In this document: positions 1 through 64,000 of the stretch, in pieces
How positions within the stretch are numbered: the stretch's first letter is position 1
Layout: every line of letters begins with the position of its first letter
Assembly (NCBI RefSeq): GCF_002072175.1
Contig: NZ_MVIV01000004.1
Coordinates: 62,001 to 126,000, forward strand
DNA: 64,000 nucleotides
Reading direction: 5' to 3'
Source of the DNA: Actinomyces gaoshouyii
Lineage (GTDB): Bacteria; Actinomycetota; Actinomycetes; Actinomycetales; Actinomycetaceae
The notes under the pieces: model-generated
Told to the model about the DNA's origin: nothing
The model's input: only the letters and a program-made list of their open reading frames with translations
The model's database searches: none
Position numbers and translations under genes: made by a program

Positions 1-852
1 CTCCCCCAGGCCGTCCATGTCCGGGGCCATGATGCCCGCGGGATCGTCCTCCCCGCCGCACCACGTCACCGTGATCTCGCCCATGGCCTCGCCCTGCTCC
101 AAGTCGACGCTGCCCTGCCGGTGGAGGATGAGCAGGCCGAGGAAGCGGGCCACGACGACGGCGACGCGCTCGGCGTCGCCCGTGAGTTCGGAGAAGGTGA
201 GTGTCCCAGCGGCGCGCAGGCGCTGGGCGAGCACGGTGATCTGCTCGCCGACCTGGACCGCCTCGTGGAGGTGGACGGTCTGCACGCCAGGGGCGTCGGG
301 GCGGTTGAACGCGGCCAGAGCGATGCGGGCGAGCTCAGCGGGGCCGACGGTGGCCACGAGCCTGGGCAGCAGGGAGGCGAGCTCGGGGGCGAGGGCGACG
401 ACGCGCGGGTGGGCAGTGGCCGCCGAGGCGGCCATGGAGGACAGGGCGGAGGCGGCCCGCTTGTAGGCGCGGTACTGCAGGAGGCGGGCGAAGAGCAGGT
501 CACGGGCCTCCAACAGCTCCAGATCCTCGTCCTCCTCCCCGTCCACCTGGGGCAGGAGGCGGTGGGCCTTGAGAGCCAGGAGCGTGGAGGCCACCACGAC
601 GAACTCGCTGGCGTGCCCGAGGTCCCAATCGGCTCGCATATGGGCGATGAACTCGTCGGTGACCTCGGCCAGGGCGAGTTCGGTGACATCGAGCCGACGT
701 CTGGCGATGAGGCTGAGAAGGAGGTCGAAGGGACCCTCGAACTGGGGCAGACTGACGGAGAAGCCGGGGAGCCTGGCGGGCCCCTCCTGCTCGGCGCCCT
801 CGCGCCCGCCGGAGCCGGCGCGCACCCCGGCATCGAGCGCGCCGATGCCCAT
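1..852 (-). CDS. scpA: Segregation and condensation protein A (ScpA), 3' end cut by window edge
   Basis: ScpA is the kleisin subunit that bridges the SMC heads together with ScpB and helps condense and segregate the chromosome. The open frame runs off the left edge with no stop. After about 30 variable residues it shows the typical kleisin start (FEGPFDLLLSLI, then RRRLDVTELALAEVTDEF), followed by the helical segment ASEFVVVASTLLALKAHRLLP. I chose the ATG at 852, which has GGGGGAG just upstream; a GTG at 897, overlapping the end of parA, is a real alternative. Position after xerD and parA is the usual actinobacterial order, with scpB expected beyond the edge. The identification is from sequence; the start is uncertain. 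Confidence 0.9.
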   Translation of the reverse strand, partial: MGIGALDAGVRAGSGGREGAEQEGPARLPGFSVSLPQFEGPFDLLLSLIARRRLDVTELALAEVTDEFIAHMRADWDLGHASEFVVVASTLLALKAHRLLPQVDGEEDEDLELLEARDLLFARLLQYRAYKRAASALSSMAASAATAHPRVVALAPELASLLPRLVATVGPAELARIALAAFNRPDAPGVQTVHLHEAVQVGEQITVLAQRLRAAGTLTFSELTGDAERVAVVVARFLGLLILHRQGSVDLEQGEAMGEITVTWCGGEDDPAGIMAPDMDGLGE

Positions 853-886
853 GGGCTCCCCCGCGCCCTCGGGCGCGGCGGCCTCC

Positions 887-1794
<908 letters not shown>

Positions 1795-1795
<1 letters not shown>

Positions 1796-2802
1796 CAGTG
1801 AGCCCGGGGGTGGCTCGTGGCGTAGACCTCCCTGAGGTGGTCGACGGTCACCTTCGTGTAGATCTGGGTGGTGGTGACCGAGGCGTGGCCGAGCATCTCC
1901 TGGACGATCCGTACGTCGGCCCCGCCGGCGAGCAGGTGGGTGGCGAAGGAGTGGCGCAGCGTGTGGGGCGAGACATGGCGGTCGGCTTGCGCACCGCCGT
2001 CCTCCCCGACGACGCCGTCGGGGACGGTGAGGGCCTCCCCGGGGGGCCGGCCGACGAGCCCGGCGCGGGCGGCGGCCTGCTGGAGGACGCTCCACGCGGT
2101 CTGGCGGGACAGGGGCCGCCCGAGCGTGTTGAGGAAGACCTCGGGCACTCCCCTGCCCTTGGAGGCCAGGCTCGGCCGCCCGCGGACGAGGTAGGCGTCG
2201 AGGGCCGCCCAGGCGTACTGTCCCATGGGGACGATCCTCTCCTTGCGTCCCTTGCCGAAGAGCCGGAGCACGCCCGAGTCGGCGTCGAGGTCGTCGACGA
2301 CGAGGCCGACCGCCTCGGAGATGCGGGCCCCTGTGGCGTAGAGGATCTCCAGGAGGGCTCGGTCGCGCAGGCTCACGGGCGAGTCGTCGATGGCGGCCGC
2401 CTCCAGGAGCGCGCGCACCTCCTCGACGCTGAGGGCCTTGGGCAAGCGGCGCCCCACCTGCGGGGGGCGGACGGCCGCGGAGGGGTTGGTCGGCGTGGTG
2501 CCCTCGTCGAGGAGGAATCGGTGCCAGCCGCGCACGGCGGTGACAGTGCGGGCGGCGGAGGAGGCTGCCAGGGGGCGACCCCCGTCCTCGCCGGTGCGGA
2601 TGGCCTGGGAGAAAGCGGAAACGTCCTCCTCGGCGACGCCGCCGGGCTCGGTGATGCCACGCCCCCGGAGGAACCCCGCGTATCGGGACAGGTCCCGCAG
2701 ATAGGCGGCCAGGGTGTTCTCACTCAGGCCCCGCTCGACCCGCAGATGCGCGAGATACCCGCGCAGGCATCGCTCGAGGGCGTCCCCACGCGGGTCTGCC
2801 AC
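1795..2802 (-). CDS. xerD: Site-specific tyrosine recombinase XerD
   Basis: This tyrosine recombinase of about 335 residues resolves chromosome dimers at dif together with XerC. The N-terminal SAM-like core-binding domain reads [20 protein letters not shown]. The catalytic domain shows the arginine in [15 protein letters not shown], and the C-terminal [15 protein letters not shown] with the nucleophilic tyrosine. A roughly 25-residue insertion sits just before the HTLRH motif and makes it longer than the usual 300 residues. I chose the GTG at 2802; it has no obvious ribosome site and the secG stop lies 18 bases upstream, so it may be coupled. It overlaps parA by one base. Confidence 0.93.
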
Positions 2803-2819
2803 GTGGCTGGATGGGGTGG

Positions 2820-3062
2820 TCAGGAGAACTTCACCAGGAGTCCGAGGCCGATGATCGTCACGCTCCAGACGAGGCCCACGCCCACGGTGATCCGGTCGAG
2901 GTTGCGCTCGGCGACGCCTGAGGAGCCGGCCGAGGAGGAGATACCGCCGCCGAACATGTCGGACAGACCGCCGCCCTTCCCCTTGTGCAGGAGGATCGAC
3001 ATGATGAGGAAGAAGCTCGACAGAACGAGGAGCACCTGGAGGATGATGCGGAGGATGTCCAC
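2820..3062 (-). CDS. secG: Preprotein translocase subunit SecG
   Basis: This 80-residue SecG is the small membrane subunit of the SecYEG protein-export channel. It has two transmembrane helices (about residues 3-25 and 57-78) joined by the conserved glycine-rich loop [15 protein letters not shown]. The start is GTG at 3062 with AAAGGA about 7 bases upstream. It is the last gene after gap-pgk-tpiA in the same direction, the common actinobacterial arrangement. Confidence 0.97.
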
Positions 3063-3171
3063 GCCGTCGTCCTTTCATTGAGGGGGCCCGCGAGGCCCGG
3101 AAGGATCAGATACGCCGCTGACGAGCGATCGCGCGGCATGACCATGGCCGACTCTACCCGAATCGCGCGCC

Positions 3172-3209
3172 GGGGCCAGGGCACGCCTCCTGTGAGGTGC
3201 CCTGGCCCC
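3172..3209 (-). terminator. GC hairpin downstream of tpiA
   Basis: A perfect 12-bp inverted repeat, GGGGCCAGGGCA / TGCCCTGGCCCC, with a 14-base loop lies between the tpiA stop and secG. It has no T tract on either strand, so it is a candidate terminator or processing hairpin that would lower secG expression relative to tpiA. Confidence 0.5.
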
Positions 3210-3287
3210 GATCGCGGTTGCGTCACGGGCACCGCCCTGCCCGAGCACCGCTCAGGCGGCGGCGGATGGTGCGGCGCCCGATCCCGC

Positions 3288-4070
3288 TCAGGCGGCGTAG
3301 AAGCGGCACATGGCCGCGAAGGAGTCCGCCTTGAGGGAGGCGCCGCCGATGAGGGCGCCGTCGATGTCGGCCTGGGCCATGAGCTCGACGATGTTGCCGG
3401 GCTTGGCGGAGCCCCCGTAGAGCACGCGGGTGGCCTCGGCGGTCGCCTCGCCGAAGTCCTCGCGCAGGGCCGCGCGGATGGCCCCGCAGACCTCCTGGGC
3501 ATCGTCGGCGGTGGCGGTCTCACCGGTGCCGATGGCCCAGATGGGCTCGTAGGCGATGACGATCTTGGCGACGTCCTCGGCGCTCCATCCCTTCAGGGCG
3601 GCACGGATCTGGCCGAGCACGAACTCGACGTGCGTGCCGGCCTTGCGGATCTCCAAGGCCTCGCCGCAGCACAGGATCGGCGTCATGCCGGCATCGAGGG
3701 CCTTGCGGGCCTTGGCGCCAACGAGCTCATCGGACTCGTTGTGGTACTCGCGGCGCTCGGAGTGGCCCATGACCACGTAGGAGCAACCGAGCTTGGTGAG
3801 CATGGCGGTGGAGATCTCACCGGTGTAAGCGCCGTTGTCGTGGATGGAGACGTCCTGGGCGCCGTACTTGATCTCCAGGTTGTCAGCGTCGACGACGGTC
3901 TGCACGGTGCGCAGGTCGGTGAAGGGCGGGATGACGACGGCCTCGCAGTTGGCGAAGTCGTGTCCGGCGTCCTTGAGCTCCATGGCGATGCCCTGGACGA
4001 GGTGGTTGGCCTCGAGATGGTCCAGGTTCATCTTCCAGTTGCCCGCCATGAGGGGGGTGCGGTTCGACAT
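3288..4070 (-). CDS. tpiA: Triose-phosphate isomerase
   Basis: This glycolytic enzyme interconverts dihydroxyacetone phosphate and glyceraldehyde 3-phosphate. At 260 residues it has the normal family length. Substrate lysine lies in GNWKMN near the N terminus, the electrophilic histidine in VMGHSERR, the catalytic glutamate in [11 protein letters not shown], and the phosphate loop in [10 protein letters not shown]. The ATG at 4070 has AAGGA about 9 bases upstream. It follows pgk by 49 bases in the gap-pgk-tpiA operon. Confidence 0.98.
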
Positions 4071-4119
4071 TGCGGTGGTGTCCTTCGTTGTCAGTTGGGG
4101 TGTGGGGCGGCTGGCGCGA

Positions 4120-5313
4120 TCAGTCCTCGAGGACGGCGATGCCCGGCAGGGTCTTGCCCTCGAGGAGCTCCAGGGAGGCGCCGCCACCGGTGGAGATGTG
4201 GGAGAACGTGGTCTCGTCGAAGCCGAGGGTGCGCACAGCCGCGGCGGAGTCACCGCCGCCGATGACGCTGAAGGCGTCGGAGTCGCTGATGGCCCGGGCC
4301 ACGGCCTTGGTACCGGCGGCGAAGGCGTCGAACTCGAAGACGCCCATGGGGCCGTTCCACACGACGGTCTTGGACGAGGCGATGGCCTCGCTGAAGATCT
4401 CGGCGGTCCTGGGGCCGATGTCCAGGCCCATCTGGTCGGCCGGAATGGCGTCGGAGGCCACGACGGTTGCGGGGGCGTCGGCCTTGAACTCCGGGGCTGC
4501 GACGGTGTCGACGGGCAGGAGGAGCTCAACGCCGTTGGCCTTGGCGGTAGCCAGGTAGCCCTTGACGGTCTCGACCTGGTCCTTCTCCAGCAGGGAGGTG
4601 CCGACCTCGTGGCCCTGGGCGACGAGGAAGGTGTAGGCCATGCCGCCCCCGATGAGGAGGCGATCCGCCTTGGACAGCAGGTTGGCGATGACGCCGAGCT
4701 TGTCGGAGACCTTGGAGCCGCCGAGCACCACGGTGTAGGGGCGCTCGGGGTCGTTGACGGCGCGTCCGAGGGACTCGATCTCCTTGACCACGAGCAGGCC
4801 CGCGGCGGCCGGGAGGATCTTGGCGATGTCGTAGACCGAGGCCTGCTTGCGGTGGACCACACCGAAGCCGTCGGAGACGAAGGCATCGGCGAGCTCGGCG
4901 AGCTGGGCGGCGAAGGCCTCGCGCTCGGCGTCGTCCTTGGAGGTCTCGGCGGCGTTGAAGCGCACGTTCTCCAGCAGGACGATCTCACCGGCGCTCATGG
5001 CCGCGACAGCGGCCTTGGCGGACTCGCCGACAGTGTCCTCGGCCAGGACGACTTTGACGCCGGTGACCTCGGCGAGGCGTTTGGCGACAGGGGCGAGCGA
5101 GAAGTCCGGATTGGCCTGGCCCTTGGGACGGCCGAGGTGGGCGGTGATGATGACCTTGGCGCCGGCCTCCAGGAGCCTGCGCAGGGTGGGCAGGGCGGCC
5201 TGGATGCGGCCGTCATCGGTGATGTTCCTGTCGGCGTCGAGCGGGACGTTGAAGTCGGAGCGGACGAGGACGCGCTTGCCGGCCAGGTCGCCGAGGGAAT
5301 CGATGGTCTTCAT
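4120..5313 (-). CDS. pgk: Phosphoglycerate kinase
   Basis: Phosphoglycerate kinase makes ATP from 1,3-bisphosphoglycerate in glycolysis. It is 397 residues, the usual length. The N-terminal substrate motif reads [11 protein letters not shown], the basic patch TAHLGRPKG, and the C-terminal nucleotide loop [11 protein letters not shown]. The ATG at 5313 has GAGAGG five bases upstream and is preferred over a TTG 12 bases further up. It lies between gap and tpiA. Confidence 0.98.
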
Positions 5314-5371
5314 GAAACCTCTCAAGGTGTGATGTGGCGTTCGAGTGAACGGTGGATGGGGATGGGTGACC

Positions 5372-5404
5372 GACGCCCGCGCACGCTGAGCGTGCGCGGG
5401 CGTC
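5372..5404. other. Perfect 15-bp hairpin between gap and pgk
   Basis: GACGCCCGCGCACGC and its exact complement are separated by only three bases. The element lies in the 160-base space between the gap stop and the pgk start. On the minus strand (operon direction) there is no T run; on the plus strand TTCTC follows. It could be a partial terminator, an RNA-processing or stabilising structure allowing more gap than pgk message. Confidence 0.7.
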
Positions 5405-5473
5405 TTCTCATCGGGTGCTCACGGTGCTCATGACGCCGCGCCTCCCGATCGTGGGCTCAGCTCGTGCGCCGAC

Positions 5474-6598
<1,125 letters not shown>

Positions 6599-6750
6599 CT
6601 ACCGTCACAGCGCGGTGAGGCGCGAGTGGTATCCACGCCCTTGGCGAACGCTCTCGGGGCCACCGGCGTGATCTCGTCGTGACAGCCTCGGCATGGGGGA
6701 CGGACGTCCCAGCCTCCTCCGGGGCGCAGGCGCCGAGCCGATGCCGGCGG

Positions 6751-7731
6751 CTACAGGTCGAGCATGTCCGGGGTGAGGACGGACTCGGTGTCGGGGATGC
6801 CCAGATCGTGGGCGCGCTTGTCCGCCATGGCGAGCAGGCGGCGGATGCGCCCGGCGACGGCGTCCTTGGTGAGCTGGGGGTTGGAGAGCTGCCCGAGCTC
6901 CTCGAGGCTGGCCTGCTTGTTGGCGATGCGCAGCCGGCCGGCCTCGACGAGGTGGGTGGGGATGTCATCGCCCAGGATCTCGAAGGCCCGCTCCACCCGC
7001 GCCCCGGAGGCGACGGCGGCCCGGGCGGAGCGGCGCAGGTTGGCGTCGTCAAAGTTGGCCAGGCGGTTGGCGGTTCCGCGCGACTCGCGGCGGCTGCGCC
7101 TCTCGCCCCAGGTCCTGAAGGCCTCCTTGGCGCCCATCCGGTCCAGTAGGACGCCGATGGCCTCGCCGTCGCGCACGACGACGCGGTCGGTCCCGCGCAC
7201 CTCGCGGGCCTTGGCAGCCACGTCGAAACGGCGGGCGGCGCCCACGAGCGCCAGGGCCGCCTCGGAGCCCGGGCAGGTGACCTCCAGGGAGGAGGAGCGG
7301 CCCGGCTCGGTCAGGGAGCCGCGGGCGAGGAAGGCCCCCCTCCAGGCGGCGGCGGCCGAGGTGCGCACGCCGTGGACGACGGCCACGGGCATCCCGCGCA
7401 CGGGGCGGCCGCGCCCGTCGACGAGTCCGATGAGGCGCGCGAGCTCCTTGCCGCGCTCACTCACGCGCAGCACATAGCGGGTACCGCGGTGCAGAGAGCC
7501 CCCTTGGACGACCATGACCTCGGGCTCCATGGAGAAGAGCTCCTTGAGGTCGTGGTGGAGGCGGCGCACTGCCCCGCCGTGGTCGAGCTCGGCCTCGACG
7601 ACGATGCGCCCGGAAACGATGTGGAGCCCACCGCCGAAGCGCAGCATCGACGCCACCTGGGCGCGGCGCTGCGCGGTGCTCTCCGCGCTCACGCGCGCCA
7701 ACTCGTCCTTGACGGTGACGGTCAGCGACAT
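6751..7731 (-). CDS. whiA: DNA-binding protein WhiA
   Basis: WhiA combines a degenerate LAGLIDADG homing-endonuclease fold with a C-terminal helix-turn-helix. In Streptomyces it controls sporulation and division genes; in non-sporulating actinobacteria it is kept and linked to cell division. The 326-residue protein starts [14 protein letters not shown], has [11 protein letters not shown] mid-protein, and ends with [20 protein letters not shown], the helix-turn-helix. The ATG has a GGAAGG-type site. It is last in the rapZ-yvcK-whiA cluster, as in most actinobacteria. Confidence 0.96.
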
Positions 7732-7784
7732 ACCTTCCGCTCTCCTCGCTCGTGCCTGGCTGAGGGGCTGGGCCGCGTCCGGGT

Positions 7785-8792
7785 TCAGTCCCCCAGGGCT
7801 CCGCCGATGCCGACATCGCCCACCACGCCGTCGAAGGCGTCCCGGAAGGCGGCGGCCAGCCGCAGGGGGTCATGGTTGCACATGGAGTCCCCGGTGCGCA
7901 CCTGCCGCAGGATCACAGTTGCGCCCATGGCGCCCGCAACCTCCTCGAGATCATCGAGATCCTCGATGGTGGAGGGGTCAGCGAGAACGACGTCGAGGCG
8001 CAGCGCGGGGGCGTGCTCGCGCAGGACTCTCAGGAGATCGGCCGCCGTCATGCCATCGGTCTCCCCACTCTGCGCCGTGAGATTGAGGACGACGGCCCGC
8101 CTGGCGCGGGTGGTGACGAGGGACTCGCGCAGGGAGGGCAGAATGACGTGGGGCAGGACGGAGGTGTACCAGGAGCCTGGGCCGAGCACCACCCACTCGG
8201 CCTCCTCGATGGCGCGGATGGCCTCGGGATGGGCCTGGGCGTCCTCGGGGACAACGGCGACGTTCTCGAGTCGGCCGCGCGTCCCGGCCACGGCGACCTG
8301 GCCGCTCACGCGCGCGCGCTCATCGCCGTCGACGACATCGGCCTCGATGACCAGCGGGGAGGCGCTCATCGGGATGACCCGGCCGTGGATCCCCAGCAGG
8401 CGGCCCACCCAGCCCAGCCCCTCGACCTCGTCGCCCAGGAGCTGCCACAGGGCCAGGATGAGGAGGTTGCCCAGGGCGTGGTTATCCAGCTCGCCCTCGC
8501 CGGAGAAGCGGTGCTGGAGGACATCGCGCCAGGTGAGACCCCATTCGGACTCATCGCACAGGGAGGCCAGGGCCATGCGCAGGTCGCCCGGCGGCAGGCA
8601 GTCGAACTCCTGGCGCAGGCGGCCCGAGGATCCGCCGTCGTCGGCGACGGTCACAACCGCCGTAAGCCGGTTGGTCACGTGCCGCAGGGCCCGCAGAGTG
8701 GCCGACAGCCCGTGGCCCCCTCCCAGGGCCACGACGGCGGGGCCCTCCTCCCCGCGCCGGGGCCACCCCCCGGAGTCGATGGTGGTCGGCAT
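7785..8792 (-). CDS. yvcK: YvcK/CofD-like gluconeogenesis factor
   Basis: YvcK-family proteins are Rossmann-like, related to 2-phospho-L-lactate transferase CofD, bind UDP-sugars and are needed for growth on gluconeogenic substrates and normal cell shape in Bacillus and mycobacteria. The 335-residue protein shows [12 protein letters not shown] at the N terminus, [13 protein letters not shown], and DNHALGNLL. It lies three bases after rapZ and ahead of whiA, so the three are co-transcribed. The molecular activity here is inferred from the family. Confidence 0.94.
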
Positions 8793-8795
8793 GGC

Positions 8796-9800
8796 TCACT
8801 CCCGTCCGAGGTCGCGGTGCTGGGTGTTGACGCGGAAGCCGCGCGAGCGCAGGCGCGCCGAGATGCGCTCGGCGGAGGCGACGGAGCGGTGCTTGCCGCC
8901 GGTGCAGCCCACCGCGATGGTGACGTTGGGCTTGAGCTCGTCGACGTAATGGGGCAGCGCGGGCGCGAGGAGGTCGGCGTACCCGTCGACGAAGGCCGCG
9001 GCGCCGGGCTGGCGGAACACGTAGTCGGCCACGGGATCGTCGCGCCCGGTGAGGTGGCGCAGCTCGGAGACCCAGTACGGGTTGGGGATGAAGCGGATGT
9101 CGAGGACGTGGTCGGCGTCGACGGGCAGGCCGTACTTGAAGCCGAAGCTCATGATGTTGACGCGCAGCGCGAGATCGGACTCGGTGGCCACGAGGTCTCG
9201 CACGCGGCGGGCGAGGTCGTGGACGGACAGGTCGGTGGTGTCGATGACCATGTCCGCGGCGCCCTTGAGACCGCCCAGCAGTGTGCGCTCGTGCTCGATG
9301 CCGTCGAGGATGGAGGAGGTGCCCTGCAACGGATGGGGCCGGCGGGAGGACTCGAAGCGCCGCACCAGAACGGCGTCGGAGGCGTCGAGGAAGAGGACGC
9401 GCACATTGGTCCCGCTCTCGCGCAGCTCGGCGAGGTAGCGCATGAAGTGAGCGAAGAACTCCCGGCTGCGCACATCGACGACGGCGGCCAGCCGGTGGAC
9501 GCCCGCGCCGACGGTGGTCATCATGCCCGCCAGCGCCGGCAGCAGTTGGGGCGGGAGGTTGTCGACGACGTACCAGTCGAGGTCCTCCAGGGCGTTGGCG
9601 GCCCGGGAGCGACCGGCCCCGGACATGCCGGTGACGATGATCATCTGGGGGCTCGTGGCGGGGGCCACGGGAGGCGCCTCCTCGTCGATCCGGGGGATCT
9701 CGATGGGTACCGTATCCTGGCGGGGCCCAACGGCCCGGTCGCCGTCTGCGTCGTCCTCGCGCCCGGAGGACCGGGGCCGTGGCGTGCGATGGTTCTCCAT
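8796..9800 (-). CDS. rapZ: RNase adapter / nucleotide-binding protein RapZ (YvcJ family)
   Basis: RapZ-family proteins bind nucleotides; in E. coli RapZ presents small RNAs to RNase E and senses amino-sugar precursors, and the actinobacterial role is unclear. The 334-residue protein has a roughly 50-residue low-complexity acidic/proline N-terminal tail, then Walker A GMSGAGRS at residues 58-65, DLDWYVVDNLPP, and the C-terminal signature VGCTGGKHRSV. I chose ATG 9800; a longer open frame upstream lies over purT and is not credible. Confidence 0.94.
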   Translation of the reverse strand: MENHRTPRPRSSGREDDADGDRAVGPRQDTVPIEIPRIDEEAPPVAPATSPQMIIVTGMSGAGRSRAANALEDLDWYVVDNLPPQLLPALAGMMTTVGAGVHRLAAVVDVRSREFFAHFMRYLAELRESGTNVRVLFLDASDAVLVRRFESSRRPHPLQGTSSILDGIEHERTLLGGLKGAADMVIDTTDLSVHDLARRVRDLVATESDLALRVNIMSFGFKYGLPVDADHVLDIRFIPNPYWVSELRHLTGRDDPVADYVFRQPGAAAFVDGYADLLAPALPHYVDELKPNVTIAVGCTGGKHRSVASAERISARLRSRGFRVNTQHRDLGRE

Positions 9801-9843
9801 GGGCCAAGCATGGCATGACGGGCAGGGCTGTAGCCTGCTCCTG

Positions 9844-9868
9844 CTCACCGGGATCGCACTCCGGTGAG
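9844..9868 (+). promoter_or_regulatory. Hairpin in the purT leader
   Basis: CTCACCGG and CCGGTGAG form a perfect 8-bp stem with a 9-base loop, about 72 bases before the purT start. A TAGCCT -10-like element at 9831-9836 lies just upstream. This could be part of the 5' leader of purT; no known riboswitch class is recognised. Confidence 0.4.
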
Positions 9869-9939
9869 CCCTCGGAGGAACACCCGCCCCGCGTCGCCAG
9901 GACGCTCGGGCGCCGACCTCGGATACAGGAGTCACGCGC

Positions 9940-11283
9940 ATGAGCATCAGCGCCGCCCCCACTGCTTCGACCACCGGGCCCGGCGGGCCCGCCCCGCTCG
10001 GCACGCCGTGGACACCGCGCGCCACCCGGGTGGCGCTGCTGGGCTCGGGCGAGCTCGGCAAGGAGGTGGCGATCGCGCTGACGCGCCTGGGCGTGGAGGT
10101 CATCGCCATCGATCGCTATGACGGCGCTCCCGCCCAGCAGGTCGCGCACAGCGCGTTGACCATCGATATGTCCGACGCGCACGAGCTGGCCGCGGCGATC
10201 CGCTCCTGCGGGGCGCGGGTGGTCGTCCCGGAGATCGAGGCACTGGCCACGGACGCCCTCGAGGCCCTGGAGTCCGAGGGCATCCGGGTGGTGCCCTCGG
10301 CGCGCGCCGCGCGGCTGACGATGGACCGCGAGGCCATCCGGCGCCTGGCGGCCGAGGAGCTGGGCCTGCCCACGAGCCCCTACGTCTTCGCCTCCTCTGC
10401 GGCTGAGCTGCGCGCAGGCGCCGAGGAGGTCGGACTGCCCTGCGTCGTCAAGCCGGTCATGTCCTCCTCGGGGCACGGGCAGTCCGTGGTGGGCTCGGCC
10501 GATGAGCTGGATGCGGCCTGGCGGCGCGCCGCTGAGGAGGGCAGGGTGGACCGGGGCCGGGTGATCGTGGAGGGGCTCGTGCGCTTCGACACGGAGATCA
10601 CGCTGCTCACGGTGCGCTCGCGGGACGCAGCGACGGGCGGCACGGTGACCTCGTTCTGCGAGCCGATCGGCCATCGGCAGGCGGGCGGGGACTACGTGGA
10701 GTCGTGGCAGCCGCAGGCCCTGCCGGCACGCGCGCTGACGCGCGCCCGTGAGATGGCCGAGAGGATCACCGCCGCCCTGGGCGGCTGGGGCGTGTTCGGG
10801 GTGGAGCTGTTCATCAGCGGCGAGGAGGTCCTGTTCTCGGAGGTCTCGCCGCGCCCGCACGACACCGGCATGGTGACGATGGCGAGCCAGCGCCTGTCCG
10901 AGTTCGAGCTGCACGCACGCGCCCTCCTGGGTCTGCCCGTGGACACGGCGCTGCGCTCGCCGGGGGCCTCCGCGGTCATCAAGTCCCCGGGCGCGTCGGC
11001 CCCGGGCGAGGGCGCCCGCTTCGACGGCGTCGCCGAGGCGCTGGCCGTGCCGGGAGCCGATCTGCGGATCTTCGGCAAGCCGGAGGCCCATGAGGGCCGC
11101 CGCCTCGCGGTGGCGGTGGCCGAAGGCGTGACAGTGGAGGAGGCGCGCGACCGCGCCACGCGCGCCGCCGGCTCCATCCGCGTCCTCCTCCAACCGCCCC
11201 TCCCATCGAGACCGGTCGAAAACAGCATCGAAACCGGTCCGCCCTCCGCAGGCCGGGCAGGGGAGGTCCCTCCCACGGGGTAG
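9940..11283 (+). CDS. purT: Formate-dependent phosphoribosylglycinamide formyltransferase PurT
   Basis: PurT uses formate and ATP to formylate GAR in purine biosynthesis, replacing folate-dependent PurN. It is a 447-residue ATP-grasp enzyme with N-terminal [19 protein letters not shown]-grasp strand [18 protein letters not shown], and [14 protein letters not shown] at the active site. The last 25 or so residues (after the family's normal end near RVLLQPP) are encoded by a palindromic repeat element at 11209-11240, so this tail is probably not a functional domain. It is the only plus-strand gene here, divergent from rapZ. Confidence 0.96.
11209..11240 (-). repeat. Copy A of a 32-bp palindromic element
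   Basis: On the minus strand the element begins GGACCGGTTTCGA and ends TTCGACCGGTCT, forming an imperfect stem. It is 27/32 identical to copy B at 12197-12228, and all five differences are C/T changes. It lies inside the 3' end of purT and downstream of the antiterminator gene. Confidence 0.8.
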
Positions 11284-11311
11284 TGGTTCCAGACGGCGCA
11301 GGTATCGCCCG

Positions 11312-12181
11312 CTACTCCCCCGCCGGGGTGGAGGAGCCGAGGAGCCGTGCGATATGGATAGCCAGATAACTGATCTCGTCCGGCCTGACCGTGATCCTGA
11401 TCCGCTCCTGGAGGAGCGAGGCCACCTCCTCGGCGAGCCTGAAGGCGTCGGGATAACGCCCGCGCAGGGACGCGGCGATGATATCGGCGGTTCCATCGTC
11501 GATCTGAGCGCCGGTGCGGGCACGGGCGAGGAAGTAGCGCAGGTGGGTGGCGAAGCGGGCGGCGTGGATGGAGCCCTGATCGATACCGTCGGGCGCGGCG
11601 CGGTCGATCAGCTCGATGGCCCGGGTCACGATCCGGGACTGCGCCGCGGCTTCCTGGAGGGAGCCGGCCCCGGTGGAGGCGGCGAAGAGGTGGAGCGCGA
11701 GGGCGAAGGCCTCGCCGTCGGGCAGGCGCACGGCCTGGGAGGCATTGAGGCCGGCCACCATCCGCTCGGCCAGGCGCAGTTCCTCGGGATGGAGGTGGGC
11801 GACCTCGGCCCGCAGGGGGTAGTCCATCCGCTCGCCGCGCCGGGCGCGTTCGAGCGCCTGGTGGACGTGGTCGACGACGGCGATGAGGCCCGCCGAGGTG
11901 ATCGTGGCGCCGAGGTTCTTGAGCGCCTGGGTGAAGACCTCCTCGATGAGGGCGATGCGAGCGAGCGGGATCTCGGAGAGCATCTGGCCGACGAGGCCGG
12001 CGTCCTGCGCAGTGACGTAGCGGCGGGCGATGAGGGACTCGTCGAGGTCCTGGCCCGCCTTGCGCCCGAAGGCGAGTCCCCGGCCCGTGGCGACGACCTC
12101 GCGCCCCAGGGCATCACGGGCCAGAACGACATTGTTGTTGAACACCCGCAGGATTCTCACTCCCCGAGTGTGCCACACCAT
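11312..12181 (-). CDS. licT: BglG/LicT-family transcription antiterminator
   Basis: This RNA-binding antiterminator opens the beta-glucoside operon when sugar is present. The 289-residue protein has an N-terminal CAT RNA-binding domain (RVFNNNVVLARD...EVVATGRGLAFGRK) followed by two PRD domains, with histidines in IAVVDHVHQAL, AHLHPEEL, THLRYFLA and AIHIARLL, which EIIB and HPr phosphorylate in the family. I used ATG 12181 (AGGGG upstream); a GTG at 12160 is possible. It is the last gene after the PTS and bglA genes, whose leader carries a matching RAT site. Confidence 0.93.
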   Translation of the reverse strand: MVWHTRGVRILRVFNNNVVLARDALGREVVATGRGLAFGRKAGQDLDESLIARRYVTAQDAGLVGQMLSEIPLARIALIEEVFTQALKNLGATITSAGLIAVVDHVHQALERARRGERMDYPLRAEVAHLHPEELRLAERMVAGLNASQAVRLPDGEAFALALHLFAASTGAGSLQEAAAQSRIVTRAIELIDRAAPDGIDQGSIHAARFATHLRYFLARARTGAQIDDGTADIIAASLRGRYPDAFRLAEEVASLLQERIRITVRPDEISYLAIHIARLLGSSTPAGE

Positions 12182-12196
12182 ACCCGCCCCTGACCG

Positions 12197-12228
12197 GGAC
12201 CGGTCGAGAACGGCGTCGAAACCGATCC
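12197..12228 (-). repeat. Copy B of a 32-bp palindromic element
   Basis: On the minus strand it begins GGATCGGTTTCGA and ends TCTCGACCGGTCC, with the same orientation as copy A. It sits in the gap between bglA and the antiterminator gene, 16 bases before the latter's ATG, so the two copies bracket that gene as direct repeats of a palindrome. Confidence 0.8.
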
Positions 12229-12322
12229 TCTCTCGACAGGCCCAGGGGCGGGCGCGCTCCGTGCCCTTCCTGCGCCGGCTGCGGTTCCCGGGCCGGCACT
12301 GGGGCCGGCCCGGGCCCGGTCG

Positions 12323-15707
<3,385 letters not shown>

Positions 15708-15748
15708 GAAGAGCCTCCTTGCCTTCCCATGATCCGCGCCGGGGCAAC

Positions 15749-15822
15749 AAAAAAGACCCAAGACGCTATTCTACGGCATGGCGCGGAGCGTCTCAGGTCT
15801 TGCCCCGAGTGGGTCACAATCC
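15749..15822 (-). promoter_or_regulatory. RAT antiterminator site overlapping an intrinsic terminator
   Basis: Minus strand 15822-15793 reads GGATTGTGACCC, ACTC, GGGGCAAGACCTGA, closely matching the ribonucleic antiterminator of the BglG/LicT family (GGATTGTTACTG...GCAAAACCT). Its 3' part (AGACCTGAGACGCT, 15800-15787) is also the 5' arm of a terminator whose 3' arm AGCGTCTTGGGTCT (15767-15754) ends in six T (to 15749). Binding of the antiterminator to the RAT would block the terminator and allow transcription of the PTS, bglA and antiterminator genes. Confidence 0.92.
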
Positions 15823-15824
15823 TG

Positions 15825-15840
15825 GTGGGCTATTGCCCAC
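15825..15840 (-). promoter_or_regulatory. Small hairpin directly upstream of the RAT
   Basis: GTGGGC-AATA-GCCCAC forms a 6-bp stem with a 4-base loop, three bases before the RAT. A second inverted repeat, CTCTTG-N6-CAAGAG, lies further upstream at about 15862-15879 and could be an operator or promoter element. Neither is assigned to a known factor. Confidence 0.45.
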
Positions 15841-15931
15841 GGATGACGGTAGGCGGAACGCTCTTGGCACGACAAGAGCATCCTCATATGCTGCACGTCA
15901 CATCCGAGGAGGGAACCTGGGCATCCCGGCC

Positions 15932-16413
15932 ATGACCGAGGATCCTCCTGATCGACGTTGACGGCGCGCTCGTCACCTACGAGAACACGATCCCGGCCTC
16001 GGTCGGCGGCGCGGGCGCTGTGCGACGCGCGCGGGCGGCCGGCCACAGGCTCTACTCTACGCCTGCACGGGGCGCTCCCGGGCCGAGATGCCGCCGGCGC
16101 TGTGGAACCTGGGCCTGCACGGCATGATCGGAGGAAACGGCGGCTATGTGGAGGACGACGGCGAGGCGGTCCTCCACAGCCATCTGAGCGCCGAGCAGTG
16201 CGGGCAGGCGGTCGCCTTCCTGCGCGAGCGGGGCCTCACCTTCTACCTGGAGGCGAACTCGGGGCTCTACGCCCCGTCCGACTTCACCGAGCGCGCTCTG
16301 ACGGCGCTGCGCGCCTATATGGCGGGCAAGGGGCCCGACGCCGCGCGCCTGACCGTCCCCGACGCGTTCCCGGACATGATCCTCACTGAGGAGCTCGTGC
16401 GTGCTTCCCAGCC
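15932..16413 (+). pseudogene. Broken Cof-type HAD phosphatase gene
   Basis: Pieces of a HAD-superfamily sugar phosphatase are visible in two frames. After ATG 15932 a one-base shift is needed to read ILLIDVDGALVTYENTIP, the DxD catalytic motif. At 16051-16060 a tandem TCTAC duplication shifts the frame again before YACTGRSRAEMP, GMIGGNGGYVEDD and FLRERGLTFYLEA. The similarity stops near the uvrC 3' end, about 100 residues short of the family's 260-280. It was probably a partner of the beta-glucoside operon. Two frameshifts plus truncation make function unlikely. Confidence 0.8.
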
Positions 16414-18591
16414 TCACCCCGCCGACTCACCTCCGCCGCCCAGGTGCTCGTGGACGGTGGCGGCGAGCGCCGGGCCGATGCCCCTGACGTCGGCGATCTG
16501 CTCCACGCTGGCGGCGCGCAGGCGCTTGACCGATCCGAAGGCCCTGAGCAGCGCGGCCTGGCGGGCGGGCCCGAGGCCGGGGACGTCATCGAGCACGGAG
16601 CGGGTCATGCCGGCGGAGCGCTTGGCGCGGTGGTGGGTGATGGCGAAGCGGTGGGACTCGTCGCGCAGGTGCTGAAGGAGGTAGAGCGCGGGCGAGGTGC
16701 GCGGCAGGATGACGGGGAACTCGTCGCCGGGGATCCAGACCTCCTCCAGGCGTTTGGCCAGGCCGATGATGGGGATGTCGATGCCGAGCTCGTCGAGGAC
16801 GGCGCGGGCGGCCCCGACCTGCGGCGGCCCGCCGTCGACAACGACGAGGCCGGGCGCGTAGGAGAAGCGTTTGGCCCGCCCCGTCCCGGGATCGATGGGC
16901 CCGGAGACGACGGCGACGCCCTCGGCGTCCTCGACCTGCTGGGCGGCCTGAGCCGCGCTCAGCTCCGCCGTGCTCCGGCCCTGCTCGGCGAGGAGCCGCT
17001 TGAAGCGCCGGGTGAGCACCTCGCTCATGGCTGCGGTGTCATCGGCCGCGCCGCCGCCGTTCTCACCGCGGATGACGAAGCGGCGGTAGTCGGATTTGCG
17101 GGGGGCGCCGTCCTCGAAGACCACCATGGAGCCGACCTGGTGGGTGCCCTGGGTGTGGGAGATGTCGTAGCACTCGATGCGCAGGGGCGCCTCGGGCAGG
17201 TCGAGGGCCTCGGCGAGCTCGTCGAGGGCGGCGGAGCGCTGAGTGAGATCGCCGGCGCGCCGGGTCTTATGGAGGCGAAGAGCCTCCTCGGCGTTCTTGC
17301 GAACGGTCTCCATAAGGGCCGCCTTGTCCCCTCGGGCGGGGACGCGCAGGTCGACGGCGGCGCCGCGCAGCCCGGCGAGCCAGGCCCGCACGGCGGGGGC
17401 ATCATCGGGAAGGACGGGGACGAGCACCTCGCGGGGCACGGCGGTGGTGGAGGCGTGGGCGACATCGTCGACGCTGGTGGCCGCGGCCTCGGCGCGCCTG
17501 GGTGCGGGCTCGTCCTCGCGTCGTGCGCGCGGGGCCGGGCAGGCGAGCGCGCGCCCGACGCCGACGGATGTGGTGGGACCGGAGACGGGCCCGCTGGGAG
17601 CGGCCCCCGAGCCGGCCGATGATGGCTCGAGGGCGCCGGTGTCCCCGGGGTCGAGAAGGTCGGCGTAGACCTGCTGGATGAGGCGCTCGATGAGCTCTGA
17701 GTCGGTCGCGTCATCGGGGGTGTCGATGACCCAGCCGCGCTGGCCGCGGATGCGCCCGCCGCGGACGTGGAAGACCTGGACGGCGGCGGTGAGCTCGTCG
17801 CGCACGAGGCCGAAGACGTCGGCGTCGGTGGCGTCGAGCAGGACCACGGCGTTGCGCTCGATGACCTTGCGCAGCGCGGCGGCGTCGTCGCGCAGGCGGG
17901 CGGCCTTCTCGAAGTCGAGTGCGCCGGCGGCAGCGCGCATCTGGGACTCGACTTCGCGCAGATAGGGCCCGGTGCGGCCGGCGAGGAAGGAACAGAGGTC
18001 CTCGGCGAGGGCCCGGTGGTCGGGGGCGGAGATGCGGCCGACGCAGGGGGCGGAGCATTTGTCGATGTAGCCCAGGAGGCAGGGGCGACCGGCGGCCTTG
18101 GCGCGCCGGAAGACGCCGGCGGAGCAGGAGCGGACGGGGAAGACGCGCAGGAGCTGGTCGAGGGTGTCGCGGATGGACCAGGCCTGGACGTAGGGGCCGA
18201 AGTACCGAGCGCCGCGCTTGCGCGCCCCGCGCACCACCTGGGCGCGGGGGAACTCCTCACCCAGGGAAATCATGAGGTAGGGGTAGGACTTGTCGTCCTT
18301 GTACATGACGTTGAAGCGCGGGTTGAACTCCTTGATCCAGGAGTACTCCAGGGCGAGGGACTCCACCTCGGTGGCCACGACGGTCCACTCGACGGCGCAG
18401 GCGGTGGTGACCATTCTCTGCGTGCGCGGGTGGAGAGCCGCCAGGTCCTGGAAGTAGTTGCTCAGGCGGGCTCGTAGATTCTTGGCCTTGCCGACGTAGA
18501 TGACGCGACCCTCGGGGTCGAGGAAGCGGTAGACGCCGGGCGACGTGGGGATCTCGCCCGTAGCGGGCCGGTACGTCGAGGGGTCTGCCAT
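16414..18591 (-). CDS. uvrC: Excinuclease ABC subunit C
   Basis: UvrC makes both incisions in nucleotide excision repair. The N-terminal GIY-YIG domain starts [28 protein letters not shown]; the UvrB-binding UVR segment is [16 protein letters not shown]; the C-terminal RNase H-like and HhH parts show [35 protein letters not shown] and [18 protein letters not shown]. At 725 residues it is longer than the usual 600-680 because of a Pro/Ala/Ser-rich insertion of roughly 70 residues in the middle (after [11 protein letters not shown]). The identification is firm. Confidence 0.97.
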
Positions 18592-18628
18592 GGCCGGTGC
18601 CTCACTCCCACAGCCCGGGAACGGACAG

Positions 18629-18652
18629 AAAAACCCGGACCGTGGGTCCGGG
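18629..18652 (-). terminator. Intrinsic terminator of the Gly-Cys-Val tRNA transcript
   Basis: On the minus strand CCCGGACC-CAC-GGTCCGGG is followed directly by TTTTT. It lies 17 bases after the tRNA-Val end and before the uvrC start, so it should end the tRNA transcript and isolate uvrC. It is one of very few hairpins in the window with a real U tract. Confidence 0.9.
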
Positions 18653-18668
18653 CGGGGTGGGCTGCGAG

Positions 18669-18740
18669 TGGGCGATACTGGGTTCGAACCAGTGACCTCT
18701 TCCGTGTCAGGGAAGCGCGCTACCGCTGCGCCAATCGCCC
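18669..18740 (-). tRNA. tRNA-Val (GAC)
   Basis: The minus strand folds as a cloverleaf: acceptor GGGCGAT/ATCGCCC with A73, anticodon stem CTTCC/GGAAG around loop CTGACAC giving anticodon GAC, and T loop GGTTCGAACC. CCA is not encoded. It begins one base after tRNA-Cys. Confidence 0.96.
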
Positions 18741-18741
18741 G

Positions 18742-18812
18742 AGGTGGGTACCGGATTCGAACCGGTGTAAACGGCTTTGCAGGCCGGTGCCTAGCCTCTC
18801 GGCCAACCCACC
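18742..18812 (-). tRNA. tRNA-Cys (GCA)
   Basis: The minus strand gives acceptor GGTGGGT/ACCCACC with U73 (a cysteine identity base) and anticodon loop CTGCAAA, anticodon GCA. T arm ACCGGTTCGAATCCGGT. It is the middle gene of the Gly-Cys-Val run. Confidence 0.96.
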
Positions 18813-18852
18813 AGTGAGATGCTGGGGGCTGGGTGGCCGCCCGGCTCCTCGG

Positions 18853-18925
18853 AGCGGATGACGGGACTCGAACCCGCGACCCTCACCTTGGCAAGGTGAT
18901 GCTCTACCAACTGAGCCACATCCGC
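18853..18925 (-). tRNA. tRNA-Gly (GCC)
   Basis: The minus strand gives acceptor GCGGATG/CATCCGC with U73 and anticodon stem TCACC/GGTGA around loop TTGCCAA, anticodon GCC. It is the first gene of the Gly-Cys-Val transcript. Confidence 0.96.
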
Positions 18926-19083
18926 ATGGCTGCCCGCTCTCCCCGGCTCAACGCCGGATCGCTCGGTGCTGCGCAACCATATCACTCCACCTCCGCGCCC
19001 GCGCAAATGACATCGCGGTGACTCACCTCACCGACCACCCGTTTGCCGGACGCGCCCGGTTCTGGCTAATCTGTGCGGGCATC

Positions 19084-19156
19084 GGGCGATTGGCTCAGGG
19101 GTTAGAGCGCCTCGTTCACACCGAGGAGGTCACTGGTTCGATTCCAGTATCGCCCA
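19084..19156 (+). tRNA. tRNA-Val (CAC)
   Basis: Acceptor GGGCGAT/ATCGCCC, anticodon stem CCTCG/CGAGG around loop TTCACAC give anticodon CAC. A73 is followed by an encoded CCA (19157-19159), unlike the three minus-strand tRNAs. It is transcribed divergently from them. Confidence 0.96.
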
Positions 19157-19273
19157 CCACCCCGAATGGTGCCGTTCCCGCCGAGCGGAGCGTCCCGCCC
19201 GCACCAGCGGTAGCGAAGCGCTCCGGTCAGCGCGAACAGCACCGCCGAAACCGCCGTGGAGCGCCCGGCCTCC

Positions 19274-20650
19274 TCACAGCTCCGCCCCATCGGCGATGGA
19301 GCCGGGTGCGCCCTCCTCCGTCACGAGGGCGTCGCCCGAGGCCACAACGCCCTCGCCGAAGGTCCAGTCGCCACGCACCGTCAGCGTCCGCGCTCCCCGG
19401 ATCGAGGGCACCCCGCCGGGGAACCGCGCCTCGAAGTCCTGGATTTTCTTGTAGTAGCGCGGGTCGAGGTCAACGGTGCAGGAGGTCTCGCAGACCATGC
19501 GCAGCAGGCCGTCCTCATCCACTTCGTACACGTCCGAGCGCACGAGGAGGAGGTCGTTCGTCGTCTTGACCGGCAGGAAACGGCTGCGCGGCACCTCCAC
19601 GGCGGTGGCGCCCTCGAAGGCCTCGACCGCCGCGCCCATCGCCGTCTCCAGTTGATAGACCGGCGTTGAAGAGGCGTCCGACGGGTCCACGGTCTTCTCA
19701 TTGCGGATGAGAGGCAAGCCCAGGATGCCCCTCCTCTCGACGAGAGTGGCGCGCAGGACCTCCAAATCGAACCAGAGGTTGTTCGTGTGGAAGAAGGGGT
19801 GGCGGAACTGGTCGGTGAAGTAGTGCATCTCATCGGCCGGCGTCTGCGCGGTGTCCCTCAGGATGATGCGCCCATCGGACTTGCGCACCGCCAGGTGCCC
19901 GCCCTTGACGTCCGCCGGTGTGCGACGGCACATCTCCGGAGCGTAGGGGGCGCCGGAGGCCGCGAACCATCCGGCGATGCGGGCCGAGGGCGCCGCGCCC
20001 AGGTTGTCCGCGTTCGACGTCATGGCGTACCTGTAGCCGCGCTCGATGAGGGCGTCGAGCACGCCGGAGGCCATGAGCGCGGTGTAGATGTCGCCGTGCC
20101 CCGGGGGGCACCACTCCAGGGAGGGGTCGGCCTCCCATTCGACCGGCTCGAGGTCGTCCTGCCGGATCTTCGGGATGCGGTTCTGGAGGAAGTCGAGCGG
20201 CAGGCCGTCGACGGCGATCCCCGGGTGACACTCCAACGCGGCCAAGGTGTCCTCGCGGGTGCGGAAGGAATCCATGAAGATGAGCGGCAGGGTGACGCCG
20301 TACTTGGCACGGGCGGCCTCCACCTGCCCCACGAGGAGATCGAGGAAGGACTTGCCATCGCGCACCGGCAGAAGGCTCTTGGCGCGGCTCATCCCCATCG
20401 AGGTGCCGAGCCCGCCGTTGAGCTTGATGAGGACCGTGCGCGACAGTGCCTCACGCGCGTCCTCATCGCTGACCTCGACATCGCCGATGGAGTCGATGGA
20501 GGTCAGCGGCTCGATCGTGCTCTCGGGGATGAGGCCGGTGGCGCCGGCCTCCAGCTCCTTGTAGTAGTGGGTGAAGACGTCGATGGCCTCCGGAGCCACC
20601 CCGCCCTGCCGCATCTTCGCTTGCGCTGCTCGCAATCCGCTCTCGCCCAT
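19274..20650 (-). CDS. UTP-glucose-1-phosphate uridylyltransferase, UGP type
   Basis: This 458-residue enzyme of the eukaryote-like UDPGP family (not GalU) makes UDP-glucose for glycans and cell-surface polymers. The nucleotide-binding motif is KLNGGLGTSMGMSRAKSLLPV; PPGHGDIY, RYAMTSNADNLGA and TNNLWFDLEVL are further family blocks. The start ATG 20650 is placed seven bases after a TAGGCT -10 element (20658-20663), with no ribosome site, suggesting a leaderless mRNA. Confidence 0.94.
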   Translation of the reverse strand: MGESGLRAAQAKMRQGGVAPEAIDVFTHYYKELEAGATGLIPESTIEPLTSIDSIGDVEVSDEDAREALSRTVLIKLNGGLGTSMGMSRAKSLLPVRDGKSFLDLLVGQVEAARAKYGVTLPLIFMDSFRTREDTLAALECHPGIAVDGLPLDFLQNRIPKIRQDDLEPVEWEADPSLEWCPPGHGDIYTALMASGVLDALIERGYRYAMTSNADNLGAAPSARIAGWFAASGAPYAPEMCRRTPADVKGGHLAVRKSDGRIILRDTAQTPADEMHYFTDQFRHPFFHTNNLWFDLEVLRATLVERRGILGLPLIRNEKTVDPSDASSTPVYQLETAMGAAVEAFEGATAVEVPRSRFLPVKTTNDLLLVRSDVYEVDEDGLLRMVCETSCTVDLDPRYYKKIQDFEARFPGGVPSIRGARTLTVRGDWTFGEGVVASGDALVTEEGAPGSIADGAEL

Positions 20651-20657
20651 GCGCCAG

Positions 20658-20663
20658 AGCCTA
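20658..20663 (-). promoter_or_regulatory. -10 element of the UDP-glucose pyrophosphorylase gene
   Basis: TAGGCT lies seven bases upstream of the start codon, placing the likely transcription start at the ATG itself. Confidence 0.6.
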
Positions 20664-20753
20664 CCCGTGCGACTGCCGGATATGAACGATAACAATCAAC
20701 ATCCTGGAACTCGCCCGCTCGCGTCCGGTTGGACTCCTCGATGACGCGCGCCC

Positions 20754-21314
20754 TCATGCGAGCAGTTCGCGGTGGATGGTGGTGTCCCCCGTGAGCTCGG
20801 GATGGAAGGCGACCCCGATGATCCGCCCGCCCGCGCCGATCCGCTCGACACCGACGACGCTGGGGTCCTCATCCGGCCGCCTCGGATCCGTCCATGTGGA
20901 CAGCGCCTCCACGCCCTCCCCCACGCGGGTGATGCGCGGTGCCCGGATGAGGGCGGCCCGCACCCGACCGCCGCGCCAGGGCAGGACGGCCTCGGCGGAG
21001 TCCACCTGAGGGCCGAAGGCGTTGCGCTCGACGTCGACGTCCAGCGCGCCCAGGCGCGCGAGCAGGATGAGGCCGGCGCAGGTGCCCAGAGTCGGCACTG
21101 CCCGAGCGGTGTCGGCGAGGGCCCGTGTGAGGTCGAAGGCGGCGAGCAGGCGCAGGAGGGCGGTGGATTCCCCTCCCGGCAGGATGAGCGCGTCCAGACG
21201 GGCCAGGTCGCCGGCGCGGCGCACGGGGACCGCCTCGCTCCTCAGCTCCTCCACCATCCGGGCGTGCTCAACCACCCCGCCCTGGAGGGCGAGGATGCCG
21301 ACACGCCGACTCAC
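20754..21314 (-). CDS. pdxT: Pyridoxal 5'-phosphate synthase glutaminase subunit PdxT
   Basis: PdxT releases ammonia from glutamine and passes it to PdxS for vitamin B6 synthesis. The 186-residue class I amidotransferase shows [16 protein letters not shown] at the N terminus, the nucleophilic cysteine in [26 protein letters not shown], and the catalytic histidine/glutamate in [14 protein letters not shown]. The GTG start overlaps the pdxS stop (GTGA), so it is translationally coupled to pdxS. Confidence 0.97.
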
Positions 21315-22246
21315 CAGCCGCGCTCCGCCAGACGGTGGGGCGCGGGGAGGTCGGCCACATTGATGCCGACCATCGCCTCGCCCAGGCCCCGGGAGACCTC
21401 GGCGATGACGGCGGGGTCGTCGTAGGCGGCGGTGGCGCGCACGATGGCGGCGGCGCGGGCGGCCGGGTCCCCGGACTTGAAGATCCCCGAGCCCACGAAG
21501 ACGCCATCGGCCCCGAGCTGCATCATCATGGCGGCGTCGGCCGGGGTTGCGATCCCCCCGGCGGTGAACAGCACCACGGGGAGAGCGCCGGTGCGCGCCA
21601 CCTCGGCCACGAGCTCGTAGGGGGCGCGCAGCTCCTTGGCGGCCACGTACAGCTCGTCGGCGGGCAGGCCCCGCAAGCGGGCGATCTCTGCGTTGATCGT
21701 GCGGATGTGCCGGGTGGCCTCGGAGACGTCGCCGGTTCCGGCCTCGCCCTTGGATCGGATCATGGCCGCGCCCTCGGCGATGCGGCGCAGAGCCTCCCCG
21801 AGGTTGGTGGCGCCGCAGACGAAGGGGACGGTGAAGGACTGCTTGTCGATGTGGTGCGCGTAGTCGGCCGGGGAGAGCACCTCGGACTCATCGATGTAGT
21901 CCACGCCGAGGTGCTGGAGGACCTGGGCCTCGACGAAGTGCCCGATGCGGGCCTTGGCCATGACGGGGATGGAGACGGCGTTGATGATGCCCGTGATGAG
22001 GTCCGGGTCGGACATGCGGGCCACACCCCCCTGGGCGCGGATGTCCGCCGGCACGCGCTCAAGCGCCATGACGGCAACCGCACCGGCCTCCTCGGCGATG
22101 ACAGCCTGCTCGGGGGTGACGACGTCCATGATGACACCGCCCTTGAGCATGTCGGCCAAGCCGCGCTTGACGAGTGGGGAGCCGGTCGTGGACGGGGCGG
22201 TGGCGGCCGGCGCTGGGGAGATGGGTGCAAGCGGGATGTCAGTCAT
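21311..22246 (-). CDS. pdxS: Pyridoxal 5'-phosphate synthase lyase subunit PdxS
   Basis: PdxS condenses ribose 5-phosphate, glyceraldehyde 3-phosphate and ammonia to PLP in the DXP-independent pathway. It is 311 residues. Visible blocks are [17 protein letters not shown], the active-site lysine in [15 protein letters not shown], and [32 protein letters not shown]. It is divergent from the MocR regulator pdxR and is presumably its target. Confidence 0.98.
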
Positions 22247-22265
22247 GGCGCGATCCTCGCTACTT

Positions 22266-22321
22266 GTGTGGTCCATCGATGAGTCCACATCTGATCGATA
22301 TTTGTGGACCACCACTATCCT
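22266..22321. promoter_or_regulatory. PdxR operator repeats and pdxR -10 element
   Basis: The 81-base pdxS-pdxR gap contains three TGTGGWC-type motifs: TGTGGTCCATC (plus, 22267-22277), TGTGGACTCATC (minus, 22289-22278) and TTGTGGACCACC (plus, 22302-22313). They resemble the AGTGG-type direct repeats that PdxR binds in Corynebacterium. TATCCT at 22316-22321, six bases before ATG 22328, looks like the -10 of a leaderless pdxR promoter. Confidence 0.65.
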
Positions 22322-22327
22322 TGCCCC

Positions 22328-23761
22328 ATGATGCCGCATCGCCAGGCGCCCCCGGACCGCGCGGGGCGATCCACGGCGCGGCGCGACCGTTTTGCCGAGC
22401 CTGCCGCCGCTCCCCCTGCCGAGCCCGGCAGCGGGCCGCTGCGGGGCCGGGCGTCCGCCGGGCAGTCGCTGCCGCAGAGGATCGTCGCCGATATCCACCA
22501 GCGCATCACCTCCGGCGTCCTCGCGCCGGGCGACCGCCTCCCGTCCTCCCGCCGCCTGGCCGCCGAGCTGGGAGTGTCCCGCGGCAGCGTTGTGTCCGCC
22601 TACGAGCAGCTCGTCGGCGAGGGCTACCTCATGGCGACACACGGGGGAACGCGCGTCGACCCCGCGCTCCCCCGGCGCGTCCCGCTCGCCGCGCCCGGGG
22701 CACCGGCCACTGCCCCCGCCCCCGCTCCGGCACCGCTGCGGCCCGGCTCGCCGGACGTCTCGGAGGTGACGTCGGGGCTGTGGCGGGCGACCTGGCGGGC
22801 CGCCGCGGCCGATCCTCGCCCCCACCCGCCGCAGGGCTCCGAGGAGCTGCGGGCGCTCCTGGCCGAGCATGTGCGCCTCACCCGGCGCGTCACGATCGAT
22901 CCGCGCAGGATCCTCGTCACCGCCGGCGCCCGCGATGGCCTGCGACTCGTCCTCTCAGCCATGCGCGCCACGGGAACGATCGGCGTCGAGAACCCCGGCT
23001 ACCCGTCACTGCGCGCCATTCCCCGCCTACTGGGGTGGCGCATGCGGCCCTTGGCCAGGGACGCCGACGGCGCGCTGCCCGAGTCGCTGGAGGGGGTCGA
23101 GGCGGCGCTCCTCACCCCGAACCACCAGTTCCCCGCCGGTGGGCGCATGCCCGCGGTGCGGCGCCACGCGCTCCTGGCCGCAGCGTCGTCAAGTGGAACG
23201 CTGCTCATCGAGGACGACTTCGACGCCGATCTTCATGAGGCGCCCGCGCCCCTGCTCGCCTCGGGGACCGACGGGCCCGTGGCGCTGCTGGGATCGTTCT
23301 CCGCCAGCCTCACCCCCGCCCTGGGGCTCGGCTGGGTGGTCGTCCCCGAGGGCCTCGTCGACGACGTCGCTCAGCGCTGCGTGCCAGTGTCCGGGATCGT
23401 GCAGGACGCGATGACCCGCTACCTCCGCCAGGACGGGCTTCGCCGCCATGCGGCCAGGGCGCGCCGCCTCGATCGGAAACGGCGCGAGGTGTTCCTCTCG
23501 GTCTTCCCCGCCGGCACGCCTATGGAGGGCGGGCTGCACGCCGTCGTGCCGCTGACTCCGGGCACCGATGAGGCCGCGGCCGTGGCGAGGGCCAGGACCG
23601 CCGGTCTCGGTGTCGAGGGCCTGGCCTCGTACTGGTCGGTCGAGGGGCGGGGCGGTTGGCCGGGGATCGTCCTGGGACTGGGCAGCCGCTCTCCGGAGCG
23701 GCTGCGCGAGCTGCTCGACGTCCTCCGGGAGGCGCTGGGGCCCGGGAACATCGTCGGCTGA
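22328..23761 (+). CDS. pdxR: MocR-type (GntR family) PLP-dependent regulator PdxR
   Basis: MocR regulators fuse a GntR winged helix to a class I aminotransferase-like domain that senses PLP, and PdxR activates pdxST. In the 477-residue protein the winged helix is at about 45-115 ([28 protein letters not shown] in pieces, [16 protein letters not shown]), and the aminotransferase-like domain follows with [22 protein letters not shown] and [10 protein letters not shown] chose ATG 22328 because of the -10 spacing; ATG 22331 or GTG 22304 are alternatives. Confidence 0.93.
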
Positions 23762-23790
23762 GCGCCCGGGGCCCAGCCTCCCCCACCGCA

Positions 23791-26637
23791 TCAGCGGCGT
23801 CGCCGCTGAAGCACCTCGGCGAGGAACGCGCCCGTGTGGGACTCGGCCACCTTCGCGAGCTGCTCGGGAGTGCCCGTGGCCACGACGGTGCCGCCGCCCT
23901 TGCCGCCCTCGGGACCCATGTCGATGACCCAGTCGGCATTGGCGATGACGTCGAGGTTGTGCTCGATGACCACCACGGTGTTGCCCTTGTCCACGAGGCC
24001 CTGGAGCACCTCCAGGAGCTTGCGGATGTCCTCGAAGTGCAGGCCGGTCGTCGGCTCGTCCAGGACGTAGATGGTACGGCCGGTCGAGCGGCGCTGCAGC
24101 TCGGCGGCGAGCTTGACGCGCTGGGCCTCCCCGCCGGACAGCGTGGTGGCCGCCTGCCCCAGGCGAACATAGCCGAGCCCCACCTCCACGAGGGTGCTGA
24201 GGTGCCGGGAGATGATGGGCGTGGAGGAGAAGAACTCGGCGGCGCGCTCGATCGTCATATCGAGCACGTCGGCGACGGTGTGATCCTTGTAGCGGATCTC
24301 GAGGGTCTCGCGATTGTAGCGGGCCCCGTGGCACACCTCGCAGGGGACGTAGACGTCCGGGAGGAAGTTCATCTCGATCTTGAGCGTGCCATCGCCCTTG
24401 CAGGACTCGCAGCGCCCGCCCTTGACGTTGAAGGAGAAGCGGCCGGGCCCGTAGCCGCGGACCTTCGACTCGGGCACGGCGGCGAAGATCTTGCGGATGT
24501 GGTCCCACACGCCGGTGTAGGTGGCAGGATTCGAGCGCGGCGTGCGGCCGATGGGCGACTGGTCGACGTGGACAACCTTGTCGAGCTGGTCGAGGCCGCG
24601 CACGGTCTTGTGGCGCCCGGGCACGCCATGGGCGCGGTTGAGGCGATTGGCGAGCACCTGGAAGAGGATGGAGTTGACCAGGGAGGACTTACCGGAGCCT
24701 GAGACCCCGGTGACGGCGGTGAGCACGCCCAGGGGGAAGCCGACGGTGACATCCTTCAAGTTGTTCTCCCGGGCGCCGACGACGGTCACCTGCCGCTTCT
24801 TGTCAACGGGCCGGCGGGCGGGCGGGATCGGGATACGGCGTCGCCCGGCGAGGTAGTCGCCCGTGCAGGAGTCCTCGGCCTCCAGAAGGCCGGCGAGCTC
24901 GCCCGAGTGGATGACCTCACCGCCCTTCTCCCCCGCCCCGGGCCCGATGTCGACGATCCAGTCGGCGGAGCGGATGGTGTCCTCGTCGTGCTCGACGACG
25001 ATGAGCGTGTTGCCCAGGTCGCGCAGCCGGGAGAGGGTCTCGATGAGGCGGGCGTTGTCCCTCTGGTGCAGGCCGATGCTGGGCTCGTCGAGGACATAGA
25101 GGACGCCGACCAGCCCGGAACCGATCTGAGTGGCCAGGCGGATGCGCTGTGCCTCGCCACCGGACAGGGTGGCGGCGCCGCGCGAGAGGCTGAGGTAGTC
25201 CAATCCGACATCGACGAGGAAGCCCAAACGGGCATTGATCTCGGTGAGCACCGAGGAGGCGATCCGCTTGGCCTGTCCGGTGAGCTCCAGGCCGGCGAGG
25301 AAGTCCCGGCACTCCCCCACGGGAAGGTCGCAGAGCTCAGCGATGGACTTGCCCCCCACGCGCACGGCTAGCACCTCGGGTTTGAGGCGCGTGCCGGAGC
25401 AGACCGGGCAGGGCACCTCGCGCATGTAGCCCTGGTAGCGCTCCTTCGACCACTCGGACTCGGTCTCATCGTGCTTGCGCATGACGTAGCTGAGAACGCC
25501 CTCGAAGCCGGTGGAGTAGACGCGCTCGCGCCCCCACCGGTTGCGGTAGGTGACCTTGACCTCGTAGTCCTTGCCGCGCAGGATCGCGTCCTTGGCGCGC
25601 TCGGGAAGGGCTCGCCAAGGGGTGTTGATGTCGAAGCCGAGCTCGGCGCCGAGCGCGGACAGGGTCCGGTTGAAGTGCTTCTGGTGGATGGTCCAGGGGG
25701 CGACGGCACCCTCGGCGAGGGTGAGCTCCTCGTCGGGGACGACGAGGTCGGGATCCACCTCGAGGCGCACGCCGATGCCGGTGCACTCGGGACAGGCGCC
25801 GTAGGGGGCGTTGAAGGAGAAGGTCCGGGGCTCCATCTCGTCGAGGGCGAGCTGGTGCTCGTTGGGGCAGGCGCGCTTCTCGGAGTAGCGGTGGAGGCGG
25901 GCGGGGTCGTCCTCGTCGCGGTCGACCTCCTCGATGATCACGATGCCGTCGGCGAGGCCGAGGGCCGTCTCCACGGAGTCGGTGAGGCGCCCCCGGATGC
26001 CCTCGCGGACGACGAGCCGGTCGATGACGACCTCGATGTCGTGCTTGAGGCGCTTGGACAGCTCGGGCGGGACGTCGAGGCGGTGGACGCCGCCGTCGAC
26101 CCTCACCCGGTTGAAGCCGCGCGAGCGCAGCTCCTCGAAGAGCTCGGTGTACTCGCCCTTCCGGCCGCGCACCACGGGCGCGAGGACCTGGAAGCGCGTC
26201 CCCTCGGGCAGGGAGCGGACGCGATCGACGATCTGCTGGGGGGTCTGGGAGGCGATGACCGCGTCGCAGACGGGGCAGTGCTGGATGCCGGCGCGCGCGT
26301 AGAGCAGGCGCAAGTAGTCGTAGACCTCGGTAACGGTGCCGACGGTGGACCGGGGGTTGCGGGAGGTGGACTTCTGGTCGATGGAGACCGCTGGGGACAG
26401 TCCCTCGATGAAATCGACGTCGGGCTTGTCCATCTGGCCGAGGAACTGCCGGGCGTAGGAGGACAGGGACTCGACGTACCGCCGCTGGCCCTCGGCGAAC
26501 ACCGTGTCGAAGGCGAGGGAGGACTTGCCGGAGCCGGAGAGCCCGGTGAAGACGATCATCTTGTCGCGGGGCAGGTCGAGGCTGACGCCCTTGAGGTTGT
26601 GCTCGCGGGCTCCACGGATGATGAGGGTGTCATTCAC
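23791..26637 (-). CDS. uvrA: Excinuclease ABC subunit A
   Basis: UvrA is the DNA-damage sensor of nucleotide excision repair, with two ABC ATPase modules. The 948-residue protein has Walker [15 protein letters not shown] near the N terminus and [13 protein letters not shown] in the second half, both ABC signatures ([22 protein letters not shown]), and zinc motifs such as CPVCSGTRL and [11 protein letters not shown]. The GTG at 26637 lies seven bases after TAGACT with no ribosome site, so a leaderless transcript is likely. A LexA-box-like site lies just upstream. Confidence 0.98.
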
Positions 26638-26644
26638 GGGCGCG

Positions 26645-26650
26645 AGTCTA
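26645..26650 (-). promoter_or_regulatory. -10 element of uvrA
   Basis: TAGACT lies seven bases before the GTG start, so the transcription start should coincide with the start codon. Confidence 0.6.
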
Positions 26651-26664
26651 GGCGCCGGCCGATG

Positions 26665-26680
26665 TCGTACGTGTGTTCGA
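26665..26680. promoter_or_regulatory. LexA (SOS) box-like operator of uvrA
   Basis: TCGTACGTGTGTTCGA matches the actinobacterial/Gram-positive SOS box TCGAAC-N4-GTTCGA at 11 of 12 defined bases. It lies 15 bases upstream of the uvrA -10 element, overlapping the -35 region, the expected place for repression. Confidence 0.75.
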
Positions 26681-26735
26681 CTCACCGCGTCACGGCTGGT
26701 CTGTGCCACGGCTCACGCGCGCGCCCCCGGGAGGA

Positions 26736-26741
26736 TAGGCT
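26736..26741 (+). promoter_or_regulatory. -10 element of the YciI-like gene
   Basis: TAGGCT lies six bases before ATG 26748 with no ribosome site, indicating a leaderless transcript. Confidence 0.55.
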
Positions 26742-26747
26742 GACGTC

Positions 26748-27032
26748 ATGAGCAAGATCTTCGCCGTCGAGTACACCTACGTCACCGGCCGGGATGAGGA
26801 GCTGTCCGCCATCCGCCCGAGCCACCGCGCCTTCAACGGGGCCCTCGCCGATCAGGGCCGCCTCATCGCCGCAGGCCCCTACACGGGCACGAATGAGGCC
26901 CTCATCATCGTGCGCGCCGAGGACGCCGACGACGCCCTGGCCCTCCTCGACGAGGATCCCTTCCAGAGGGCCGGGCTCATCGCCGAGCGCGCGCCGCGCG
27001 AGTGGAACCCCGTCATCGGTACGATCTCATGA
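26748..27032 (+). CDS. YciI-family protein
   Basis: This 94-residue protein belongs to the YciI family of small alpha/beta ferredoxin-like folds with a conserved His/Asp pair. Visible blocks are VEYTYVTGRDEELSAIRPSHRAFN (in pieces), GRLIAAGPYTG and ALALLDEDPFQRAGL. Members are often predicted dehydratases or fused to other enzymes, and the reaction is unknown here. The gene is divergent from uvrA and has its own -10 element. Confidence 0.85.
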   Translation: MSKIFAVEYTYVTGRDEELSAIRPSHRAFNGALADQGRLIAAGPYTGTNEALIIVRAEDADDALALLDEDPFQRAGLIAERAPREWNPVIGTIS

Positions 27033-27059
27033 CCACCGCTCCCAGGGACTCCTAGTCCG

Positions 27060-27238
27060 CGCGCCCCGGCGGGGGCCGCGATGACTTCGTCAGTAGGGAC
27101 GCGGCGGCCTTCCGGGCGGACCGCTCGGGCATGAGCATTCCCGACGCCGAGGAACTGTCTCCGAGGCCGGCTTCGCCGAGGTGGACTGGGATCTGCATCC
27201 CCGCCGCGGTTGGCTGCGGGTGCTGGCGACCGCCTGAT
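27060..27238 (+). pseudogene. Possible decayed gene fragment (methyltransferase-like tail)
   Basis: Two consecutive peptide stretches in different frames look protein-like: DDFVSRDAAAFRADRSGMSIPDAEEL and, after a shift near 27157, EAGFAEVDWDLHPRRGWLRVLATA followed by a stop. The second resembles the C terminus of some class I SAM-dependent methyltransferases, but the match is short and from memory. No start is evident. It may be chance coding in GC-rich DNA. Confidence 0.3.
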
Positions 27239-27246
27239 CGAGTGGT

Positions 27247-29688
27247 TCAGCCCCCCGGGCGGGCGCAGCGGCGGCGCGCCACGTGGACCGCCTCCATGCC
27301 CGCGACGACGACCGCCGCCATGGCGGCGATGATCAGCCATGTCGTGCTGGTCGGCCAGGCCAGGAGGAAGAAGCGGCGCACGGGCGGGACGACGACGCCG
27401 AGCACTGCCAGGGCCCCCATGAGGACCACGAGCCCGAGCCGCCACCCCAGGAGCGGGCGCGCCGTGAGGGTGAGGAGAGCCAGGCCCGCCGCGACGAGCA
27501 CAAGGGTGGTGCCGGAGGTGATCTGCTCGAGAGGCAGCGCCGCCCCCCACAGCCAGGTGCGCGCGGCCAGCGTCCCCACTCCCGCCACGATCCCCGCGGG
27601 CACGGCCAGGGTGAGCACGCGCTTGAGGAATCCCGCGCGGTAGCGCTGGTCGGTCGGCGCGAGTGCCAGGACGAACGCCGGCACGCCAATGGTCAGTGAG
27701 GAAACGATGGTGAGCTGCCGGGGCAGGAACGGGTAGGGGATCGCCGTGATCGCGACGGCGATGGCGATGAGGGAGGCGTAGACGGTTTTGGACAGGAACA
27801 GCGAGGCGATGCGCTCGGTGTTCGCCATGACGCGCCGCCCCTCGGCGACGATCCCGGGCAGGGCGGAGAACTTGCCGGTGAGCAGGACGAGACGCGCCAC
27901 GGCCTTGGTGGCCGGCGCGCCGTTGCCCATGGCGATGCCGAGGTCGGCGTGCTTGAGGGCGAGGGCATCATTGACGCCGTCGCCGGTCATGGCCACGGTG
28001 CGTCCGCGCGCCTGGAGGGCGGCGACGAGGGCCTTCTTCTGCTCGGGGACGACGCGGCCGAGCACTTGGGCCTCGGCGATGGCGTCGGCGAGGCGCTCCA
28101 GGTCGGCGGGGTCGTCGGCGGTGGTGGGCAGCTCGCGGGCGTCGAGGACGGTGAGCTCCTGGCCATCGGAGCGGGTGATGCCGGCGGCCCGTGCGACGGC
28201 GGCGACGGTGACCGGGTTGTCCCCGCTGATGACCTTGACATCGACGCCCTGGGCTCGGAAGTAGGAGAGGGTCTCGGGGGCGTCGGGACGGACCTGTTCG
28301 GTGAGCATGACGAGGGCGGCCGGGCGCAGGCCGCCGGGGAGCGCGTGGTCTGCGCCGCTCTGGCCGCAGGGCTGCTCGGAGCGGGCGAGGGCGACGACGC
28401 GGGCGCCGGTGGCAGCCGCCTCGCGGACCTGCTCGAGGGCGAGGGACCGGTGCGGAGCATCATCGGGGCAGGCGCCGAGGACGATCTCGGGAGCGCCCAT
28501 GATCCAGGTGATCCCGTCGATCACGACGGCGGACCATTTGCGCCGGGAGGAGAAGGGCACGAGCCCCTCGATCACCGGGGCGGTGACGCGGGCGGGCTCG
28601 ATGCCGGGCAGGCCTTCGCGCAGCGCCAGGGCGGTGGCATTGGCGTCGCCGCCGGCGGCGAGGGCGTCGAGCGCGGCGAGGGCGAGCGGGTCGGCCGGTC
28701 CGCCGTCGGGGGTGGTGACATCGCGCAGGGCGATGCGGCCGGTGGTGATCGTGCCGGTCTTGTCCAGGCAGAGCGTGTCGACCCGGGCCAGGACCTCCAC
28801 GGCGGGGAGCTCTTGGACGAGGACCTTCTGGCGGGCGAGCTTGAGGGAGGCCGTGGCGAAGTTGACGCTGGTGAGCAGGACGAGTCCCTGGGGGACCATG
28901 CCGACGACGCCGGCGATGCCGGCGACCATCGCGGTGCGCCATGCGCCTGACTCGATGGCGGCGGAGAGCCCCCCGGCCTGGCGCATCTGCGACCAGATGA
29001 GCAGGAGCGCCACGGGCACGATGACCCAGGAGATCCAGGTGAGGACCCGGTTGGTACCGTCCTGGAGCTCGGAGCGCACGGTGGAGAACTGGCGGGCCTC
29101 GCGGGCGAGCCGGTGGGCATAGGCCTGCGCGCCGACGGCAGTGGTGCGCATGAGCGCGGCGCCGGCCGTCACGGTGGTGCCGGACAGGACCCGCCCGCCC
29201 TCCTGGGGCCGGACGGGATCGGATTCCCCTGTGAGGATGGACTCGTCGACCTCGAGGCCGTCGGTGGCCAGGATGGTTCCGTCGGCGGGGATCTGCTCTC
29301 CCGAGCGCAGACGGAGCACGTCGTCGAGGACGACATCGGCGACGTCGATCTCGCTTTCGGCGCCGTCTCGGATGGCATGGGCGCGAGGGGCCTCCAGGAC
29401 GGCGAGGCGGTCGAGGGCGCGCTTGGCGCGGATCTCGGCGATGGTGCCGGTGGAGGTGTTGAGGATGAGCACGAAACCGAACAGGGCATCGGCCCAGTGC
29501 CCTATGAGGAGGATGAGGACGAGCGCGGCGCCGAGGATCGCGTTGAAGATCGTCAGGACGTTGGCGCGCAGGATATCCAGCGCGGAGCGGGAGGTCGTCT
29601 CCTCGTAGGCGTTGGTGAGACCGTCGCGGATGCGGGCGGCGACCTCCTCGCTCGTCAGCCCCTGGACAGCCTCTGTGGCGGTGCTCAC
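27247..29688 (-). CDS. CtpE-like cation-translocating P-type ATPase
   Basis: This 813-residue integral membrane pump couples ATP hydrolysis to cation transport. It has the actuator motif LTGESDPV, the phosphorylation motif LDKTGTITTG, the hinge MTGDGVNDALALKHADLGIAMG and about eight to ten membrane helices. The overall sequence is close to mycobacterial CtpE, a calcium-type pump, and lacks N-terminal metal-binding CxxC domains. The GTG start at 29688 overlaps the terC stop (GTGA). Cotranscription behind a probable Mn2+ riboswitch suggests manganese as a possible substrate; this is an inference. Confidence 0.92.
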   Translation of the reverse strand: MSTATEAVQGLTSEEVAARIRDGLTNAYEETTSRSALDILRANVLTIFNAILGAALVLILLIGHWADALFGFVLILNTSTGTIAEIRAKRALDRLAVLEAPRAHAIRDGAESEIDVADVVLDDVLRLRSGEQIPADGTILATDGLEVDESILTGESDPVRPQEGGRVLSGTTVTAGAALMRTTAVGAQAYAHRLAREARQFSTVRSELQDGTNRVLTWISWVIVPVALLLIWSQMRQAGGLSAAIESGAWRTAMVAGIAGVVGMVPQGLVLLTSVNFATASLKLARQKVLVQELPAVEVLARVDTLCLDKTGTITTGRIALRDVTTPDGGPADPLALAALDALAAGGDANATALALREGLPGIEPARVTAPVIEGLVPFSSRRKWSAVVIDGITWIMGAPEIVLGACPDDAPHRSLALEQVREAAATGARVVALARSEQPCGQSGADHALPGGLRPAALVMLTEQVRPDAPETLSYFRAQGVDVKVISGDNPVTVAAVARAAGITRSDGQELTVLDARELPTTADDPADLERLADAIAEAQVLGRVVPEQKKALVAALQARGRTVAMTGDGVNDALALKHADLGIAMGNGAPATKAVARLVLLTGKFSALPGIVAEGRRVMANTERIASLFLSKTVYASLIAIAVAITAIPYPFLPRQLTIVSSLTIGVPAFVLALAPTDQRYRAGFLKRVLTLAVPAGIVAGVGTLAARTWLWGAALPLEQITSGTTLVLVAAGLALLTLTARPLLGWRLGLVVLMGALAVLGVVVPPVRRFFLLAWPTSTTWLIIAAMAAVVVAGMEAVHVARRRCARPGG

Positions 29689-30722
29689 TGCTTCACCGCC
29701 TCGCGCTCCGCGGGACCCTCGGCAGCGGTCTCCTCGCGGGCCTGACACTTGGAGGCGATGACGGAGGCGATGACGGTGACGAGGATGACGACCACGATGA
29801 AGCCGAGTGAGACCGGGATGGAGGGCTCGGGGATGGCTTCCCAATGCTCGCCGCCATTGATGAAGCCGACCTCGTTCTCGTGCAGGGCGTGGTTGATGAG
29901 CTTGAAACCGATGAAGCCGAGGATGGCGGCCAGGCCGTAGTGCAGGAAGACGAGGCGGTCGAGGAGGCCGTCGATGAGGAAGTAGAGCTGCCTCAGTCCC
30001 AGCAGGGAGAAGGCGTTCGCCGCGAACACCAGGAAGGGCTCGGCGGTCAGGGAGTAGATCGCGGGGATGGAGTCGACGGCGAACATGACGTCGGCGGTGC
30101 CGATGGCGATGATGCACAGCATCATGGGGGTGATCATGGTCCTCCCGCCGTGGCGGTGGAGGACCTTGCCGCCGACGAAGCCATCGGTCATGGGGATCAC
30201 GCGGGCCACGAGTCGTACGAAGCGGGAGGGCTCGTAGTCGTCGGCATCGTGCTCGTCGGGGTCCTCGACGCCCTCGCGCACCTGGGAGATCGCGGTCCAG
30301 ATGAGCCAGGCCCCGAAGAGGTAGAAGATCGCGGAGAAGCTCTCGATGAGGGCGGCGCCGACCAGGATGAAGATGAGTCGGAGCACGAGCGCGATGACGA
30401 TGCCCGCCAGCAGCACCTCCTGCTGGTACTTCCTGGGCACTCGGAAGGCGGCGATCATGATGACGAAGACGAAGAGGTTGTCAACGCTCAGTGACTTCTC
30501 GACGATGTAGCCGGCGAAGTACTCGCCCCCGTAGCGACCTCCCCAGACGGCCCAGACGATGCCGCCGAAGGCGATGGCCATGGCGATGTAGGCGAGGGAC
30601 CACCAGGCGGCTTCCCTCATCGTGGGCTCATGCGGGGTGCGCACGTGCCCGACGATGTCGATGATGATCATGGTGAGGATGACGGCGGCGAGCGCCAGCC
30701 ATCCGAGGGAGTGGACATCCAT
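29685..30722 (-). CDS. TerC/Alx-family integral membrane protein
   Basis: TerC/Alx proteins are multi-helix membrane proteins linked to metal homeostasis, with several members exporting manganese. The 345-residue protein has about eight to nine membrane helices and the conserved acidic motifs GYIVEKSLSVDNLFVF and FAVDSIPAIYSL, plus VFAANAFSLLGLRQLYFLI. ATG 30722 follows GGAGG at seven bases. It is the first gene of a two-gene operon with the P-type ATPase and carries a yybP-ykoY-like leader. Confidence 0.95.
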   Translation of the reverse strand: MDVHSLGWLALAAVILTMIIIDIVGHVRTPHEPTMREAAWWSLAYIAMAIAFGGIVWAVWGGRYGGEYFAGYIVEKSLSVDNLFVFVIMIAAFRVPRKYQQEVLLAGIVIALVLRLIFILVGAALIESFSAIFYLFGAWLIWTAISQVREGVEDPDEHDADDYEPSRFVRLVARVIPMTDGFVGGKVLHRHGGRTMITPMMLCIIAIGTADVMFAVDSIPAIYSLTAEPFLVFAANAFSLLGLRQLYFLIDGLLDRLVFLHYGLAAILGFIGFKLINHALHENEVGFINGGEHWEAIPEPSIPVSLGFIVVVILVTVIASVIASKCQAREETAAEGPAEREAVKQ

Positions 30723-30734
30723 GTGGTTACCTCC

Positions 30735-30880
30735 GGTACGGACTCGGGTACCGAAGGTCTCCTCCCGCCAGCATCGCTCCCGGTGCGCGGGACGACTGGC
30801 CTGCGGCGCCGGGGGCCGCCGGCCTGGGCCGCTGGTCCGCCGTGATGACGACGCCGCTGTTGGTGGGAGTACTCCCCTCC
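30735..30880 (-). ncRNA. yybP-ykoY (Mn2+) riboswitch candidate upstream of terC
   Basis: The minus-strand leader of terC starts GGAGGGGAGTACTCCC (30880-30865) and ends GGAGACCTTCGGTACC, with a terminal hairpin CGGTAC-CCGAGTCC-GTACCG directly before the GGAGG ribosome site. GGGGAGUA and AGACCUU are the conserved 5' and 3' blocks of yybP-ykoY riboswitches, which bind Mn2+ and typically precede terC/alx genes. About 146 bases is a normal size. The hairpin beside the ribosome site suggests translational control. Confidence 0.8.
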
Positions 30881-30901
30881 GACATATGCGGTTGCGCCCC
30901 G

Positions 30902-30907
30902 CAGTCT
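30902..30907 (-). promoter_or_regulatory. -10 element of the terC leader
   Basis: TAGACT lies about 22 bases upstream of the riboswitch core, placing the transcription start near 30895. It is the same hexamer found before uvrA, trmI and the ANTAR regulator, but here with a long leader. Confidence 0.55.
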
Positions 30908-31114
30908 AGCGGCCCGGCCGCCACAGATCGCGGGTCGGATGCGCCTCAGTCATGTGATCCGCGCCGGGAGTCGTCGCAGAGGTGGCGGATCGCACTCGAG
31001 GAGGACACCGGACGATCCCGTCCCGAGCTGATCGCGACTCCCCTCCTGGGCTCATAGGGTGTCTTCTGCTGGTTGTGGTTCTGCTGTCGGGCCTGTTGTC
31101 GCCTGGTTGCCGCC

Positions 31115-31213
31115 GTGCGGTGGGGTTGCGGACGTGCCCGGGAGTTGTGGACGCACCCCGGGGGCGCGTCGGCAGCCCCACCGCACGTCCACAACCCCGG
31201 GACGCGTCCACAA
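31115..31213. repeat. Nested inverted-repeat element in a 551-base gene-free stretch
   Basis: Bases 30723-31273 hold no gene: the first part is the terC leader, the rest this element. Left arm GTGCGGTGGGGTTGCGGACG (31115-31134) pairs with a right arm ending at 31186 over about 24 of 28 positions. Inside and beyond it GTTGTGGACGC (31144-31154) recurs inverted at 31185-31195 and 31204-31213. The palindrome could terminate the transcript of the glycosyltransferase cluster or be a dispersed repeat. Confidence 0.65.
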
Positions 31214-31273
31214 TGACCCCGGTCCTACGCCTCAGCGGGCGCTCGGTGCGGAGCGGGCCCGCACCGCCGGTTC

Positions 31274-32869
31274 TCAAGCGTCGTTGAAGCGGTAGAGGCG
31301 CCAGGCGAGGCCCCGGCCGTCCTTCCACTCCCTTATCAGGGAGGCGACGCCCGCGCCGTTCTCCCACATGCCCGGATACACCTTATCCACCGCGTCCGCA
31401 GGAGCGCTGTCGGGGGCGCTGATGAGCACGTAGTCCGCCGCGGAGGACCGGGGATGAGACAGTCGATCCTCGAAGTCGCGGTCGGTGGTGATCGTGAAGA
31501 CCGCGGGGTTGCGGGAGGCGAGGACAATCGGGAACGAGTAGGCGACATCGGTGATCACCGCGCCCCTCCCGAGTCCCATGCGCCCAATATCCTGGGCGAC
31601 CGCCGCCTCGATCTCGTACTGCCGACCCTTGGCGACTTCGCGGGCGAGTGCCTCCTCGCGACCGAACCGGGGGTCGGCCTCCGTGACCCAGGCCAAGGGC
31701 AGGGCCAGGACAAGCGCGCCCGCCAGCGCTGGCCCGAGACCCTTGCGAACCCACCGGCTCCGACTCCACTCGCTTGCCGATGCCGCGAGGTATCCGGCGG
31801 CGAGTACCGCCAGGGGCACGGCGGCGATCTGGAAGCGGATCCATCCGAATGACATCCCTCGCAGGAATGCGAGGTTCTGGAACAGCAGGATCGATCCGAG
31901 CACGAACATGGGCGCGAGGAAGGTCGGCTCCCGGCGCCGCCAGGCGACCAGCAGCGCCAGGATTGTCAATGGGACCGCCAGGGGCGCGGTGCGGATCAGT
32001 TGCTCACTGATGTAGACCAGTTGCGCGCCGCTGCCCGTGCCAACGATTCCGTCGATCGACACGCGGAAGGTCCCGACCTGGGCGGAGTTGCCGTATTGGG
32101 AGGTGAAAGTCTCCAACCAGGAGCCGACGATGATCTTGCTGGCGAGGGCCCATAGGCCGAATGCCGCAGTGATCGGCGCGGCAACGAGCACCCCGTCGAG
32201 CAGAGCCATCCCCGCCGCCCCTTTCCGCCTTCTCTCGCGCCACCACGTGGTCCCCACGACGAGGACTGTCATCGCGGCGCCCGCCGCCAGCGCTTCGTAA
32301 CGCACGAGGTAGGCGATGCCGGCGCCCATCCCGGCCTGTACAAGATGCCAGGGCATGGGGTCGTTGAGCCACCGAACGAGATGAAGCGCGGTGAACAGGC
32401 AGGCCAGGAGGAACATAGCCTCGCTAGCACCCGTCGTCGCGCCCAGCAGCACGAGGGGATGGAGAGCGAAGGCTGCGGTGAGCAGGAGGCGTACCACACC
32501 CCGGGCTCCCAGGATCCCCAGTAGACGGTGCGCCAGCCCCGCCGTCACCGCCCCGCACACCGCGGATACGAGGCAGCCCGCCACGGCCTTGGAGGCCAGC
32601 GCCGGCCAGATCGGCGTGAGCAGGAGGAGGGGGATGACGGCCAGCGAGGGCAGCGGGTTCCAGACGAAGCCGATGGCGGCCAGGTGCGGATCCCGGCTGT
32701 GCATCGTGTAGTAGCCGTTGGCGACGCGGCTCATGGCATCGGGGAAGATGAGGTCGTGAGCGCTGAGCCACCAACCCGCCCCGAGGTAGGCGATCAGCGC
32801 CGCGACGACGACTCCCCGCTCGATCCTCCGTTGCTTCCTCCGAGCGGAGCCAAGGTACTGCCGGGTCAT
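31274..32869 (-). CDS. GT-C/GT39-like polytopic membrane glycosyltransferase
   Basis: This 531-residue membrane protein has about ten to eleven transmembrane helices and an extracytoplasmic C-terminal domain of about 130 residues. The first outer loop reads FPDAMSRVANGYYTMHSRDPHLAAIGF in pieces, with acidic and histidine residues placed like the active loop of GT-C enzymes that use polyprenyl-phosphate sugars. The ATG overlaps the stop of the upstream GT2 gene (ATGA), so the two are coupled. Donor and acceptor are unknown; a cell-surface glycan or glycolipid is likely. Confidence 0.75.
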   Translation of the reverse strand: MTRQYLGSARRKQRRIERGVVVAALIAYLGAGWWLSAHDLIFPDAMSRVANGYYTMHSRDPHLAAIGFVWNPLPSLAVIPLLLLTPIWPALASKAVAGCLVSAVCGAVTAGLAHRLLGILGARGVVRLLLTAAFALHPLVLLGATTGASEAMFLLACLFTALHLVRWLNDPMPWHLVQAGMGAGIAYLVRYEALAAGAAMTVLVVGTTWWRERRRKGAAGMALLDGVLVAAPITAAFGLWALASKIIVGSWLETFTSQYGNSAQVGTFRVSIDGIVGTGSGAQLVYISEQLIRTAPLAVPLTILALLVAWRRREPTFLAPMFVLGSILLFQNLAFLRGMSFGWIRFQIAAVPLAVLAAGYLAASASEWSRSRWVRKGLGPALAGALVLALPLAWVTEADPRFGREEALAREVAKGRQYEIEAAVAQDIGRMGLGRGAVITDVAYSFPIVLASRNPAVFTITTDRDFEDRLSHPRSSAADYVLISAPDSAPADAVDKVYPGMWENGAGVASLIREWKDGRGLAWRLYRFNDA

Positions 32870-34395
32870 GCCGCCACCCCCGCGGCCTGCTCGGTCCGGG
32901 GCCCCTCAGCCTTGTGGAGGCCGTGCGCGGTCTTCTCCCAGTAGGAGGGCGCTGTGATGAGCTGCAGCACCGCCTTGACCGCCGCCAACCACATGAGGAT
33001 CCAGTACAGCGGCATGAGAAGCGCGGGGATGAGGAGCCCCGGGCGCTCCATCTGCCGAGCGGTGAACAGCCCCATGTAGAGCACGGCGAAGTTGCCGAGG
33101 ATGAGGCTGACCATGCCCAGGTAGTAGACGGCTGGCGGGAATAGCGCCGCCACCGCCGGGTCGTGGGAGGTGAACCAGGCGACCGTCAGGGCCCAGAAGA
33201 ACCCGTTGAGCGCTGAGAGCAGCGGCGTGCCCGCGATGAAGATGACGAGGCCGGCGATGCCCCTCGCGCCGAGCTGACGGCTGACGAGTCGGGGGCGGCG
33301 CAGGTGGACGAGGAAGCTCTGCAAGTAGCCCTTGTACCAGCGGCTGCGCTGGCGCACCCAGTTGATGGCGTCGGGATTGGCCTCCTCCCCCGTGTCCGAG
33401 TCGAGAACTCCCACCTGGTAGCCGGCGCGGGCCAGGCGCAGCCCCAGGTCGGCATCCTCGGTGACGTTCCAGGGATCCCAGGCTCCGACCCGCCGCAGCA
33501 CGTCGGAGCGGAAGTGGTTGGAGGTGCCGCCCAGCGGGATCGGCGCGCCGAGCGCCACGAGCCCAGGCAGGAGGTTGCCGAACCATGATCCGTAGTCGAG
33601 CGCGAAGAAGCGGGTGAGGAGGTTCTGATCGGCGTTGTAGAAGCCGAGCCGGGCCTGCACGCAGGCGTACCGGGGCCCGAGCCTTCTCATCGCGACGACG
33701 GCGCGGAGCAGCTGCAGTGAATCGGGGGAGTCCTCGGCGTCGTAGATCGTGCACATGCCGCCCTCGGCGGTGAGGAAGCCGTAATTGCAGGCCTTCGGCT
33801 TCGTGCGCGGCTCGTGGGCGGGCACGCGGACGATGGTGATGTGCCGACCGAGGGCAAGCCCGGAGGCGGCCGCGTTGGTCTCCTCGTCGTCGGCCTCCAG
33901 GAGGAGGCGGATGTCGAGGAGGTGGCGGGGGTAGTCCAGGCGCTCCAGCCTGCGCACGAGCTCGCCGAGCAGGGGCTCGTGGAAGACCGGGACGAGCACG
34001 GTGTACCGGGGCAGTTCGGCATGGGGCACGGCGCGCGCCTCCTCATCGCTCACCGTAACGACATGGCCGCCCTTGGCTCCCAGCTGGAACAGGGCGACCC
34101 GGTAGACGAGCGCGATGGCGTAGACGGCCGTGACGATGGCGACGACGGTGATCCCTGTGCACCTCGGGACGAGAACGAGGCCGACGATGAGCAGTGCGAC
34201 GACGGCGATGAGCACCACTCGCTGCCAGACCACCAGCACTCCCCTGGCGGAGTACTCGGGCGCCGCCTCGGACAGGCCGTAGCAGGCGAGTTCCAGGGCC
34301 CGTTCGTCCTGGTCAACGAGCTCGGCGGGATCGGGCAGATCGAAGAGGTGGTGCTGCCGCCCGGGCAGGACGCGGATGTCGCTCAGGCGAACCAC
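32866..34395 (-). CDS. Membrane-bound family 2 glycosyltransferase (cellulose/hyaluronan-synthase-like)
   Basis: This processive-type GT2 has two membrane helices (about residues 55-100), a cytosolic GT-A domain and four to five C-terminal helices. Catalytic motifs are visible: RYTVLVPVFHEP, YDAEDSPD, TEDADLGLRLARAGY and QRSRWYKGYLQS, the QxxRW-type signature. About 509 residues. The start is uncertain; the GTG at 34395, overlapping the upstream gene by 13 bases, is used because longer frames only shadow that gene. It probably makes a sugar polymer or lipid-linked sugar. Confidence 0.85.
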   Translation of the reverse strand: MVRLSDIRVLPGRQHHLFDLPDPAELVDQDERALELACYGLSEAAPEYSARGVLVVWQRVVLIAVVALLIVGLVLVPRCTGITVVAIVTAVYAIALVYRVALFQLGAKGGHVVTVSDEEARAVPHAELPRYTVLVPVFHEPLLGELVRRLERLDYPRHLLDIRLLLEADDEETNAAASGLALGRHITIVRVPAHEPRTKPKACNYGFLTAEGGMCTIYDAEDSPDSLQLLRAVVAMRRLGPRYACVQARLGFYNADQNLLTRFFALDYGSWFGNLLPGLVALGAPIPLGGTSNHFRSDVLRRVGAWDPWNVTEDADLGLRLARAGYQVGVLDSDTGEEANPDAINWVRQRSRWYKGYLQSFLVHLRRPRLVSRQLGARGIAGLVIFIAGTPLLSALNGFFWALTVAWFTSHDPAVAALFPPAVYYLGMVSLILGNFAVLYMGLFTARQMERPGLLIPALLMPLYWILMWLAAVKAVLQLITAPSYWEKTAHGLHKAEGPRTEQAAGVAA

Positions 34396-34994
34396 CCCCT
34401 GGTGACTGCGGCCAGCGCGATGGCGGCGAGCGCGGGGACGACGAGGCGCGCGGGGACGATCCGCTGGAACTGCCCCCGTGGGGCGAGGCCGTTGGCGACG
34501 GTGAGGGCCAGGGCCGCCAGCGCACACAGCGCCAAGGCGGTCATCCCGAGCAGCACCGAGTCGAGGCAGGGCACGAGACTGAGACCCAGGGGAAGGATCG
34601 CGGGGGCGAGCCAGGAGATCTCCCGGGTCCCCACGACCCACAGCGCCAGGCCCAGGCCCACGGAAATGGCGGCGAATACTGCGGCAACGGGATGTGTCGA
34701 GGTCTCCCACTGCGTGATGATCCACACGGCGGTGACGAGGCCGCCGACGGCGAGGATGCGGTCGAGATCCCGGTCGTCGATGCGGGGCTGCTTGCGGCGC
34801 GTCATCACGAGGGCGAGTGCGAGGATCACAGCGCCGATCCGCCACATTCGGGCGCCCGTCGTGATGGCGGGCCCGGGAATGAGCAGAATCGCGATCAACG
34901 CGATCATGGTGAGGATGAGGAGATGCGGCACGAACCGCGGGATCTTGAAAGCGCGTGAGGGCCGGCGCGCTGCCGCCAGCACGGGACTGCTCAT
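34383..34994 (-). CDS. Multi-pass membrane protein of unknown function
   Basis: This 203-residue protein is almost wholly hydrophobic, with about seven predicted membrane helices from residue 25 onward and a basic stretch TRRKQPRIDDRDLDR between helices. I do not recognise a family. It overlaps the following GT2 gene and is the first of three coupled genes with that GT2 and a GT39-like protein, so a role in making or exporting the same glycan is plausible. ATG 34994 is used; a longer form starting at 35174 is possible but its extra N terminus is not protein-like. Confidence 0.6.
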   Translation of the reverse strand: MSSPVLAAARRPSRAFKIPRFVPHLLILTMIALIAILLIPGPAITTGARMWRIGAVILALALVMTRRKQPRIDDRDLDRILAVGGLVTAVWIITQWETSTHPVAAVFAAISVGLGLALWVVGTREISWLAPAILPLGLSLVPCLDSVLLGMTALALCALAALALTVANGLAPRGQFQRIVPARLVVPALAAIALAAVTRGWFA

Positions 34995-35193
34995 GGGAGG
35001 GGGGTGCTCTTCCGTTGAAGGGAGGACGCCGTCAGGGAGCAGCAGAATGAGACGAGAAGGCGGGCAGGGCCCACGCCCATGCGGAGGATACCCGACGTCA
35101 ACGCATATGGCGAGTATTTCGTTACTGCCCCGTGAATCCTCTGTGATCCCCGTGTTTTCTCGCCTTCCGCTCATGGTCCCCGGATCATGGCGG

Positions 35194-35211
35194 TCCCATT
35201 GGCGCCAGTGG
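35194..35211 (-). terminator. Hairpin immediately after uvrB
   Basis: CCCAtTGGC-GCCAgTGGG is an 18-base near-perfect palindrome directly after the uvrB stop, without a T run. It is a weak terminator candidate. Confidence 0.35.
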
Positions 35212-35212
35212 G

Positions 35213-37309
35213 TCAGCTCGTTTCCCGCATGGCGCGCAGTTCCTTCTTCAAATCCTGAATCTCATCGCGCAATCGCGCCGCGAGCTCGAACTGGAGATCG
35301 ACCGCCGCCGCGTGCATCTGCTCAGTGAGCTCGGTGATGAGATCGGCGAGATCGCCCTGCGCCGCTCCGGCGAGGCGCTCACGGACCGTGGCCTCGGCGG
35401 CCTTCCTGCGCCCCCTTCGCACCGCGGCCTCCTCGTGGCCCCGGTACCCGCCGGCGAGGAGCTCCTCGGTATCGACGTCCTCGCGGGCGAGCATGTCGGT
35501 GACATCCGCGATCCTCTTGCGCAGGGGCTGGGGGTCGATGCCGTTGGCCTCGTTGTAGGCGAGCTGGAGAGCGCGGCGTCGCTCGGTCTCCTCGATGGCC
35601 TCCGCCATGGCGGGGGTGGTGGTATCGGCGTACATATGGACCTCGCCGGAGACGTTGCGCGCCGCGCGACCGATGGTCTGGATGAGGGACCTCGTGGAGC
35701 GCAGGAAGCCCTCCTTGTCAGCATCGAGGATGGACACCAGCGAGACCTCGGGCAGGTCGAGCCCCTCGCGCAGGAGGTTGATGCCGACGAGGACGTCGAA
35801 ACGGCCCTGCCGAAGCTCGCGCAGCAGCTCGACGCGGCGCAGCGTGTCGACGTCGGAGTGCAGGTACTCCACGCGCACGCCGCGCTCGGCGAGATAGGTG
35901 GTCAGATCCTCCGCCATGCGCTTGGTGAGCGTGGTGACCAGGACGCGCTCGTCCTTGTCCACCCGCCGGCGCACCTCCTCCAGGAGGTCGTCGATCTGCC
36001 CCTGGGTCGGCTTGACGACGATCTTGGGATCCACGAGCCCGGTGGGGCGGATGATCTGCTCGACGACGCCGTCGGAGCGCTGCCTCTCGTAGTCGCCGGG
36101 GGTGGCGGACAGGTAAACCGTCTGGCCGATGCGGTTCTCGAACTCGGTGAAGGTCAGGGGGCGGTTGTCGAGCGCCGAGGGCAGGCGGAAGCCGTGGTCG
36201 ACGAGGGTGCGCTTGCGGGACGCGTCGCCCTCGTGCATGGCGCCGATCTGGGGGACGGTCACGTGCGACTCGTCGATGACGAGGAGGAAGTCCTCGGGGA
36301 AGTAGTCCAGCAGGGTGTTGGGGGGCGTTCCGGGGTCGCGCCCGTCCATGTGCATCGAGTAGTTCTCCACTCCCGAGCAGGTGCCGATCTGCTGGAGCAT
36401 CTCCAGGTCGTAAGTGGTGCGCATGCGCAGGCGCTGGGCCTCGAGGAGCTTGCCGTCGCGCTCGAAGACGGACAGGCGCTCGGCGAGCTCGCCCTCGATG
36501 CCCTCGATCGCCCGGGCCATCCGCTCGGGGCCGGCCACGTAATGAGAGGCGGGGAAGACGTAGACCTGCTCGGCGGAGGCGATGACGTCCCCGGTGACCG
36601 GGTGCAGGGTGGAGAGGGACTCGATCTCATCGCCGAAGAACTCGATGCGGATCGCGAGCTCCTCATACATGGGAATGATCTCAACGGTGTCGCCGCGCGC
36701 ACGGAAGGTGCCGCGGGTGAAGTCGATGTCGTTGCGGGTGTACTGCATGGCGACGAAGCGGCGCAGCAGGTCGTCGCGGTCGATCCGATCACCCACCGTC
36801 AGGGGCGTCATGCGGTCGACGTACTCCTGGGGCGTGCCCAGGCCGTAGATGCAGGACACCGAGGAGACCACGACGACGTCGCGGCGCGTGAGCAGGGAGT
36901 TCGTGGCACTGTGACGCAGTCGTTCGACCTCGTCGTTGATCGAGGAGTCCTTCTCGATGTAGGTGTCCGTCTGGGGGACGTAGGCCTCGGGCTGGTAGTA
37001 GTCGTAGTAGGAGACGAAGTACTCCACCGCGTTGTTCGGCAGGAGCTCGCGGAACTCGGCGGCCATCTGGGCGGCCAGTGTCTTATTCGGCTCCAAGATG
37101 AGGGTGGGGCGCTGCACCTTCTCCACGAGCCAGGCGGTGGTGGCGGATTTCCCGGTGCCGGTGGCGCCGAGCAGGACGATATCCTTCTCCCCCGCGTTCA
37201 AGCGCTCGGCGAGCTCATTGATGGCGGTGGGCTGGTCGCCACTGGGCGTGTACTGGCTGACGACCTCGAAGGGCTTGTCGGTTCGACGCAGGTCGGTGAC
37301 GGGGCGCAT
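35213..37309 (-). CDS. uvrB: Excinuclease ABC subunit B
   Basis: UvrB is the damage-verifying helicase of nucleotide excision repair. The 698-residue protein has Walker [13 protein letters not shown], the beta-hairpin region [22 protein letters not shown] in pieces, helicase motif DESHVTVPQ, and a C-terminal UVR motif for UvrC ([20 protein letters not shown] in pieces). ATG 37309 lies seven bases after TAGCCT with no ribosome site, consistent with a leaderless transcript; no LexA box is seen, in contrast to uvrA. Confidence 0.98.
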
Positions 37310-37316
37310 GGGCTTT

Positions 37317-37322
37317 AGGCTA
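37317..37322 (-). promoter_or_regulatory. -10 element of uvrB
   Basis: TAGCCT lies seven bases before the ATG, giving a predicted leaderless start. Confidence 0.55.
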
Positions 37323-37441
37323 CTGCTCCGCGCTTCCCCGGATCGTCGGTGGAGGCGGTCATGGCGCCCGCCGTACCGCGCACCGCGGGCCCGGGCGCAC
37401 CCCCAGCAGGGTGGGCGACCTGCGCCCCAGTGGTGGTCCGG

Positions 37442-38320
37442 TCAGGGCAGGGCGGGCTCCAGCCGGTCCTCCCACAGCCGGGCGACGGCGTCGGCCAGTT
37501 CCCGCTCGTCTCGATCATTGGGCAGCACGATATCCGCCAGGCAGCGGCGCTGCGCGTCACTGGCCTGGGCGGCGATCCGCCGCAGCGAGTCCGCCTCATC
37601 CATTCCACGCCGGGCGAGCCGGGCGAGCCGAGTCTCCCGGGACGCCTCGACGACGATGACGCAGTCGAACAGGTCGGCTATGCCGCTCTCGACGAGGAGG
37701 GGCACGTCGTAGACGGCGACCCCGCCCGGGGAGACGGCCTCCAGTCGGTAGGCGGCCAGCTCTGCGATGCGAGGCAGGGTGATGGCGTCGAGGCGCGCCC
37801 GGGCAGCGGCATCCCCGAAGACGCGGCTCGCCAGCGCGGCCCTGTCGAGTGAGCCGTCCGCGGCGAGGATGCCGTCCCCGAAGGCCGCGGCCGCTTCCGC
37901 CAGGCCCTTGCTGCCGGGGGCGAGGACCTCCCGGGCGATCGCGTCGGCGTCGACGACGCCTGCCCCATGCTCGATGAGGAGGCGGGCGACGGTGGACTTG
38001 CCGGTGCCGATACCGCCGGTCAGGCCCACGCGCAGGGCGCGCTCACCCCGAGGGGCGGCCAGCCGGCCCACCCCTGCGGCCAAGGCGCGCCTGCGGGCGA
38101 GGATCTCTGTCAGCTCCCCGATGAGGGCGAGCAGGGCTCGCTCGCCCGTGCCGGGGGGAAGGGCTGCGGGGGCGGGCAGACCGAGGATGGTGCCCGGTTC
38201 GGGGGGCGCTGCGGGATCAGGGAGGGAGAAGGGGTGCCCATGAGCCCTCAGGCGCCCCACCAGAGAGGCCGCGATCTGCCCCTCCCACGGCCTGACCGCC
38301 GTATCAGGCCGGTGAGCCAT
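37442..38320 (-). CDS. coaE: Dephospho-CoA kinase with an N-terminal extension
   Basis: CoaE phosphorylates dephospho-CoA in the last step of coenzyme A synthesis. The kinase domain begins near residue 95 with GLTGGIGTGKST (99-110), then VVDADAIAREV, YDVPLLVESG and the lid RLARRGMDEADSLRRIAAQ in pieces. It is preceded by a roughly 95-residue extension with no recognised domain, unusual for the family (M. tuberculosis CoaE instead has a C-terminal extension). The ATG at 38320 overlaps the upstream gene by 17 bases; a start nearer the P-loop cannot be excluded. Confidence 0.9.
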   Translation of the reverse strand: MAHRPDTAVRPWEGQIAASLVGRLRAHGHPFSLPDPAAPPEPGTILGLPAPAALPPGTGERALLALIGELTEILARRRALAAGVGRLAAPRGERALRVGLTGGIGTGKSTVARLLIEHGAGVVDADAIAREVLAPGSKGLAEAAAAFGDGILAADGSLDRAALASRVFGDAAARARLDAITLPRIAELAAYRLEAVSPGGVAVYDVPLLVESGIADLFDCVIVVEASRETRLARLARRGMDEADSLRRIAAQASDAQRRCLADIVLPNDRDERELADAVARLWEDRLEPALP

Positions 38321-40049
38321 CGGTATCCGCTGATCCGGCGGCGCGGTGCCGGCCTCCCCGGCCGCGGACGTAGGGGGCGATCCGCTCCTCAACCGCGCTC
38401 AGGCGGGCTTCGACGCCCTCGGGGGCGCGGCCGACCCTGCCGAGCTCGAAGCGCGCCTTCCGGCAGGTCTCACGGGTGGGGGCGGCCAGGGTGCCGTCCT
38501 CCTCAATGTTCCGGCAGGTGCGCTCGGCGAGGTCGGTGAGGAGGAGGACCGAACCGGTGGGGTCCCCGATGGCCTCGACGAGCACGGTCAGGCGCTCGCT
38601 CATGCGGCTGGTGCCCCAGTCACTGAGGATTGCCCTGACCTGGTTGGCGTGCTCGCGGGCGGCACGGACCTCGTCGCGCTCGAAGGCTGCTCGTCCGGCT
38701 GTCGCATAGGAGGCGCAGGCGATCTCCTGCCAGCCCTGGGCGAGGCACAGCTCCGCCGTGCGCAGCGCCTCGCCCTCCGCGCGCTCGGTGGCTCCCAGGG
38801 CGAGGAGGAGGCGGGCGAAGAGGACGCGGAGCTCGATGATGACTTCGAGCTGGGTCTCATCGATGCCCGCAGCGAGGGAATCGCTCACCATCTCCGCAGT
38901 GCGCATGGCCCGCTCGCGCACCGCGCCGAGGCCGTAGCCGCGGGCGAGGACGAGCAGTTCCCGGGTCTCCTGGATGAGCGCGGCGCGGTTGGCGACGGTC
39001 TCGACCTGCACGCCGAAGCCACCGGTCATCGTGCCGTGGGAGCGGTTGCGCAGACTGGAGGCCTCGGCGGCCATGCGCGTCTCAATGCGCTCCGAGACGC
39101 CGTTGCCGCCATTGCGCTCGTCGAAGATGCGGGCCAGGACTCGGGCGAAGGCGGTGGTCATATCCCAGGCGTGGGCGACGGTGTCCCAGCCTGTCAGCGC
39201 GAGCTCGGGTCCAAGTTCGCAGCGCAGTTGCACGGCGGCGCCCAGTGCGTCATGGCCGTGGCCGACGCTCACGGCCTCGCGCAGGACGAGCGCCATGCGG
39301 GCCGCGGTGTTCATGAGGGTCCAGGCGGTGGACTGCAAGCCGTCCTTGAGGTCGGTGTGCCGTATGACGGCCATGGCCCGCTCCCACTGGCCGGCCAGGG
39401 CCATGTACTCCAGGCGGCGACCGAGCACGCGCAACCGCTGCCAGCCCGGGATCTGGAGAGTATCGAGGGCGGCGAGCGCATCCTCGCCCTCGACCCGGCG
39501 GTCCTGCGCGAGATACGGCAGAAGACTGAGGGACAGTCCCTCGGCTGCTGCGGAGGGATCTGCGATCTTGCGCAGTGCGGCGCAGGAGGCGGTGCGGATG
39601 ACACCGGAGAAGTCATCGTTGAAGGCCGCCGCCGCCAGGGTGACTCGCGGGTCGATATCCCCCATGGAGAAGAGCCTGGCCTCGCGGAGCTCGCCGAGTG
39701 CCTCGGCGGGCCGGCCGAGCGCCGCGCACATCTCGATGCGGGCGTAGCGCGTGGGGAGCTCGGAGGCGCCCGCCGCGCGCCGGATGCCGATGCAATGGCT
39801 GATCGCCGCCTCGATCTCATCCCTGCTGAGCCGCGGGTCCTCGGCGAGTGCCACGAGCGCTGCGCGGTCGACAGCGGCGAGGGCCTCCCCCAGTCCGCAG
39901 CGGCGCAGTTCCTCCCGACTGCCGGGATCCGTGGGATCGGGGCCGTCGAATGCCGAGGTCACAGCGGCGAGGAACGCGGACGCCCCGGAGGGGGACCTCG
40001 GTTCCTCAATACCGCTCAGGGCCTCGGAGTCGTCGGACCAACTCATCAT
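38304..40049 (-). CDS. Large helical-repeat (TPR-like) protein of unknown function
   Basis: This 581-residue protein is soluble and almost entirely alpha-helical, with repeated Ala/Leu/Arg-rich helix pairs (for example TRYARIEMCAALGRPAEALGEL and EIACASYATAGRAAFERDE in pieces) that look like degenerate TPR repeats. No signal peptide, membrane segment or catalytic motif is seen. It is inserted between rpsA and coaE, which are neighbours in mycobacteria. A scaffold or regulatory role is possible but unproven. Confidence 0.7.
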   Translation of the reverse strand: MMSWSDDSEALSGIEEPRSPSGASAFLAAVTSAFDGPDPTDPGSREELRRCGLGEALAAVDRAALVALAEDPRLSRDEIEAAISHCIGIRRAAGASELPTRYARIEMCAALGRPAEALGELREARLFSMGDIDPRVTLAAAAFNDDFSGVIRTASCAALRKIADPSAAAEGLSLSLLPYLAQDRRVEGEDALAALDTLQIPGWQRLRVLGRRLEYMALAGQWERAMAVIRHTDLKDGLQSTAWTLMNTAARMALVLREAVSVGHGHDALGAAVQLRCELGPELALTGWDTVAHAWDMTTAFARVLARIFDERNGGNGVSERIETRMAAEASSLRNRSHGTMTGGFGVQVETVANRAALIQETRELLVLARGYGLGAVRERAMRTAEMVSDSLAAGIDETQLEVIIELRVLFARLLLALGATERAEGEALRTAELCLAQGWQEIACASYATAGRAAFERDEVRAAREHANQVRAILSDWGTSRMSERLTVLVEAIGDPTGSVLLLTDLAERTCRNIEEDGTLAAPTRETCRKARFELGRVGRAPEGVEARLSAVEERIAPYVRGRGGRHRAAGSADTDGSPA

Positions 40050-40167
40050 CCTGCCTCTCAGGGGTCGACTGCGACGGCAGGGCGCCGCGCCCTGGTTCAG
40101 CCTCGCATAGAGAGTAGATCATTCGCGATGGGAGCACTGCCGGATATGACGCGCTCGTGGCATGGGA

Positions 40168-40195
40168 GCGCCCCCGGCCGCTGGGCCGGGGGCGC
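40168..40195. terminator. GC hairpin downstream of rpsA
   Basis: GCGCCCCCGGCC and GGCCGGGGGCGC form a perfect 12-bp stem with a 4-base loop between the rpsA stop and the next gene. There is no T run. It is the probable end of the rpsA transcript or a stabilising 3' structure. Confidence 0.55.
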
Positions 40196-40222
40196 CGTCG
40201 GAGCGCTATGCGCGTTGGCCGC

Positions 40223-41674
40223 TCAGTTGCCGGTCAGCTTCTCGCGCAGGGCGGCGAGGGCCTCGTCGGAGGCGAGGGTGCCCGTGGCCTCCGCAGGGGC
40301 CGAGGAGTAGGAGGTGGAGCCGGCGGGGACGGCCTCGCCGGAATCCTGGTCCTCCTCCTGAGCCTTGGCCACCTGGGCCTTGTGGGCCTCCCAACGGGCG
40401 TGAGCGGCGGCGTACTCGGCCTCCCAGGCCTCGCGCTGGGCCTCGAAGCCCTCGAGCCACTCGTTGGTCTCCGGGTCGAAGCCCTCGGGGTACTTGTAGT
40501 TGCCGTTCTCGTCGTACTCGGCGGCCATGCCGTAGAGCGAGGGGTCGAAGTCCTCGCCGGCGGGGTCGACGCCCTCGTTGGCCTGCTTGAGGGACAGGGA
40601 GATCCGGCGGCGCTCGAGGTCGATGTCGATGACCTTGACGAAGACGTCCTCACCGACCTTGACGACCTGCTCGGGCACCTCGACGTGGCGCTGGGCGAGC
40701 TCCGAGATGTGGACGAGGCCCTCGATGCCGTCCTCGACGCGGACGAATGCGCCGAAGGGGACGAGCTTGGTGACCTTGCCGGGGACGACCTGACCGATGG
40801 CGTGGGTGCGGGCGAAGGCCTGCCACGGGTCCTCCTGCGTGGACTTCAGCGACAGGGAGACGCGCTCGCGGTCGAAGTCGACGTCGAGGACCTCGACGGT
40901 GACCTCCTGACCCACCTCGACGACCTCGGAAGGGTGGTCGATGTGCTTCCAGGACAGCTCGGAGACGTGGACGAGGCCGTCGACGCCGCCCAGGTCCACG
41001 AAGGCTCCGAAGTTGACGATGGAGGAGACCACACCGGTGCGGACCTGGCTCTTGCCGAGGGTCTGCAGGAAGTTGGTGCGGACCTCGGACTGGGTCTGCT
41101 CGAGGAAGGCCCGACGGGAGAGCACCACGTTGTTGCGGTTCTTGTCCAGCTCGATGATCTTGGCCTCGAGCTCGCGGCCCACGTAGGGCTGGAGGTCGCG
41201 GACACGGCGCATCTCGACCAGGGAGGCGGGCAGGAAGCCGCGCAGGCCGATGTCGAGGATGAGGCCGCCCTTGACGACCTCGATGACGGATCCGGTGACG
41301 ACGCCGTCCTCCTCCTTGACGCGCTCGATGGTGCCCCAGGCCCGCTCGTACTGGGCGCGCTTCTTGCTCAGGAGCAGACGGCCCTCCTTGTCCTCCTTCT
41401 GGAGCACAAGGGCCTCGATCTCATCGCCGACGGAGACGATCTCGTCGGGGTCGACGTCATGCTTGATGGACAGCTCACGAGCGAGGATCACGCCCTCGGT
41501 CTTGTAGCCGATGTCGAGGAGGACCTCGTCGTGGTCGACCTTGACGACAGTGCCCTCGACGATGTCGCCGTCATCGAAGTACTTGATGGTCTCGTCGACG
41601 GCGGCGAGGATGTCCTCGGTCGAGCCGATGTCGTTGACGGCGACCGGGGCAGGGCTGGGCGTGTTGTTGGTCAT
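40223..41674 (-). CDS. rpsA: 30S ribosomal protein S1
   Basis: S1 helps bind mRNA on the 30S subunit. The 483-residue actinobacterial form has four S1/OB repeats (about 35-105, 122-187, 208-276, 293-361), recognisable from GTVVKVDHDEVLLDIGYKTEG, VRTGVVSSIVNFGAFVDLGG and PGKVTKLVPFGAFVRVEDG in pieces, then an acidic Ala/Glu-rich tail with several WE repeats. ATG 41674 has CGGAG upstream. Next to polA, as in mycobacteria. Confidence 0.97.
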   Translation of the reverse strand: MTNNTPSPAPVAVNDIGSTEDILAAVDETIKYFDDGDIVEGTVVKVDHDEVLLDIGYKTEGVILARELSIKHDVDPDEIVSVGDEIEALVLQKEDKEGRLLLSKKRAQYERAWGTIERVKEEDGVVTGSVIEVVKGGLILDIGLRGFLPASLVEMRRVRDLQPYVGRELEAKIIELDKNRNNVVLSRRAFLEQTQSEVRTNFLQTLGKSQVRTGVVSSIVNFGAFVDLGGVDGLVHVSELSWKHIDHPSEVVEVGQEVTVEVLDVDFDRERVSLSLKSTQEDPWQAFARTHAIGQVVPGKVTKLVPFGAFVRVEDGIEGLVHISELAQRHVEVPEQVVKVGEDVFVKVIDIDLERRRISLSLKQANEGVDPAGEDFDPSLYGMAAEYDENGNYKYPEGFDPETNEWLEGFEAQREAWEAEYAAAHARWEAHKAQVAKAQEEDQDSGEAVPAGSTSYSSAPAEATGTLASDEALAALREKLTGN

Positions 41675-41911
41675 GTAGGGGTTGCTCCGAAACGGACTTG
41701 GGGGTCGGGACGATAGATGCCATGCGTCCCCCGCGCGATGAGGCAGCCCGGACTGGCATCACCACGCGGTCGGGCTGATCATCCCTCATGAGAGGGCGAT
41801 CCGCCCGAGGGGCGCACGCAGCGAACTCTACCAGGCCGTCGGCGTTTCGGAACCCTGAGGTTCCCACAGCCCTGGCGCGCGCACCATCATGGTTTTCCTC
41901 ACAGGCGGTGC

Positions 41912-44698
41912 TCAGTGGGCGGCATCGCGCCAAGTGCCGCCGCGCCCCACGGAGACGTCGAGGGGCACGGACAGCGCGATGGCCCCGCCCATGCACTCTT
42001 CCACGAGGGCCTCGACGGCGTCGGCCTCCCCCGGTGCGATCTCCAGGAGGAGCTCGTCATGGATCTGCAAGAGGATGCGGCTGTCCAGGCCCCGTCCCGT
42101 CAGCGCCTCCGCGACGTCCACCATGGCGCGCTTGACGATGTCCGCCGCCGAGCCCTGGATGGGGGCGTTGAGGGCCGCCCGCTCGGCCATCTCGCGGCGC
42201 TGCCTGTTATCGCTGCTCAGGTCCGGCAGGTAGCGGCGCCGCCCCAGCATGGTCTGGGTGTAGCCGTCGCGGCGCGCCTGGTCGACGACGGCCTCGAGAT
42301 AGTCGTGGACGCGCCCGAAGCGGGAGAAGTAGGCGTCGCGCAGCGCCATGGCCTCGGTGTTCTCTATGCCCAGCTGCTTGGCCAGGCCGTAGGTGGACAG
42401 CCCGTAGGCCAAGCCGTAGCTCATGGCCTTGACGTGGCCGCGCTGCTCGGGGGTGACGTCGTCGACGTCGATGCGGTGCACGAGGGCGGCCACGTAGCGA
42501 TGCAGGTCCTCCCCGGAGCGGAAGGCCTCGATGAGGGCCTCGTCCCCGGACAGATGAGCCATGATGCGCATCTCGATCTGGGAGTAGTCCGCCGTCATGA
42601 GGCACTCGTAGCCCTCGCCGACGGTGAAGGCCTCGCGGATACGGCGCCCCTCCTCGGTGCGGGCGGGGATGTTCTGCAGGTTGGGGTCGATGGAGGACAG
42701 GCGCCCGGTGGCGGCGATCGTCTGCTGGAAGGTGGTGCGGATGCGGCCATCGGGCTGGATCGCCTTGCGCAGTCCCTCGACGGTCTGGCGCAGCTTGATG
42801 GCGTCGCGGTGCTCCAGGAGCTGGGCGAGGAAGGGGTGCCCGGTCTTGGCGTAGAGCTCGGCCAGGGCACCGGCGTCCGTGGTGTGGCCGGTCTTGGTCT
42901 TGCGGGTCTTGGGCATGCCGAGCTCGTCGAAGAGGACGGTTTGGAGCTGCTTGGGGCTGGAGAGGTTGAGCTCGTGGCCGGCGGCCTCGAAGGCGGCTGC
43001 CCGGGCATGGTTGACGCGCCCGTCGAGCTCGGCCTCGCGGGCGGCCAGGACATCGTCATCGACGGCGATGCCCAGGGCCTCCATCCTGCCCAGGCACTGA
43101 GAGACGGGCATCTCGAGACCGGTGAAGAGCGCCGACGCCCCGCGCCTGTCCATCTGGGCGTCGAGGGCCCCCTGGAGCGGCAGGAGGGCGGCGGCGCGGC
43201 GCGCGGCGCGCAGGGCGTCGGCGGGGATGGCGTCCGCGGCGAGGGCGTCGAGGTCGAAGCCCTGCTGGGCGCCGTCAGCACCGGCGTCGTCCTCCATGGC
43301 GGCCAGGTCGATGCCGAGCCAGCGCTGGACGAGGCTGTCGACATCGTAACTGCGCTGCTCGGGGCGGCACAGGTACCCGGCGAGGGAGGGGTCCGCGACC
43401 ACGCCGCGCAGCTCGAATCCCCGGGCAGCCAAGGCGTGGGTGGCGCCCTTGGCGTCGGTGACGACGAGGCGCCGCGCCGGATCGGCCAGGAGCGCTCCGA
43501 GGGCCCGCTCGTCATCGGGCAGGAGCAGGGAGGGGTCGGCGACGACGGCCCTCTCACCGTCGGACAGCGCCACGAGGCGCGGGTCGCCCAGACCCGGGCG
43601 CAGATCGCCGACGATGTGGAGGCCGAGAGGTCCCTCGGCCAGCTCCTGGAGGGCCTCGGCGAGGCGGCCGGGCTCGACGCCGCGGCCCAGAACCCGCGGC
43701 GCGAGGGCCTCGAGGGCCGCAGTGGGGCCCTGGAGGGCGGCCGTGCCCTGGGGACCGTGGTCCGAGGTATCGGCGAAGGGCAGGGCGCGCTGGGCGCGCT
43801 GGAGGATGGTGCGCAGCTCCAGGGCCTCCATGACGCGGGTGAGCGCGGCGCGGTCGGCACCCAGGTACTCCAGGTCCCGAGCGGGGTCGACGCCGAGGTC
43901 GAGGTCGGTCAGGAGCCGGTTGAGGCGGCGGTTGCGCAGGACGTCGTCGAGGTGGTCGCGCAGGGACTGGCCCGCCTTGCCCTTGATCCGGTCGGCGCTG
44001 GCGATGACGCCGTCGAGACCGTCGTACTGGGCGATCCACTTGGCGGCGGTCTTGGGGCCCACCCCGGGCACGCCGGGCAGGTTGTCGCTCGCCTCGCCCA
44101 CGAGGGCGGCCAGGTGCGGGTAGCGCTCGGGAGTGACGCCGTAGCGCTCCTCGACCTCGGCGGGAGTCATGCGGCGCAGGGTGGACACGCCCTTGATCGG
44201 GTAGAGCACGGTGCATCGCTCGGTGACGGTCTGGAAGGAGTCGCGGTCCCCTGAGCACAGGAGGACCTCCATGCCCTCCTCCTGGCCGGTGGTGGCCAGC
44301 GTGGCGAGGATGTCATCGGCCTCGTAGCGGTCCTTGGTCAGCCAGCGTACGCCCATCGCGTCGAGGACCTCCTGGATGAGCTCGACCTGCCCGATGAAGG
44401 GCTCGGGCGTGGCGTCCCGGGTGCCCTTGTACTCGGAGTAGTCCTCGGTGCGGAAGGTACCGCCGGCCAGATCGAAGGCGACGGCCACATGCGTGGGAGC
44501 CTCCTGCTCGATGAGGGAGAGCAGCATGGAGGCGAAGCCGTGGACGGCGTTGGTGGCCTGGCCGGTGGAGGTCATGAAATTCTCCACTGGCAGGGCGTAG
44601 TAGGCCCTGAAGGCCATGGAGTGGCCGTCGATGAGGAGTAGACGGCGGGCCGCTCCAGCCTGCGATGAGGGTGCGGGTCTGGTCGTGGAGGTGCTCAC
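41912..44698 (-). CDS. polA: DNA polymerase I
   Basis: PolA fills gaps and removes RNA primers. In the 928-residue protein the N-terminal 5' nuclease has LLLIDGHSMAFRAYYA and GVPGVGPKTAAKWI; the middle 3'-5' exonuclease domain lacks the usual acidic residues and is probably inactive, as in other actinobacteria; the polymerase domain carries TADYSQIEMRIMAHLSGD, RGHVKAMSYGLAYGLS and LLQIHDELLLE. GTG 44698 lies six bases after TAGGCT, suggesting a leaderless transcript. Confidence 0.97.
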   Translation of the reverse strand: MSTSTTRPAPSSQAGAARRLLLIDGHSMAFRAYYALPVENFMTSTGQATNAVHGFASMLLSLIEQEAPTHVAVAFDLAGGTFRTEDYSEYKGTRDATPEPFIGQVELIQEVLDAMGVRWLTKDRYEADDILATLATTGQEEGMEVLLCSGDRDSFQTVTERCTVLYPIKGVSTLRRMTPAEVEERYGVTPERYPHLAALVGEASDNLPGVPGVGPKTAAKWIAQYDGLDGVIASADRIKGKAGQSLRDHLDDVLRNRRLNRLLTDLDLGVDPARDLEYLGADRAALTRVMEALELRTILQRAQRALPFADTSDHGPQGTAALQGPTAALEALAPRVLGRGVEPGRLAEALQELAEGPLGLHIVGDLRPGLGDPRLVALSDGERAVVADPSLLLPDDERALGALLADPARRLVVTDAKGATHALAARGFELRGVVADPSLAGYLCRPEQRSYDVDSLVQRWLGIDLAAMEDDAGADGAQQGFDLDALAADAIPADALRAARRAAALLPLQGALDAQMDRRGASALFTGLEMPVSQCLGRMEALGIAVDDDVLAAREAELDGRVNHARAAAFEAAGHELNLSSPKQLQTVLFDELGMPKTRKTKTGHTTDAGALAELYAKTGHPFLAQLLEHRDAIKLRQTVEGLRKAIQPDGRIRTTFQQTIAATGRLSSIDPNLQNIPARTEEGRRIREAFTVGEGYECLMTADYSQIEMRIMAHLSGDEALIEAFRSGEDLHRYVAALVHRIDVDDVTPEQRGHVKAMSYGLAYGLSTYGLAKQLGIENTEAMALRDAYFSRFGRVHDYLEAVVDQARRDGYTQTMLGRRRYLPDLSSDNRQRREMAERAALNAPIQGSAADIVKRAMVDVAEALTGRGLDSRILLQIHDELLLEIAPGEADAVEALVEECMGGAIALSVPLDVSVGRGGTWRDAAH

Positions 44699-44704
44699 CG
44701 TGCC

Positions 44705-44710
44705 AGCCTA
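44705..44710 (-). promoter_or_regulatory. -10 element of polA
   Basis: TAGGCT lies six bases before the GTG start in the short divergent gap with the thioesterase gene. Confidence 0.55.
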
Positions 44711-44716
44711 CGGGGT

Positions 44717-45331
44717 ATGCGCGACATGAGCCCCAGTGCCCTCCCGACCGACCGCCCGGCCTTCTCAGATGCGGAGACGGCACCCAGCCCGGTCAGCCCA
44801 GATGCTGCCGCCGGGCCCAGCGGGGCGGGCGCCAGCGGGGAATCGGCGGAGTCGCCCGAAGTGACGGCGGCATTTCCCCCTCGGCGGACGAGGCGCTTCC
44901 CCGTGCCCCTGCCCCCCGGCTCGGCCGTGTCGGCCGCCTCCGCCATGGGAACCGCGATGGATGACCGCGAAGCGGGAACCCTCATGGCGACCCTGGGAAT
45001 GCAGATCGTCATGCTCGGCGCCCAGCGCACGGTCATGCGGATGCCCGTCGAAGGCGCCCGGCAGGTCTCCGGGGTTCTGCACGGGGGCGCGAGCGCCTCG
45101 CTCATCGAGACGGCGGCATCCTTCGCGGCCCGGCGGGCGGCGCCGGAGGGCATGCTCCCGATGGGCGCGGAACTGCAGGTCAGCCACCTCCGCCCGGTGC
45201 GGCAGGGATGGGTGACGGCGGTGGCGCAGCCCATTCACGTCGGCAGGAAGACCTGCGTCCACGAAGTGGTCCTCAGCGACGACGAGGGCAGGACCACCGC
45301 CCGGGGCACGCTGCGGAGCATGTTCGTCTGA
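44717..45331 (+). CDS. PaaI-type hotdog-fold thioesterase
   Basis: This 204-residue protein ends in a PaaI/YdiI-like hotdog domain (about 75-204) with GVLHGGASASLIETAASFAA, where the helix holds the catalytic residues, and LQVSHLRPVRQGWVTAVA. Family members hydrolyse aroyl- or acyl-CoA thioesters. The first 70 residues are Pro/Ser/Ala-rich and likely disordered. The start is uncertain (ATG 44717 or 44726). Compare the tesB/thioesterase genes near polA in mycobacteria. Confidence 0.85.
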   Translation: MRDMSPSALPTDRPAFSDAETAPSPVSPDAAAGPSGAGASGESAESPEVTAAFPPRRTRRFPVPLPPGSAVSAASAMGTAMDDREAGTLMATLGMQIVMLGAQRTVMRMPVEGARQVSGVLHGGASASLIETAASFAARRAAPEGMLPMGAELQVSHLRPVRQGWVTAVAQPIHVGRKTCVHEVVLSDDEGRTTARGTLRSMFV

Positions 45332-45449
45332 CACGGTGCCCCGAATGGCAGCTCGGGCGAGGCCGGCACCCACGGGCAGTGCCCGCATGAGCGCTGAAAG
45401 GCCGCGGGACTGAGACGTGAGACGCTGGAGCGCCCTGCCCAAGCCCGGC

Positions 45450-46094
45450 TCAGGCGTCCGCGCTCTTGGGGGCCTTGGCCGTCTTCCCGCCGCTCTTGGC
45501 GGCGGAGCCGACCTGCTCGATGACGGCGTCGGCGACCTCGCGCATGGTCAGGCGCCGGTTCATGGAGGTCTTCTGCATCCAGCGGAAGGCCTCGGGCTCG
45601 GACAGGCCCATGCGCTCCATGAGCAGGCCCTTGGCGCGATCCACCCGCTTGCGGGTCTCGAAGCGCTCATTGAGGTCGGCGATCTCGGATTCGAGGGAGG
45701 CGATCTCCTCGTGGCGGGAGAACGCGATCTCGAGGGCCGGCAGGAGATCCGCCGGGGTGAAGGGCTTGACGACGTACGCCATGGCGCCGGCGGCACTGGC
45801 GCGCTCGACGAGCTCGGTCTGGGAGAAGGCGGTGAGCATGACGACGGCGCAGCCATGCTTCTCGATGATCTGCTCCGCGGCGGTGATGCCGTCCATGACG
45901 GGCATCTTGACGTCCATGACGCAGAGGTCTGGCTCGTGCTCGCCCGCGAGGCGGACGGCCTCCTCGCCATCCGCGACCTCGGCGACGACCTCGTAACCGG
46001 CCTCGGTGAGGGTCTCGACGATGTCGAGACGGATGAGGGTCTCGTCCTCGGCGACGAGAACCCGACGGGCGCTAGTGCTGGACTCGGTACTCAC
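45450..46094 (-). CDS. pdtaR: ANTAR-domain response regulator (PdtaR type)
   Basis: This cytosolic two-component regulator acts on RNA. The receiver domain (about 10-125) has VLVAEDETLIRL, the phospho-aspartate in LCVMDVKMPVMDG and YVVKPFTPADL; the C-terminal ANTAR RNA-binding domain reads ERFETRKRVDRAKGLLMERMGLSEPEAFRWMQKTSM in pieces. I prefer GTG 46094 to ATG 46100: the GTG is seven bases after the -10 TAGACT, whereas the ATG would be only one base after it. Partner kinase is not in the window. Confidence 0.95.
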   Translation of the reverse strand: MSTESSTSARRVLVAEDETLIRLDIVETLTEAGYEVVAEVADGEEAVRLAGEHEPDLCVMDVKMPVMDGITAAEQIIEKHGCAVVMLTAFSQTELVERASAAGAMAYVVKPFTPADLLPALEIAFSRHEEIASLESEIADLNERFETRKRVDRAKGLLMERMGLSEPEAFRWMQKTSMNRRLTMREVADAVIEQVGSAAKSGGKTAKAPKSADA

Positions 46095-46101
46095 GGGCAT
46101 G

Positions 46102-46107
46102 AGTCTA
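46102..46107 (-). promoter_or_regulatory. -10 element of the ANTAR regulator
   Basis: TAGACT at seven bases from GTG 46094 decides the start of this gene; the ATG at 46100 would lie upstream of the predicted transcription start. Confidence 0.6.
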
Positions 46108-46205
46108 GTATGATCGTCGTACGTGGTGGGCCAGGCACAGTGGCACAGCGAGACACGAGCCGGTCACTGCCCGGTACCGCCGCGTGGCGGCCCCGGTCGT
46201 CACGC

Positions 46206-46279
46206 GCCTCCGTAGCCCAACTGGCAGAGGCATCCGACTCAAAATCGGAGTGTTGTGGGTTCGAGTCCCACCGGAGGTA
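46206..46279 (+). tRNA. tRNA-Leu (CAA) with a short variable arm
   Basis: Acceptor GCCTCCG/CGGAGGT (G1-U72 wobble) with A73; anticodon stem TCCGA/TCGGA around loop CTCAAAA gives anticodon CAA; T arm GTGGG-TTCGAGT-CCCAC. The D arm has a 3-bp stem and TGGCAGAGGCA, like leucine tRNAs. The variable region is only five bases (GTGTT), whereas bacterial leucine tRNAs normally have a long arm. CCA is not encoded. Confidence 0.9.
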
Positions 46280-46289
46280 CCGAGGAGGG

Positions 46290-46347
46290 CCTCTCGCACC
46301 GAGAGGCGCGGAATTCGCCCACTGGTGCGTCCGCCCGCACCAGTGGG
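46290..46347. other. Two hairpins between tRNA-Leu and pyk
   Basis: CCTCTCG-CAC-CGAGAGG (46290-46306) and a perfect 12-bp stem CCCACTGGTGCG/CGCACCAGTGGG with a 6-base loop (46318-46347) follow the tRNA and lie downstream of pyk on the opposite strand. They may serve as a bidirectional terminator; no T runs are present. Confidence 0.6.
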
Positions 46348-46426
46348 TGGATTTCGCTCCAGCGGGTGCGGATGGCACCGGTCGGCGCAACGCAGAACCG
46401 CCGCGGCGCCGCATCCATCGGCCGCC

Positions 46427-47857
46427 TCAGCCGAGGTAGTCGGCCTTCTCCCCCACGGTGTGGACGCGGATGGAGTTCGTGGAGCCCGGGGTGCCCGGGG
46501 GCATGCCGGCGACGATCACGACGGAGTCGCCGACCTGCGCGAGGTGCCTGTCCTGGAGGGTCTTATCCACCTGTGCCACCATCTCATCGGTGTGCCTGAC
46601 CTCGTGGACCTCGAAAGTCTGCACGCCCCAGGAGACCGAGAGCTGGTTGCGCGTCGTCGTCAGCGGCGTGAAGGCCAGCAGCGGGATGGGCGAGCGCAGG
46701 CGGGACAGGCGGCGGGCCGTGTCGCCGGACTGGGTGAAGGTGACGAGGTAGTCGGCGCCGAGCTGCTCGCCCATCTCGGCGGCGGCGCGCGTCAGGGCCC
46801 CGCCGCGCGTCTGCGGGAAGGAGCCCAGCGGGGCGATGCGCTCGCCGCCGTGCTCCTCCACGTTCTCGATGATGTTGGCCATCGTGCGCACGGCCTCGAT
46901 CGGGTAGGCGCCCACCGAGGTCTCACCGGAGAGCATGACCGCATCGGCGCCGTCGAGAATGGCGTTGGCGCAGTCCGAGGCCTCGGCGCGCGTCGGGCGC
47001 GGATTCTGGATCATCGACTCCAGCACCTGGGTGGCCACGATGACCGGCTTGGCGTTGCGTCGGGCCAGCTCGATGGCGCGCTTCTGCACCAGTGGCACGG
47101 CCTCCAGGGGCATCTCCACGCCGAGGTCCCCACGGGCCACCATGATGCCGTCGAAGGCGTCGACGATCTCCAGGAGGTGCTCGACCGCCTGGGGCTTCTC
47201 GATCTTGGCGATGACGGGGATGCGCGTACCAACCTCGTCCATGATCTCGTGGACGTCCTTGACATCGTTCGCGTCGCGCACGAAGGACAGGGCGATGACA
47301 TCCGCGCCGACCTTCAGGGCCCAGCGCAGGTCCTCGCGGTCCTTCTCACTGAGCGCCGGCACGGAGACGGCCACGCCGGGCAGGTTGATGCCCTTGTTGT
47401 TCGAGACGTACCCGGGGACCTCGACCCTCGTCACCACATCGGTGTCCGTGACGGCGGTGACGCGCACGGCCACGTTGCCGTCATCGATGAGGAGGCGGTC
47501 GCCGGGGCGGCAGTCCCCCGGCAGGCCCTTGAAAGTGGTGGAGGAGCGCTTGACGGTGCCGAGCACGTCATCCGTGGTGATGGTGAACTCGTCGCCCTTG
47601 TTGAGCATGACCTTCTGGTCGCCGACGAAGCGGCCGAGGCGGATCTTGGGGCCCTGGAGGTCCACGAGGATGGCGATGGAGCGACCGGAGGCCTCGGCGG
47701 CCTGGCGCACGCGCGCGATAACCTTCTCGTGGTCCTCGGCGCTGCCGTGGGAACGGTTGATGCGGGCGACATTCATGCCCGCGTCCACGAGCGCCTGTAC
47801 CTGCTCGGGAGAATCTGTGGCGGGACCGAGGGTGCAGACGATCTTGGCTCTACGCAT
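46427..47857 (-). CDS. pyk: Pyruvate kinase
   Basis: Pyruvate kinase makes pyruvate and ATP from phosphoenolpyruvate. The 476-residue protein starts RRAKIVCTLGPATDSPEQV, has the catalytic signature VIAKIEKPQAVEHLLEIVDAFDGIMVARGDLG in pieces, MLSGETSVGAYPIEAV, and the C-terminal domain. ATG 47857 is seven bases after TAGCAT with no ribosome site, suggesting a leaderless transcript, so pyk has its own promoter within the his/trp/lgt region. Confidence 0.97.
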   Translation of the reverse strand: MRRAKIVCTLGPATDSPEQVQALVDAGMNVARINRSHGSAEDHEKVIARVRQAAEASGRSIAILVDLQGPKIRLGRFVGDQKVMLNKGDEFTITTDDVLGTVKRSSTTFKGLPGDCRPGDRLLIDDGNVAVRVTAVTDTDVVTRVEVPGYVSNNKGINLPGVAVSVPALSEKDREDLRWALKVGADVIALSFVRDANDVKDVHEIMDEVGTRIPVIAKIEKPQAVEHLLEIVDAFDGIMVARGDLGVEMPLEAVPLVQKRAIELARRNAKPVIVATQVLESMIQNPRPTRAEASDCANAILDGADAVMLSGETSVGAYPIEAVRTMANIIENVEEHGGERIAPLGSFPQTRGGALTRAAAEMGEQLGADYLVTFTQSGDTARRLSRLRSPIPLLAFTPLTTTRNQLSVSWGVQTFEVHEVRHTDEMVAQVDKTLQDRHLAQVGDSVVIVAGMPPGTPGSTNSIRVHTVGEKADYLG

Positions 47858-47864
47858 GGCCCAT

Positions 47865-47870
47865 ATGCTA
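47865..47870 (-). promoter_or_regulatory. -10 element of pyk
   Basis: TAGCAT lies seven bases before the ATG, just after the lgt stop. Confidence 0.55.
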
Positions 47871-47877
47871 GCCGAGT

Positions 47878-48819
47878 TCAGCAGGAGCCACGGTGGGGGC
47901 CGCGCGGATCGTCGGCCTTCTCACGGGTCGGCGCGTCAGACCCCTCGGCGGGCCCTGCGCCGTCGGCGGTGACCGCGTCACTGGGACCGCGGCGGGTCAC
48001 GACGACGAACCCGATGAGCCCGATGACGAAGACCACCAGCGAGGTCCACTCGTTGAGGCGCAGGCCGAGCACTCGCTGGGCCTCGTCGATTCTCAGATGC
48101 TCCACCCAGGCGCGGCCGGCGGTGTAGACCATGAAGTAGGCCCACAAGAGGCGGCCACCGCACGCTCCCGCGCCGCGCAGGCGGCGCTCCAGCCAGAGCA
48201 GGGCGCACACGCCCATGGCGGACCACAGGGCCTCGTAGAGGAAGGTCGGGTGGAAGAGGGTCCCGGGCGCGTAGCCGGCGGGCAGATGGGCCCGGTCGAT
48301 CTCGAGACCCCAGGGAAGGGTCGTGGGCCCGCCGAAGAGCTCCTGGTTGAACCAGTTGCCGAAGCGACCGATGGCCTGCGCCGCCAGCAGGGCGGGGGCG
48401 ACGGCGTCGGCGAAGGGCGCCAGGCGCACTCCCCGGCGGCGCAGGAAGAGGGCCCCGCTGATCAGGCCGCCTGCCACGCCTCCCCAGATCCCGATGCCGC
48501 CCTCCCAGGTGCGCCAGATGCGCGCGAGATCGCCATTCGGCCCGAAGTAGGCATCCGGCGAGGTGATGACGTGGTAGATGCGGGCGCAGACGATGCCGAT
48601 GGGCACGGTGAGCATCGCCGTGTCGAGGGCGAGCTCGGCCCGGCCGCCACGAGCCCGGTAGCGCCGATCCGTCCACCACACGGCCAGGGCGACCCCGGCG
48701 AGGATGCAGATCGAGTAGGCGCGGATCGGGATCGGGCCAAGGTGCCAGACGGACTGCGGGGGGCTGGGGATCGACACGGGAATGAGCGAATCCCCGATGG
48801 CTGCGATGGGAAGCGGCAC
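47878..48819 (-). CDS. lgt: Prolipoprotein diacylglyceryl transferase
   Basis: Lgt attaches diacylglycerol to the lipobox cysteine of lipoproteins. The 313-residue protein has about seven membrane helices, the signature IGRFGNWFNQELFGGPT, HPTFLYEALWS and RAWVEHLRIDE. The GTG start directly abuts the trpC-like stop, so the two are coupled. The charged C-terminal tail after the last helix is likely cytosolic. Confidence 0.96.
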   Translation of the reverse strand: MPLPIAAIGDSLIPVSIPSPPQSVWHLGPIPIRAYSICILAGVALAVWWTDRRYRARGGRAELALDTAMLTVPIGIVCARIYHVITSPDAYFGPNGDLARIWRTWEGGIGIWGGVAGGLISGALFLRRRGVRLAPFADAVAPALLAAQAIGRFGNWFNQELFGGPTTLPWGLEIDRAHLPAGYAPGTLFHPTFLYEALWSAMGVCALLWLERRLRGAGACGGRLLWAYFMVYTAGRAWVEHLRIDEAQRVLGLRLNEWTSLVVFVIGLIGFVVVTRRGPSDAVTADGAGPAEGSDAPTREKADDPRGPHRGSC

Positions 48820-49644
48820 TCAACTGGCCTCTCGGTTCATGGCGTTCTGGAGCGCGGGGTGGTTCCCCGCCGCGACGAGCTCGGCGACGAACTGCTGGGG
48901 GTCCTGGGAGCGGATGATGGCCTCCCCCACGAGCACCACGTCCGCGCCCCAGCGGGCATAGGACATGACGTCCCTCGGGCCGGCGACGCCCCCCGTGGCC
49001 ACGCGCAGCACGGAGGAGGGCAGGACCTCGGCAACCTGCTCGAAGCGGCAGTGGTCCACCAGGCCGGTGAGGGGATCGCGGGCATCGGCGGACACGCACA
49101 GCGCTCCGGTCTCCACGGCGGTGATCGCCTCCCTGCGGGAATGGGCCTCGACGACGGCGAGCATCCCCAGGGAATGCGTGCGCTCGATGAGGGCCTCCAG
49201 GATAAGCGGCTCGAGCCGGGCGTCGAGGAGGAGGAGGTCGGCCCCGTGGGCCCTCGCCTCGTGGACCTGGTAGGGAGTGACAACGAGGTCGTTGACGAGG
49301 ATGGGCACGTCGATGCTGGCGCGCACGGCGTCGAGGTCCGCCAGGCGGCCGTGGGAGCGCACGGGCTCGGTGACCACGGAGACGCCAGCAGCGCCGCCGG
49401 CGGCGTAGAAACGGGACAGGACGGCCACGTCCCCGACCCCGCTGAGGTCCGCGAAGGTAGCGGTGACGCGCTTGACCTCGGCGATGACGGAGACCGAGCC
49501 GCTGCGGGAGCGCAGGGCGTCGAGGGCGTTGGTGGGACTATCCGCCTCGCGGACCCGATCCCGCATTTCCTCGAGGGGGACCCGGGACTCGCGCTCCGCG
49601 ACAACGGCGCGGGCGGAGGCGACCATCTCCTCGAAGGATGTCAT
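48820..49644 (-). CDS. TrpC-like protein (indole-3-glycerol-phosphate synthase fold), probable pseudoenzyme
   Basis: The 274-residue protein is colinear with IGPS, the (beta/alpha)8 enzyme of tryptophan synthesis, and would be called trpC by similarity. Against the six catalytic residues of Sulfolobus IGPS it keeps E51 and K53 (AEVKR) and E159 (VVEAHS), but K110 is N (LVNDLVV), N180 is D (ADARDP) and S211 is G (ATGGVAG). The SPSxG substrate loop reads TATFA. Normal IGPS activity is therefore doubtful. It abuts lgt, where trpC-trpB-trpA normally lie, but trpB and trpA are absent. Confidence 0.85.
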   Translation of the reverse strand: MTSFEEMVASARAVVAERESRVPLEEMRDRVREADSPTNALDALRSRSGSVSVIAEVKRVTATFADLSGVGDVAVLSRFYAAGGAAGVSVVTEPVRSHGRLADLDAVRASIDVPILVNDLVVTPYQVHEARAHGADLLLLDARLEPLILEALIERTHSLGMLAVVEAHSRREAITAVETGALCVSADARDPLTGLVDHCRFEQVAEVLPSSVLRVATGGVAGPRDVMSYARWGADVVLVGEAIIRSQDPQQFVAELVAAGNHPALQNAMNREAS

Positions 49645-49804
49645 CGCGCACCTCCTAGCGCCTGAGTGGGGCCCGTTGTGCCGGTTCCCATATCGTTATC
49701 CGCTCCCATGGTCCCTAAGGCGGCGCCCGGCACGCAAATCCTCAACGCAGGGCCGAGATCCGCGCGCCGGGCGGAACCGTGCGCGACGAGGAGCGAGGGG
49801 CCGC

Positions 49805-51796
49805 TCAGGCCCGGCGGGCCGCCTTGCGGGAGTACCAGTACATGCCAGCGGTCACGAGGGCGAAGACCACCGGGCCGAGCCAGTAGGCGACGGTCTCGAA
49901 GCTGTCGGGGACGAGGGCCAGAGGCGCCTGCTCCCCCCAGAAGCCGACGATGCCGGCATAGACGACGCCCCACAGGGATTCACCGACAATGAGGCCCGTC
50001 GCGGCCAGGGTGCCCATGCGCTTGGCTCGCTCGGGATCCGCCTGCCTGGCGGCCCAGCGGTCGTGGATGAGGCCGAGCAGCGCGCCGATGGGGATCATGA
50101 TGGTGATCGCCATGGGCAGGTACATGCCCATGCCGACGGCCAAGCCGGGCAGGGACAGGTTCTTGGTCGTGCGGGTCAAGACCTCGTTGATGATGATGAC
50201 GACCACGCCGATGATGGCCCCCAGGCCCAGAAGGTTCCAGTTCAGGTCCCCGCCGAAGACGCCCTTGATGAGATCGGAGATGAGGGAGGCCTGCGGGGCC
50301 GCGAGGGCCTTGTCGCCCGCGCCGGGGGCGCCCTGGAACCCGAAGGCGGTCTGCATGAGGTTGAGGACCGGTGGGATGATGATCGAGCCGAATCCCACGC
50401 CGATGACGAGGGCGACCTGCTGCTTCCAGGGGGTGGCGCCCACGAGTTGGCCCGTCTTGAGGTCCTGGAGGTTGTCGTTGGAGATCGTCGCGATGCCGAA
50501 GACGACGGCGGCGGTGAACAGCGTGTAGGCGACGAGCGCGGAAAGCTGGTCGCCCTGGACGCTGCCGTGGACGGCCTTGACGATGAGCGCGGCGGCGATG
50601 GCCACGATGATGCCGACGCCGGAGATCGGGGAGTTGGAGGCGCCGATGAGGCCGGCCATGTAGCCGCACACCGAGGCCACGGCCAGGCCGGTGAGCAGGA
50701 TGAAGATGATCGAGACGATGACGAGCCCGATGACGGAGTGCGCGATGGCAGTGCCCTGGGCGAAGAGCCACAGGAGCACGCCGATGGGCAGCATGGAGGC
50801 CAGGGTGACGGCGATGACGACCTTGGCCGACAGGTCGCGCTCGGTCAGGTCGACCTCCTGGCCGGAGCCGCGCAGCGACGTGGAGCGGATCGAGTCGCGG
50901 ATGCCGATGACGATCGGGCCCATGAGCTTGATGAGCGTCCACACGGCGGCCACGGCGATGGTGCCGGCGCCGATGAGGCGCACGTCGCTCTTGAAGACGG
51001 CGCCGACGGCATCCGCGAGGTCCTCGACGCCGTCGAGCTCGCCCGAGGTCTGGATGGGCAGGAGCACGCCGTAGGAGATGACCAGGCCGACGATCATGGC
51101 GATGCCGACGCCGATGCCGACCAGGTGGCCGACGCCGATGAGGGCCAGGGAGAGGGAGCCGGCCACCGTCGTCCCGCCCGCGCCGATCCTGAAGGCACCG
51201 GAGACCTCGGTGGACACGGCCTTGAGGGAGCCGAGGATGGCGAATCCGGCGGAGGACAGCCCACCCCAGATGATGGCCATGAGCCCGCGGCGCGACTCAT
51301 CGGCGCCCTCGTGGGTGTCGCCGACCTTGAGCACCTCGGCCGCGGCCACGCCCTCGGGATAGGGCAGGCTGGAGTGGGTGACGAGCGCGCGGCGCAACGG
51401 GATGGAGTACATGACGCCGAGGATCCCGCCCAGGGCGATGACGAACACGGACTGCCAGTACGGGAATCCCTGCCACCAGCCGACCATGACGAGGCCCGGC
51501 AGGACGAAGATGATCGCGGACAGCGTTCCCGCCGCGGACGCGATGGTCTGGACGATGTTGTTCTCCTGGACCGTGTGGTCCTTGAAGTAGCGCAGGATCG
51601 CCATGGAGATGACGGCAGCCGGGATCGAGGTGGCGAAGGTCAGTCCCGCCTTGAGGCCGAGGTAAACGTTCGCGGCGGTGAAGATGATCGTGATGATCCC
51701 GCCGATGAAGATGCCGCGGAGCGTGAGCTCCTTGATGGGATGGGATGCGGAGGGCCGGGTACCCGCCGCCGCGCCCGTAGTGGACGAGGAGAACAT
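49805..51796 (-). CDS. OPT-family oligopeptide transporter
   Basis: This 663-residue polytopic membrane protein of the OPT/YSL superfamily has about 14-16 predicted helices. The N-terminal block is ELTLRGIFIGGIITIIFTAANVYLGLKAGLTFATSIPAAVISM in pieces, and SLPYPEGVAAAEVLKVGD is the conserved proline-acid motif. OPT transporters move oligopeptides or metal chelates by proton coupling; the substrate cannot be read here. A TATCCT element near 51866 suggests its own promoter. It sits between hisI and the trpC-like gene. Confidence 0.93.
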   Translation of the reverse strand: MFSSSTTGAAAGTRPSASHPIKELTLRGIFIGGIITIIFTAANVYLGLKAGLTFATSIPAAVISMAILRYFKDHTVQENNIVQTIASAAGTLSAIIFVLPGLVMVGWWQGFPYWQSVFVIALGGILGVMYSIPLRRALVTHSSLPYPEGVAAAEVLKVGDTHEGADESRRGLMAIIWGGLSSAGFAILGSLKAVSTEVSGAFRIGAGGTTVAGSLSLALIGVGHLVGIGVGIAMIVGLVISYGVLLPIQTSGELDGVEDLADAVGAVFKSDVRLIGAGTIAVAAVWTLIKLMGPIVIGIRDSIRSTSLRGSGQEVDLTERDLSAKVVIAVTLASMLPIGVLLWLFAQGTAIAHSVIGLVIVSIIFILLTGLAVASVCGYMAGLIGASNSPISGVGIIVAIAAALIVKAVHGSVQGDQLSALVAYTLFTAAVVFGIATISNDNLQDLKTGQLVGATPWKQQVALVIGVGFGSIIIPPVLNLMQTAFGFQGAPGAGDKALAAPQASLISDLIKGVFGGDLNWNLLGLGAIIGVVVIIINEVLTRTTKNLSLPGLAVGMGMYLPMAITIMIPIGALLGLIHDRWAARQADPERAKRMGTLAATGLIVGESLWGVVYAGIVGFWGEQAPLALVPDSFETVAYWLGPVVFALVTAGMYWYSRKAARRA

Positions 51797-51909
51797 GCGA
51801 AACTCTCGTTGCTCGGTAGACGATGGAGCATCCCGGTGCCACGCGGGCGCGCGGAGTCGAGGATACCGTTGCACCGTAGCACTGATGCCTGGAAACGCGC
51901 GTTCCCACC

Positions 51910-52305
51910 TCAGGAAGTCGGGCGGGCGCCGACGATGGCGCCCAAGTCACCACCGGTGGTGAAGCAGGTGCGCTCGCCGGTGTGACAGGCGGCGCCGATC
52001 TGGTCCACCTCGACCAGGAGGGCATCGCCGTCGCAGTCCAGGCTGACGGCCTTGACGTACTGGGCGTGCCCGGAGGTGTCCCCCTTTCGCCAGTACTCCT
52101 GGCGGGAGCGGGACCAGAAGGTGACGCGCCCCTCGGTGAGGGTGCGCCGCAGGGCCTCATCATCCATCCAGCCGACCATGAGCACCTCGCGAGTGTCCCA
52201 CTGCTGGATGACAGCGCACACGAGCCCCCGCTCATCCCGCTTGAGGCGGGAGGCGATAGCCTCATCGAGGAGAGGCGGGAGGGCGGTGGGCGCGTCATGG
52301 CTCAT
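51910..52305 (-). CDS. hisI: Phosphoribosyl-AMP cyclohydrolase
   Basis: HisI opens the purine ring of PR-AMP in histidine synthesis. The 131-residue protein lacks the HisE domain. It has [33 protein letters not shown] in pieces, the metal-binding DCDGD and the zinc cysteines in [15 protein letters not shown] 52305 with GAGG upstream is used. It lies near hisF, separated by two small membrane-protein genes. Confidence 0.97.
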
Positions 52306-52513
52306 GGGCGCATCCTCGCACGGCGGGGTACTGCCGGGCGGCATGAGCATCCCTGGTCGGGCGCGTCGGGGCGGTACGGCTCGTAGCCGGCCGCGTTCGG
52401 ATCGAAGCCCCTGCCGGGGGACAGCATCCTCAGTTTCTGCGAGCAATTCCGTGCGCGAGTCATCGGCCGCAGAGCCGCGCCCTTCGACGACTCGGCCATC
52501 CGTGGGTTCCAAT

Positions 52514-52996
52514 TCAGCCAGGGGGCCCGAGGAGGGGACTCACCCGCGCCCACATACCCGGGAGGTTCCGCAGGACGAGGAACCCGACGCAGGCGATGCC
52601 GTAGCCGACTGCCTCGGCGGAAGTGAGGAGGGGACCAGGGCGCCCGGCCAGTCGGCGGGCGGTCCAGCGCGCCACGAAGAGGACCGCGACGACCTCGGTG
52701 GCCAGGGCGAAGGGGTTGTAGGCCAGGGCAGTGGCCAGGTCCCCGTCGATGAGCGAGGCCGTGGCCCGAGTCCCTCCGCACAGCGGACACCAGAAGCCGG
52801 TGAGGCGGTGCAGTACGCACAGGTCAGGCATCCTCGGGAAACGGTCGGGTGCGAGCGCGTTGCCGAGGATGATGAAGACCGCCGGTAATCCCCAGGAGGC
52901 AGCGGCCGCGACCGTGGCGATAGCGATTCCCCGACGGGAGGAGGCACGGCCGTCCCAGGGCCCCGGGGGGTCAGTTCGCGTTGTTGATCGAGTCAA
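52514..52996 (-). CDS. DUF2752 membrane protein
   Basis: This 160-residue protein has three to four membrane helices and the DUF2752 hallmark [12 protein letters not shown] just after the first helix. Function is unknown. The start is a TTG at 52996 overlapping the end of the upstream DUF4190 gene, which implies coupling. In mycobacteria related genes lie beside lgt and pyk, so the pair travels with the his/trp/lgt region. Confidence 0.85.
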
Positions 52997-53354
52997 TGGT
53001 CGCCTGAAGGCTGCCCGTAGCGATCGCGAAAATGGTCATCGCCACAGAGATCACGCCCAGGACCACACCCGCAATAGCCATTCCCTTGTTCGTGGCCTCG
53101 CCCCTGCCGGCGGCGCGCATGCCCATCGCGCCGAAGATGATCGCCGGGATTCCCGTGAAGATTCCGCACAGGAGGATGAGGCAGCCGCAGACGAGCGCGG
53201 TGATGCCCATCCAATTCTTCTCAGTCGGGTTGGGGCCGAAGCCATTCGACATCCCATAGGGGTTGACTCCCTGCTCGGGGAACTGCGGTGCCCCGTTGCC
53301 CGGGTACTGGGGCATGCCGTTACCGGGAATCTGGGGGTCGGGATAGTTGCTCAA
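52971..53354 (-). CDS. DUF4190-type membrane protein
   Basis: This 127-residue protein has a cytosolic Pro/Gly/Asn-rich N terminus with PQYPGNG/PQFPEQG repeats and two membrane helices joined by GAMGMRAAGRGEATNKGMAIAG in pieces, typical of DUF4190. Function is unknown. It starts with TTG at 53354, supported by AAGGAAG six bases upstream, a rare start codon. Confidence 0.85.
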   Translation of the reverse strand: MSNYPDPQIPGNGMPQYPGNGAPQFPEQGVNPYGMSNGFGPNPTEKNWMGITALVCGCLILLCGIFTGIPAIIFGAMGMRAAGRGEATNKGMAIAGVVLGVISVAMTIFAIATGSLQATIDSINNAN

Positions 53355-53492
53355 CGTAAGCTTCCTTATCGGTCAATGGCAGCGCTCCTGCCGGGGCGAG
53401 GGAGTACCGCGCCATGCGCCGCAGACTCCGTGTCCGCAGCCGACCGTACAGGCTGGAGCACCGGGACACCAAGCCGCGTCCGGGCCCCGGTC

Positions 53493-54263
53493 TCAGCGAA
53501 CGGGGTGGCCCGCGGCGCGCAGGGCGTCCTTGGCCTGGCCGATGGTCATCGTGCCGTAGTGGAAGACACTGGCGGCCAGCACTGCGTCGGCGCCGTGGTC
53601 GGCGGCGGCGGCGAAGTGCTCGGGCTCGCCCGCGCCGCCCGAGGCGATGAGGGGGACACGCACCGCCCGGCGGACATCGTCGAGCATGGCCAGGTCGAAG
53701 CCGCCGGTGACGCCGTCGGCGTCCATGGAGTTGAGCAGGATCTCCCCCGCGCCAAGCTCAGCGGCCCGCACCGCCCACTCGATGGCATCGATGCCGGTCG
53801 AGCGGGTGCCGCCGTGGGTGGTGACCTCGTAGCCCGAGGGGGTGCTCACGCCGCCGGGGCAGCGTCGGGCGTCCACGGACAGGACGATCACCTGGTTGCC
53901 GAAGCGCTCGGCGACCTCGGTCAGGAGCTCGGGGCGGGCGATGGCAGCGGTGTTGATGCCCACCTTGTCCGCGCCGGCGCGCAGGAGCCGGACCACGTCG
54001 TCGGCACTGCGCACTCCCCCGCCGACGGTCAGGGGCACGAAGACCTGCTCAGCGGTGGCCGAGACAACCTCCAGCATGGTGGCGCGGCCCTCGGAGGAGG
54101 CGGAGACATCCAGGAACGTGATCTCGTCGGCCCCCTGGGCGTCATAGCGGCGGGCGAGCTCGACGGGGTCCCCGGCGTCGCGCAGGCCCTGGAAGTTGAC
54201 GCCCTTGACGACGCGCCCGTCCTTGACGTCAAGGCAGGGGATGATGCGGACGGCGACGCTCAT
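53493..54263 (-). CDS. hisF: Imidazole glycerol phosphate synthase cyclase subunit HisF
   Basis: HisF closes the imidazole ring using ammonia from HisH. The 256-residue (beta/alpha)8 protein starts [20 protein letters not shown] with the first catalytic aspartate, has FLDVSAS with the second region, [11 protein letters not shown] and [12 protein letters not shown] phosphate loops. hisH and hisA are not in the window. Confidence 0.97.
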
Positions 54264-54303
54264 GGATTCACTGCTCCTGGGTTCAGGTGGTGGATGGGCC
54301 GGA

Positions 54304-55755
54304 TCAGTTCCCAGCGGTTGCGGCGGGCGCTGCGGGGCTGGGCGCTCGGCTCGATAGCTCGGGATCGGTGCCGACGGTGGGAGTGGCGCCCGGGCTGGCT
54401 CCAGAAGCCTCCGTCTTGGGTTCCTCAATGGCGAGGACATCGACGACGACAGCCACGGGTCTGTCCCCCCGAGCCTGATCGGCGGGCAGGGCCAGGACAA
54501 CCCTGCTGCCCACGGGCACATCCACGAGGTGGTTGCGCAGCCCGGCATAGGTCTTGGCGCTGCTCAGCTCAACGGCGACGGGCAGGGCCGTGGCACCGTA
54601 GTCATTGGTGATGACGCTCCCGTCGGTCCAGGAGACGGCCTGGACGCGGGCGATAATACGGCTGTTGGAGTGGACCTGCTCGCCCGTGCCCTGGATGAGT
54701 ATGACGGCGGTGGAGCGGGTGGGAGCGGGGAGACCGGTCACGGAGAGCGTGACCGCCCCGGCGTCGCCGGGGATGACGGTCGGCATGCCTGCGACAGGCG
54801 CGACAGCCGTGCCCGAGGCGGTGGTCGGCAGGACATCGATGACGGTGATCTCGGTGGACGGAGTGCCGTCGACGACGACCGGGCCGCGCAGGACGAGCCG
54901 GGTGCCCTCGGTGGTTCCGGTGATGATGTCGGTGAGGTCGTTGAGTGAGGCCTGGTCGACGCTCACGCTCACGAGGCGCCGACTGGTGTGCTCCTCACCC
55001 GAGGAGCCCGCGCTGAGGGAGGTCGTGTTCCTCCCGTCCGTGCCGGAGAAGGTCGCGATGGACAGCAGCGCGGCGTCCCCGGGCTGGAGGGCGCGACCCT
55101 CACCGGTGATGAGGGTGTCGATGATGAGGGAGGACGGCGCGCTCAGTGGCGCCGTCAGCTTGACCACCGGTGTGGCGCCGACTCGCCCGGAGACCGTCAT
55201 CGCCTGGTCCAGTGGGGTGTCCGCCGGGAGCATGGCGGCACCGGTGGGGCTCGCCACCGCCCTGCTGGCCGGTGACTTGCCGTTCACAGTGGACAGGACC
55301 AGCGGGATGATGATGATCGCCGCCACCGCGAGGCAGACGAGGACGAGTGCCGCATGCCCTCTGGGTCGGGAGCGGTTGAGCGCGGCGCCGAGGGCGCGCT
55401 GCCCGCCCGTCGTGGAGAGCGGCTCCGGGGTCTCGAGTGCGTCCTCCGCCACCACGCCGTCGGAGGCGGACCGGACTTCCGGGAATCGGGGTTCGGCGGC
55501 CCGGCGCTGCGCGGCGAGGCGCTCAGCCGCCATCCTCTCAGCCTCCCGGCGCTCGGCCTCGATCCGGGCGGCCTCGGCGCGCTGGGCCCTGAGGCGGGCC
55601 TCCTCTGCCGCGCGTCTGCGCTCGGCCGCCTGGCGCTGCGCGGCCTCCCGGCGCTCGGCCTGCACCTCTCCCAGCCGCTCCAGGCCCCTGCGCTCGCGAC
55701 GGGTCAGCGGACGGGTGCTCTCGAGCCCGTCGTCGTTGTCATCGTGGTTCGTCAT
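54304..55755 (-). CDS. Membrane-anchored FKBP-like domain protein next to pafA
   Basis: The 483-residue protein has a highly charged Arg/Glu/Ala coiled coil (about 20-95), one membrane helix (about 134-156) and a large extracytoplasmic part with two FKBP-like repeats (about 175-300 and 310-445), each with a GxG-type strand such as [16 protein letters not shown] and [13 protein letters not shown]. The aromatic residues of an active prolyl isomerase pocket are largely missing, so it may be a chaperone-like or structural form. Many actinobacteria have an FKBP-type isomerase beside pafA. Its ATG overlaps the pafA stop. Confidence 0.7.
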
Positions 55756-57224
55756 AGGGGAGCCTCGCGGAGGACGTCCGCGCTCTGACGCCTCATCGCG
55801 TTCAGGGCGGACATGAGCTTATCGACTCTCTCATCCCACGTGGCGAAGGGATCGCGAAGCGCGATGGCCGGCACCTCCTGCCCGCCTGAGCCGGCGTCGA
55901 GGCGCAGGTTGACCCAGTCGGCGGCCAGGTCGGCGCGCAGATCCTGGGCCAGGCCGATCGCCGCGCCCCGCAGGGCCGCCCTCGTCGTGGCCGGCGGGGT
56001 GCTCATCGCAGCCCGGCAGACGTCGTCGTCGAGGTAGCGGCGCAGCATCCCGGCGGCCTCGAGGCGGGCCCGCAGTCCCTCCTCCGGGGACACGTCATGG
56101 TAAGCCAGCGCGAGGCGGGTGACGCGCGGGTCGTCGAGTCCGGTGCCGGCACGCTCGGCGTAGCGGGTGAGGAGCTGGTGCTTGGCGGCCCAGTCGAGCT
56201 CGGTGTCCACGGCTCCGGGGTCCTGCGCGCGCAGGGCCTCCAGGCCGCGCTCCCACAGGTCGAGGACGGCGGACTGGAGGGGGCTGAGGTCGAGCTCGGC
56301 GTGGGCGTGGGCGCGCACACGCGCCAGGTGCTCCCCCTGCAGGTCCAGAGCGGTGATGCTGCGCCCGTCCTTGCGCTCCAGGAGCGCCGTCCCACTGAGA
56401 TCGTGGCAGGTGTCCCGAATGGCGCGCATGGGCTCGGCGAGCTCGAGGTCCGCCAGGTTGCCCCCGGACTCGAGGTAGTCCAGGAGGAGATCCATGGCCC
56501 CCGCCTTCAGGAGCGTGGAGCCCTGGGCGATGTTGGAGTCCCCGACGATGACATGCATGCGCCGGTAGAGCTCGGCGTCGGCGTGGGGCTCATCGCGGGT
56601 GTTGATGAGGGGGCGCGTGCGGGTGGTGGCAGAGGACACGGCGTCGTGCATCTGGTCGGCGCGCTGGGAGAAGACATAGCGGGCGGGGGCGCCGGTGACC
56701 GGGTCGGCGGGCAGCACGTGCCCGGCGCCCACGAGGATCTGCCGGGTGACCAGGTGCGGGACGAGGGTACGGGCGTCACTCCAGAAGTCCCCCCGGCGGT
56801 GGACGAGGTAGTTCTCATGGCAGCCGAAGCCGCTGCCCTCGGCGTCGAGGTTGTTCTTGAGCAGGTGGATGCGCCCGGGCACGCCGGCCGACTCGAGCCG
56901 GGCGTTGGCCCGGGCGGCGAGATCGGCCATGGTGAGCTCGCCGGCGCGGTCCTGGGCGAGGAGGTCGGCGAGACGGTCGCACTCGGCGGTGGCGAACTCC
57001 GGGTGGGAGCCGACGTCGAGGTAGAGGCGGGCGCCGCCCCGGGTGAAGACGTTGGAGGAGCGGTGGGCGGCGATGACGGGGGCGAAGAGCTCGCGCGCAG
57101 CGTGATCGGCGTCGAGCGGCGCCGCGCCGCCAGTGGTGGAGGCGCAGGTGATGCCGTACTCGGTCTCGATGCCGATGATCCGCCGGGAGGGCGGGCGGCA
57201 CCCGCCGTCAGCCGCGGCGCTCAC
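55752..57224 (-). CDS. pafA: Pup-protein ligase PafA
   Basis: PafA joins the C-terminal glutamate of Pup to lysines of target proteins, using ATP. The 490-residue glutamine-synthetase-like enzyme shows the Mg/ATP motif IIGIETEYGIT, the catalytic aspartate region ARLYLDVGSHPEFATAEC, LKNNLDAEGSGFGCHENYLV in pieces and RPLINTRDEPHADAE. Its GTG start abuts the pup stop. No prcB/prcA lie between pup and pafA. Confidence 0.97.
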   Translation of the reverse strand: MSAAADGGCRPPSRRIIGIETEYGITCASTTGGAAPLDADHAARELFAPVIAAHRSSNVFTRGGARLYLDVGSHPEFATAECDRLADLLAQDRAGELTMADLAARANARLESAGVPGRIHLLKNNLDAEGSGFGCHENYLVHRRGDFWSDARTLVPHLVTRQILVGAGHVLPADPVTGAPARYVFSQRADQMHDAVSSATTRTRPLINTRDEPHADAELYRRMHVIVGDSNIAQGSTLLKAGAMDLLLDYLESGGNLADLELAEPMRAIRDTCHDLSGTALLERKDGRSITALDLQGEHLARVRAHAHAELDLSPLQSAVLDLWERGLEALRAQDPGAVDTELDWAAKHQLLTRYAERAGTGLDDPRVTRLALAYHDVSPEEGLRARLEAAGMLRRYLDDDVCRAAMSTPPATTRAALRGAAIGLAQDLRADLAADWVNLRLDAGSGGQEVPAIALRDPFATWDERVDKLMSALNAMRRQSADVLREAPL

Positions 57225-57413
57225 TCACTGACCGCCCTTCTGAACGAATCCCTGGACGAAGGCCGCCGCGTTGGTCTCCAGGACGGAGTCGATCTCGTCG
57301 AGGATGGCGTCGACGCCAGTGGTCTGGACCTGGCAAGCCGCGCTGGTGACCTCGGACTCGGTGCCGCCCTCGCCGCCGGAGGGCCGGATCTGCTGCGCTT
57401 CCTGGCTGGTCAT
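57225..57413 (-). CDS. pup: Prokaryotic ubiquitin-like protein Pup
   Basis: Pup is the small, mostly disordered tag attached to proteins. This 62-residue form has the conserved helix and tail VDAILDEIDSVLETNAAAFVQGF in pieces and ends in ...QKGGQ, so it must be deamidated by Dop before ligation. The N terminus is Gln/Gly/Glu-rich and contains one cysteine (Cys27), uncommon for Pup. ATG 57413 is clear; a longer in-frame extension upstream is not credible. Confidence 0.97.
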   Translation of the reverse strand: MTSQEAQQIRPSGGEGGTESEVTSAACQVQTTGVDAILDEIDSVLETNAAAFVQGFVQKGGQ

Positions 57414-57471
57414 GGTCGTTCCTTCGCGTTGGCCCGACGGTTGGAGCGGGTGGGTCGGGAGTGAGGGGCGG

Positions 57472-59199
57472 TCACTGGACCAAGTCTCCCCCACCTTGGG
57501 CCGCGCGCTCAATCGCCGTGAGAAGTCCCTCAGTCTCGGCCTCGGTGACGGCGACGGCGCCTGGCAGGGCGACTCGGATGAGCTGGGGGCGCTGGGGGGC
57601 ATCGATGACGAGGCTGGTCCAGGAGGCAGAGACGACCTCGGGGATCGTGGCGATCGCGCGGCCCCGCACGGCGGCGCGGGTGCCCGCCGGCGGGGTGTCG
57701 GCGGCGGCCTCGATCCGCGAGGGGTCGAGGAGGCGGCGGACGCGGCCGGCGGCGTCGAGGCGATCGACGACGGACCCCTCGCGCAGGTCGCCCCACGTGA
57801 TGTCGAGAGCGGCCAGGCGCGGATCGCTCCAATCGGTGCCCGAGCGCGCGCGCAGGCCCTCGCAGAGCTGCATCTTGGCGGCCCACTCGATCATGGGTGC
57901 GGCGGCCGCCACCGGCTGGAGGTCGCCCGGCGCGGCGGCGATCGCCTCGAGGAGGCCCAGCGCCTCCTCCCACAGGGCCAGGGCGCGGGCGGTCTCCTCA
58001 CCGAGGTTCTGCGCACCAATGCCCCCGTAGTCGGCCTCGAGCGCGGCGGCGATGACCTCCAGGAGCGAGCGCTGGATGGCGACGGCGCTCATGGGCCCGC
58101 CTTGGGTGGTGAGCGCGTAGGCGAGGGTCGCGTCGTGGGAGAGGGCCCACTGCTGCTCGACGGGGTCGCCGAGGATCCGCAGGGGCGCCAGGGCTCCGAT
58201 CCCCTCGCCGCGCTCGTGGGAGCGCTCCAGGAACCACAGGAGAAGGTCGGTGGTGGCGATCTTGAGATAGCCGGGAACGTCGAAGCGGTTGGCGTCGCCA
58301 TTGATGACGTGGAAGCGGCGCCAGCGGGCTGCGTCGGCATGGGGCTCGTCGCGGGTGTTGACGATGGGCCGGTTGAAGGTGGTCTGCAGGCCGATCGGGC
58401 AGCCAATGAAGTCGGCGCGCTGGCTCATCTGGAAGCCGGGGCGCTCACTGCGCTCGCCCAGCCCCACGCGCCCTGCGCCGACGACGACTGGCCGGGTCAT
58501 GAGGAAGGGCGTCAGGGCCGCGGCGAGGGCGTCGAGGGGCAGGTCGCGACGCACGAGGTAGTTCTCGTGGCTGCCGTAGGCAGCGCCCTTGCCGTCGGTA
58601 TTGTTCTTGTACAGGACGATCTCGGGACCGCCGGAACGGGCCCGGGCCTCCATGGCGCGCCGGGCGATGACCTCTCCCGCCCGGTCCCAGGCCAGGGCGT
58701 CCGTGGGGGTGAGGGCTTCCGGGGCCGAGTACTCGGGGTGGGCGTGGTCCACGTAGAGGCGCGCGCCGTTGGCGAGCACAGCCGTGGTGGCTCGGGGAAG
58801 CGCGGCTTCCTCGTCACTCGGCCTGGGGCGAGTCCCCCAGTCGAGGCCCACGGGGCCGCCATCGGCGGGCGCATCGCCGGAGGGGGCGGGGGCGGTGGGG
58901 TCGTCGGTGAGCTGGCTGGGGTGGGCGGCGGCACGGTCGATGCGCCCGCCGCGCAGGTCCGCCAGAGGATCTTCCCCCTCGTAGTCCCAGGTCACCGAGG
59001 CGGCACCGGGCAGGCCCGGGCGGGAGCGGGCGGCGTAGGCGTCGACGATGAGGCTGGAGAGCACGACGGGGTTGGCGCGGGAGTTGCCGGGCTCGGTGAC
59101 GCCGAACTCGGTCTCGAGGCCGACCGGCCTCGTCGTGGGGCCGAGCGCGGCGACGGGAGCTTGGGCAATAACGGGCATGGATGTGGCTGAGGTGGTCAT
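57472..59199 (-). CDS. dop: Pup deamidase/depupylase Dop
   Basis: Dop converts the Pup C-terminal Gln to Glu and removes Pup from tagged proteins. The 575-residue protein is a PafA paralogue with VGLETEFGVTEPG, the region ARLYVDHAHPEYSAPE with the nucleophilic aspartate, LYKNNTDGKGAAYGSHENYLV in pieces and RPIVNTRDEPHAD. It is longer than the usual 500 because of an expanded Asp/Pro/Ala-rich insertion in the Dop-loop region (about residues 75-130). The ATG overlaps the arc stop (ATGA). Confidence 0.96.
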   Translation of the reverse strand: MTTSATSMPVIAQAPVAALGPTTRPVGLETEFGVTEPGNSRANPVVLSSLIVDAYAARSRPGLPGAASVTWDYEGEDPLADLRGGRIDRAAAHPSQLTDDPTAPAPSGDAPADGGPVGLDWGTRPRPSDEEAALPRATTAVLANGARLYVDHAHPEYSAPEALTPTDALAWDRAGEVIARRAMEARARSGGPEIVLYKNNTDGKGAAYGSHENYLVRRDLPLDALAAALTPFLMTRPVVVGAGRVGLGERSERPGFQMSQRADFIGCPIGLQTTFNRPIVNTRDEPHADAARWRRFHVINGDANRFDVPGYLKIATTDLLLWFLERSHERGEGIGALAPLRILGDPVEQQWALSHDATLAYALTTQGGPMSAVAIQRSLLEVIAAALEADYGGIGAQNLGEETARALALWEEALGLLEAIAAAPGDLQPVAAAAPMIEWAAKMQLCEGLRARSGTDWSDPRLAALDITWGDLREGSVVDRLDAAGRVRRLLDPSRIEAAADTPPAGTRAAVRGRAIATIPEVVSASWTSLVIDAPQRPQLIRVALPGAVAVTEAETEGLLTAIERAAQGGGDLVQ

Positions 59200-60911
59200 G
59201 CGCCTTCCTGCGTCTCGTGGGGCCGCGCGGCGCTGATGGCGGCGCCCAGGCGCCGAGCACCGCGGATCGGCCCGGACTGGGCGCCGATGAGCCTGGCCCA
59301 TCCCTCGGGACTGGTGGCACCGGTGATCTCCTCATTCTGCCGTGCCTCCTCGGCCACGGCGGCCAGGAGACGGGCAGTGGAGAGCCCTCCCGCCCCACCG
59401 GAGAGCTCGTCCTTGATGGCGGCGGTCTTGGCGCGGGCGACGATCTGGGCGAGCATCGCCCCGCTGACGAGGTCGCCGAGGTGGAGGGTCCGGGTGGCGC
59501 CGGAGGTGTAGGAGACCTCGAGGACCGCGGTGGCGGGCGAGCGGGCGTAGAGGGCGTCGACGGCGGCGGCGCGCATGGCGGCGGCCGCACTCTCGCGGTC
59601 ACCGCCGTGGGCGGCGAGCTCGGCCGGATCGAGGGGGATGTCGGTGGTGAGGTGCCGGGCGAGGATGTCGAGGGCCTGGGCGGCATCGGGGCGGGAGACG
59701 CGGATCTTCACGTCGAGGCGACCGGGGCGCAGGATCGCGGGGTCGATCATGTCCTCGCGGTTGGAGGCGCCGATGATGACGACGTTGCGCAGGGACTCCA
59801 CGCCGTCGATCTCGGCCAGAACTTGCGGGACGATCATAGTCTCAACGTCGCTGGAGACCCCGGTGCCGCGGGTGCGGAAGAGGGCCTCCATCTCATCGAA
59901 GAAGATGATGACGGGCCGGTCCTCGGCGGCGGCCCTGCGGGCCTGTTCGAAGATGGCGCGGATCTGGCGCTCCGTCTCTCCGACGAATTTGCTGAGCAGC
60001 TCGGGGCCCTTGATGTTGAGGAAGGCGGCGGTGCGACCCGTGGCGCGCTCGCCGCCGGTCCCGTCGCCGCCGGCGGCGAGTGATGTGGCAACGGCCTTGG
60101 CGATGAGGGTCTTGCCGCATCCGGGCGGGCCGTAGAGGAGGAGGCCCTTGGGAGCGCGCAGCCCATAGGCGCGGTAGAGGCCGGGATGGGTGAAAGGCAG
60201 TTCGAGCGCGTCTCGGATGGCCTGGATCTGGGGGCCGAGGCCGCCGATGTCCTCCCAGGTGACGTCCGGCGTCTCGGCTACGACGAGCTGCTCAACGCTC
60301 GTGCGCTCGATGATCGCGGTGGCCACGTCCGCGCGCAGGTCGGCGGCCAGCGTGGTGCCGGGGGCGAGGGCGCCAGCGTCCAGGGCGCCGCCGAGCCGCA
60401 GGACACGGGTTGCGCCGGAGCCGGTGGTGACAAGGGCGCGGGTGTCATCGAGGACCTCGTCGAGGACGACGGCCTCGCCGGTGTCGGGCTCGGGAAGGGC
60501 GTCGACGACGAGCATGGCGTCATTGACGGCGACGAGCTGGCCGATGCGCAGGGCCCCGGGGTCGAGGCCCGGGCGCAGGCCGAGGCTCATGATGCGCCCG
60601 CCGAGGAGGACGAGGGCCTCGGGGGCGGAGGCGCTCACGGAGGCAGCGGCGACGGAGGCGGACTCCTCGGCACGGTCTGGGGCACGGTCTGGGCGGGTGC
60701 GGAGGCCGGTGAGGAGGGCGAGGGTGACGGGCGGGTGGGTGACGGCGTCGAGCTGGGCGCCGAGCTCGGCGATCCGCTCTCGGGCGGAGGTGAGGGCCCG
60801 GGTGAGGCGCTCGTTCTTCTCGGCCAGGGAGACGGCCTCGGCGCGGGCCTCGCGCAGCTGGTGGCTGGTGAAGGAAGGCGCGGGCATGCCCAGGTCGGCG
60901 GTGTCAGTCAT
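59196..60911 (-). CDS. arc: Proteasome-associated-type AAA+ ATPase ARC/Mpa lacking the proteasome-docking tail
   Basis: ARC/Mpa is the hexameric unfoldase that recognises Pup. The 571-residue protein has an N-terminal coiled coil for Pup binding (about 15-58), OB domains, Walker A YGPPGCGKTLIAKAV, Walker B IIFFDEMEALF and the second region of homology. Its C terminus ends HETQEGA instead of the GQYL-type motif that opens the 20S gate in Mpa. Together with the missing prcBA genes this points to a proteasome-independent role, as described for Corynebacterium. Confidence 0.95.
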   Translation of the reverse strand: MTDTADLGMPAPSFTSHQLREARAEAVSLAEKNERLTRALTSARERIAELGAQLDAVTHPPVTLALLTGLRTRPDRAPDRAEESASVAAASVSASAPEALVLLGGRIMSLGLRPGLDPGALRIGQLVAVNDAMLVVDALPEPDTGEAVVLDEVLDDTRALVTTGSGATRVLRLGGALDAGALAPGTTLAADLRADVATAIIERTSVEQLVVAETPDVTWEDIGGLGPQIQAIRDALELPFTHPGLYRAYGLRAPKGLLLYGPPGCGKTLIAKAVATSLAAGGDGTGGERATGRTAAFLNIKGPELLSKFVGETERQIRAIFEQARRAAAEDRPVIIFFDEMEALFRTRGTGVSSDVETMIVPQVLAEIDGVESLRNVVIIGASNREDMIDPAILRPGRLDVKIRVSRPDAAQALDILARHLTTDIPLDPAELAAHGGDRESAAAAMRAAAVDALYARSPATAVLEVSYTSGATRTLHLGDLVSGAMLAQIVARAKTAAIKDELSGGAGGLSTARLLAAVAEEARQNEEITGATSPEGWARLIGAQSGPIRGARRLGAAISAARPHETQEGA

Positions 60912-62007
60912 CGAGGGGCTCCTGCGGGGCGTCGTCGCCCCCGGCGGTGGGGACGCCGGGGAGGACGGGGGTGGCGTCCTCGGGCTGCTTGGCGAGGCAG
61001 TCGCGCAGGACGCGGCGTACCTTCCGGTCGGTGCTCGTGCGCTCGCGCACGTCCTCGGGGATCCAGTGGCCGGCGTCGTCGTAGGCTCCGCGGGCGGGTG
61101 GGCGCTTGCGCGTCAGCGGTGCGCTGCCGGGGGCCAGGCGCCGGGCGGTGAGGAGGAATCCGGTGTGGGCGACCATGCGGTGGTCGGGGCGCACGGACAG
61201 GCCATCGACGTTCCAGGTGCGCACCATGGACTCCCAGGCCTCGGGCTCGGTGAAGAGCAGGCTGTGGCGCAGGGCCTCGACGGTGCGCGACATCTGGGTG
61301 GTGGTGGCGACGTAGGCGAGAAAGAGGCCGCCGGGGGCCAGGACGCGGGCGGAGGCCTCGATGTTCTCCCAGGGAGCGAGCATGTCCAGGATGACGCGGT
61401 CGATGGAGGCGTCCTCGACGCGAGCGGCGACGACGTCGTTGAAATCGCCGGTGCGCAGCTCCCAGGCGGGATGATGGCCCCCGAACCAGGAATCGACGTT
61501 GGAGGCGGCGATGGCGGCGAAATCCTCGCGCCGCTCGATGGACATGAGGCTCCCGGTCTCCCCGATGGCCGACAGGAGGTTCATCGTCAGGGCGCCGGAG
61601 CCGACGCCGGCCTCGAGCACGCGGGCACCGGGGAAGATGTCGCCCAGGGCGATGACCTGGCCTGAGTCCTTGGCATAGACCACTTGGGCGCCGCGGGGCA
61701 TCGACAGGACGTAGTCGGCGAGCAGGGGGCGCAGTAGGAGGAGCTCGTGGCCGGAATCGGTGGTCAGGACGGTCCCCTCCTGCCTGCCGACGACATCGCG
61801 GTGGCGGAAGGAACCGCGTGCGGACTGGAAGTAGCCTTGGGGATGGAGGTGGAAGGTGTTCTTGGAGCCCTTGACGTCGGTGACCTGGATGCGCTCGCCG
61901 TAGCGAAAGGGGCCGCGGCGCCCGGCCTGGCCCAGGACCTCCTGGGTGACGTGGCGCGGGGGGAGTTTCGGGGCGGCCTGCGGGTTCTGAGTGTCCTGCT
62001 CGCTCAT
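60904..62007 (-). CDS. trmI: tRNA (adenine-N1)-methyltransferase TrmI
   Basis: TrmI methylates A58 in the T loop of tRNAs. The 367-residue enzyme has an N-terminal domain (RRGPFRYGERIQVTDVKGSK in pieces), then the Rossmann SAM-binding motif VLEAGVGSGALTMNLL and the family block LDMLAPWENIEASARVLAPGG in pieces. It is the first gene of trmI-arc-dop-pup-pafA and overlaps arc by eight bases. ATG 62007 lies seven bases after TAGACT, indicating a leaderless operon transcript. Confidence 0.95.
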   Translation of the reverse strand: MSEQDTQNPQAAPKLPPRHVTQEVLGQAGRRGPFRYGERIQVTDVKGSKNTFHLHPQGYFQSARGSFRHRDVVGRQEGTVLTTDSGHELLLLRPLLADYVLSMPRGAQVVYAKDSGQVIALGDIFPGARVLEAGVGSGALTMNLLSAIGETGSLMSIERREDFAAIAASNVDSWFGGHHPAWELRTGDFNDVVAARVEDASIDRVILDMLAPWENIEASARVLAPGGLFLAYVATTTQMSRTVEALRHSLLFTEPEAWESMVRTWNVDGLSVRPDHRMVAHTGFLLTARRLAPGSAPLTRKRPPARGAYDDAGHWIPEDVRERTSTDRKVRRVLRDCLAKQPEDATPVLPGVPTAGGDDAPQEPLDD

Positions 62008-62014
62008 CGGCCCC

Positions 62015-62020
62015 AGTCTA
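62015..62020 (-). promoter_or_regulatory. -10 element of the trmI-arc-dop-pup-pafA operon
   Basis: TAGACT lies seven bases before ATG 62007; it is probably the main promoter of the pupylation operon. Confidence 0.6.
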
Positions 62021-62136
62021 TGCGCCGCCCCTCCCCCTGCCGTGCTCCTCTCGCAAGACCGGGCGAGCAGCGCACCGAGCACACAACCTCCATGCGTTAC
62101 TTCGATCACAGGGCTGAACGCCTCACCCCAGCGAAG

Positions 62137-62260
62137 ATGGCGAGGTTTGAGGATTGCTTCTTCCTCAGACCCTCCTAGCAGCCGCCAGGTCCGCAGGATC
62201 ATGCGGTCCTTGAACGATCAAACACTGCAATTCGGCCGAGCAATCCTCAAATCTCGCCAT
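62137..62260. repeat. 124-bp element bounded by 22-bp inverted repeats
   Basis: ATGGCGAGGTTTGAGGATTG... (62137-62158) recurs inverted at 62239-62260 with one mismatch. The 80-base interior has no gene-length frame. The element lies between trmI and the MFS gene in a 270-base gap. On each strand the repeat starts a short frame beginning MARFEDC (13 and 31 codons). It looks like a small MITE-like or hairpin-forming element; no target-site duplication is obvious. Confidence 0.75.
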
Positions 62261-62277
62261 GTCACCCCGCACACCCC

Positions 62278-63501
62278 TCACACCCCGGGCAGGCGGCGCT
62301 GGGAGGGCGCGCGCCCCACGAGAAGGTAGGCGGCCCAGGCGCCGATGATCCCGGTGAGCATGACGGCGACCATGGGCACGGCGCTGGCACCGCCCCCGGA
62401 GCTCGCCAGCGGCGCGGAGATCCCCATGGCGATCGCCTGCACGACGCCCATGAGGGCGCTGGCCGCCCCGGCCACGTGCCGCACCTCGCCGAGGGCGAGC
62501 GCGCTGGCGTTGCCGAAGATGAGGCCCTGCGCCGCCATGGTGAGCACGAAGCCCGCGCACAGCGGCACAAGCGCCACGCCCCAGGCCAGCACAGCCAGGG
62601 TCACCAGTGCGATCCCGCCCCCGGAGATCCCGAGCCCGACGGCGATGAGCCGCCGGGGCCGGTAGCGCCCCACGAGCCGGGAGTTCGTCAGCGCCATGAG
62701 CATGTTGGCCCCGGCGGTACAGCCGAAGAACACGGAGTACTGCATGGCGGTGAGTCCCTTGGTCTCCTGCAACACGAAGGAGGAGGCGGAGATGTAGGCG
62801 AACATGGCGAAGCCGGAGAACGCGGAGGTGAGCATGTATCCCATGAATCGCTTGTGGCGCACGAGCTCGGCGAATCCGCCGGCGAATCGGCGCAGACCCC
62901 CGTGGCGGCGGTCAGATGCCAGAAGGGTCTCGGGGATGACGATCGCGGCCATGGCCATCATGAGCAGCCCGAATCCGGCCAGGCACCAGAAGATCATCCG
63001 CCAGGTCGCCGCGGACAGGACGGCGCTGCCCGCCACGGGGGCGAGCATGGGGGCCAGGCCGCCCACGGCCATGAGGATGGACATGATGCGGGCGAGGCGG
63101 TCGCCGTGGGCGACGTCGACGAGGACGGCGCGCCCGACGACGGAGGCGATTCCCCCGCCGAGGCCCTGGAGGATCCGCCCGGCCAGAAGGATTCCGATGC
63201 CGGGTGCGAGGGCGCAGACGACGCCGCCGAGGGTGCAGATGAGCCCGCCGGTGATGATGGGGCGGCGTCTGCCGTAGCGGTCGGAGGCGGTTCCGCCCGC
63301 GAGCTGACCCGTGCCCATGCCGATGAAGAAGGCGGTCAGGGTCAACCCGACGGCGGTGGCTGAAGTGCCGAGGTCGGTGGCGACTTGCGGGAAGGCGGGC
63401 GAGTACATGTCCGTGGCGAAGGGCGGCACGGCGTTCTGGATGGCGAGGGCGATGATGAGGCCGGCAGTGATGGGGACCTCGGGGCTCCGGGATGGGTTCA
63501 T
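62278..63501 (-). CDS. Bcr/CflA-type MFS drug efflux transporter
   Basis: This 407-residue transporter has twelve membrane helices. MFS motif A reads GGTASDRYGRRRPI between helices 2 and 3, and the drug-antiporter helix-5 region GLAPMLAPVAGSAVL and helix-4 GRAVLVDVAHGDRLARIMS (in pieces) fit the Bcr/CflA subfamily. ATG 63501 has GAAGGA upstream. It is not part of the Pup operon. Substrates are unknown. Confidence 0.9.
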   Translation of the reverse strand: MNPSRSPEVPITAGLIIALAIQNAVPPFATDMYSPAFPQVATDLGTSATAVGLTLTAFFIGMGTGQLAGGTASDRYGRRRPIITGGLICTLGGVVCALAPGIGILLAGRILQGLGGGIASVVGRAVLVDVAHGDRLARIMSILMAVGGLAPMLAPVAGSAVLSAATWRMIFWCLAGFGLLMMAMAAIVIPETLLASDRRHGGLRRFAGGFAELVRHKRFMGYMLTSAFSGFAMFAYISASSFVLQETKGLTAMQYSVFFGCTAGANMLMALTNSRLVGRYRPRRLIAVGLGISGGGIALVTLAVLAWGVALVPLCAGFVLTMAAQGLIFGNASALALGEVRHVAGAASALMGVVQAIAMGISAPLASSGGGASAVPMVAVMLTGIIGAWAAYLLVGRAPSQRRLPGV

Positions 63502-63535
63502 GCGTTCCTTCTACTCGGATGAGTGGTCCTTCGGG

Positions 63536-64000
63536 TCAGCGGGCGCCGGTGGGGACAGCGCCGATCATGCGTCCACTGTCGACAACGATGAGCCAGCGGG
63601 AGACGGTGCGCGCCGTTTTGAGGGCGTCGGCGGCCTCCTGGCCGGTCAGGGAGGTGGTGATGGCCGCGACGGGCAGGACGGTGCAGGCTTGCTCGGCGGT
63701 GGCTCCCTCCCCCCTGACACCGAGCTCGGCCAGGCCGGCGGCGTCGATGGTGCCGAGGATGGTGGGGCCGTCGGTGATGAGGGCGAGGGCGGCGCCGTCG
63801 TCGAGGGCGGCGCCGACCTGGACAAGCGGCGCGGCGGCGGGGAGCGTGGCGATGGGACGGGCGAGGGAGCGCAGGTCGAGGCGGGCGGCGGCGCGCTGGG
63901 CGCCACCGAGGCCGAGGATGCGCCAGCTGGTGGAGCCGATGGTCCAGCCGACCATGGCGGCGAGGATGAGACTGGTGGGGCTGGGGCGGTGGTGGTCGAT
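63536..64000 (-). CDS. C-terminal part of a probable site-2 protease (M50) with CBS domains, cut by window edge
   Basis: The frame runs in from the right edge. About ten residues in, a membrane helix (TSLILAAMVGWTIGSTSWRILG in pieces) is followed by two CBS-like halves (PLVQVGAALDDGAALALITDGPTILGTID and LIVVDSGRMIGAVP in pieces). This matches the tail of membrane M50 metalloproteases that sit upstream of trmI in many actinobacteria. The protease motif HExxH would lie beyond the edge, so the call rests on the tail and context. Confidence 0.65.
   Translation of the reverse strand: MDHHRPSPTSLILAAMVGWTIGSTSWRILGLGGAQRAAARLDLRSLARPIATLPAAAPLVQVGAALDDGAALALITDGPTILGTIDAAGLAELGVRGEGATAEQACTVLPVAAITTSLTGQEAADALKTARTVSRWLIVVDSGRMIGAVPTGAR

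Follow-up and report, generated by a model that had tools for sequence, protein, structure and literature searches.

Pupylation without a detectable 20S proteasome in Actinomyces gaoshouyii and its family: a probable unfolding or signalling system

Proteins tagged with Pup in Actinomyces gaoshouyii are probably unfolded or pulled apart and then released undegraded: the genome has lost its 20S proteasome but retains the pupylation operon intact. The operon lies in a stretch of 64,000 nucleotides, here called the window (GCF_002072175.1, NZ_MVIV01000004.1, positions 62,001 to 126,000 of the forward strand; all positions below are in window numbering). In the proposed mechanism, Dop would deamidate the GGQ end of Pup to GGE, and PafA would join Pup to lysines. 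The coiled coil of ARC would capture Pup, and the ARC ATPase would thread the tagged protein or complex, unfold it or pull it apart, and release it without degradation; Dop would then take Pup off again. We infer unfolding or signalling as the outcome of tagging. Loss of the proteasome and of Bpa would date to the root of the Actinomycetaceae or before. The prcBA genes would therefore be gone from between pup and pafA, and the docking tail of ARC would have decayed, completely so in the genus of the window, since it no longer had a partner to bind.

Genes were identified by profile searches with the curated cut-offs of NCBIfam (TIGR) and with Pfam. The five genes of the cluster, all on the minus strand, run trmI, arc, dop, pup, pafA, and each reads as a full-length open frame. 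The first gene, trmI (60904..62007), encodes a tRNA methyltransferase (PF14801 and PF08704 matches), the activity of which we take to be adenine-58-N1 tRNA methylation. It is followed by arc (mpa; 59196..60911), encoding a Pup-dependent AAA unfoldase of 571 aa (TIGR03689, 713 bits, cut-off 505), and, in an ATGA overlap with it, by dop (57472..59199), encoding a Pup deamidase/depupylase of 575 aa (TIGR03688, 483 bits, just below the cut-off of 492). Pup (57225..57413) has 62 aa and a GGQ end (TIGR03687, 70.2 bits, cut-off 41; PF05639, 61.8 bits), and the ligase gene pafA (55752..57224) encodes 490 aa (TIGR03686, 622 bits, cut-off 551). With the last base of the pup stop codon at 57225 and the first base of pafA at 57224, nothing lies between these two genes. 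A complete operon in this order, with prcBA absent, pup directly adjacent to pafA and a GGQ end on Pup, is what the first-pass annotation had described from the letters alone, and the profile searches bear it out. On the same strand, a conserved downstream gene (54304..55755) overlaps pafA by 4 bases and continues the cluster; its product of 483 aa is matched by neither Pfam nor NCBIfam models at the thresholds applied. Relatives of this gene follow pafA in most of the window-type (type I) loci read and in none of the compared loci of a divergent second type (type II, see below). Likewise, trmI is present in type I loci and absent from the type II loci compared, which marks the ancestral locus.

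Besides TIGR03689, ARC matches PF17758, PF16450 and PF00004 (OB domains and AAA core). It aligns with the solved Mpa structures 5kwa and 7px9, in alignments that stop before GQYL; its coiled coil shows up only in the alignment to the N-terminal part of 7px9. The TIGR03688 score of Dop is far above its score of 302 bits with the PafA model, and against solved structures it scores 351 bits with Dop 5lrt but 203 bits with PafA 4b0t; it also aligns with 4b0r, and its Dop-loop region has about 33 additional residues relative to 5lrt. PafA aligns with 4b0t and 4bjr and retains the Asp that is Asn in 4bjr. Pup fits the range given in PMC2588565, a length of 50–90 aa and a terminal G[EQ]; where that paper speaks of "two paralogs of PafA", we take PafA and Dop to be meant. 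Computed against two sister species, dN/dS is 0.17–0.27 for ARC, 0.21–0.22 for Dop and 0.17–0.20 for PafA, values that would fit a system still in use. Pup is higher (0.38 and 0.56, from just 62 codons), and the final 26 codons of ARC give 0.55 in one sister comparison and 0.19 in the other, so that relaxation is not clear; both observations, like the Dop score below its cut-off, count against the proposed reading. The good alignment of ARC, PafA and Dop to solved homologues and dN/dS of 0.17–0.27 suggest that the window species has a working pupylation system independent of the proteasome.

The genome of the window is 99.99% complete, in 20 contigs, and a search of it for the 20S family (PF00227) returned no match at E 10; prcA or prcB elsewhere in the genome, named by the first-pass annotation as what would speak against it, were thus not found. 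Among 200 Actinomycetaceae genomes, none has a 20S alpha subunit and none a PF00227 match above the cut-off, while the positive control recovered 20S alpha in 189 of 236 genomes of the class. Three Actinomycetaceae matches to PF00227 below E 0.01 were considered as a hidden 20S and rejected, as they look like chance (about 16 bits against a cut-off of 22.4, in open frames of 770–868 aa). Bpa (PafE, PF10759) is likewise found in 0/200 of these genomes, the window's own included, in a search in which no control matched; a separate control was therefore run, and it detected Bpa in 8/8 proteasome-bearing genomes. ARC is present in 189 of the 200 genomes. In the other 11 no ARC match was found at E 1e-80, and three of these genomes are less than 85% complete.

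The ARC of the window ends in HETQEGA and lacks the GQYL (HbYX) docking motif, as had been noted at the outset. A frameshifted tail is ruled out, as neither GQYL nor YL followed by a stop occurs in any of the three minus-strand frames within 500 bases around the end of the gene. A second ARC with a QYL tail, the other finding that was held to count against the first reading, is ruled out for this genome as well. A single ARC exceeds the TIGR03689 cut-off, and the sole other match (166 bits, in an open frame of 711 aa) we take to be a putative FtsH, judged by size and score. In a survey of 80 named loci, in 35 of which the ARC was not read, ARCs beside prcBA end in GQYL in 33/33 cases, and those at loci without prcBA have a YL end in 0/12, five of these twelve being type II loci. 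The first-pass annotation had stated that the losses of proteasome and motif agree, and had proposed to compare ARC tails over the family. For the window the agreement stands, and within its genus the tails are mutually unlike (DRQDAP, LGKEST, EPEEEQ, ETQEGA and others). For the Actinomycetaceae overall it does not: 16 of the 53 type I ARCs read retain a -YL end in genomes without any 20S match, a pattern not expected from simple decay if 20S was lost as long ago as the family arose. A further 12/53 end in GLI, LI, RL or VL, some of these endings being common to groups. Judged by these tails, motif loss appears to lag behind proteasome loss in the Actinomycetaceae.

Two ARCs occur in 41 of the 200 Actinomycetaceae genomes. 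Both loci were fetched in 16 of them, and all 16 combine a window-type operon with a divergent second (type II) operon; neither copy has 20S genes. In trees the type II operon forms one clade, as do its ARC, Dop and PafA each, and its proteins are about 32–51% identical to those of the window. In some species (three genomes) the second operon lacks dop, and other species yielded the second operon alone. Its neighbours give no hint of function: in Actinomyces they are valS and partly proC, in A. oris genes for cobalt transport, and in further genera the flanking genes are unrelated. The window species, unlike its closest relatives, has no second operon; its proC-valS junction is clean, with 4 bases left at the empty site, and most likely its ancestry once held the divergent copy there and then lost it. 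A more speculative reading, which we regard as possible but hold with less confidence than its opposite, is that proteasome-free pupylation became a stand-alone signalling and unfolding network in the Actinomycetaceae and was duplicated, giving many species two parallel and possibly orthogonal Pup codes without a degradation endpoint, with the window species as a natural single-operon revertant. Under two such codes, species with a dop-less second operon would have to borrow Dop1. No description of a doubled, proteasome-free pupylation operon was found in the open-access papers searched.

In gene order and in the four pupylation proteins, the cluster resembles the Pup-proteasome system of Mycobacterium and Streptomyces (Mpa/ARC, PafA, Dop, PrcBA, Bpa). 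It differs from it in that the genome lacks matches to PrcA, PrcB and Bpa, and in the HETQEGA tail in place of GQYL. The closer likeness is to Corynebacterium glutamicum, in which, according to PMC3511204, PMC8223512 and PMC12288473, the pupylation genes are kept without prcBA, pup stands beside pafA and ARC lacks the motif. The 2012 review (PMC3511204) places pup directly before pafA in corynebacteria and notes that the ATPases of proteasome-less organisms lack the docking motif; the reviews PMC8223512 and PMC12288473 provide the experimental precedent for a proteasome-free Pup system in C. glutamicum, including ferritin disassembly. The arrangement is hence already known from other bacteria and is extended here to the Actinomycetaceae. 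The parallel with Corynebacterium drawn by the first-pass annotation holds for gene arrangement and motif loss. Whereas C. glutamicum has ferritin as a known substrate, the search of the window's genome found no ferritin proper, and the sole match to the ferritin-fold family PF00210 is Dps-like; the ferritin case therefore serves as an analogy and is not directly transferable. The Pup of C. glutamicum ends in GGE, in contrast to the GGQ of the window. The 20S losses of C. glutamicum and the Actinomycetaceae are taken as separate events because other Corynebacteriales and the Cellulomonadaceae, with prcBA, lie between them in the tree. Two very different copies of the entire Pup system in one genome are described for Leptospirillum ferrooxidans in PMC3511204, which is comparable to the relatives of the window species. 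Leptospirillum ferrooxidans is a non-actinobacterium with a Pup-proteasome system, as stated in PMC4254994, whereas the Actinomycetaceae copies lack 20S and the window has one copy.

Other explanations have to be weighed against release without degradation. ARC may pass pupylated proteins to another protease (ClpP or an unrecognised peptidase) through a different contact, in which case Pup would still be a degradation tag. The whole AAA core is kept, and the GLI, LI, RL and VL tails, where shared by groups, could serve a new partner. However, a new docking motif would be expected to make tails alike, and those in the window's genus are mutually unlike; moreover, no cluster gene has a peptidase-family match, so that we regard this route as unlikely. 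Equally unlikely, in our judgement, is a role of pupylation as a simple reversible modification by which proteins are blocked or relocated, with ARC doing a job unrelated to Pup. PafA and Dop, the reversible pair, do align well with solved homologues, and possible proteasome-independent effects of Streptomyces pup and pafA deletions are mentioned in PMC8223512. Against it, ARC is widely retained in the family, and the second operon's ARC, Dop and PafA each group in a single clade, a pattern that resembles joint duplication. That the operon is a decaying relic leaving a shrinking genome seems very improbable: the 11 genomes without an ARC match, incomplete ones among them, and the second operon missing from the window species would fit such a process, but dN/dS is well under 1 for ARC, Dop and PafA, all genes are full-length and ARC persists in 189/200 genomes.

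Accounts of Pup commonly treat it as a death tag. The Actinomycetaceae, without a detectable proteasome, kept and partly doubled the machinery for tagging and unfolding, which opens a non-degradative role to direct testing outside Corynebacterium. The tails grade from GQYL (with 20S) through GGYL, PGYL and RDYL (without it) to nothing similar, a series that probes the role of the tail after the proteasome is gone, and sister species with two operons or one, together with the precise empty site, constitute a natural experiment.

The pupylation genes of Actinomyces gaoshouyii lie at the end of the window on the minus strand. Coordinates and family-model matches bear out the order proposed in the first-pass annotation, namely trmI (62007-60904), arc (60911-59196), dop (59199-57472), pup (57413-57225) and the adjoining pafA (57224-55752). 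Dop alone among these five scored slightly below its curated cut-off (483 vs 492 bits). The arc gene overlaps dop in the sequence ATGA, and the first base of pafA directly follows the stop codon of pup, leaving no space for prcBA. The last gene of the cluster (55755-54304, minus strand) is conserved, has no assigned function and overlaps pafA by 4 bases. It encodes a 483-aa product with an N terminus rich in Arg, Glu and Ala, for which a search for a family match returned none; its relatives come after pafA in most of the trmI-containing (type I) loci read.

The alignments of ARC with Mpa (5kwa, 7px9) take in the OB domains, the Walker A and B motifs, the KFVG pore loop and the beta-grasp region, but stop short of GQYL. 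PafA is alignable to 4b0t and 4bjr, keeping Asp where 4bjr reads Asn. Dop is alignable to 5lrt and carries about 33 additional residues in the Dop-loop region (residues 102-138; window 58786-58896); in the literature, the Dop-loop is described as a regulator of depupylation. A simple Nei-Gojobori count against the two closest relatives (G300 and G318) gave dN/dS values of 0.17-0.27 (ARC), 0.21-0.22 (Dop), 0.17-0.20 (PafA) and 0.10-0.12 (TrmI); the short Pup gave 0.38 and 0.56. These values fit selection on the pupylation genes that is somewhat weaker than on trmI. The final 26 ARC codons yielded 0.55 in one comparison and 0.19 in the other, and free drift of the ARC tail cannot be read from dN/dS alone.

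The proposed whole-genome search for prcA and prcB found neither: PF00227 gave zero matches at E 10 in the genome of the window species (2.26 Mb, 20 contigs, 99.99% complete). Among 200 genomes of the Actinomycetaceae, TIGR03691 (20S alpha) had no match at E 0.001. No PF00227 match reached the cut-off, and 3 weak ones fell below E 0.01. As a positive control, 20S alpha was detected in 189 of 236 genomes of the class at E 1e-5 (188 over cut-off), with five other families of the order represented, which indicates that the search method works. Bpa (PF10759) was matched in 0 of the 200 family genomes in a search whose built-in controls also gave no match; a separate search found it in 8/8 proteasome-bearing genomes versus 0/3 family members. 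The 20S core and its second activator, Bpa, are thus jointly absent, which is most simply explained by a loss no later than the root of the family.

The cluster is split at two other loci. One genome (G123, L078) holds trmI-arc-dop with neither pup nor pafA within 4.5 kb downstream, and Georgenia satyanarayanai (L142) holds pup-pafA with neither arc nor dop within 10 kb upstream. A 5.2 kb contig labelled as a Bifidobacterium breve MAG (L144) carries prcBA between pup and pafA; bifidobacteria are reported to be without 20S genes, and the contig is possibly wrongly binned.

The ARC of the window ends in HETQEGA, as first annotated, and not in a GQYL-type tail; none of the minus-strand frames around its end contains YL followed by a stop. 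The corresponding ends are HETQEGA in G318 and HETREGA in G300. ARC could be read in 45 of 80 named loci: all 33 tails encoded beside prcBA were GQYL, and none of the 12 from loci without prcBA ended in YL (5 type II loci, described below, and 7 others from Corynebacterium, Dietzia, Kocuria (3), an Actinomyces MAG and an Actinomycetales MAG). Within the family the picture is graded. Comparison of ARC C termini across 53 type I loci, a non-random set made up of the best-scoring loci from the ARC search of the 200 family genomes and of genomes picked for genus coverage, revealed no GQYL, other -YL tails (GGYL, PGYL, AGYL, RDYL) in 16, FL in 1, another hydrophobic pair (a pattern set here) in 12 and none of these classes in 24, 2 of which have a terminal L. 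Among 30 type II ARCs, 3 end in -DYL and none in GQYL. The earlier statement that the losses of proteasome and docking tail agree thus holds for the window, but not for the family as a whole.

The 16 -YL type I ARCs (L033-L038, L043, L045, L047-L049, L051, L052, L054, L059, L061) come from genomes without a 20S or Bpa match; GGYL, PGYL, AGYL and RDYL are docking-like tails lacking any known docking partner. Since a review reports that the glutamine of GQYL is non-essential (PMC12288473), GGYL and PGYL may have remained competent. The statement that ATPases of proteasome-less organisms are without the motif (PMC3511204) does not fully hold in these early branches.

Two ARC matches were obtained in 41 of the 200 family genomes (22 of the 37 genomes from the window's genus and 19 from other genera). 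Both loci were fetched for 16 of the 41, and in every case one contained trmI and corresponded to the operon in the window (type I), whereas the other was divergent and lacked it (type II). Neither trmI nor 20S genes are present in the type II loci L065, L067, L069, L071, L074, L076, L199, L201, L205, L207, L209, L210, L216, L217 and L234; carriers include A. oris and A. denticolens. Identity to the window's proteins is 32-42% for PafA and 45-51% for ARC (seven loci), and 37-42% for Dop (six loci). For type II genes too, dN/dS stayed under 1, at 0.28-0.49 for the pair G300 and G318 and at 0.0-0.36 when G302 was compared with three A. oris loci. Three of the 16 genomes have a type II operon without dop, with just a PafA cross-match there (G137, L063:4515-8198; G329, L212:6954-10662; G250, L214:7236-10704). 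Their Pup ends in GGQ, and from this gene content the Dop of the type I operon (Dop1) would have to serve these operons, if they are used. In G333 and G172 the single ARC found is of type II (L234, L217); the Pup of G333 ends in GGE.

All 18 type II operons tested group as a single clade in a joint tree (SH-aLRT 100), from which the locus L203 (G198), interrupted by a contig end, was left out. Single-protein trees give the same clade, with support of 95 for ARC, 100 for Dop (15 rows) and 99 for PafA. This clade is nested within the family's own, which points to duplication of the whole operon within the family or derivation from an unsampled member. G150 groups with the window's genus by its type II operon but not by its type I operon, which suggests that type II has moved from one genus to another. 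In G300, type II is flanked by proC and valS; in the window species proC adjoins valS, the flanks align to G300 at 91% and 94%, and 5148 operon-holding bases are absent, with 4 bases between the aligned flanks at the empty site (contig C14, L240:9852-9857). Since the same site holds type II in G318, G329, G250 and G333, and the A. oris operon adjoins valS, a loss by the window species is more probable than late gain elsewhere.

Beyond gene content, absences, tails, dN/dS and history, which the analysis shows, we infer a mechanism in which Pup would be deamidated and ligated to targets, the tagged proteins would be unfolded or disassembled by ARC and released, and Pup would be removed. Alternatively, pupylated proteins could be passed to another protease, or pupylation could be a plain reversible mark in which ARC is not involved. 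Among substrates, ferritin is the known case in C. glutamicum, according to reviews (PMC8223512, PMC12288473). A PF00210 search of the window species' genome found no true ferritin and a single match, a Dps-like protein, whose gene has a thioredoxin-like frame upstream. Among NCBIfam models, PRK09448 Dps fits this protein best, at 67.8 bits, below the cut-off of 114. Dps, likewise an iron cage of the ferritin fold, is a candidate substrate solely by analogy.

Searches of an open-access library returned no account of a second complete proteasome-free pupylation operon; a doubled Pup system, like that of the two-operon relatives, is recorded for Leptospirillum ferrooxidans in PMC3511204. Proteasome-free pupylation is a known kind of system, and the window's operon is a good and ordinary example of it. 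Out of the ordinary are the early branches of the family with docking-like tails but no proteasome, and the presence in the family of a second complete operon for pupylation, again with no proteasome.
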